Part shown: positions 1-34,123 of the stretch, piece by piece
How positions within the stretch are numbered: position 1 is the first letter of the stretch
Layout of the letters: each line of letters starts with the position of its first letter
Assembly: GCA_937922745.1 (NCBI GenBank)
Contig: CALAJO010000015.1
Location: 1 to 34,123, forward strand
Origin: an uncultured cyanobacterium
Lineage (GTDB): Bacteria > Cyanobacteriota > Vampirovibrionia > Vampirovibrionales > JAGQHJ01
DNA length: 34,123 bases
Reading direction: 5' to 3'
The notes under the pieces: generated by a model
What the model was told of the DNA's origin: nothing
The model's input: the letters and a program-made list of their open reading frames with translations, nothing else
Databases searched by the model: none
Program-made: the position numbers and the translations under genes

Positions 1-60
1 TGTTGCTTCGCTCGCTCCCGCTCTCTTCGCAACAACCGCAGCCTTCCTTTCCTTGGACAT
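1..60 (-). CDS. Putative transposase N-terminus (partial)
   Basis: This is the first 20 codons of a minus-strand gene that continues beyond the left edge. The peptide begins MSKERKAAVVAKRAG and is basic, as expected of the DNA-binding start of a transposase, but no family signature is visible in so short a piece. The start is well supported: AAAGGAGG lies about seven bases upstream of the ATG at 58-60. The ribosome binding site sits inside a large hairpin (48-112) whose distal arm includes the start codon. A transposase is inferred from the interrupted neighbouring gene; any gene reading left from here would fit the bare sequence. Confidence 0.4.
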   Translation of the reverse strand, partial: MSKERKAAVVAKRAGASEAT

Positions 61-112
61 AGATGGTCCTCCTTTCGGGGAATATCATCCCCTAATCTTG
101 TGTCCAAGGAAA
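48..112 (-). promoter_or_regulatory. Hairpin enclosing a ribosome binding site
   Basis: TTTCCTTGGACA at 48-59 and its perfect complement TGTCCAAGGAAA at 101-112 can form a 12-bp stem in the minus-strand transcript. A small inner stem, GGGGA (77-81) with TCCCC (88-92), and the Shine-Dalgarno sequence lie in the enclosed loop. The outer stem covers bases of the start codon at 58-60. Such structures are known to limit transposase translation from read-through transcripts; applying that role here is inference. Confidence 0.55.
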
Positions 113-114
113 CC

Positions 115-708
115 CTAGGGCGGGACAGCTCCCACTCCACCAGGTGACGTGTTGACTTGGGCATGCCCGTGGAAACAAAACCACTGGCGGCTGGAATTTC
201 CGCCCAGGCTATGAAAAGCCTCCACGAACTCTTCGCGCTTCAGGCTCAGCACTTGCCCGCGAATAATTCGCGCCGTATCGGGCCAGCTAAACAGGGATAA
301 TGCCAGGATCAGGCTGGTCATATTCCGCCCCATCCAAATTGTGAACAAAATCACGATCATCAGGCCGGGCAAGCTGTACAGGATATCGATGATCCGCATC
401 ATCAGGTTATCCAGGGGCCGATGCTCGAACAAGGCCGCCAGCGTGCCGTAAGCCGTGCCGATAATGGCGCTGACCAATGCCGTGGCCAGGCCAATCAGCA
501 GAGAAATCCGGGCGCCAATCGCCAGGCGGGAGAGGAGATCCCGACCCAGCTCATCCGTGCCGAAAAGATGTTGCCCGCTCGGCCCAACCGTCGGGATATC
601 CGGGTTAATCGCATTGGGGTTGGCCAAAAACGGCCCTGTAATGGTCAACAGCAATACCAGCATCAGCACGCCAAGGCTAAACCGGAGTTTAAACGGCCAT
701 CGCTTCAT
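115..708 (-). pseudogene. Oligopeptide ABC transporter permease, 3' truncated
   Basis: This is a DppC/OppC-type inner-membrane permease, the second permease of a peptide-importing ABC transporter. Residues 1-174 are family-like: an N-terminal membrane segment (about 8-28), the periplasmic motif HLFGTDELGRDLLSRL (about 48-62), several membrane helices, and the first half of the EAA loop that contacts the ATPase (EEFVEAFHSLGG, 159-170). After residue 174 the sequence turns into unrelated residues and stops at 115. Normal length is about 280-300 residues, so the rest of the EAA loop and the last two helices are missing. The break coincides with a likely insertion sequence. The start overlaps the upstream permease by four bases (ATGA), indicating an operon. 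The protein is probably non-functional. Confidence 0.8.
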
Positions 709-1637
709 TGCGCCAGCCTGCCCCGCTCCTTCAGGCGCGGATCGACCAACCCGTAAAGCATGTCGGTTAATGTGTTAAAGAGAATAAGCAGCACACTATA
801 GACAATTGTAATTCCCATTACCAGCGTATAATCCCGATTGCCCACCGCCGTAACGAAATATTTCCCCAGGCCCGGCACGGCAAAGATGAGTTCCACCGCA
901 AAAGAGCCGGTAATAATGGCGGCGCTAATAGGCCCCAGAATGGAAATCAGCGGAATCAAGGCGTTTCGCAGGATGTGTTTAAACGTAATCACCCCATCCG
1001 GCAGCCCCAGGCACCGCTTGATGGTGACAAACGGTAGCAGGCCAACTTCTTGAACGCTGGTTCGGATGAGCATGAAGGTGTATGCAAAGGGCGTTAAGGA
1101 AAGCGCGATAATGGGCAGGATATAATGCTTTGGCGTGGCCAGTCGTGCGGCGGGCAGGATATTGAGGTGATACGCAAACACCATCACCAGGAAGGCGCCA
1201 AAAATAAAGCTGGGGACAGAAATACTGGTCATTCCCAAGATGGAGAGCAGCCCGTCCAGCCAACGCTTACGGGTGGTTCCGGCCCATGTGCCCAGCAGAA
1301 TGCCCAGCGTAACGCCCAGCAACAACGCCCCAATACCAATCCGAAAGGACACGCCGCCCGCCTCTGCCACAATATCGTTGACATTGCGCGTAACATACTT
1401 GTAAGACGGTCCCAGGTCACCGCGCAGGATATTGCCCAGGTAATACAGATATTGCTGCCCGATGGGCTCGTTAAGGTGGAATTTGGCTTCCATATTGGCC
1501 TGGATGGCGGGCGGCAGCTTCCTGTCCTGATCGAAAGGGCCGCCTGGCAGCGCCCGCATCAGGAAAAACGTCAGGCTGATCACGATGAAGAGCGTTACCA
1601 ATCCATTAAAAAGCCGTTTTAAAAGCATTTCGAGCAT
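705..1637 (-). CDS. Oligopeptide ABC transporter permease, OppB/DppB type
   Basis: This 310-residue inner-membrane protein belongs to the binding-protein-dependent peptide permease family. It has a first membrane helix at about 8-28, the family motif FFLMRALPGGPF (about 25-36), a long periplasmic segment, and five further hydrophobic helices. The cytoplasmic EAA region lies around 213-235, with FKHILRNALIPLI, and the end VDPRLKERGR is typical. Together with the OppC-like gene it would form the membrane channel for di- or oligopeptides. No binding protein or ATPase gene is present here. Because the partner is truncated, the transporter is probably inactive unless another OppC substitutes. ATG at 1635-1637 is the first start; a second at residue 4 is equally possible. 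Confidence 0.88.
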   Translation of the reverse strand: MLEMLLKRLFNGLVTLFIVISLTFFLMRALPGGPFDQDRKLPPAIQANMEAKFHLNEPIGQQYLYYLGNILRGDLGPSYKYVTRNVNDIVAEAGGVSFRIGIGALLLGVTLGILLGTWAGTTRKRWLDGLLSILGMTSISVPSFIFGAFLVMVFAYHLNILPAARLATPKHYILPIIALSLTPFAYTFMLIRTSVQEVGLLPFVTIKRCLGLPDGVITFKHILRNALIPLISILGPISAAIITGSFAVELIFAVPGLGKYFVTAVGNRDYTLVMGITIVYSVLLILFNTLTDMLYGLVDPRLKERGRLAQ

Positions 1638-1816
1638 CGGGTGCTATAGTGCCTTGCTATTGCTGCTGTTGGTATTGTATCGCCATCTCCAAAAAGGGGA
1701 CAGGTAGTTTCCGCGCTTTCGCATTAACCCGTGTAACAACTTCGCAAACGGTGCATCGCGCAATCGCATCTTTATGGGATAACAGGAGAATCAACATCAT
1801 CGGGTGTGCGGAAGAG

Positions 1817-4027
1817 ATGAGGCCCAGTCAATCGCTGCTGGCGCAATACAGCCAGACTTTAATCCCTTTTTTACTGCTTTTATTAGGTGGCGCTTACACA
1901 GCCTACGAAACGGCCTTTCCACTCTGGTTCTGGCTGGGTTGGACTCTGGTTGCCATGCTCTGCGCCCTTCTCTGCCTGACGTTAAAGGGCAGGCGCACGG
2001 TGTTGCTGTTGTTTCTTTGGCTTGCAGGGTTTCTTCTTGGCGGAGTTCTCTTTACGGTAGGCCAGTTTCAACCGAAGCAGAATGACATTGCCCACTGGAT
2101 CAACCGGCCCGATGTCAATATCCAGGGCATTATTACCCGAATAGACAGCAGCCCGGCCGGGTGGGTTGTGTCGGTTCAGCAGGCAGACGGAAAAACGGTG
2201 TCCGGGCAGGTTCTCGTCCGCAAGATGAGAATAACGCCGGAAACCCAGCCCCATATCGGGCAGGTTGTGCAACTGGCAGGCGAGCTGGAAGAGCCGCCTT
2301 CCGCCCTATTCCCCGGCGACTTCGATTATCGGAAATACCTGCGCCAGCAACGCATCACCGCCTTGATGCGACCAAAATCCAATCAACTGCAAAACCAGTT
2401 CTCCTCATCCCCATGGCTCAGAATCCTGGATGGCGCGCATCATTTGAGCCAGCATATTACAGGGCATTTCCAGGCCGCGCTGCCGGGGCCGGAAGGGGCT
2501 ATTTTCTCCAGTATTGTGCTGGGAGAGCATGCCGTGGGAATGGACGTTGCCATCAAGCAGCAATTCATCCAGTCCGGCCTCATTCACCTGCTTGCGGCGA
2601 GCGGGTTGAACGTGGGCATTATTGCGTTTTCCATCCTGTTCATCGGGCAAAAGCTGCGGCTGCCGCTTCGGGTTTCCATGCCCATTGCCATGTTGGGCGT
2701 TGCCTTTTACTGTCTGCTCACCGGCCTGCCACCCTCCGTACAACGCGCAGGCCTGATGCTGGAGCTGGCTTTTCTGCTAAAGCTGTTGCGCAAAGAGCTG
2801 ACGCCTACCCTATTGCTTTGCCTCACCGGGACAATTTTGGTGTTGCTCAACCCGATGACCATTGGCATGATTGGCTTCCAATTGTCGTTTCTCAGTACGT
2901 TCGGCCTGCTGACAATGGTAAGGCCGCTGCAAGAAAAGCTGGGATTCTACCTTACCAATTGGGGCGCAGGGCTGCTGCTGGTCCCGGTGATTGCCCAGCT
3001 TTGGGTCACGCCGATTATCTGGTTCCATTTTAACCAGGTGCAGCTACTCTCCCTGCCAGCCAACTTGATGGCGCTCCCCATCGTGGGCACATTGACCAAT
3101 TTCGGCTTTGTTCTTGGAGGCCTTTCGCTGATCCTGCCGCAAGTCTCCGGCTGGCTGCTGGGCTGGCTGGGATGGCTCCCCACTCTCCTCCATCAAATCG
3201 CCTCGTTTTTTGCCCAGTTGCCTTTTGCCAACATTACGGCCGCTTCTCCCACCCCGGTGGCCATCTTGGCAGGATTCGGCGTGTTGGCCCTCCTTGCTTT
3301 TAAGCTGAATTTCCCAGAGCGGCTGACCCATCGCCGCACACTGAAAGCGGCCTGCGCATTGCTTCTGTTGATGCTGTTACCGCTTTCCCTGCAAAAATGG
3401 AACGAACGAAGCCATTTTAGCCTGGCAATAATCCCTAATCGCAATCAGCCGCAGAGCCGGGTTTTCCACTCGCCGGACGGAACAATCCTGGTCAGCACGC
3501 CCGGCATGGACTATATAACCGCCCGAAACCTGAAGACCTACCTGAACAAGCACGGCATCCGGCGAATCCAGGCCCTGAGCATTACCCACCCCCAGCCCGG
3601 TTCCCTGCAAGGCCTGGACGACTTCCTGGGCCAGGTGCAGACCGAACAGATGCTTATCCCTGAGGCGATGGCCGGCCGGGCGCGCAATCGGGCAATCCAG
3701 TTGAGCCAACAATTTCTCGTGCCGCTGACAACGGTGAATGATACCACTCAGATGGTTTCCGGAGAGAGCCGGGGGCTGCTGTATGCTTTGCCGGACTTTG
3801 AGATAATCTCCCGGCTGGATATCGGTGGCAGTTGCCTGGTCTGGCATCTGAACCAGCCTTACCCCCAGGAAATGGACCAGAGCGTCCAGAAGCCCTGCCT
3901 CACCCTGATTGGGGAAACACCGGAGGAAAGCCGCTTGCAGCTACCGTATCAGCAAAATTGGGTTCGTTTGTCCGGTTTTCATATCATCACCCGTCACGGT
4001 CGCCAATTCCAGGTGAGTGCGCCTTAA
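1817..4027 (+). CDS. comEC: ComEC/Rec2-type DNA uptake channel with degenerate nuclease-like tail
   Basis: ComEC carries single-stranded DNA across the inner membrane during natural transformation. The 736-residue product has N-terminal membrane helices (about 12-80), a soluble DUF4131-like/OB region (about 95-190) and the competence domain (about 228-500). That domain carries the hallmark GLIHLLAASGLNVG at 254-267. The C-terminal part (540-736) occupies the place of the metallo-beta-lactamase domain, but its expected metal site HxHxDH reads ITHPQPGSLQGL (589-600), so only one histidine remains. The reading frame is open to 1649, but ATG 1817 is preferred: it is preceded by GGAAGAG and gives a family-like N-terminus. 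It is divergent from the permease operon. The length is normal, so the loss is by substitution rather than truncation. Confidence 0.85.
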   Translation: MRPSQSLLAQYSQTLIPFLLLLLGGAYTAYETAFPLWFWLGWTLVAMLCALLCLTLKGRRTVLLLFLWLAGFLLGGVLFTVGQFQPKQNDIAHWINRPDVNIQGIITRIDSSPAGWVVSVQQADGKTVSGQVLVRKMRITPETQPHIGQVVQLAGELEEPPSALFPGDFDYRKYLRQQRITALMRPKSNQLQNQFSSSPWLRILDGAHHLSQHITGHFQAALPGPEGAIFSSIVLGEHAVGMDVAIKQQFIQSGLIHLLAASGLNVGIIAFSILFIGQKLRLPLRVSMPIAMLGVAFYCLLTGLPPSVQRAGLMLELAFLLKLLRKELTPTLLLCLTGTILVLLNPMTIGMIGFQLSFLSTFGLLTMVRPLQEKLGFYLTNWGAGLLLVPVIAQLWVTPIIWFHFNQVQLLSLPANLMALPIVGTLTNFGFVLGGLSLILPQVSGWLLGWLGWLPTLLHQIASFFAQLPFANITAASPTPVAILAGFGVLALLAFKLNFPERLTHRRTLKAACALLLLMLLPLSLQKWNERSHFSLAIIPNRNQPQSRVFHSPDGTILVSTPGMDYITARNLKTYLNKHGIRRIQALSITHPQPGSLQGLDDFLGQVQTEQMLIPEAMAGRARNRAIQLSQQFLVPLTTVNDTTQMVSGESRGLLYALPDFEIISRLDIGGSCLVWHLNQPYPQEMDQSVQKPCLTLIGETPEESRLQLPYQQNWVRLSGFHIITRHGRQFQVSAP

Positions 4028-4031
4028 CCCG

Positions 4032-4049
4032 TTCCACCGTCTGGTGGAA
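4032..4049 (+). terminator. Possible weak terminator after comEC
   Basis: TTCCACC and GGTGGAA form a perfect 7-bp stem with a GTCT loop, five bases after the comEC stop codon. The following TCTTTACC is only a poor U-tract, so termination would be partial and transcription may continue into the next gene. Confidence 0.35.
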
Positions 4050-4131
4050 TCTTTACCTGTCATCACGTCTATCGGGCCCCTATCCGCTATGATAGGAGAA
4101 GCATGGATTGGTGTGAGGCAAGAGAGAGAAG

Positions 4132-4494
4132 ATGAAACGCTGGATTTCCCTAACCCTCATCGCGCTGGGCTTAATTGGCTGGATTGTTACAGTAACCCCC
4201 ACGGGACAGGCTCAAACTGAACAAAAGGCAAAGCCTGCCACAACAACCGAGGGGAAAGACAAATACTCATCGGCCATTATTAGCCTTTACAAGCGCATGC
4301 AGGAACTGGACGGCAAGAACAAAGCCTTACAAAGCAAGGTTGCCCAGCAGGATGCGACGATAGCCAGCATGCGCCAGGAAATTAACCGGCTTCAGACTGA
4401 AACCGCCTTTAACCGATCGGCGATTGAGAAGCTGCACCAGCGCTTAACCGCCCTGGACGCCAAGAGCAAATCCATCGTCTTTCCACAAGAGTAG
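4132..4494 (+). CDS. Small exported coiled-coil protein
   Basis: This is a 120-residue protein of unknown function. Residues 1-28 form a classic signal peptide: MKRW, a hydrophobic core LTLIALGLIGWIVTV, and a likely cleavage after GQA. A short low-complexity linker rich in Lys, Thr and Ala follows. Residues about 45-112 form a continuous heptad-like coiled coil (YKRMQELDGKNKALQSKVA, then INRLQTETAFNRSAIEKLHQRL). It probably oligomerises in the periplasm. The ATG is preceded by a purine-rich GAGAGAGAAG. It lies 104 bases downstream of comEC on the same strand and converges with the response regulator gene, leaving only five bases between the stops. No family was recognised. Confidence 0.7.
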   Translation: MKRWISLTLIALGLIGWIVTVTPTGQAQTEQKAKPATTTEGKDKYSSAIISLYKRMQELDGKNKALQSKVAQQDATIASMRQEINRLQTETAFNRSAIEKLHQRLTALDAKSKSIVFPQE

Positions 4495-4499
4495 CGGCG

Positions 4500-4871
4500 C
4501 TATTCGGCTTTAAAAACCGTTTGCAGCGCTTCCTTGAACTGTTTCACCGTAAACGGCTTACCCAGAATTTGATCGATGCCGTGGGCCATGGCCTTCTGGA
4601 TATTGTCCTTGGTTGCGGCCGCCGTGACCAGCATAATCTGTAGGTGGGCAAACCTGGCGCGAAATGCCTCCACTAACGACAGGCCGTTGCCATCCGGCAG
4701 GTTCAAGTCCAGTAATACCAAATCCAACCGGGCATGCTTGGCCATCACGTCGTGAGCTTCCGCAACCGACTCGGCTGCAATAACCTGATGCCCTTCAAAC
4801 TCCAGAATATCCGTGATGATCCGCATGTTGTTCGGCTCATCCTCAACTACCATCACGATTTTGGAGTCCAT
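4500..4871 (-). CDS. Single-domain response regulator (CheY-like)
   Basis: This is a 123-residue stand-alone receiver domain with no output domain. Numbering from MDSK, the acidic pocket is E10-D11, the phosphoacceptor is D55 in LVLLDLNLPDGNG, the switch threonine is T83 in LVTAAA, and the conserved lysine is K105 in GKPF. It begins just after the large PAS kinase stop codon at 4888, so the two are almost certainly co-translated partners. The frame is open to a TTG at 4884-4886. ATG 4869-4871 is preferred because AAAGG lies seven bases upstream and the domain starts immediately after it. Such receivers act in phosphorelays or by protein contact; the target cannot be inferred. Confidence 0.88.
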   Translation of the reverse strand: MDSKIVMVVEDEPNNMRIITDILEFEGHQVIAAESVAEAHDVMAKHARLDLVLLDLNLPDGNGLSLVEAFRARFAHLQIMLVTAAATKDNIQKAMAHGIDQILGKPFTVKQFKEALQTVFKAE

Positions 4872-4887
4872 GTCCATACCTTTCAAT

Positions 4888-7800
4888 CTATGGCGTCACC
4901 AAGTTCATTCTACCGGATTGAAGCCGATGGGGTGTGGCATCTTGAAGCGGCTTTAAGGACAAGTAAACCTTGAATTCGCTACCCTGGTTAACCTGGGTGT
5001 TAATTTCCAACCGCCCTTGGTGTAGCTCCACAATCTTTTTGACCAGCGGCAGCCCCAAGCCGGTTCCCTTAATCTGCCCGTCATTATTATTGGGGAGGCT
5101 GCCTTGTTCGAAAGGCTGTAAAATCCGATCCAGGTCACTCTGAGGAATCCCAGGGCCTTCATCCTTGACGGAAAAGACGATTTCATCCGGGCTGGCGAGC
5201 TGGACACTTAAAATAATGGTTTTATGGCTTGGGGTAAACTTGTAGGCATTGGACAACAAGTTGAGTAAAACCTGCTTCATCCTCACTGGATCCGCCCGAA
5301 AGACCGATGGCAATTTCGGGGACAGTTCAATGGCAAAATGCTGCATTTTCTCTGTTAACAGTGGCTCAATCGGGTGGGTCGTCTCCTCGATAAATTCAAT
5401 TAAATCAATCTCCTGAATACTGAGGTTAAGCTTGCCGGCCTCGATTTTGGCAATATCCAGCAGGTCGTTGATAATTTCCAAGAGATGCTCGCCACTGCGG
5501 TAAATCAGGTTCAGGTACTCTGCCTGCTTTTCGTTCAAAGGCCCCAGCATTCCTTCCAGCCCCATGCTGGCCCCGGTAATAATGGTATGCAACGGTGTCC
5601 TCAGCTCGTGGGACATGTTGGCCAGGAATTGGTTTTTGCGGATATTTGCCTGCTCGGCGGTGCGTTTTGCTTCTTCCACCCGCTGCTCCATTTCCTTGCG
5701 TTCATGGATATCGAAACAGGAGCCGATATAGCCCGCGTAATCGCCGTTGGGGGTAAAGCGCGGCAAACCCACTTCAATCACCCAGCGGTAGCTCCCATCG
5801 TAATGGCGTAGGCGAAACTCCTGGGTGTATTGCTCCAGCCTGCTTTTTGCCTTGCGAATGGTATGGAGGCAATAATCCAAGTCATCCGGATGGATAAACT
5901 GCTGCCAGCTAAAACCCGCCATGGCCGTCATCGGTTGGCCGACAAAATCCAAACAAGGTTTGTTAACATAGGTGCAGAGACTGTTCTCATCCGTCATCCA
6001 GATCATGACCGGCGCGGTATCGGCCAGGTTGCGGAAACGCTCCTCGCTCTCGCGCAAATCCTGCTCCGCTTTTTTGCGTTGGGAGATATCTTCAATCAAC
6101 GCCAGATAGTACTTGGGAAAGCCCTGCTCATCCTTGAACAGGGATACGGTCAGGTTGACCCAGACAGTCGAACCATCCTTGCGGATATAGCGTTTTTCAA
6201 ATGCGCTATTTTCAATCTCGCCCCGGTTAAACCTGTTTAGGACTGCAATATCGATCTCAACATCATCCAGATGTGTAATATTGAAAAAATGCTGTCCCAG
6301 CAATTCCTCCGCGGAGTACCCGACAATCTCGCAAAATTTTTGGTTTACCCGCATCCAGCGGCCATCCAGGTCGGTATGGCACAGCCCTACGGCAGCCTGG
6401 TCAAACGTGGCCGAAAATTGTAATTGCAATTCCCTGTTGAGCTTTTTAACTTCCTGCTCGGCAAGCTTTCTCTCGGTAATGTTATCGTGGCTAATGACCA
6501 CCCTTACCGGGCCATCCCCTTGGAATCGAGATACGCGCATCATGAACCATTTCACCCCATCCGCCGTTTCACAGGGGTACTCGTAGCTGAAGCTGGGTTT
6601 ATAGCCGGAAATAACGCCCTTAATCCCCTGTACGACTTCACTCACGGAACCATCCGAAAGATTGGCGCAGGCATCAAAATAGTTCATTCCAACAAAGTTT
6701 GTCTGCAAATTATTCTGCTCTGCAAAAGTGTTCCAGGCCTTGTTAACGTGGATGATAGTACCTTCTGCATCCAGTATGGCAATATGTTTGAGCAAGGCAT
6801 CTACAGTGGAGCGGGCAAACCGTTCCGATTCCCGGAGCGCTTGCTCGGTTTTTTTCCGCTCTGTCATATCAACGCCAAACCCGATGACTTCCAAGACCTG
6901 GCCCTGCTCATTGGTCCGGTTGATAGAGTTCCAGGAAATGGTTCTTTTCTGACCGGCTTTTGTGGTTAAGTCCATCTCATAGTTATGGACGTCACCATCC
7001 TTGAACGCCTCAAAAAGGGCCTCCACCTGGCTGTAGGCATTGCCAGGATAGAACAACCGCCACCAGTTTTTCCCAATCACCTCTTGGGGTGTATACCCTG
7101 TTGCAGTTTCAACAGCCGGGTTAATAAACGTTGTTGTTCCATCCGGGGCAATCCCGACAACAAGCGCAGGGGTGTTTTGGATGATTCGGTTGACATAATC
7201 CCTGTCCTGCCGAAGTGTTTCAAGCAGGTGCTGGCGCTCGGTAATGTCCCTGGCAATCCCAACCGTCCCGGTAATTTTTCCATTCTCACCTAACACGGGG
7301 CTTTTAACGGTCTCGATAACCCGAACCGTGCCATCGGCTTTCTCAAGGACTTCCTCCAGAACCAGGGTTTCACCGGTATGCAGAACGGTTTCATCATCCT
7401 GGTGGTATTTTTCTGCAAGCGCCTGCGGCCAGATATCGCTATCGGCCTGGCCGATAATTTGGTGTTGAGGGCGGTTGCAGGAATGGGCAAATGCTTCGTT
7501 CACCAGGACAAAACGGGATTCGCAATCCTTCATCCAAGCCAAATCGCTAATGTGATTCAAAATAGTCTCATAGGCAGTATGTGCCGGACGGGTTTGCAAG
7601 GCGGCTTTGTCTTGTTTTACCTTTGGGATGAATTGAAAAAGCAAGGCTCCCTGCGTATCCAGAGGATGTTGAACCGAGCTGATATATAGCGTGCCTTCAC
7701 TCACACCCTCTTCGGTCAAGCGGAGTGTTGTGTTATAGCAAACGGGCTGCCTATGCACCCTAGCTTCAGTTCCATATTGGGAAAGATCCGGGTTTTGTGC

Positions 7801-7944
7801 CCAAAAATCCTGTAGCAGACTTGCATTATTGTAAATACCCACCTGTGCCTTAAATGCATGATTGCAGGCAATTAGCTCATTTTGGCTGTTTATAACCCAT
7901 GCCATTCCGGGAAGAGCCTGGATAATTGCTTCTGCCGTAACCAT
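4888..7944 (-). CDS. Soluble multi-PAS sensor histidine kinase
   Basis: This 1018-residue kinase has no membrane segment, so it senses cytoplasmic or diffusible cues. About six PAS domains occur in series: 1-105 (weak), 122-238, 248-365, 373-492, 508-625 and 635-752. Most end in the PAC-type motif DITERK or a variant. The dimerisation/phosphotransfer domain follows, with H779 in NMSHELRTPLH, then the HATPase domain with the N-box around N899 (LLSNAYKFTP), the G1 box D928 (DEGPGIP) and the G2 box 960-965 (GTGLGL). All catalytic boxes are intact, and there is no fused receiver. The adjacent single-domain regulator is the obvious phosphate acceptor. The PAS ligands, possibly heme or flavin, cannot be told from sequence. 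Confidence 0.92.
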   Translation of the reverse strand: MVTAEAIIQALPGMAWVINSQNELIACNHAFKAQVGIYNNASLLQDFWAQNPDLSQYGTEARVHRQPVCYNTTLRLTEEGVSEGTLYISSVQHPLDTQGALLFQFIPKVKQDKAALQTRPAHTAYETILNHISDLAWMKDCESRFVLVNEAFAHSCNRPQHQIIGQADSDIWPQALAEKYHQDDETVLHTGETLVLEEVLEKADGTVRVIETVKSPVLGENGKITGTVGIARDITERQHLLETLRQDRDYVNRIIQNTPALVVGIAPDGTTTFINPAVETATGYTPQEVIGKNWWRLFYPGNAYSQVEALFEAFKDGDVHNYEMDLTTKAGQKRTISWNSINRTNEQGQVLEVIGFGVDMTERKKTEQALRESERFARSTVDALLKHIAILDAEGTIIHVNKAWNTFAEQNNLQTNFVGMNYFDACANLSDGSVSEVVQGIKGVISGYKPSFSYEYPCETADGVKWFMMRVSRFQGDGPVRVVISHDNITERKLAEQEVKKLNRELQLQFSATFDQAAVGLCHTDLDGRWMRVNQKFCEIVGYSAEELLGQHFFNITHLDDVEIDIAVLNRFNRGEIENSAFEKRYIRKDGSTVWVNLTVSLFKDEQGFPKYYLALIEDISQRKKAEQDLRESEERFRNLADTAPVMIWMTDENSLCTYVNKPCLDFVGQPMTAMAGFSWQQFIHPDDLDYCLHTIRKAKSRLEQYTQEFRLRHYDGSYRWVIEVGLPRFTPNGDYAGYIGSCFDIHERKEMEQRVEEAKRTAEQANIRKNQFLANMSHELRTPLHTIITGASMGLEGMLGPLNEKQAEYLNLIYRSGEHLLEIINDLLDIAKIEAGKLNLSIQEIDLIEFIEETTHPIEPLLTEKMQHFAIELSPKLPSVFRADPVRMKQVLLNLLSNAYKFTPSHKTIILSVQLASPDEIVFSVKDEGPGIPQSDLDRILQPFEQGSLPNNNDGQIKGTGLGLPLVKKIVELHQGRLEINTQVNQGSEFKVYLSLKPLQDATPHRLQSGRMNLVTP

Positions 7945-8431
7945 CTAACTTCTACTCGCTACTTCTCTCAAGATAAAATCAATCATATTATAGGCTTTTA
8001 TTAACAAAAGGAATCCCGGCAGCCCTAAAAAATCATTATTTTTTACGACCACCGGGTTAGTAAGGCACAATGGCATTAGAGATCGATCCAAGCTTTTAAC
8101 GCCCAGCCTGCAAGTGCAATCAAGGCCGCGCTCAATCGTTCCTACCCAATTAATCGTTATATTAGGGTTGACAGGTATAGTGCCAAAGTACTATATTACC
8201 TATCCTTTAGATTGATATGAGATTTCTGGATTATTTCGAAGCACGGACACAAAACATCCTTTTTCGATTCATTGTTACGACTTGTAAACGTTTCAAATAG
8301 GACTAGCACAAGATGCTTTTGACCCGCTTCTATATAAACGAATTGATAAATCAACCTATTCCCATCCACCCTCAAAACGATACAATACGGGAATGGAAAG
8401 AACGATATTGAAAGGTAAGGAAACGAGGACA
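7945..8431. other. 487-base AT-rich intergenic region
   Basis: This region separates the divergent kinase gene and the small acidic-protein gene. On the minus strand a TATAAT (7987-7992) lies 43 bases upstream of the kinase start, without a good -35 hexamer. On the plus strand there is a convincing promoter at 8168-8197. The sequence from 8198 to 8431 would be an unusually long leader for the downstream gene. No convincing protein-coding sequence is seen; the only longish frame (8196-8450, minus) lacks a ribosome binding site and normal composition. Confidence 0.6.
8168..8197 (+). promoter_or_regulatory. Sigma-70-type promoter with internal dyad
   Basis: A perfect TTGACA (8168-8173) is followed by 18 bases and TATATT (8192-8197). 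Within and after the spacer, GGTATAGT (8174-8181) and ACTATATTACC (8190-8200) form an imperfect inverted repeat that could be an operator. Transcription would start near 8204, giving a leader of about 228 bases before the gene at 8432. Confidence 0.6.
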
Positions 8432-8701
8432 ATGACCAAGATGACTTCATCCCACAGTGGACAAGCGGTGTATTTTGACATTACCGATGAAACCGGGATC
8501 GGGACACGCTTTCTGGAGGGATTCAGCCAATTTCTCGAAGAGGAAAAGGAAAAGGCCGTGGTTACCCTTCTGCGAGAAGAGTTTCCTCACCTGAGCGACG
8601 ACGAGAACTTTATTAAACAGGTTGTGGAGAACCTGGATGAGGAAATCATCGAAGAGAAACGCTTCGTCTTCCTCTCCATCAACCCGCTTTACCGCAAATA
8701 A
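8432..8701 (+). CDS. Small acidic protein of unknown function
   Basis: This 89-residue protein was not recognised. It is strongly charged and predicted mostly helical from about residue 30 on (FLEGFSQFLEEEKEKAVVTL, LSDDENFIKQVVENLDEE). The N-terminal 25 residues (SHSGQAVYFDITDETGIGTR) look like a short beta hairpin. There is no signal peptide or membrane segment. The start ATG 8432 has GAGGAC just upstream; an in-frame ATG at 8393 exists but has no ribosome binding site. The gene stands alone between the promoter at 8168 and a strong terminator at 8721, so it is a monocistronic unit with a long leader. It could be a regulator or a lineage-specific structural protein. Confidence 0.7.
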   Translation: MTKMTSSHSGQAVYFDITDETGIGTRFLEGFSQFLEEEKEKAVVTLLREEFPHLSDDENFIKQVVENLDEEIIEEKRFVFLSINPLYRK

Positions 8702-8718
8702 ACTATTTTTCCAAAAGT

Positions 8719-8756
8719 AAAAAGCCCTCTGCGTGTTTCATCCAGAGGGCTTTTTT
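8719..8756 (+). terminator. Strong intrinsic terminator
   Basis: AAAGCCCTCTG (8721-8731) pairs perfectly with CAGAGGGCTTT (8743-8753) around an 11-base loop, and the descending arm runs into six T residues (8751-8756). It lies 18 bases after the stop codon of the small acidic protein gene. The flanking A and T tracts also let it work for transcripts from the opposite strand. Confidence 0.92.
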
Positions 8757-8945
8757 AGATATGAGATCCCCATCCTCTAGCGGCTAACATTCATCGCAAA
8801 CAAACAACCCCTATTCCAGCCCCCTTAAATTAAGTTTTATTGCACCAATCCCAACATTTTCTTAAGCCGATTCAATTTCTCCCCTAAATAAACGATACCC
8901 CTGTTGGAAGATGAGAATTGATTGATTGAGAGGGTATTGTTCATT

Positions 8946-10151
8946 ATGTCCAGCGCCATTAGCGGATTAAGACTGTATGACTACCAGGGGAGATACCAGG
9001 TTGCCCAAAACCTGGATGTAAACCGTACCGTTCGCATCCCGCAAACCGAATTTTCGCCGGAACTGGCCTTAAGTGGCCTGAATAGCCAAAAAAGCGTGCC
9101 GCCGGTTAACCAGGTAAGCTACGGGCTCAACACGCAAGGCCAGATCACGGAAAGCCCCTCGGCCCAACTGGAGAGCTTGCTGAAGGCAGGCGCTAAAATC
9201 TTTCAGCCTACGGGGAACCTTTCCTACCAGGCCGTAACGGATCCTTACAGGGATTACGTCAACGCATTGGAAGTGAGTGACCAGAACATGGGCCAGCTCC
9301 TTCAGCGCGATCAATTTGCCATCTTCAACGGCCGCCTGGGGCTAAATGTAAAAACCGACGGGGAAGGCAATATCGACAAAGTGTCCATCCAGCCCGGCTC
9401 CAAGGATTTACGCAACGGCACGCCGGTAAACGCCACGACTTTCCCGGACAGGGCAGAAATTACCTTCCGGGCAGCGGATAGGCAGGCCAACGCATTGCCC
9501 CCGATTGAAAACCTGGATAATACCAACCCGAACAATTCTCTTTTCATCGGGAAAAAACGCCCCAATCAATTCGATCCCCAACCGCTTCAGAACGATGGCC
9601 TTCAGTTTCGCAAGGAGCGGCTGACGCTGGAACCGGCAGACATTAGCGCATTGCGCCTTAACAAGCCCCTCTCGGAAGTACAGGTGCCGGACGCGCCAAC
9701 CAATCCATTGCTCCAGCGGTTGCTTCGGTTGCAACCGGCGGAAGTGGATACGCGCATCTTCGGGCCGGACTCTCAACTAACAGCCGATCAGGCCAAGAAG
9801 CTCGGCGCGGTGAATGCTTCCCTCGGCGTGCGCCACAGCGACGGCTTTTACGAAAACATGGCCCTGCTGAGAGACAGACTCGCGATGGAAGCCAATCAGG
9901 CTCTGCCCCAGCGCATTGCCAAGGCACGTGAGAGTTCGATGCCGGTCAATCCTTTCCTGCAAATGGAGCAACCTGCCCAGCAAGCCGTATACTTTGGCAG
10001 TCCATCGCAATTTTTGGATTCCGCAAGCACGTCTGCCGATACCATGCAAAAGAAATCTTCCGGCGGCTATATTCCTTTCCAGATGGGAGGCGAAGGCAGC
10101 CCGCAGCAACAACAGCGCCGCCAGCGCGAGCCGTTATTTGCCCTGGCGTAA
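8946..10151 (+). CDS. Unknown 401-residue protein
   Basis: No family was recognised. The protein has no signal peptide and no membrane segment. Residues 1-60 are beta-rich (SGLRLYDYQGRYQVAQNLDV). A middle part, about 120-190, has alternating hydrophobics (LGLNVKTDGEGNIDKVSIQ). The rest is rich in Pro, Gln and Asn, and it ends in a low-complexity tail with consecutive glutamines (QQQQRRQREP). ATG 8946 is preferred although the purine tract GAGAGG lies 12 bases away; a TTG at 8922 is the alternative. The stop is two bases from the convergent queE stop, leaving no room for a terminator. The composition resembles the Pro/Gln-rich proteins at 23397 and 29982, suggesting a lineage-specific cell-envelope or secreted set. 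That grouping is inference. Confidence 0.7.
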   Translation: MSSAISGLRLYDYQGRYQVAQNLDVNRTVRIPQTEFSPELALSGLNSQKSVPPVNQVSYGLNTQGQITESPSAQLESLLKAGAKIFQPTGNLSYQAVTDPYRDYVNALEVSDQNMGQLLQRDQFAIFNGRLGLNVKTDGEGNIDKVSIQPGSKDLRNGTPVNATTFPDRAEITFRAADRQANALPPIENLDNTNPNNSLFIGKKRPNQFDPQPLQNDGLQFRKERLTLEPADISALRLNKPLSEVQVPDAPTNPLLQRLLRLQPAEVDTRIFGPDSQLTADQAKKLGAVNASLGVRHSDGFYENMALLRDRLAMEANQALPQRIAKARESSMPVNPFLQMEQPAQQAVYFGSPSQFLDSASTSADTMQKKSSGGYIPFQMGGEGSPQQQQRRQREPLFALA

Positions 10152-10153
10152 CG

Positions 10154-10924
10154 CTACAGGATAGACAACATTTTGTGGGTCTGGGCAATCACGCGGACAT
10201 CCTGAAAATGCCGGGATAAAAAGCTTTCCAGCTCAAACAACTTGGCGGGCGGAACCGTATTCTCTCCTGTCAGCAGGGACGTCATCGGCTGGATAATAAC
10301 CGGGATATGTTTGTCCGTCACAATATCACAGGTGGCGGCTACTTCATCCACCGTCGTCTTGGATGAGACAACGAGCTTCACAAATGTCTCGCGGCTCCGG
10401 GCAACCTGGTAAAACTGCTTATGGTTCTCCAACTGCATGGGTTCCCCCGTGGCCGAAGGGATTTTAATATCCATGGCAATAATACTTACCCACTCCAGAA
10501 TTTCCAGCAGTTTATCCGGCTGGGTTCCGCTGGTCTCAAGGTAAACCGGCAAAATAGGAACCACTTCCGGCAGCAACTCCTTTAAAAATGCCGTATAAAG
10601 CAGTGGCTCGCCGCCGGTAAAGCTGACGCTATGGTGTCGTGACGCAAGCGCAAAATGGCGGATCCATTCGCTTACCTGGGCAACAGTCATCGGGTTTTCA
10701 ATCAATATTTTTTCGCCGCTGCCGGCAATTGCCTCTACTTCGCATTGCAAGGCCGCAGGACGTTGGGGCGTATCGCAATAAACGCAATGCAGATGACAAG
10801 CGTTAAAACGTACAAAAACCTGGCGCTTGCCCACATAAGGCCCTTCTCCCTGGATGGAAGAAAAGATCTCCTGCAAACCGGCCTTCGTATCAATTTGTTT
10901 GGAAGGTTCAACCAACGTTGCCAT
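10154..10924 (-). CDS. queE: 7-carboxy-7-deazaguanine synthase (QueE)
   Basis: QueE is a radical SAM enzyme that converts 6-carboxy-tetrahydropterin to 7-carboxy-7-deazaguanine in queuosine/preQ0 synthesis. The 256-residue product starts with the family motif EIFSSIQGEGPYVGKRQVF and carries the cluster-binding CHLHCVYC (Cx3Cx2C) followed by DTP. Further SAM-binding elements are SFTGGEPLL and VYLETSGT, and the typical MDIKIPS is present. ATG 10922-10924 is preferred because GGCGG lies about nine bases upstream; an ATG three codons earlier at 10933 is possible. No other queuosine genes are adjacent. The C-terminus (DVRVIAQTHKMLSIL) matches family members, so the gene is complete. Confidence 0.93.
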   Translation of the reverse strand: MATLVEPSKQIDTKAGLQEIFSSIQGEGPYVGKRQVFVRFNACHLHCVYCDTPQRPAALQCEVEAIAGSGEKILIENPMTVAQVSEWIRHFALASRHHSVSFTGGEPLLYTAFLKELLPEVVPILPVYLETSGTQPDKLLEILEWVSIIAMDIKIPSATGEPMQLENHKQFYQVARSRETFVKLVVSSKTTVDEVAATCDIVTDKHIPVIIQPMTSLLTGENTVPPAKLFELESFLSRHFQDVRVIAQTHKMLSIL

Positions 10925-11059
10925 ACACGTCATCCGCCCTGTTTGGTTGGTTTATATTAACGGGATTCTTTCGATTGTATCCCGATACTGTATTAAAGAA
11001 AAACAAGGTAGATTATTGCGACTTAATCAATATCAGGTTGCATAGGGGGAAAGACAGGT

Positions 11060-12568
11060 TTACCTTCTTTTCAAGTTTTGGGCCGCTTGCAGCCCTTCCC
11101 AAATTGCGCTCTCGATTGCTGCCATGCCTTGCCCGTCGGAGTGTGCCAGAATGACGCGCCCCATATTTTTGTTCAGCGAGCGCAATTCGCTTACCTGTCC
11201 CACACGGGATGTCATTAACTGGTGGCCGTAGCGGGTCAGCCTGATTTCCTTCAATAACTGCATCTTAAACGGCGCAATGGCTTGTAATTGGGTTATTAAG
11301 TCGGAGGCCAGGGCTTTGCGGTTCCCTAGCAGCAGTTTGCTCCGCCCCACTTGGGCATTGCGAAACGGGGCATATACGGTTAAAACCTGTCCCGGAGCTT
11401 GATCGTGAGAGACATACCCGGCATCAATGAAATCGGTAAAGGCCGGATTGTGCGGGCTCCAGTTATCATACGCCCCGTTAAAAACGGGCCGGTCAAAGCA
11501 GAAATTGGCCACCAGATACGACCCGTACCGCACCCCATGCAGAATGGCATCCTGGGAGTCGGGTAATCCGGCCAGGATTCTTCGGGCAAAGAAGAAGGGC
11601 ACTGCCAGAATAGCCTGTTTGGCGCGAACGGTTATGAGTTCCTCCGGCTGGGCGTTTGAAAAATAGACGATATCGACAGCGTGATCTCGCTGAATAACTT
11701 TGGCAACGGACACATCCGTCATCATGCGGTTTGGGCCAGCCTTTTCAATGGCGGAAACCAGCCGTTGCGCCACCGCGGCGTTGCCACCGGGAAAGGCGTA
11801 AATGGAACCGGCAATCTCGGAATAAAAGTTAATGCCGGCATAGGCCGAGATTTCACGGATACTTCCGCCCAAGGCGGAATAACAGTAGGCATCGATGCAA
11901 TGCAATAAATCCGGCGGATAATCCGTCTTAAGGTAATCGTAGAAGCTGATTTTATCCAGCTTCAACGCTTCCGTGGAAGCCAACTCGATGGGGACACCTG
12001 GGAAATCCTGCGACTGGAGCAGTTGCGCCAGGTGTTTGCGCAGCTTCTCAAAACCTTGCTGCACCGGGCCCTGGTTTAGAGGGTTCCACCGTCCCATCAG
12101 GTAGGCATTATCCGTTGGCTCCCGGATGGGTTGTAACGTTAAACCCAACGATTCGTAGAGGGGGCCGTAAGGTTCCTCCACATCCACCAGGTAGGCCGAA
12201 CCTAACGCATATTGAATCCCTTGATAATCACCGCTCTTGGCATTCCCGCCCAGTTGCGCCTCACGCTCCAGCAGCAAAAAATCCGAATCCCGCAACTGAT
12301 GCGCTGCCGTTAACCCCGTTAAGCCGCCACCGATGATGGCCACCTCCACCGTCCGGGAGGGCTTAGGAAGAGTTTCCAAAGCCATTCCATCCCGTATTCG
12401 GTGCATCGGGCCAAAGGAGTCACCGGTCCACTCCGGTAATTGGACATGGGCAAACGCACCCTTAGCGCCAGGTTCTGTTTTTGGTTTCCAGCAGCCACTC
12501 CCGGCAAGGCCCGCCGTTAAGCCCAGCCCGGCCAATCCCATCCACTTTAAAAAATCACGTCGATTCAC
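11060..12568 (-). CDS. Tat-exported lipoprotein FAD-dependent oxidoreductase
   Basis: This 502-residue flavoprotein belongs to the NAD(P)-binding Rossmann/amine-oxidase-like superfamily. The N-terminus has the twin-arginine motif NRRDFLKWMG, a hydrophobic stretch and a lipobox LAGSGC, so the folded protein is probably exported and lipid-anchored outside the cytoplasm. The FAD site is VAIIGGGLTGLTAAHQL, followed by LLLEREAQLGGNAKSG. The C-terminal FAD motif is around LAHSDGQGMAAIESAI. GTG 12566-12568 is chosen: GGAAGGAA is five bases upstream and it places the arginine pair at residues 3-4. The substrate is unknown. It resembles phytoene desaturase/protoporphyrinogen oxidase-like enzymes, but export argues for an amine or envelope substrate. 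It stands between queE and the SpoIID gene on the same strand. Confidence 0.82.
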   Translation of the reverse strand: MNRRDFLKWMGLAGLGLTAGLAGSGCWKPKTEPGAKGAFAHVQLPEWTGDSFGPMHRIRDGMALETLPKPSRTVEVAIIGGGLTGLTAAHQLRDSDFLLLEREAQLGGNAKSGDYQGIQYALGSAYLVDVEEPYGPLYESLGLTLQPIREPTDNAYLMGRWNPLNQGPVQQGFEKLRKHLAQLLQSQDFPGVPIELASTEALKLDKISFYDYLKTDYPPDLLHCIDAYCYSALGGSIREISAYAGINFYSEIAGSIYAFPGGNAAVAQRLVSAIEKAGPNRMMTDVSVAKVIQRDHAVDIVYFSNAQPEELITVRAKQAILAVPFFFARRILAGLPDSQDAILHGVRYGSYLVANFCFDRPVFNGAYDNWSPHNPAFTDFIDAGYVSHDQAPGQVLTVYAPFRNAQVGRSKLLLGNRKALASDLITQLQAIAPFKMQLLKEIRLTRYGHQLMTSRVGQVSELRSLNKNMGRVILAHSDGQGMAAIESAIWEGLQAAQNLKRR

Positions 12569-12626
12569 GGTGTTCCTTCCACTCTTTACTATTATAGAGG
12601 GCCGCAATAAAAATCCGACCAAAACA

Positions 12627-12655
12627 AAACAGGATGGAAGGGATCCATCCTGTTT
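12627..12655 (-). terminator. Intrinsic terminator after the SpoIID gene
   Basis: AAACAGGATGGA (12627-12638) and TCCATCCTGTTT (12644-12655) form a perfect 12-bp stem with a five-base loop. Read on the minus strand the stem is followed by TGTTTTGG after its own T-run, a workable U-tract. It lies just downstream of the SpoIID-domain gene and upstream of the oxidoreductase gene, so the two are probably separate transcripts. Confidence 0.8.
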
Positions 12656-12673
12656 GCTGAAGATTAGACCAGA

Positions 12674-14482
12674 CTAGAATTTAGGGTTGTTGGCGGTTTG
12701 CTTGGGTGAGCCGATGGCAGCCGTGGTTTTGGGCTCAACTACTTCAATCCAGGCTTTAACAGGTTCTCCCGCGGTGGCTAATGGATGAACCACCAGGGTA
12801 TTGAGCGATTGCGGTTTAAGGAAGGAGGCTACCGACAACTTATTGTGCCCTTGTGGGTTGGGCGTCACGCTGATATCCTTGCCGTTGATCGATACTTTGA
12901 CCGGCTGCGTGGTTTTGCTGGTAATGTTCAGCGTCCCTTGCGGCCTATCCACGTAAAAGGAGGTTTTCATTCCCTGCCCGGTGGAGGCCATAATCGGGAT
13001 GGTGCCGATGGCAGCGCCTTTGTAATAGTGCTGCAAAATATCCACAAACTCGTGCCCGTTTTTGGAGAGGTAACTCGCACCCAGTTGGCTCATCCCGACG
13101 CCGTGGCCAAACCCGCCGCCGGTCGCCTTGACGCCCAGTAAGCGACCATCCGCATCTCGGTTGTGGTTAAACACCAGGTTGGCGCTAGGTAGGAATTTTC
13201 CGTTATGTTGCAGCACCTTGCGAATGACGAATTCCTTCTTCAAAGTCCAAACGCCATTGGTGCCAATAATGCGCAATTGCATAATCTTGCCGGAAACACC
13301 CCGCTGATCCGCAACCAGGGCTTTTAATTCTCCAATGGAGCTGCCAGACGGAAAAGCTGGCTGAATAAAGGGAGCCGTGACCTTATCCTTGGCAGCGGCA
13401 GCAAGGTTGGTATTGATGATGCTCTCCAGCTCGGCGCGTGTCCATTGCTTTTGCCAGCGGTAATTCGGGGAATTCACATCAAAGCTGTGCGGCCTGCCGG
13501 TATAAAAGGCCCGCGCAGCGTCTTCATTCGATAAATCCTGAACCGTGCCGACATCCGGCCCCCCTTTCAAATAAGGGATCGGGGTGCCGGGATACTTATT
13601 GGTGATGGGATCGGAAAACGCGTTTTCATAATTCTCGGAATAGCCGCCGTGGGATGAGCTATACAGCGCCAGCAGCGGTTCTCCGTTAAACAGCGCGACC
13701 AATCCCTGCGTTTCCGCCAATGCCTTGGTGGTTTGGGGATGCTCGGTGTTGGCGCCGTAATAAGCCTGGCAATACTGAGAATCGCAAATATCAAACTGGG
13801 GCCAGGGCTTTTCCCTTGGATGGATGGCGTAGTTTCGCGCCGCAACGGACTGGGCTTTCACGGCTTCGTAACCGTAGGAATAGGGCAATTCATTCGGCAC
13901 GACCGCTTTTAGATAGTCCTGCATCGGCAATACGTTGACGACGGTAAATTTGCTGGGCGAAGAGTAACCGGGCATCAGCTCAAAGATGCCTCGATAGGTC
14001 GGGATGATTTTCTTGCGGGTAACGCTGGTAATTTTCAACTGGCCGGCACCCACGGGCTCCACTTTCAGGACATCGTTGAATGGGCCAAGCCCCTTGGGAC
14101 TTGCACCTTCAAACAGCAGGAAGCCGCTGCCATTCTTGGCGACTTTAATCTGCTGGTCGGCCTTGCCCAGGAAAACAACCTTGCCGGAGCTTTTCATCGA
14201 TACTTTGTAGGGACCCGTTGCGGTAATGGTAGACGAAGGGTATTCCATCTCCGTCATATTGTCATCGCTGATGCCCACGCGAATCAGGTCTGCATCCAGC
14301 ACCGGCTTAACTTTTTGCGTCGCTTGCGGGGATTGCACCGGCTGCGTAACCGCCTTTTGCGGATCCAGTGGCGACAATAACTTTGCGGAATCTTGACCAA
14401 TGGCGTATCCTACGCACAATACCGCTGATAAACCGAGTGTCCCTATCCATAAACGCATCTGTGTTCTCTGCATTCTATCCAT
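12674..14482 (-). CDS. SpoIID/LytB-domain peptidoglycan-processing protein
   Basis: SpoIID-domain proteins are peptidoglycan-degrading enzymes (lytic transglycosylases acting on denuded glycan strands) or amidase enhancers. This 602-residue version has an N-terminal signal or anchor segment (about 11-30) and a Pro/Gln linker. The SpoIID core (about 155-490) contains the predicted catalytic glutamate E198 in AVVPNELPYSYGYEAVKAQ, the pair DICDSQYCQAYYG, SSSHGGYSE, and the closing motif GGGFGHGVGMSQLGA (455-469). A C-terminal Ig-like beta domain (about 508-590) may bind wall. It therefore acts in the envelope. Sporulation genes are absent, so the role is probably in division or wall turnover. 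The start has AAAGG nine bases upstream. Confidence 0.9.
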   Translation of the reverse strand: MDRMQRTQMRLWIGTLGLSAVLCVGYAIGQDSAKLLSPLDPQKAVTQPVQSPQATQKVKPVLDADLIRVGISDDNMTEMEYPSSTITATGPYKVSMKSSGKVVFLGKADQQIKVAKNGSGFLLFEGASPKGLGPFNDVLKVEPVGAGQLKITSVTRKKIIPTYRGIFELMPGYSSPSKFTVVNVLPMQDYLKAVVPNELPYSYGYEAVKAQSVAARNYAIHPREKPWPQFDICDSQYCQAYYGANTEHPQTTKALAETQGLVALFNGEPLLALYSSSHGGYSENYENAFSDPITNKYPGTPIPYLKGGPDVGTVQDLSNEDAARAFYTGRPHSFDVNSPNYRWQKQWTRAELESIINTNLAAAAKDKVTAPFIQPAFPSGSSIGELKALVADQRGVSGKIMQLRIIGTNGVWTLKKEFVIRKVLQHNGKFLPSANLVFNHNRDADGRLLGVKATGGGFGHGVGMSQLGASYLSKNGHEFVDILQHYYKGAAIGTIPIMASTGQGMKTSFYVDRPQGTLNITSKTTQPVKVSINGKDISVTPNPQGHNKLSVASFLKPQSLNTLVVHPLATAGEPVKAWIEVVEPKTTAAIGSPKQTANNPKF

Positions 14483-14542
14483 CTCTTACGGCCTTTATTC
14501 CAAATTGTAAACCATGTTTGCCGGGTTGAACCCCGGTGCCCA

Positions 14543-14581
14543 AGAATCGATCGGAATTGGGTCTTTCAGACGATCGATTCT
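14543..14581. promoter_or_regulatory. Perfect 11-bp inverted repeat in divergent intergenic region
   Basis: AGAATCGATCG (14543-14553) and CGATCGATTCT (14571-14581) are exact complements separated by 17 bases. A smaller GC hairpin, CCGGG (14521-14525) with CCCGG (14532-14536), sits next to it. Both lie between the divergent SpoIID and NAD(P)HX-repair genes. This could be a binding site or the 5' leader structure of the SpoIID transcript. No T-tract follows, so it is not a terminator. Confidence 0.45.
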
Positions 14582-14644
14582 GTTACCTTAAGGCGAACGG
14601 ACGCTAACGCATCTTATTCTAACGACTTCGTTCAGCGATATGAG

Positions 14645-14672
14645 TTCCCAATTTCAATCCCCTTATTATAAT
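14645..14672 (+). promoter_or_regulatory. Putative promoter for the nnr gene
   Basis: A perfect -10 hexamer TATAAT (14667-14672) has a weak -35 TTCCCA (14645-14650) at 16-base spacing. Transcription would start near 14679 and give a leader of about 84 bases before the GTG start at 14763. Confidence 0.45.
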
Positions 14673-14762
14673 GGGTCTAGGACGATTCCAAGATGAATCG
14701 CAAGGCTACGCTGATCGGAGATAATTTTCCCAGCGCACGCCGTTAATGACGAGAGGCCTGCC

Positions 14763-16313
14763 GTGAAACTGATCCCCAACCTGACCCCGATTGATAACAA
14801 AGCGATTGAAGAACTGGGCATTCCTAGTATTTTGCTGATGGAGGAAGCCGGGCGGCGGGTTGCCTTGCGGGTTCATCGCCTGGCTGAAGATATGAAGCTT
14901 AAGCTGCCGCAGGTTACCGTCATCTGCGGCAAGGGGCGAAACGGTGGCGATGGGTTTGTGGCGGCGCGCCGGCTGGCCATGATGGGGACTTGCCAGGTTG
15001 CGGTGATCCATGCCGCCCCGGTGGAAGAAATGGCCGGGGATACGCTGGTGAACTTTAACCTGCTGAAGCATTACCCCATTACGCTTTACTACGGCATGAT
15101 GCACGATCACCTGGCGGATTTGCTCAGCCGCTCGCATATTGTGGTGGATGCACTTTTTGGCAGTGGCCTATGCCGCCCGATTGAAGGCAACTACCGCGAT
15201 TTGGTGAATGCCATGAATGATTGCGGCGCATTTAACGTGGCCGTGGATGTCCCCTCCGGTATCCATAGCGCAACGGGAGAGGTACTGGGTGTGGCCGTCC
15301 AGGCGGATTTCACCGTGACGTTTGCGGCGCCCAAGCCGGGATTGTATCTCCATCCGGGGAAAAGTTGCGCAGGCATTGTGGAAGTGGTGGATATCGGAAT
15401 CCCGCCCATGCTGATTGAGGAGGATCCCAGCCGGATTTTCCTCGTAACACCACACATGGTAAAAAACCGCCTGCCACGTCGCAAAGGATTGTCCCACAAG
15501 TATTCCTATGGCACGGTGTTAGTGGTTGCGGGTAGCCGGGACATGCCGGGTGCTGCCGCCATGACCGCGGAGGCCGCCTTGAAAGCCGGGGCCGGTATTG
15601 TGGTTTTGGCCTGCCCGGCCAGTGCTTTCCAGCGGATGCAGCTCTCTTCGGAAATCGTCTGCCTCTCTCTGCCGGAAACCGATGAAGGGGTGATTGCGCC
15701 GGAAGCGTTCGAGACGCTGCGCTTTAGCTGGAACCGGGTTCACACGGTGGCCATTGGCCCCGGCATGACGCATCACCCTTCCGCCGTGCAGTTTATGGAC
15801 AAGTTTCTCAATTACCTGCGTTTCGACTTTGACGGCCCGGTGGTGATTGATGCCGATGGCCTGAACTGCCTGAGCATGATGCAACAAACGCCCGCCCTGT
15901 CCTCCCGGTTTATCCTTACCCCGCACCTTGGCGAATGCTCCCGTCTGATCCCGATGGACAAGGCTGCCATACAGAATGATTTGCTGGCAGCCTGCCAGCG
16001 CACGGCGGAAAAATACAAGGCCACCATGGTTTTAAAGTCCGCCTCAACCGTTATTTTCGGCAGCAACCAGCGCCACTGGATCAACCCCACCGGCAACCCG
16101 GGGATGGCGACCGCCGGCAGCGGGGATATTTTAACCGGCTTTGTCGCCGGGCTTTTAGCGCAAGGCCTTGCGCCCGACCGGGCGGCAAGGGTAGGCGTCT
16201 ATCTCCATGGCCTGGCCGGAGACAAAGCGGCAGACGAACTGACCCAATACTGCCTTACGGCAACCGATCTGATCCGGTATTTGCCGCAGGCAATCCAGCA
16301 GTTGCAGCCCTAG
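14763..16313 (+). CDS. nnr: Bifunctional NAD(P)HX epimerase/dehydratase
   Basis: Nnr repairs hydrated NADH and NADPH. The N-terminal YjeF domain (1-215) interconverts the R and S epimers; the C-terminal ribokinase-like domain (about 225-510) dehydrates S-NAD(P)HX using ADP. Visible signatures are CGKGRNGGDGFVAAR in the epimerase domain, VDALFGSGLCRPI and VDVPSGIHSATGE. In the dehydratase domain they are VLVVAGSRDMPGAA, VVIDADGLN, LTPHLGE and the nucleotide motif NPGMATAGSGDILTG. At 516 residues it has the full family length. The start is GTG with GAGAGG upstream. The downstream HEAT-repeat gene begins five bases after the stop, so both form an operon, though no functional tie is known. Confidence 0.95.
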   Translation: MKLIPNLTPIDNKAIEELGIPSILLMEEAGRRVALRVHRLAEDMKLKLPQVTVICGKGRNGGDGFVAARRLAMMGTCQVAVIHAAPVEEMAGDTLVNFNLLKHYPITLYYGMMHDHLADLLSRSHIVVDALFGSGLCRPIEGNYRDLVNAMNDCGAFNVAVDVPSGIHSATGEVLGVAVQADFTVTFAAPKPGLYLHPGKSCAGIVEVVDIGIPPMLIEEDPSRIFLVTPHMVKNRLPRRKGLSHKYSYGTVLVVAGSRDMPGAAAMTAEAALKAGAGIVVLACPASAFQRMQLSSEIVCLSLPETDEGVIAPEAFETLRFSWNRVHTVAIGPGMTHHPSAVQFMDKFLNYLRFDFDGPVVIDADGLNCLSMMQQTPALSSRFILTPHLGECSRLIPMDKAAIQNDLLAACQRTAEKYKATMVLKSASTVIFGSNQRHWINPTGNPGMATAGSGDILTGFVAGLLAQGLAPDRAARVGVYLHGLAGDKAADELTQYCLTATDLIRYLPQAIQQLQP

Positions 16314-16317
16314 CCTT

Positions 16318-17022
16318 ATGGAAACCATTTATATCAAGCGGCAAACAGGGCGTAGCGGACAGACACAGTATGTCGTCCCGGCGATGGGCATTCGCACGCG
16401 CGAAGGCGTTCGGTTGATTCCCCATCCCTACGGGACGGAAACCACTTCGTACGATGACCTGGAACAAGCTGTCAGCCACATTCACCGGGCCGGTTTCGCG
16501 GCAGAGTTTGATGGAAAGCATTATCCTCCCAGCGGGCGCGCCATTGTTTCTGCACCCAGGCCAATGCCCACCAGGAGCCAGGGAACACCCATCAGCGTGA
16601 CGATCCAAAATGCCTTGCCCCTGCTTCATCAACAGTTGAAAGATGCCCAGCCGGGCGTGGTTGCGAGCGCAGCCTTTGCCCTTGGGGAAATTAAGGATGA
16701 GACGGCTTTACCCGGCCTCATCCACGCCTTTAGCAACGATGACCCCACCGTGCGCAAGCATGCCGCGGAAGCCCTGGCGAAAATCGGCAAGCCCGCCGCC
16801 AACGCCATCCAGATGGCCTTGAAAGACAAAAGCTGGGTTGTTCGTCATACGGCGCTCACCGCCATTTACGAACTGATCCATATTGAACTGGAGCAGATTC
16901 CGGCCCTGCTTCCCGATGTCGTTCCGCTATTAAAGGATGATACCTGGTTGGTCCGCAGCCAAGCCGCCACCGTCATCGGCGAAGCCACCCGCGTTTTTAA
17001 CAATTTACTGGAAAAGGAATAA
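16318..17022 (+). CDS. HEAT-repeat protein
   Basis: This 234-residue cytoplasmic protein has two parts. Residues 1-90 are a basic domain of unknown type (METIYIKRQTGRSGQTQYVV, then IPHPYGTETTSYDDLEQAV). Residues about 98-230 are helical repeats of the PBS-lyase/HEAT kind: LKDAQPGVVASAAFALGEIK, FSNDDPTVRKHAAEALAKIG, LKDKSWVVRHTALTAIYEL and LKDDTWLVRSQAATVIGEA. That gives four recognisable units. HEAT scaffolds bind other proteins or, in phycobilisome relatives, chromophore-bearing proteins; no specific partner is visible. It is co-transcribed with nnr. Its stop lies five bases from the convergent end of the RFG-protein operon. Confidence 0.85.
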   Translation: METIYIKRQTGRSGQTQYVVPAMGIRTREGVRLIPHPYGTETTSYDDLEQAVSHIHRAGFAAEFDGKHYPPSGRAIVSAPRPMPTRSQGTPISVTIQNALPLLHQQLKDAQPGVVASAAFALGEIKDETALPGLIHAFSNDDPTVRKHAAEALAKIGKPAANAIQMALKDKSWVVRHTALTAIYELIHIELEQIPALLPDVVPLLKDDTWLVRSQAATVIGEATRVFNNLLEKE

Positions 17023-17027
17023 GCAGG

Positions 17028-17495
17028 TTACTTACGTTGGCCTTGCCATTCCACAATTCCATCAGACGATTCACTGCAACCCGTGCGATCGTATAGTGTG
17101 CCAAGGCGTTCTTCTATCGTGTCAAACAAGTCATCCATTGCCGGATCTTCCGGATCATATTTTGCCACAATCCGATATGAATCTGGTTCGACTCGAGCGA
17201 TAATCCCATCGCTTATTGCAGCAGCGCGAGCTTCTTCAACTGGTAGTTCCTTGTCACCAGGCTCATCCATTACCTGGAAGACGGTTTCACCAGGCTTCTG
17301 TCCGGTTGGCGCAAATGAGATACGAAATGTATCAAGAGGGGTTTGAGGAGAGGCAGGGGCCGTTCGACTCATAAAGACATCGGTTAAGGCTTGTGCAACT
17401 GCTACCCGTGCAGGCTGATCTGCGGCATCCGCCCGGAGCAATACGCTGCGATGCTGACCAAAGCGGGTTAAACTCGTATTAAAAGAAATCTTCAT
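17028..17495 (-). CDS. RFG-motif paralog A, unknown function
   Basis: A 155-residue protein, third of three tandem paralogs. The N-terminus MKISFNTSLTRFGQHRSVLL has the shared RFGQ(R/H)R motif, followed by a helical segment, a beta segment and the block ETVFQVMDEPGDKELPVEEA, which is nearly identical to that of paralog C. The end is acidic and helical (PAMDDLFDTIEERLGTL). There is no signal peptide or membrane helix. The start ATG 17493-17495 has AGGGA upstream; the frame is open further 5' without a ribosome binding site. It is 60 bases downstream of paralog B on the same strand. No known family was recognised. It closes the operon and converges on the HEAT-repeat gene. Confidence 0.75.
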   Translation of the reverse strand: MKISFNTSLTRFGQHRSVLLRADAADQPARVAVAQALTDVFMSRTAPASPQTPLDTFRISFAPTGQKPGETVFQVMDEPGDKELPVEEARAAAISDGIIARVEPDSYRIVAKYDPEDPAMDDLFDTIEERLGTLYDRTGCSESSDGIVEWQGQRK

Positions 17496-17555
17496 GTACT
17501 TTTCCCTAAACAAATGAAACAAGAGAATTAAACCAAACATGCTTTTCAAATGCGT

Positions 17556-18047
17556 TTAAAAAGACTTTTCTGAATCCTTTGGCGTTACTTTTGATTGGCG
17601 TTCACCGAGCCATAAAATGCCATGACGCAATACATCCGGCCCTTCCACCTTTTTGTAAAGCTGTATGAGTTTGGCAGCAATGGTGTGATACATGGTTTTC
17701 ATTATGGTATCTGCCGGCTCAAAAGCCTTTGTGACAAGCAGCAAGCCTTCCCTGGCACTAAACATAATACCCTTGGAGAGCGCTTCTTCCCTGGCCTCGG
17801 GGATTGAAAGATACGTGTCCTGTGGGTTATCCAAAAGCTGAATTACTTTGTCTGCAGGGTGCCCGGGATCGACTTCAGCTTTGAATGTAAAATATGCGCT
17901 CTTCCCAAGTTTTGCGCCTTGAATTTTTGCATCCGTCCATGCCTCAAAAACGGCTTTGACGGCTTGAACATCATCTGCACCGTTGCGAACCAGAATACAT
18001 CGCCGCTGCCCGAAACGAGGCTGTAGAGATAAATGCGAGACTTGCAT
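17556..18047 (-). CDS. RFG-motif paralog B, unknown function
   Basis: A 163-residue protein, the middle and most diverged of three paralogs. It opens MQVSHLSLQPRFGQRRCILV. The central block has drifted to VIQLLDNPQDTYLSIPEARE against FQVMDEPGDxxLPVExA in A and C, but the positions of the conserved proline, aspartate and alanine still align. The C-terminus is basic rather than acidic. Its ATG shares a base with the stop codon of paralog C (TAATG, 18045-18049), a sign of translational coupling. No homologous family of known function was recognised. Since fold-defining positions are kept but charges differ, the copies may have distinct partners or form a hetero-oligomer; this is inference. Confidence 0.75.
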   Translation of the reverse strand: MQVSHLSLQPRFGQRRCILVRNGADDVQAVKAVFEAWTDAKIQGAKLGKSAYFTFKAEVDPGHPADKVIQLLDNPQDTYLSIPEAREEALSKGIMFSAREGLLLVTKAFEPADTIMKTMYHTIAAKLIQLYKKVEGPDVLRHGILWLGERQSKVTPKDSEKSF

Positions 18048-18478
18048 TAGGATTCTCCTTCGCGTAGTGGCTTTCGATTTAAGAGCCGCCGCGCCAGGGC
18101 CTCAATGCGCTCAAATAACTGCACCATACCGTGATCATCGGACGGATAGTTCACGGCAGTACCATAACTATCCGCTGTAATGGATACGACCAGGCCCTTG
18201 TCATACGCTTCATTCTTCGCCATCTCAACCGGCAAGGGCCTGTCTCCCGGTTCATCCATCACTTGGAAGATCGTTTCCTGGAATTCCCCTCCGGGATTAG
18301 AGGCTACCTCAATCTGAAAAGAAGCGGGCGATGTCGCACCTTTTTTTTGACCATAAAAAACATCATAAATATCGTGAAGCACCTTCTCCTGGAGGGTTTG
18401 GTGCGCTGCTGCCGTGCGCAGCAGAATGGCTCTTCGCTGGCCAAAGCGAGGGGATGATAATGCAGGGGCGCTTAACAT
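18047..18478 (-). CDS. RFG-motif paralog C, unknown function
   Basis: A 143-residue protein, the first of the three tandem paralogs. It opens MLSAPALSSPRFGQRRAILL. The conserved block is ETIFQVMDEPGDRPLPVEMA, then a stretch with DSYG aligned to DSYR in paralog A, and a helical end (MVQLFERIEALARRLLNRK). Its ATG lies inside the end of the HAD phosphatase gene: the two overlap by seven bases (18472-18478). It is therefore translated from the same message as the sugar-activation genes upstream. There is no export signal of a known kind. The function is unknown, and the context suggests a role near surface glycosylation or motility. Confidence 0.78.
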   Translation of the reverse strand: MLSAPALSSPRFGQRRAILLRTAAAHQTLQEKVLHDIYDVFYGQKKGATSPASFQIEVASNPGGEFQETIFQVMDEPGDRPLPVEMAKNEAYDKGLVVSITADSYGTAVNYPSDDHGMVQLFERIEALARRLLNRKPLREGES

Positions 18479-19143
18479 GGCAGCATACCGCTTTGCAGAT
18501 GCGGAATCATGTCATCCAGCCGGGTGAGGTCACACAAGGCGTCGGCCGGAAGGGGTTGATGGGCGTTCGTAGGGTTGACCACCTTTATCACGGGGATTTC
18601 GGCGGTTAATGCGGCAGCCAGGCCATCCAAGGAGTCTTCCACAGCAAGTGCTTCTTGAGGTTGTAGGCCCATGGCGTTTAGCGCCCTTAAATACGGTTCC
18701 GGATGCGGCTTATAACGGGTCACGTCATCCGCCGTCACCAGCAACTCAAAATAATCATGCCAACCGAATCGATCCAGCACATCCAGCGCCAAACGCTTAA
18801 ACGCGGATGTGACCAACGCCATGCGAATATTATTTTCCGACAGGAAGCGAAGCAGCTCCGGCCCGCCCTCGGTCGGCAGGGCATACGTGGTATAACACGT
18901 CATTACCTTGTTGTGGTAATGGTTCAGCAAGTTCTGTACATCCGGCTCCAGGGAGTATCTCATTTTCAAAATTGCAGCAACCTGAGATAACGTAGTGCCG
19001 CTGAGTTCGCCAAACTCTGCCTCGCTTCCCTCATGCCCAAAGTCCGCCAGGAATTCGCGGTAAACCCCGTATAAAACCGGCAAGCTGTTGACCAGCGTCC
19101 CATCCATATCGAATAACACCGCCTTCACCGGGCTTAACTGCAT
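18472..19143 (-). CDS. HAD-superfamily sugar phosphatase or mutase-like hydrolase
   Basis: This 223-residue subfamily I HAD hydrolase resembles phosphoglycolate phosphatase and beta-phosphoglucomutase. Motif I is VLFDMDGTLVNS with nucleophile D12 and acid D14. Motif II is the threonine/serine of ALVTSAF, motif III is the lysine in RYKPHPEPYL, and motif IV is AVEDSLDGL. A helical cap lies at about 20-85. The likely substrate is a phosphorylated sugar or nonulosonic acid, since a phosphatase step occurs in nonulosonate and heptose activation. That assignment rests on the neighbours. ATG 19141-19143 is chosen because GGAG is eight bases upstream; the frame extends to 19185 without a ribosome binding site. 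It lies 122 bases after spsF. Confidence 0.85.
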   Translation of the reverse strand: MQLSPVKAVLFDMDGTLVNSLPVLYGVYREFLADFGHEGSEAEFGELSGTTLSQVAAILKMRYSLEPDVQNLLNHYHNKVMTCYTTYALPTEGGPELLRFLSENNIRMALVTSAFKRLALDVLDRFGWHDYFELLVTADDVTRYKPHPEPYLRALNAMGLQPQEALAVEDSLDGLAAALTAEIPVIKVVNPTNAHQPLPADALCDLTRLDDMIPHLQSGMLPC

Positions 19144-19265
19144 GGGCTTTCTCCAGGCTGAACAATTTGCGGCATTGGCGTCCATCTCCAGTGTTCCTCA
19201 TAATGGGATGAGCATACCAACATTGCCATGTTGTTGCAATCACCTTTAAGATTTGAAAATGTTGT

Positions 19266-20009
19266 TTAAAGTGTTTTCTTCCAGCTTTTCTGCTGGATAT
19301 TGGCGTTCAGTGCCGCCCACTCAGGGTGTTGCGAGAGCAAGTCTATAATATCCTGCAACCCGAACGCAGGGTTCTGCGGATAGAGATGCTCGAAAATGCG
19401 GCGAATCAGTTCAAAATCTTCCGGCGTGTCCAGCGTCAGCCGATAAGGCGGATAAGCCTTTTGCGAGACATACTGGGCTTGCGCAAACCGCTCTGGATGG
19501 CAATAGATGTAAGGCGTCACATGCTCTTTCTCGCCTGGCTCGGTTGCCTCCCGGTATGTTCTTTCCAACGCGCCCAATGAAAAGACTTCCGCATCCATCC
19601 CAATGGGAAAGGTGCGTTGCAGGGAGTTGGAGACGTACTGGATTTGCGGTTGCCGGGCCTGGTAGTGGCGAATTATCGCATCCACAATGTCCGGATCGAT
19701 CAGCGGGCAATCGCTACAGATCCGAAGCACTGTATCCGCCCGGTATTCTTTTGCTGCCTGGTAGAACCGTTCCAGCACATTATGCTCATCCCCGCGAAAG
19801 AAAGCGACCCGGTTCTGCTTACACCATGCCACAATGGCATCGTCGATAGGCTCCACGGTTGTGGCGATCACCACCTCATCCGCCTGCCGAACCCGGTGCA
19901 GCCGCTCGACCAGGTGCCCTAGGATTGGCTTTTCCAGCACGGGCATCAACACTTTTCCCGGCAGGCGGGTGGAACGCATACGGGCCTGAACCAGAATAAC
20001 CGTTCTCAT
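19266..20009 (-). CDS. SpsF/KdsB-family cytidylyltransferase
   Basis: This 247-residue protein belongs to the cytidylyltransferase group that makes CMP-activated acidic sugars (spore-coat SpsF, related to KdsB and NeuA/PseF). The nucleotide-binding N-terminus is VILVQARMRSTRLPGKVLM, and the following VVIATTVEPIDD and RICSDCPLIDPDIVDA fit the metal and base-binding elements. There is no membrane segment. It lies 14 bases downstream of the PseG-like gene and in the same operon as the Maf glycosyltransferase, so it probably supplies the donor sugar for protein glycosylation. The actual sugar is unknown. The start has a normal ATG at 20007-20009. Complete. Confidence 0.88.
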   Translation of the reverse strand: MRTVILVQARMRSTRLPGKVLMPVLEKPILGHLVERLHRVRQADEVVIATTVEPIDDAIVAWCKQNRVAFFRGDEHNVLERFYQAAKEYRADTVLRICSDCPLIDPDIVDAIIRHYQARQPQIQYVSNSLQRTFPIGMDAEVFSLGALERTYREATEPGEKEHVTPYIYCHPERFAQAQYVSQKAYPPYRLTLDTPEDFELIRRIFEHLYPQNPAFGLQDIIDLLSQHPEWAALNANIQQKSWKKTL

Positions 20010-20023
20010 TTGTCTTGCCTGTT

Positions 20024-21064
20024 CTACCGCGAAGTCGACGGGATGCGCTCGGTTTTTAAAACCAATTCCGCCATGCGTGCCGACCCTTCCGCATTCATCA
20101 GCGCGAGGCCGTTTTGCCGCATCCGGTTCCGCCGCTGCTCATCGGTTAATAGCTGTGTTACCTGGTCATAGACATGCTCAGGCGTCAGGGTTTTTCCCCA
20201 GCCCAAGTTCTCTGCTGTGCCGTAATGCACAAATCGCGCCAAATCGTCTTCCTGGTTCTGGTAATGCGCCATCACCATGGCAGGAACCCCGAGGAAAGCA
20301 AACTCATAGGCCGTCACGCCCAGCGCCGTAATCCCCAATGTGGCGCGCGCCATCAGCGGGCGAAGCGACTTGACCCGCCAATGCAACGTAATGGTGGAAG
20401 GCAACCGGGTGGCAATGTTTTCCAGGTTTTCCGGGTGCGGGTATGCCGGCGGAACGATTAAATCGATATGGCAATCGCGCAAGTCCTGCAACGCTTCCAG
20501 CAGCAACTCGGATCGCTGCTCCGGATCCCGGCCGCCGAGGGTAATTAAAATGGTGGGCCTATCCAAATCCGAGCCGGGTTCATCTTCTTCCGCGCCATAG
20601 AGGAAGTTGTGGCCCAGCACGATATAATCCGCGCCCTGGTAAACCGGTTGCCCCGGCTGGTGCCACGTAGTGCCGGGCAGCGAATGGACATTGGAGAACA
20701 CCACCCCATCGGCTTCGGAACAGCCCAGGCCGTTATTATTGATGACCATTACCGGCAACGTGGGATGGGAAATGCGCAAGCGTTGAATCAAAGTAGGCGT
20801 CACCGGGTTCTGGAAATCGATGACCAGGCGGTTATATACCCCTTGTCGAATCGTCTCATGCAGGCTCCAGCTATTTTGGATGACGGAAAAACCGCATTGC
20901 AGCAACTCCCGATGAATTGCAGGGTTGGGCGTATCCACCCAAAAGGATACATGGGCCTGGTGTTCCTGGATGAGCGCCTTTGCCAGCGTTTTGCACCGCT
21001 CCATACGACCCAGCCCATAGCTGCCGCCGGCTTGGATCGCAATCAAAACTTGGAGGGCTTGCAT
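20024..21064 (-). CDS. PseG/SpsG-like glycosyltransferase-B protein
   Basis: This 346-residue GT-B-fold protein resembles PseG, which removes UDP from an acetamido sugar in pseudaminic acid synthesis, and the spore-coat SpsG. The N-terminal signature that in PseG reads GxGHxxRC is here YGLGRMERCKTLA (16-28), so the histidine considered catalytic in PseG is arginine. The C-terminal half has the expected nucleotide region ILITLGGRDPEQRSELLLEAL and LGITALGVTAYEFAFLGVPAMVM. The change suggests it is not a typical UDP-hydrolase and may be a transferase or a related activity. It begins 43 bases after the Maf gene and precedes spsF by 14. ATG 21062-21064. Confidence 0.75.
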   Translation of the reverse strand: MQALQVLIAIQAGGSYGLGRMERCKTLAKALIQEHQAHVSFWVDTPNPAIHRELLQCGFSVIQNSWSLHETIRQGVYNRLVIDFQNPVTPTLIQRLRISHPTLPVMVINNNGLGCSEADGVVFSNVHSLPGTTWHQPGQPVYQGADYIVLGHNFLYGAEEDEPGSDLDRPTILITLGGRDPEQRSELLLEALQDLRDCHIDLIVPPAYPHPENLENIATRLPSTITLHWRVKSLRPLMARATLGITALGVTAYEFAFLGVPAMVMAHYQNQEDDLARFVHYGTAENLGWGKTLTPEHVYDQVTQLLTDEQRRNRMRQNGLALMNAEGSARMAELVLKTERIPSTSR

Positions 21065-21107
21065 AATGCGTTTAAACTTTCTTCAACACCGATACATTTA
21101 TTGTAGG

Positions 21108-23144
21108 TCAACTTGCAACGGCCGTAACCATTGTATTGGATTTTTCTCCGTTAGCCGCTTGTGTATCAGCCGAGGGTGGATACGCCGGGAATGACTCAAA
21201 GACAGGCTCCAATGTCTCGCGCAAGGCTTTGGCGCCCTTTTCGATGGCATTGTAGAGCTTCTCCGTCATCTCGAAGTTGTCTGTCAAAGCATCCACGTCG
21301 CCTGCGGCCACTTCGTTTTTCTCAAACCGGAGTTTGCGCTCGTATAACTTGGTATACTCCATCAAGTCTTTCTTGATGTAGCAGTTGATTAACATATTGC
21401 TCCGCGTCAACGCTTTAAAGTCGGTATCATATTGGGCCAGCTTTTTCATACGGCTTTTTAGGGAGCCGGTAATGGTTTTCTTTTTGGATAGTTCGTCCTT
21501 GGCCCGCTTTAGCTCCGATTTTGCCTCCACAAGAAGGCTTTCCAGCTTTAATAAATCCTCGTGGTCTTTCTGGTAGCTGTCGTAAACGTTCTGGTAGGCT
21601 TCGCTGAAAAATTCGCGTTCGGTATATTGCTCAGACAACAGGGACTCCAGTAGTTGCGGCCCCTGGAATTGTTTTACATTATATTTTTCCAATGCTTCGA
21701 CAAAAGGCAGGTGTTCCATGCCATTGATGAGCGCCCCTCCTTCGGAGCAATTAACCAGGTTATGTTCTGGCTGTTTCATTTGAATCTGCTCAAAAACCTT
21801 GCGGAAACCATCGTAAGCCGGTGTGGTAAACAGCGTTTCGCCATGCCAGCCCTTGGTTTCCACCATTAGTTTTTCAAAGTGCCTGCGCTTGAAGGTTTGC
21901 CAGTCTGCGTCATCCTTAAAAAAGCCTTCCTTACCGTAGAACTCGCTGGCGTTGGCCATTTCCACAATCTTTTCGCCATTTTCGTTAATCGTAAAGCGGC
22001 AGCCTTGGTATACGGAGTTATCGGAGTACATCTTCCCTTCCGGGTAAGCTAAATCCTGCCCCAGCAGAAAGACCGGGTCGCACCCCAGCAGCATCAGGTG
22101 GATTAGGGCGGTTACGGATACCGTGCCCTGGTGGTTGTAGCCGTATAAATTCTGTTTTAAAACCCGCGACAGCCATTCCGTCATCGGATCGCGCATGTTG
22201 TAGGTAATCAGCTTGCGCTTGGCCTGCACATCGTAAATGCTGCCATGCACCTGGGGTAACAGCGTTAAATTCACCTTATCCATAAAAGAGACGCCATTGA
22301 TCTGCGGGGAAACGTTTTTTACCTCAACAAAGCTCACAAAATCCGGGATGATACCGGCCTTGTCCAGCGCCCTGGCGGCCTGCCCAACGCATGCAATAAT
22401 CAGGTGTTCCCGGTTGGCTTTCAACGCATCCAGCACACCCGGCCTATCCAGGGAAGGGCCGGCGGAAACCACCACGCCCGGCATGCCTTTAAACTTGCCA
22501 TGCAGGAATGAGGCATCCGGATACTTTAATAAATTCGGCAGATTGTTGATTGAACTGCGGGTGAACTGCTCCAAAGCATAAAGAACGGTATTTTGCCCGA
22601 TAATGGTGGTGAAAATACTGGAGCGAAGCTCATCCAAAACCTGTAACAAAAGTTGCGGCTCCAGCGTACGGTAAGAAGGCAACGGCAGCGTCTTGAATTT
22701 ATCACCCAGCAGGTAGGCATTTTGGAAGTTGCCGATGATGTTTTCCACTTCGGTAATAATTCGAACACGTTCGGAGCGAAGCTCTTCCGAGAAATCCACC
22801 GCCTCCAGGGTTAAGCGCAGCACGTCCAGGTAAGGTTCAAACACCAGGATTTGTCCCTTGGTGTTAACATAGGCCCGACGCAAGAGATATCCCAGGCCAA
22901 TGCCGAACATAAACAGGTTGCAGTCGTAACTGCGGCCCTCTTCCGGCACCTGTTCCTCGAAGATTTTCAACGCCTCGCCCATGGGGTCGTCAATATCGTG
23001 GAGGGCAATGCCATTGTAGGCAATATTAATATCGTTATGCGGCCCCATAAACAGGCTTACATTGGGGGATAACTCCATTTCCTGCAGTTTTTGTGCCAGC
23101 CGCGGATGGGTTTCTCTCAAGGCGCTCAGATTTTTTTCAAACAT
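21108..23144 (-). CDS. Maf/DUF115-family motility-associated glycosyltransferase
   Basis: This 678-residue protein is of the Maf type (DUF115, also listed as 6-hydroxymethylpterin diphosphokinase MptE-like). Maf enzymes transfer nonulosonic acids such as pseudaminic or legionaminic acid to flagellin in the cytoplasm. Visible elements are FGIGLGYLLRRAY (80-92), the core motif MPGVVVSAGPSLDRPGVLDAL (221-241), IACVGQAARAL with IPDFVSFVEV, and LLGQDLAYPEGKMYSDN. A coiled coil lies at about 535-600. ATG 23142-23144 matches family N-termini (MFEKNLSAL) and has AAGGA upstream; an ATG at 23189 lacks one. First gene of a six- or seven-gene operon with sugar-activation enzymes. Flagellin itself is not in the window. 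Confidence 0.88.
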   Translation of the reverse strand: MFEKNLSALRETHPRLAQKLQEMELSPNVSLFMGPHNDINIAYNGIALHDIDDPMGEALKIFEEQVPEEGRSYDCNLFMFGIGLGYLLRRAYVNTKGQILVFEPYLDVLRLTLEAVDFSEELRSERVRIITEVENIIGNFQNAYLLGDKFKTLPLPSYRTLEPQLLLQVLDELRSSIFTTIIGQNTVLYALEQFTRSSINNLPNLLKYPDASFLHGKFKGMPGVVVSAGPSLDRPGVLDALKANREHLIIACVGQAARALDKAGIIPDFVSFVEVKNVSPQINGVSFMDKVNLTLLPQVHGSIYDVQAKRKLITYNMRDPMTEWLSRVLKQNLYGYNHQGTVSVTALIHLMLLGCDPVFLLGQDLAYPEGKMYSDNSVYQGCRFTINENGEKIVEMANASEFYGKEGFFKDDADWQTFKRRHFEKLMVETKGWHGETLFTTPAYDGFRKVFEQIQMKQPEHNLVNCSEGGALINGMEHLPFVEALEKYNVKQFQGPQLLESLLSEQYTEREFFSEAYQNVYDSYQKDHEDLLKLESLLVEAKSELKRAKDELSKKKTITGSLKSRMKKLAQYDTDFKALTRSNMLINCYIKKDLMEYTKLYERKLRFEKNEVAAGDVDALTDNFEMTEKLYNAIEKGAKALRETLEPVFESFPAYPPSADTQAANGEKSNTMVTAVAS

Positions 23145-23396
23145 ACAACCACATTCCTTCTCTTCTGCTTCGCTTTTTTCTCCCATCACGCCGGCAAAAT
23201 GCCAAAACGCACGGATAACAGTCCATCCTTCATGATAGGGGCTGCCCCTGCCATTTACCTCACATATTTACTGTAATTTCTCTTCAGGCTCGCCCAAGGA
23301 TTCATCCCCCTCCATTGCACTCAGATATTTTGCCCGGCACAAAGTTCCGAAAAATAGTTTTTATATTTATAGGGGTATACCAGGGGATAAAGATCG

Positions 23397-24896
23397 TTGA
23401 GTACGATAGGGCCACAGATTCAATCGCTACCGACGCCGGGGGTGCAGGCGCATGCCACTGCATTTGCCGGGCCGATGCCGCCCCTGCCCGCCCAGCTTCC
23501 GCCGCCGCAAAGCTTTTTAACACCTAATACCTATTACCAGCCACGGTTTGTGCCGCCACCGGCTTTAGGCCTTAACGGCCCCATCCGAACTGCCGCGGGC
23601 CCATTGGCGCAGAGCGTCCCGCTGGCGCCACTACCCAATATCCCGCCGCCGGCAGTGTTGGCGCCGCAAGTGTTTAACCCGAACCTGCCGCCGCTGCCCA
23701 GCATCCCACCTCCGGATGCCTTGGCGCCGTGCGTGTTTAACTACCATGTGCCTTACGGTTACGGTAATTATCAATATCCACCGGGCAATTATTATCCATG
23801 GGCACAGCAGCCGCTAATGCCACCGCCGCCGCCGATGCAAAACCCGGCCAGCCAGCCGGTGGAAAAGCCGCCGACACCCCCGCCGCCCAAGCAGGAGGAA
23901 ACGCCCCCTGCCAAGCCGCCTGAAAAAAAGGAGGACTTGTTACCGCCGGTCAAGGATACGGCTTCCCTGACGCCGGAAAAGGTAAAGGAACTGAATGACA
24001 ACCTGCGCCACCCGGATTCCAACATCCGAATGAAGGCCTCTAACGAGTTGTCCTCTATCCTGTCGGCCGACCCGGATATTCTATCCAAGCCGCAGTACCG
24101 GGAGTTTATGGAAGCGCTCATCCTGAAGAACCTGCGCGATCAAAGTTCTCTGGTTCGGCAGCCCATTTTGCTGGCCATGGCTGTTGGCAACCTCAACCAT
24201 CCCACACCGCAGATTTTGGGCGCATTGCAGGAATTAAAGCCGCAGGGCGGGCTCTATAACTTCGAGTCGCAATATATCCAGGAGGCCCTGTCCACGTTAC
24301 AGGAAAAGGCCGCCAATGCCAGCAAGAACGGCCCGGCATCCCAGGCAATCACGGATTCCGGGACAACGGCTTCCACACCGGCCAGCCCTGCGACAGCGCC
24401 GTTGGACGCAGCGCCAGCAAGCACAGATCCCAACAGTCTGCCGGCCGCCCAGAGCCTGCCATTGGATACAAATGCACAGCCTGCGGCCCAGCCCGGCGAT
24501 AAAGGGATGCCGAGCGAGGCAGACTTAATGGCCATGCTCCAGGGGCTTGGAGAAAAAGGAAATGCGCCATCGCAACCGCAAAGCGCACCAGGAGCCACCG
24601 ACCCGCAAGCGGACTTGATGGCCTTATTGCAAGGCGGTCAGCCAGGCCCGGCAACACCGCAAAACACCATGATGATGGCGCAAAAGCCCCCAATGGGGGC
24701 GCCTCCCATGGCCAGGCCAATGGGCCCTCTGCCAATGGGGCCACAGGCCAAGCCGTTTAGCATGCCAAACCAGGCATTTTTTCCAATGGCAATGACGCCA
24801 CAACAGCAGCAACAACAACGACCAGCCATGCCTGCCGGACCCGGCTTCCCAATGCCGCAGGGTCAGCCCGGGCAAAAGCTGGCCACGTCCGCATGA
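23397..24896 (+). CDS. Proline/glutamine-rich protein with HEAT-like core
   Basis: This 499-residue protein has not been recognised. Residues 1-190 are disordered and proline-rich (PPPPPMQNPA, PPTPPPPKQEETPPAKPP). Residues about 195-305 form a helical HEAT-like core (KVKELNDNLRHPDSNIRMKA, KNLRDQSSLVRQPILLAMAV). The C-terminus is again low complexity and contains two copies of a short helix, EADLMAMLQG and QADLMALLQG, then Met/Pro/Gln-rich sequence with a run of glutamines. There is no signal peptide. The start is TTG 23397 with AGGGG upstream. The membrane-protein gene follows 14 bases later and is surely co-transcribed. A scaffold role is suggested by the HEAT core between flexible arms, but this is inference. 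Confidence 0.78.
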   Translation: MSTIGPQIQSLPTPGVQAHATAFAGPMPPLPAQLPPPQSFLTPNTYYQPRFVPPPALGLNGPIRTAAGPLAQSVPLAPLPNIPPPAVLAPQVFNPNLPPLPSIPPPDALAPCVFNYHVPYGYGNYQYPPGNYYPWAQQPLMPPPPPMQNPASQPVEKPPTPPPPKQEETPPAKPPEKKEDLLPPVKDTASLTPEKVKELNDNLRHPDSNIRMKASNELSSILSADPDILSKPQYREFMEALILKNLRDQSSLVRQPILLAMAVGNLNHPTPQILGALQELKPQGGLYNFESQYIQEALSTLQEKAANASKNGPASQAITDSGTTASTPASPATAPLDAAPASTDPNSLPAAQSLPLDTNAQPAAQPGDKGMPSEADLMAMLQGLGEKGNAPSQPQSAPGATDPQADLMALLQGGQPGPATPQNTMMMAQKPPMGAPPMARPMGPLPMGPQAKPFSMPNQAFFPMAMTPQQQQQQRPAMPAGPGFPMPQGQPGQKLATSA

Positions 24897-24910
24897 GAGG
24901 GGTGAGATAA

Positions 24911-25588
24911 ATGGGCGTTTCAGGACCCGGATCAACAATGTTACCAAAAGTCGCCGCGCTGGCGCTCTCCGCGTTCGGCTTTAAGATGCTGAAGGATGGG
25001 GCGGCCTTTACCCATTCGGAATCCTACCGGATGGAAGAGGTTATGACCAACCAGGATCGCTACGACAACCTGATGAACTCCATGAGCTACTACTCTCCCA
25101 ACCAGCCGTTGCTAAGCCGCCTCCACCACTGGCTGCTTAACCCGGAGCGCCTGCACACCTGGACGCGCCCGCTAATCCACGTGCGAAACGCGGCCCAGTT
25201 TGTCTGGGACAATATTATCCCGATTGGATTGATAGGGTTGGGGGTAACGTACGCCTTCGAACTCAGCATCCGGAATATTGCCCAGCACGTCGGCAGCGGG
25301 CTATCTGCGGTTGCCGGCGCAACCGGGGCAACCTTTAAAACCGTCGGCGGTTCCTTGTGGAACGTTGTCGGACAACCACTCTGGACATCTTTAATGGGCG
25401 CCGACTGGGGCGGAACCCTGTCTAAGTTAAGCCCGAAACACTGGCTGTCCCTTGCCGCCATGGGGGGCTTGGGTATCTGGTTTGCACACCAGTTTAAGCG
25501 CGAAATTACCGGCGAAAATATCGAGGAGTTAAACGGGTTTAAATTCCTGTCGCCCGCAAATCCACGCCAATTTGGGGACTGGCGCTAG
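24911..25588 (+). CDS. Unknown membrane protein, partner of the Pro-rich gene
   Basis: A 225-residue protein with about three hydrophobic segments: KVAALALSAFGFKML (13-27), NIIPIGLIGLGVTYAFEL (100-117) and a glycine-rich amphipathic segment at 120-160 (GSGLSAVAGATGATFKTVGG), then LAAMGGLGIWFAHQF near 183. The glycine/alanine pattern resembles pore or apolipoprotein-like amphipathic helices. No family was recognised. It has a good ribosome binding site (GGTGAG) and lies 14 bases after the Pro/Gln-rich gene, so the two proteins probably work at the same membrane site. It ends 21 bases before the convergent end of the sigma factor gene, with no terminator between. Confidence 0.72.
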   Translation: MGVSGPGSTMLPKVAALALSAFGFKMLKDGAAFTHSESYRMEEVMTNQDRYDNLMNSMSYYSPNQPLLSRLHHWLLNPERLHTWTRPLIHVRNAAQFVWDNIIPIGLIGLGVTYAFELSIRNIAQHVGSGLSAVAGATGATFKTVGGSLWNVVGQPLWTSLMGADWGGTLSKLSPKHWLSLAAMGGLGIWFAHQFKREITGENIEELNGFKFLSPANPRQFGDWR

Positions 25589-25609
25589 CAAACCTGGGGA
25601 AGTGGTATT

Positions 25610-26299
25610 TTACGCGTAACCCCGACGCTGTAAATCGCGCTTCACTTTATTCAAACCGGATTGCAGAATGCGGGAAATTCTGGAGGGCGAGATGTTGTAT
25701 ATTTCGCCGATTTCGCGCATCTTCATATTTTTGTAAAAGCGGGCTTCCAGGATTTGGCGCTCGCGCTGGGGAAGCTTGCTGATGGATTCCCGCACGACTT
25801 TCGCCATTTCGGTCAGTTCCGCGTTTTCTTCCGGGGTATGGGAACCATCCTTCAATTCCATCGGGTTTTCGGATTCCTGCATCGCATCTGCCGAGAGAAT
25901 GGTTTCATAAACGGCTTCGCGGACATGATCCTTGGAAACTTCGATATCGCTGTCGCCCTCTTCGCCGGAAGCGGATTCTTCAGTCTCTTCCTTGGCGTCC
26001 GACTTCATGGAATACCACTTGTATCGATAGCGCAGCTCGTTGCGTACCGCCCACTTAATGGCCGTGGATAGATACGTGACGTTATACTCGGTGTCCGGGT
26101 TTTGGGTTAACAGCACATGGACGGCAATGGCCCCGATATTCACCAGCTCACTATAATCGATGAGGTGGTTGGGAAGCCGGCTGTATTCAACCCGTGCCAC
26201 TGTTTCAATAAGCTCAACGTAGTCGTAGACTGAACGCTTCTTAGGCTCTTTGGGTTCTTGGGGTTTTTTTGCAGATGGCGAAGACATAAATGCTTTCAT
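25610..26299 (-). CDS. Alternative sigma-70-family factor
   Basis: This 229-residue RNA polymerase sigma factor is of the reduced, group 3/4-like type. Region 2 (about 25-92) has VEYSRLPNHLIDYSELVNIGAIAV and YLSTAIKWAVRNELRYRYKW, the latter holding the -10 recognition part. Region 4 (about 168-225) has KLPQRERQILEARFYKNMKMREIGEIYNISPSRISRILQSG split around the helix-turn-helix. In place of region 3 is a long acidic linker (EETEESASGEEGDSDIE, about 102-160). The family resembles SigF/FliA-type factors, but no anti-sigma gene is adjacent. The first ATG at 26297-26299 has only a weak ribosome binding site; an ATG at residue 5 is possible. Confidence 0.9.
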   Translation of the reverse strand: MKAFMSSPSAKKPQEPKEPKKRSVYDYVELIETVARVEYSRLPNHLIDYSELVNIGAIAVHVLLTQNPDTEYNVTYLSTAIKWAVRNELRYRYKWYSMKSDAKEETEESASGEEGDSDIEVSKDHVREAVYETILSADAMQESENPMELKDGSHTPEENAELTEMAKVVRESISKLPQRERQILEARFYKNMKMREIGEIYNISPSRISRILQSGLNKVKRDLQRRGYA

Positions 26300-26312
26300 T
26301 AACCACTAAGGA

Positions 26313-26328
26313 CAATGGTTTCATTGTA
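26313..26328. promoter_or_regulatory. Short perfect palindrome upstream of the sigma gene
   Basis: ACAATG (26313-26318) and CATTGT (26323-26328) flank a four-base spacer. The right arm overlaps a TACAAT-like -10 hexamer (26324-26329 on the minus strand). It could be an operator for the sigma gene; nothing beyond symmetry and position supports this. Confidence 0.3.
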
Positions 26329-26368
26329 ACGGAAAGTGAAGAACTCGTCATCACTATTTATCACTTAT

Positions 26369-26524
26369 TTAGTGAGAAATAAGATCCTCTAGGAAGTGGG
26401 TTTGCAAAGACTGCCACGATTTGGCGTGCTGGATAAGGCTTTCCGTCATCTGGAGCGTTCTGGCGGAAAGGGGGCGTTTCAGGCGCGATTCGTTCGCCGG
26501 ATAATGGTCAAACTCCATAAACAT
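26369..26524 (-). CDS. Possible 51-residue microprotein
   Basis: A short minus-strand frame opens MFMEFDHYPANESRLKRPLS and ends in a helical, His/Gln-rich stretch (LIQHAKSWQSLQTHFLEDLI). GGGAGAG lies about nine bases upstream of ATG 26522-26524, a good ribosome binding site. It ends in a dyad of TCACTA (26351-26356) and TAGTGA (26370-26375) that overlaps its stop codon. The gene stands upstream of the sigma factor on the same strand, so it might be in the same transcript, for example a small regulator. No homolog is recognised, and it may be a chance frame. Confidence 0.4.
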   Translation of the reverse strand: MFMEFDHYPANESRLKRPLSARTLQMTESLIQHAKSWQSLQTHFLEDLISH

Positions 26525-26699
26525 GAGTTGCGTCTCTCCCTTCTGGGCTAACTCCCATATCAAAATAAAAACCGCAACGCGCCAGGAATTGCGTCGATCT
26601 TAAGAATTGTATATACATTTTATTATTTGTCATGGCAGAGGTTGTTTCATCCGGCATGCAATCTAGGCCATGCGGTCAGTCTGGTTAAGTATGAAGTCT

Positions 26700-27326
26700 C
26701 TAGGCAAAGCGTCTGTATTCAGTCCAATCGCCGTCTTTATATCGTTCGATCCGCGCCACATCCTGCAAAGTATACCCGCCTACTAAATAATATTCCCTTT
26801 CGGTGGCGTTTTTTTCCTCGGTATGCGGACGATTAGGCTCGGCACGGAGGACTGGATCAAATTTGTCTTTTGGTTTGAACGTCACGCGGTACTTTCCTTC
26901 CCGTCCAACTTTTGCATAATTCGGGTTATCCGTAATATCGGTTCGAAAGCCCCCATGGGTTGAACGGTCGCTATTCACCCGCTCCCCGGAAAGTAAGCGC
27001 GTTAACTCGGCTTCGTCAATCAATCGGTACATGGTTCTTTGGGTTTTCCAATCCAGTTGTGGCGCTGCATTGGCTTCCGGTCCTAATATGCTTCCCAACC
27101 AATTCGATACCGTACTTTGTGTATGCTCCATTTGGGCAATGGCGTCAGGCTCTCCCCGCCGGGCAGCCTTAACCAGGTTATTGTAAGCAAGATCTTCCGG
27201 GTCTGTGGTAATCATCTCATCTTCATGCAACGATGCAAACCTCACTTGCCTGAGTGGCACAGCAATAGGCTGAACTTGTTGAACATCGGAAGATTTTGAA
27301 ATTGACAACGGATGCAGCATATCCAT
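26700..27326 (-). CDS. Unknown 208-residue soluble protein
   Basis: No family was recognised. The N-terminus contains PLRQVRFASLHED, loosely like the RFG-motif proteins elsewhere in the window but with alanine in place of glycine. The middle is helical and polar (NNLVKAARRGEPDAIAQMEHTQ). The C-terminal half is basic and Tyr-rich with beta character (GREGKYRVTFKPKDKFDP, EYYLVGGYTLQDVARIERYKDG). No export signal or membrane segment is present. AGGAG lies five bases upstream of ATG 27324-27326, so expression is likely. It is divergent from the arginine dihydrolase pair and 136 or more bases from the microprotein. Confidence 0.7.
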   Translation of the reverse strand: MDMLHPLSISKSSDVQQVQPIAVPLRQVRFASLHEDEMITTDPEDLAYNNLVKAARRGEPDAIAQMEHTQSTVSNWLGSILGPEANAAPQLDWKTQRTMYRLIDEAELTRLLSGERVNSDRSTHGGFRTDITDNPNYAKVGREGKYRVTFKPKDKFDPVLRAEPNRPHTEEKNATEREYYLVGGYTLQDVARIERYKDGDWTEYRRFA

Positions 27327-27482
27327 AAAAGCTCCTGTCTATTCGAGGTGAATATTGTATTAACGCTGTTCAAGAAGATTTCTTGCCCAATGATCACACT
27401 TTGTTGCGATCCATGGACGTTAAGGCTCGTTTTTGATTAGATGGGAAGGAAAGCCCCTTCAAAAACGTGGAGAAATCGTTGC

Positions 27483-27989
27483 ATGCAACCCGCCCAATTA
27501 ACCGTCATCGAACTCACCGGCCATATCATCGACTCCTTGACGCTGGCCAAGGTGATTGACACCATCCAGGCCCACCAGTGCGAATACCAGATTAATGATA
27601 TCCGCATCGGGCGGGAGAAAAACGATTTTTCAACGGCCCAGATATCCCTGTGGGATGGCGATAGCGCAAAGCTCAACGCCCTTTTGGAGCAGTTAAAAAC
27701 CTATGGCGCCAACCCGGTTGAAGAAACCGACATCGAAACCGTGACCTGCCAGCAGGATGGCATCTTGCCACCAAACGGCTATATTCGCTTCAACCCGCCC
27801 ATGGAAGTGAAGCACCAGGGCCAATGGCTGCCGGTTGCCCGCGAGGGCCAGGATCTCACCATCGTGATCGAACCCTCGGGTAAGGCCCGGCTGATCCAGG
27901 TGAGCGCATTGAAAGCAGGCGATCGCTTAGTTGCCGGGAAAAACGGCGTTAAAGTCCTGCCGACTGTAGGAGAAATGGCGTATGCCTAG
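27483..27989 (+). CDS. LOR/SDH-type domain protein (isolated N-subdomain of TIGR00300)
   Basis: This 168-residue protein matches from memory the N-terminal part of the TIGR00300/LOR-SDH conserved region, which forms the C-terminal half of cyanobacterial ArgZ/AgrE and occurs in archaeal ornithine cyclodeaminases. Family-like landmarks are IELTGHIIDSLTLAKVIDTI (9-28), the GREKND segment, DGILPPNGYIRFNPP (92-106) where family members have a DGVLPxGFYSTTNHP pattern, and GQWLPVA (113-119). The ~250-residue Rossmann part that normally follows is missing; the protein simply stops at MAYA. The downstream amidinotransferase gene overlaps it by eight bases. ATG 27483 has GGAG ten bases upstream. It may be a regulatory or oligomerisation subunit for that enzyme. 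Confidence 0.75.
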   Translation: MQPAQLTVIELTGHIIDSLTLAKVIDTIQAHQCEYQINDIRIGREKNDFSTAQISLWDGDSAKLNALLEQLKTYGANPVEETDIETVTCQQDGILPPNGYIRFNPPMEVKHQGQWLPVAREGQDLTIVIEPSGKARLIQVSALKAGDRLVAGKNGVKVLPTVGEMAYA

Positions 27990-28836
27990 CCCCTTGCAGG
28001 AAAACATGCCGAAAACCGGCCCGTTGCAAAATACCGGCAAGCCCCACATCCTGATGAGCCCGCCGGATTACTTTACGGTGGATTACGCGATTAATCCCTG
28101 GATGATTGAAGGCAGCGTGGACAGGGACAATGCCCGCCGCCAGTGGGACAACCTGTATAACGCCATTACTCAGCAAGCCGGTGCAGAAGTGCATATTATC
28201 CCTGCCGTGGAAGGCTTGCCGGACTTGGTGTTTACCGCCAACGCCGCCTTCGTTCACGACGATACCGCGATTATTGCCCATTACAAGTACAAGGAGCGCC
28301 AGCCGGAAGAGCCGTTCTGCGAAGAATGGTTCCGCAACAACGGGTATCGCACCGTTACCCTGCCGGAGGATCTCTTCTTCGAAGGGGCCGGGGATGCGCT
28401 AAAGTGGCAGGACAGGGTGTTTGCCGGCTACCGGACCCGCACCGATATTATTTCCCACCAGGTGATTACCCGCGAAACCGGCTTGCCCGTCTTATCGATG
28501 GAGCTGGTGGACAATCGCTTCTACCATATCGATGTTTGCATCTGCCCGCTTTACGACGGGCATTTTATCTATTTCCCCGGCGCGTTTGATGAGTACGGCC
28601 TGCGCGTCATCGAAGCCAACATCCCGGAATCCAAGCGCGTGCCCGTCACCGCGGAGGAAGCGGCCCGTTTTGCCTGCAATGCCGTCAATATTAACGATAC
28701 GGTCATTTTCAACAAAGGCTCCGATCGCCTGGCCGAAGAACTCCAGTCGAGGGGATTCCAGGTGATCCAGGTGGATTTAAGCGAATTTCTCAAGTCCGGT
28801 GGCTCCTCCAAGTGCCTCACCCTGCGGATTGCCTAG
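27982..28836 (+). CDS. ArgZ/DDAH-family arginine amidinohydrolase
   Basis: This 284-residue guanidino-modifying enzyme resembles the N-terminal domain of cyanobacterial ArgZ/AgrE, which turns arginine into ornithine, CO2 and ammonia. Landmarks are MSPPDYFTVDYAINPWM (25-41), PDLVFTANAAFV (80-91), KERQPEEPF, FFEGAGDAL (132-140) with E134 and D138, H182 in FYHIDVCICP, and the nucleophile C278 in SGGSSKCLTL. All catalytic positions known for the fold are present. The ordinary DDAH family acts on methylarginines; the INPWM and ERQPEEPF motifs favour ArgZ. It is coupled by an eight-base overlap to the LOR-domain gene. Activity on arginine would feed nitrogen remobilisation; this is inferred. Confidence 0.87.
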   Translation: MPSPLQENMPKTGPLQNTGKPHILMSPPDYFTVDYAINPWMIEGSVDRDNARRQWDNLYNAITQQAGAEVHIIPAVEGLPDLVFTANAAFVHDDTAIIAHYKYKERQPEEPFCEEWFRNNGYRTVTLPEDLFFEGAGDALKWQDRVFAGYRTRTDIISHQVITRETGLPVLSMELVDNRFYHIDVCICPLYDGHFIYFPGAFDEYGLRVIEANIPESKRVPVTAEEAARFACNAVNINDTVIFNKGSDRLAEELQSRGFQVIQVDLSEFLKSGGSSKCLTLRIA

Positions 28837-28846
28837 CTTGCCGCAG

Positions 28847-29206
28847 ATGACCCGGCTGGAGAAGCGATATAAAAGCCTACTGGCTGTGCTTCTTCTGCTT
28901 GTCGTTGTTGTCGAGTTGATTTTAACCCGAGCCTGGTTGTTGGATCAGCGCGGGATCCAGGGCGCGTTGTGGCATTTCTTCCAGCAATTGCGGATTGAGC
29001 CGCTTTACCAAATCACCATGGTCGATTTTACCGCCGTGGCCTTGCTGGTATTCTGCTGGATGGCCTGGGATAGTAAACGCAGAGGCCATTGGGCGAGGGC
29101 ATGGTTGTGGCTGCCGCTTTTCATTCTATATCCCTCGATGGGGCTGCTGTGCTATCTCCTGACCCGCAGGGGTTGGGAATTTCCATTCCCTCAAGATGAG
29201 GCTTAA
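28847..29206 (+). CDS. Small membrane protein, DUF2834-like
   Basis: A 119-residue inner-membrane protein with three hydrophobic segments: KSLLAVLLLLVVVVELIL (9-26), MVDFTAVALLVFCWMAW (57-73) and WLWLPLFILYPSMGLLCYLL (86-105). The arrangement FFQQLRIEPLYQI, then a helix, a short basic loop and the PLFILYP helix, is reminiscent of the DUF2834 family, whose function is unknown. The match is from memory and weak. It begins ten bases after the arginine amidinohydrolase stop and is therefore the third gene of that operon. The frame is open further upstream within the previous gene, but ATG 28847 is the sensible start. Confidence 0.65.
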   Translation: MTRLEKRYKSLLAVLLLLVVVVELILTRAWLLDQRGIQGALWHFFQQLRIEPLYQITMVDFTAVALLVFCWMAWDSKRRGHWARAWLWLPLFILYPSMGLLCYLLTRRGWEFPFPQDEA

Positions 29207-29280
29207 CACCAATTCCGAACCCCCTATTTTGGCCCAATTATTGTAGAACTTCACATTTTATTATATATAAGGCCAGAAGA

Positions 29281-29309
29281 TTGACGTGTTATCCTTTTTA
29301 TTCTAAATT
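29281..29309 (+). promoter_or_regulatory. Putative promoter for the VRFG protein gene
   Basis: TTGACG (29281-29286) and TAAATT (29304-29309) are spaced by 17 bases. Predicted transcription starts near 29316, which is exactly where a stable hairpin begins (29317-29341). The weak -10 hexamer keeps confidence moderate. Confidence 0.45.
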
Positions 29310-29316
29310 TAAAGCG

Positions 29317-29341
29317 GCTTTGTGGAGGGGTTCCACAAAGC
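29317..29341 (+). promoter_or_regulatory. 5'-terminal mRNA hairpin
   Basis: GCTTTGTGGA (29317-29326) pairs perfectly with TCCACAAAGC (29332-29341) around GGGGT. It falls between the putative promoter and the ATG at 29370 and has no following T-tract, so it is not a terminator. Hairpins at the very 5' end stabilise bacterial messages; that role here is inference. Confidence 0.55.
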
Positions 29342-29369
29342 ATTGGGTAATCTTACAAAAGGGATGGAT

Positions 29370-29981
29370 ATGTTATCTGCCGTTAGATTTGGCGCTCAGT
29401 ACCGATTTGTGCCACATAATACCGTGAATCCGCGTGAGATGTTTGATCGCTCCCGTTGGGACGATGAAGATGAGCCCGGAATGGATGCCAGAACATTTAA
29501 CGATTATTTCCGACATATCCTGGCACAAAGGCAAATCAGCGTCCAAAAGCCTTGGGATCAATTTTTGAAAATTAATGAGCAGACGGCGGAAATTATCCTG
29601 GATACGGATAGCCCAGATAATACCCATACATCTATCGCTGCCGACAAGAGTGTCCTTAAGGCGTTTTCCTGGGTCCTCTTTACCTTAACCGGCGACAGAA
29701 CCTTTTTTGACAAGGTCAAACAGCTGCTGGCTCAAGCCGACAAGCAAAAAACGTATCCCTCTAATACCGCCGATATCAGCGATGAAGAACGCACCTTTGT
29801 TTTTAAGCAGGATATTCTCCGGGAATCAATTATTGGTGAAATGCAAGACATGACGGGCTGTAATGAAGCCCCCGTCCGAAGAAGACGGCCCAGAGCAACG
29901 GCGATGCCAGCCGCAGATGGTGGTAATACCGGCAGAGTTCACTTTTCTACGATAACCGTTAGCCCAAACCATATTGCCTAG
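29370..29981 (+). CDS. VRFG-motif protein, unknown function
   Basis: A 203-residue protein that begins MLSAVRFGAQYRFVPHN. The MLSA and RFG elements echo the start of paralog C at 18478 (MLSAPALSSPRFGQRR), although the rest of the two proteins does not align. The body is polar and helical (ARTFNDYFRHILAQRQ, KSVLKAFSWVLFTLTGDRTF). A basic cluster, VRRRRPRA, lies near residue 170, followed by a Gly/Ala-rich tail. No signal peptide or membrane segment is seen. ATG 29370 has AAAGG about seven bases upstream, better placed than for the ATG two codons earlier. Its stop codon abuts that of the convergent Gln-rich gene, with no base between. Confidence 0.72.
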   Translation: MLSAVRFGAQYRFVPHNTVNPREMFDRSRWDDEDEPGMDARTFNDYFRHILAQRQISVQKPWDQFLKINEQTAEIILDTDSPDNTHTSIAADKSVLKAFSWVLFTLTGDRTFFDKVKQLLAQADKQKTYPSNTADISDEERTFVFKQDILRESIIGEMQDMTGCNEAPVRRRRPRATAMPAADGGNTGRVHFSTITVSPNHIA

Positions 29982-30488
29982 TTATTTGGAACTGTTTTGC
30001 CCGGCATTGTTCTGGCTGGCTTCCACGGTGCGCTTGGTAAACAGGTCGCTTTGGGCAAAGTCGTTCTTCTCGCGCACCTCTTTTTCTTCCGTCTTGTCCT
30101 TCTTATGACTGAAGAAAAAGGATAAGATCCGGCTCACGGTAGCTTCCATAGCCTGCCGGGGCAGTTGAAGCATCTGGCCAAGCGCCCGCGGCACGGTTTG
30201 AAAGGGCTGCGCAATAAACTGCATCATGTTCTGGAAGGGCGTGGCAATCAGCAGATTAAAAGCCCGTTGTATCAGGTTGGCCGGTTGCTGCGGCATCGGT
30301 TGTGTCTGCTGGAGATTCGCCGGGTTTAACTGCTGATACTGTTGCTGACGTTGCAGGTTATCCATGCGATATTGCATCACCCGTTCCTGGTTGCGTTCCT
30401 GCGCCAGCGCCGAATCATAGCCCTTCTTGTCCAGATAGCTGAAGCCTTCGCAATATTGCAGGAATTTCGATATTTGTAAGCCTGTCAT
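29982..30488 (-). CDS. Glutamine-rich protein of unknown function
   Basis: A 168-residue soluble protein. Residues 1-35 are a folded-looking start (TGLQISKFLQYCEGFSYLDK). Residues 36-70 are a Gln-rich segment (NLQRQQQYQQLNPANLQQTQ). About 70-125 is an amphipathic helical region rich in Phe, Gln and Met (FNLLIATPFQNMMQFIAQPF). The end is highly charged (SHKKDKTEEKEVREKNDF). No family was recognised. It resembles the Gln-rich tail proteins at 8946 and 23397 in composition. It has a promoter with an extended -10 (30615-30642) and a leader of about 120 bases. The convergent neighbour's stop codon touches its own. Confidence 0.72.
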   Translation of the reverse strand: MTGLQISKFLQYCEGFSYLDKKGYDSALAQERNQERVMQYRMDNLQRQQQYQQLNPANLQQTQPMPQQPANLIQRAFNLLIATPFQNMMQFIAQPFQTVPRALGQMLQLPRQAMEATVSRILSFFFSHKKDKTEEKEVREKNDFAQSDLFTKRTVEASQNNAGQNSSK

Positions 30489-30614
30489 GGGGCGAGTGCT
30501 CCATAAACCTTACTCTAATCCGCCGAAAACACTTCGAATCGATTAATACAGCCTCTACAACGTGGCAGTTCCGTTCTCCAAATCCAATGCAACTGCCGGG
30601 TTAAATTGCCTTTT

Positions 30615-30642
30615 ATTATAGCAAATTGCAGCCTGATGCAAA
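30615..30642 (-). promoter_or_regulatory. Extended -10 promoter for the Gln-rich gene
   Basis: On the minus strand TTTGCA (30637-30642) is followed by 16 bases and TATAAT (30615-30620), preceded by TGC, an extended -10 element. Transcription would start near 30608, about 120 bases before the ATG at 30486-30488. Confidence 0.55.
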
Positions 30643-30694
30643 TACCTCTTAACCATTCCATAGTGAAGAAATGTCCAAGCGTAGCTGAAGCTTA

Positions 30695-30715
30695 CCCCCA
30701 CCCTAGCCCTCCCCC
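30695..30715 (-). other. G-quadruplex motif, left arm
   Basis: The minus strand carries four G-runs (5, 3, 3 and 5) separated by loops of A, CTA and T, the standard pattern for an intramolecular G-quadruplex. It is the mirror partner of the motif at 30879-30899 in the same inverted repeat. Confidence 0.6.
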
Positions 30716-30878
30716 ACTGCGTGGGAGAGGGGATAAATTGGGCTTTCACTACGGCTGATCTATCTCCACTCTAACCCTCGCTGCGCAGAGGAATTTAGGT
30801 ATGGATTTCGCTGGCGCAAGTGGCAGCTTGATTCAACCAAATTCGCTACAACTAAGTGATGTCCCCTCTCCCGGAAAC

Positions 30879-30899
30879 GGGGGAGGGTTAGGGTGGGGG
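30879..30899 (+). other. G-quadruplex motif, right arm
   Basis: Four G-runs (5, 3, 3 and 5) occur on the plus strand with loops A, TTA and T. The motif includes a GGGTTAGGG core like telomeric repeats. It lies 32 bases beyond the gyrB stop codon, on the strand opposite to the gyrB message. Confidence 0.6.
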
Positions 30900-30930
30900 T
30901 AAGCTTTAACCCACGCTTGGAACCCTATGC

Positions 30931-33685
<2,755 letters not shown>

Positions 33686-34009
33686 GTGACTACTAAAGCT
33701 AAGGCTACATTGAATATCCTAAACCCAGTAGAATTCAGATTTTCAGCCAGTGGCGGTCATCCATTATCTCTAGGCATTGAGTTATATGATTACATAAAAA
33801 GTATAAATGCAGGGAAGCCAACTTTAATGCCGTTAGACGCCATAGCATTATTCGGCGGCGGCGCTTTAAGCTATCGACACTTAGTTAAGATGGAACAAAC
33901 ATTACATCGGATTGAGGCCAAGCTAGGTGAATTAAAACAGAATTTAGCTCAATTGCAGGACGCCAGCTTAAGCCAAGGGATTATTAGAACTAGTCCGGTA
34001 AGTATTTGA
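33686..34009 (+). CDS. AT-rich orphan ORF, 3' end replaced by an insertion sequence
   Basis: This 107-residue frame starts at GTG 33686 (weak ribosome binding site AGG). Residues 1-60 include ILNPVEFRFSASGGHPLSLG and a mixed helix/strand region; residues 65-96 form a coiled coil (LVKMEQTLHRIEAKLGELKQ). The last ten or so residues (GIIRTSPVSI) are read from the edge of the IS5-like element, whose transposase stop lies at 33990-33992 on the other strand. The native C-terminus is thus probably lost. The gene is AT-rich compared with its neighbours. No family was recognised. Confidence 0.5.
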   Translation: MTTKAKATLNILNPVEFRFSASGGHPLSLGIELYDYIKSINAGKPTLMPLDAIALFGGGALSYRHLVKMEQTLHRIEAKLGELKQNLAQLQDASLSQGIIRTSPVSI

Positions 34010-34123
34010 GCAGGATGCGAATGCAAGCGAGTTGCCAGAAGGCTTTGTAACGGCTCACATAGTTTTCTAATCGTATCTCCAAACGCTTGAACCAGCCCAA
34101 CCAGGCAAAAGCACGCTCAACCA
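33977..34123 (-). mobile_element. Right-edge IS5-family insertion sequence (partial)
   Basis: The element is identified by its transposase C-terminus (33990-34123). Its terminus is placed near 33977 because transposase stops in this family normally lie within tens of bases of the end; the terminal inverted repeat could not be confirmed with only one end present. It runs off the window. Confidence 0.6.
33990..34123 (-). CDS. IS5-family transposase, C-terminal fragment
   Basis: The minus-strand frame entering from the right edge reads VERAFAWLGWFKRLEIRLE, then NYVSRYKAFWQLACIRIL, and stops at TAG 33990-33992 (43 residues visible). The ERAFAWL...R....E pattern is the last part of the DDE catalytic domain of IS5-family (IS427/IS1031-like) transposases, where the glutamate of VERxFAWL is the third catalytic acid. 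The rest of the gene lies outside the window, so intactness is unknown. Confidence 0.88.
   Translation of the reverse strand, partial: VERAFAWLGWFKRLEIRLENYVSRYKAFWQLACIRILLKYLPD

What the first reader, a model, noticed from the sequence alone, without database searches (positions are those of the whole stretch)
17028..18478. Three tandem paralogs of an unrecognised RFGQ(R/H)R protein family inside a glycosylation operon
Three consecutive genes encode 143-163-residue proteins that share an N-terminal RFGQ(R/H)R motif. Paralogs A and C also share a block FQVMDEPGDxxLPVExA and later DSY and LFxxIE positions, while B is strongly diverged. They are coupled to the Maf-PseG-SpsF-HAD genes by a seven-base overlap and a TAATG junction. 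Duplicate-and-diverge arrays in an operon often form hetero-oligomers or multiple effectors. No family of known function is recognised, so this could be a new accessory set for flagellar or surface glycosylation.
Basis: partly seen in the sequence, partly recalled or inferred. Interest (0 to 1): 0.72.

Follow-up and report, generated by a model that had tools for sequence, protein, structure and literature searches.

The report
Orphan protein trio with shared leader
Three neighbouring genes encode related small proteins found in no other genome searched, and the short opening sequence they share (RFG) recurs at the start of many unrelated proteins in this bacterial group, which points to an undescribed address label rather than to sugar-coating helpers.

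Summary
A (17028-17495 -), B (17556-18047 -) and C (18047-18478 -) are diverged paralogs (31% A-B, 41% A-C identity) at the end of a Maf/PseG-like/SpsF-like/HAD operon, with the stated junctions. They match no family and occur in no other genome searched. The glycosylation reading rests on position alone: a same-family Maf operon lacks them. The RFGQ(R/H)R block is not special to this family. In own-genome samples RF[GAS] is over-represented at residues 5-46 of small proteins (27 vs 12.1 expected without the trio), and this repeats in four other genomes of the order (24 vs 7.2, P 7e-7). Permuted motifs, other phyla and class families without FlhA show no excess. The motif sits on unrelated proteins, including ankyrin-repeat proteins and N-terminal extensions of a DeoC aldolase and an M29 peptidase. 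I read it as a modular leader, probably a sorting signal. The most likely receiver, inferred only, is a second FlhA-type export apparatus; in the own genome it lies beside three genes with leader-like N-termini. Type IV secretion, microcompartments and encapsulins are argued against. What A, B and C do after sorting is unknown.

The parts
18047..18478 (-). Paralog C, 143 aa, first of the trio in transcription order; leader MLSAPALSSPRFGQRR
   Evidence: AF2 model pLDDT 71.9, residues 1-13 below 50
17556..18047 (-). Paralog B, 163 aa, most diverged; leader MQVSHLSLQPRFGQRR; good Shine-Dalgarno (AAGGAG)
17028..17495 (-). Paralog A, 155 aa; leader MKISFNTSLTRFGQHR
   Evidence: AF2 model pLDDT 73.7, pTM 0.71, residues 1-13 below 50
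18431..18478 (-). N-terminal leader of C (16 residues, ends RFGQRR)
   Evidence: direct translation; RF[GAS] excess in N-termini
18000..18047 (-). N-terminal leader of B (16 residues, ends RFGQRR)
   Evidence: direct translation
17448..17495 (-). N-terminal leader of A (16 residues, ends RFGQHR)
   Evidence: direct translation
18472..19185 (-). HAD-family phosphatase (PF13419), overlaps C by 7 bases
19266..20009 (-). Cytidylyltransferase (PF02348, SpsF/KdsB-like)
20024..21064 (-). PseG-like protein (TIGR03590, E 1.2e-24, below cut-off)
21108..23189 (-). Maf-type protein (MptE-like PF01973 plus Maf_flag10_N)
26700..27326 (-). Unrelated 208-aa protein with leader-like N-terminus ending ..LRQVRFASLHEDE
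29370..29981 (+). Unrelated 203-aa protein starting MLSAVRFGAQ (alternative GTG start at 29322)

Best explanation
A, B and C are small soluble proteins made of two parts: a disordered N-terminal leader of about 16 residues carrying the RF[GAS] motif, and a two-layer alpha/beta body that diverges quickly. Shown: the leader is a recurring, position-restricted element on many unrelated proteins of this order. Inferred: it is a sorting signal that sends its carriers to one shared destination. Inferred and less sure: that destination lies outside the cell and is reached through a second, non-flagellar FlhA-type (type III) export apparatus, so A, B and C would be secreted proteins that happen to be expressed from the glycosylation operon. 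The C-B-A array would then be a duplicated and diverged set of such substrates, like the tandem ankyrin-repeat array with leaders in relative G003. My odds: shared modular leader 0.85, sorting signal given that 0.55, type III export given that 0.5.
For: 1) RF[GAS] at residues 5-46 of proteins up to 450 aa: own genome minus the trio 27 vs 12.1 expected from the rest of the same proteins; four other genomes of the order 24 vs 7.2 (P 7e-7); permuted motifs are at expectation in both sets; 67 loci of other phyla 13 vs 18.1. 2) Carriers are unrelated: the tag-less A/B/C profile finds no relative among 487 proteins, and the carriers include ankyrin-repeat proteins, GDPD and DeoC. 3) It can be added to a known enzyme: DeoC of G003 (..ATAIRFGAKK..) and of G002 (MKVYSITPIAYRTNGDTRFSGA..) have extensions with the motif; the own-genome DeoC, many other orthologs and a second DeoC of G003 do not. 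An M29 peptidase has its Pfam domain from residue 153 of 531, after ..QQAPRFGTQ. 4) Leaders are disordered in the models of A and C and, set-wide, richer in Ser (11.3 vs 6.3%) and Gln (9.1 vs 5.2%) and poorer in Glu (2.9 vs 5.4%) than length-matched controls. 5) FlhA: 16 of 17 other genomes of the order have at least two matches; families f4 and f9 have none and no RF[GAS] excess (4 vs 5.1). The second own FlhA is 61-66% identical to Gastranaerophilales ones; f6, f7 and f8 have FlhA but no flagellin. Beside it lie genes starting ..KTRFSGS..APRFGTQ and ..VPQFSAAKK.
Against: No secretion or localisation data exist. Known type III signals have no fixed sequence motif (own knowledge), and RFG lies anywhere from residue 4 to about 45. 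A DeoC aldolase is an odd cargo for export. The FlhA correlation rests on a few families; f6 genome G035 has FlhA but no leader excess, and f6 uses a different motif ([NSQ]F[TKG]G, 6 vs 1.0). Clustering beside the second FlhA was noticed after the fact and seen in one genome only. About 40% of motif hits in the own genome are expected by chance, and gene starts come from my own simple caller.
Confidence: 0.45

Rival explanations
1. The leader is an intracellular docking peptide: it binds its carriers to a common scaffold or membrane site of the cell, without export.
For: Metabolic and housekeeping-type carriers (DeoC; M29 peptidase) make more sense inside the cell; the motif is short and its distance from the start varies, as in docking peptides.
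Against: The two obvious shells are not the receiver: no microcompartment protein in 19 genomes; an encapsulin exists in the own genome but not in G003, G004 or G009, which do show leaders. No candidate hub was found.
Confidence: 0.3
2. A, B and C are accessory proteins of the Maf glycosylation pathway, and the shared N-terminal motif is incidental.
For: Seven-base overlap with the HAD gene and the one-base overlap of C and B suggest co-translation with the operon.
Against: No relatives elsewhere; Maf operon of G001 lacks them; different GC3 from the operon; motif shared with unrelated genes far away.
Confidence: 0.12
3. The trio is a chance acquisition or young gene family without a settled role (phage- or element-derived ORFans), and the leader excess is a compositional bias of small ORFan N-termini.
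For: Restricted to one genome; atypical GC3.
Against: Codon-position pattern shows protein-level constraint; no PHROG or viral-contig match; permuted motifs of the same composition show no N-terminal excess; the motif also sits on extensions of conserved enzymes.
Confidence: 0.13

Closest known systems
Type III secretion substrates (N-terminal, uncleaved, disordered signals)
   Same: N-terminal, predicted disordered, Ser/Gln-rich and Glu-poor leaders on unrelated bodies; ankyrin-repeat carriers in G003; a probably non-flagellar FlhA present
   Different: Carries a recognisable motif RF[GAS], which classical type III signals lack (own knowledge); export not shown
Encapsulin and microcompartment cargo peptides
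   Same: Short peptides added to unrelated enzymes
   Different: Shell proteins absent in leader-bearing genomes G003, G004, G009
Type IV secretion as proposed for Vampirovibrio chlorellavorus (PMC4451040)
   Same: Same bacterial class; proposed route for effectors
   Different: VirB4/TrbE family absent in G000, G003, G004, G009 and most of the order; VirD4-type signals are usually C-terminal (own knowledge)
PDB 3ueb, TON_0450 of Thermococcus onnurineus
   Same: Best fold match of the C model, probability 0.90-0.96 in four of six chains, small alpha/beta protein
   Different: E-value 0.02 or worse, TM-score 0.38-0.44 by query length, function unknown; not significant

Membership tests
Type III secreted protein | N-terminal disordered signal without Sec/Tat features | tested here: met
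   Residues 1-13 pLDDT below 50 in A and C; no hydrophobic stretch in the first 16 residues by sequence
Type III secreted protein | A type III export apparatus is encoded in the genome | tested here: met
   Two full FlhA/SctV genes in the own genome; the second lies with FliF- and FliH-like genes
Type III secreted protein | Export depends on that apparatus | not testable with these tools
   Needs a bench test
Maf glycosylation accessory protein | Co-occurrence with Maf genes across genomes | tested here: inconclusive
   No homologs anywhere; Maf operon of G001 lacks them
Maf glycosylation accessory protein | Sugar-enzyme or glycosyltransferase domain | tested here: not met
   No Pfam or NCBIfam match
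Type IV secretion effector | Type IV secretion ATPase in leader-bearing genomes | tested here: not met
   PF03135 absent in G000, G003, G004, G009
Microcompartment cargo | BMC shell protein in the genome | tested here: not met
   PF00936 absent in 19 of 19
Encapsulin cargo | Encapsulin in leader-bearing genomes | tested here: not met
   PF04454 in own genome and G011 only; absent in G003, G004, G009

The most novel reading that the evidence does not exclude
Vampirovibrionia use an undescribed N-terminal address label, [P/V/T/A]-R-F-[G/A/S/K] in Vampirovibrionales-like genomes and perhaps [NSQ]F[TKG]G in Gastranaerophilales, that sends dozens of otherwise unrelated proteins per genome to a flagellum-derived, non-flagellar type III apparatus; A, B and C are three such cargoes.
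Probability: 0.22. Interest if true: 0.85.

Novelty: new variant of a known kind. Interest (0 to 1): 0.55.

Why it matters
Many proteins that Vampirovibrionia may use against algae, or in animal guts, are unannotated. A short recurring leader would let anyone list the sorted proteins of these genomes by sequence alone and test one delivery route. It also bears on the partial flagellar gene sets of Gastranaerophilales, which earlier papers read either as motility or as incomplete flagella (PMC5877343): here flagellin-less genomes keep an FlhA that resembles the second FlhA of flagellated relatives, which suggests a separate machine.

Tried and rejected
Glycosylation accessory role: not supported by relatives. 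Known family: none. Fold match: none significant for A or C. Type IV secretion, microcompartment and encapsulin receivers: argued against. Remote paralogs of the trio among 487 sampled proteins: none. A first look for over-represented tripeptides at N-termini with a crude gene caller did not single out RFG, and one caller trimmed the leaders of A and C; the count that matters uses start choice by ribosome-binding site, which still trimmed C. De novo k-mer search in f6 genomes gave no clear motif. DNA pattern CGNTTYGGNCARMGN in the own genome gave no excess over the reversed control, so the longer RFGQ(R/H)R string itself is family-specific. Papers held: none found that describes such a leader.

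Full report
Check of the observation. A, B and C are present as described. Identity is 31% (A-B), 41% (A-C) and 26% (B-C). The seven-base overlap with the HAD gene and the TAATG junction are exact. Codon positions 1 and 2 are conserved well above position 3, so these are constrained proteins and not chance ORFs.

Family. Pfam, NCBIfam, PHROGs, PADLOC and PDB sequence searches give nothing. Searches of the own genome, 58 genomes of the class (including all 17 others held of the order), the GTDB contigs and viral contigs return only the three genes themselves; two weak matches at E 0.065 and 0.079 cover part of the profile and lack support. As far as searched, the family is confined to this genome. 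AlphaFold models of A and C agree on a leader without structure (residues 1-13) followed by strand-helix-strand-strand-helix-strand-strand-helix. Foldseek finds no significant PDB match; the best, 3ueb of unknown function, reaches E 0.02.

Context. The operon is Maf-like, PseG-like, SpsF-like cytidylyltransferase and HAD. In G001, of the same family, the trio Maf-PseG-SpsF is followed by other genes; G002 and G003 have a PseG homolog in a different setting. GC3 of A, B and C is lower than in the operon. Position alone therefore ties them to glycosylation. The class is Vampirovibrionia (formerly Melainabacteria), judged by the named Gastranaerophilales records that are nearest to the second FlhA; the order is probably Vampirovibrionales (inference).

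The motif. Other proteins in the window and in sampled stretches of the genome begin in the same manner: a short Ser/Gln/Pro-rich stretch and then RFG, RFA, RFS or RFK, for example MKIGFQAPRFGLT, MNVSAIQAPRFKAN, MSLAVHPTTPRFKGV, MLSAVRFGAQ, MQLPGISTSKTRFSGS. I counted RF[GAS] at residues 5-46 of proteins up to 450 aa and took the expectation from the rest of the same proteins. Own genome without the trio: 27 vs 12.1 (P 1.6e-4). Four other genomes of the order, not used to form the idea: 24 vs 7.2 (P 7e-7); most of this excess comes from G003 (14 vs 4.0) and G009 (5 vs 0.2). Permuted motifs stay at expectation. Families f4 and f9: 4 vs 5.1. Loci of other phyla: 13 vs 18.1. In f6 the analogous [NSQ]F[TKG]G is 6 vs 1.0 for G020 and G035 pooled; the near-identical [RNSQ]F[TK]G is 6 vs 0.8 in G020 and 0 vs 0.2 in G035. 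This second pattern was suggested by the same data and is exploratory.

What carries it. At least some hits are chance, such as arginase or ribosomal protein S17, where the motif is part of the domain. The rest are mainly proteins without a family. In G003, five tandem ankyrin-repeat genes (L136:190-5335) start with related leaders of about 35 residues; four have RFG and one reads ILRGG. DeoC is the cleanest case: in G003 and G002 the enzyme has an N-terminal extension with RFG or RFSG, while the own-genome copy, many orthologs and a second DeoC in G003 lack it. This is what a movable label looks like.

Where it might lead. Every genome of the order but one has two FlhA matches or more; f4 and f9 have none. 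Flagellin is absent in f6, f7 and f8 although they keep FlhA. The second FlhA of the own genome (L144:14141-16255) is 61-66% identical to FlhA of named Gastranaerophilales, lies beside FliF- and FliH-like genes, and next to it are three genes with leader-like N-termini, two with RF[GS] and one with QFS. I infer a second, non-flagellar type III apparatus and propose it as receiver. Against this stand the fixed motif, the DeoC cargo, and the small number of independent lineages. Type IV secretion, microcompartments and encapsulins do not fit the distribution.

Verdict. The motif belongs to a wider, apparently undescribed N-terminal element. The link to glycosylation is unproven. The sorting function, and type III export in particular, is inference.

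Noticed in passing
L144:14141-16255 (-), own genome contig C157: Second FlhA/SctV gene with FliF-like (18354-19994) and FliH-like (16261-16995) genes, 61-66% identical to FlhA of Gastranaerophilales; class families f6, f7 and f8 have FlhA but no flagellin, so this may be a non-flagellar type III apparatus.
   Followed up: partly
L136:190-5335 (-), genome G003: Five tandem ankyrin-repeat genes with related N-terminal leaders of about 35 residues (consensus near MIxxIQPxF..AFxSxK..DSVxIRFG).
   Followed up: partly
L139:7847-8659 (-) and L272, genome G003: Two DeoC aldolases in one genome, one with and one without the N-terminal RFG extension.
   Followed up: yes
L144:11353-12948 (+), own genome: M29-type peptidase with a 150-residue N-terminal extension that includes QQAPRFGTQ, close to the second FlhA gene.
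   Followed up: no
own genome contig C4:10712-11512 (-): An encapsulin (PF04454, E 8.7e-66), absent in the other genomes held of its family; among the relatives searched only G011 has one.
   Followed up: no
genome G020, contig C6:10760-11788 (-), and the like in other f6 genomes: Second FlhA-like ORF of about 500 aa that matches only the C-terminal half of the FHIPEP profile.
   Followed up: no
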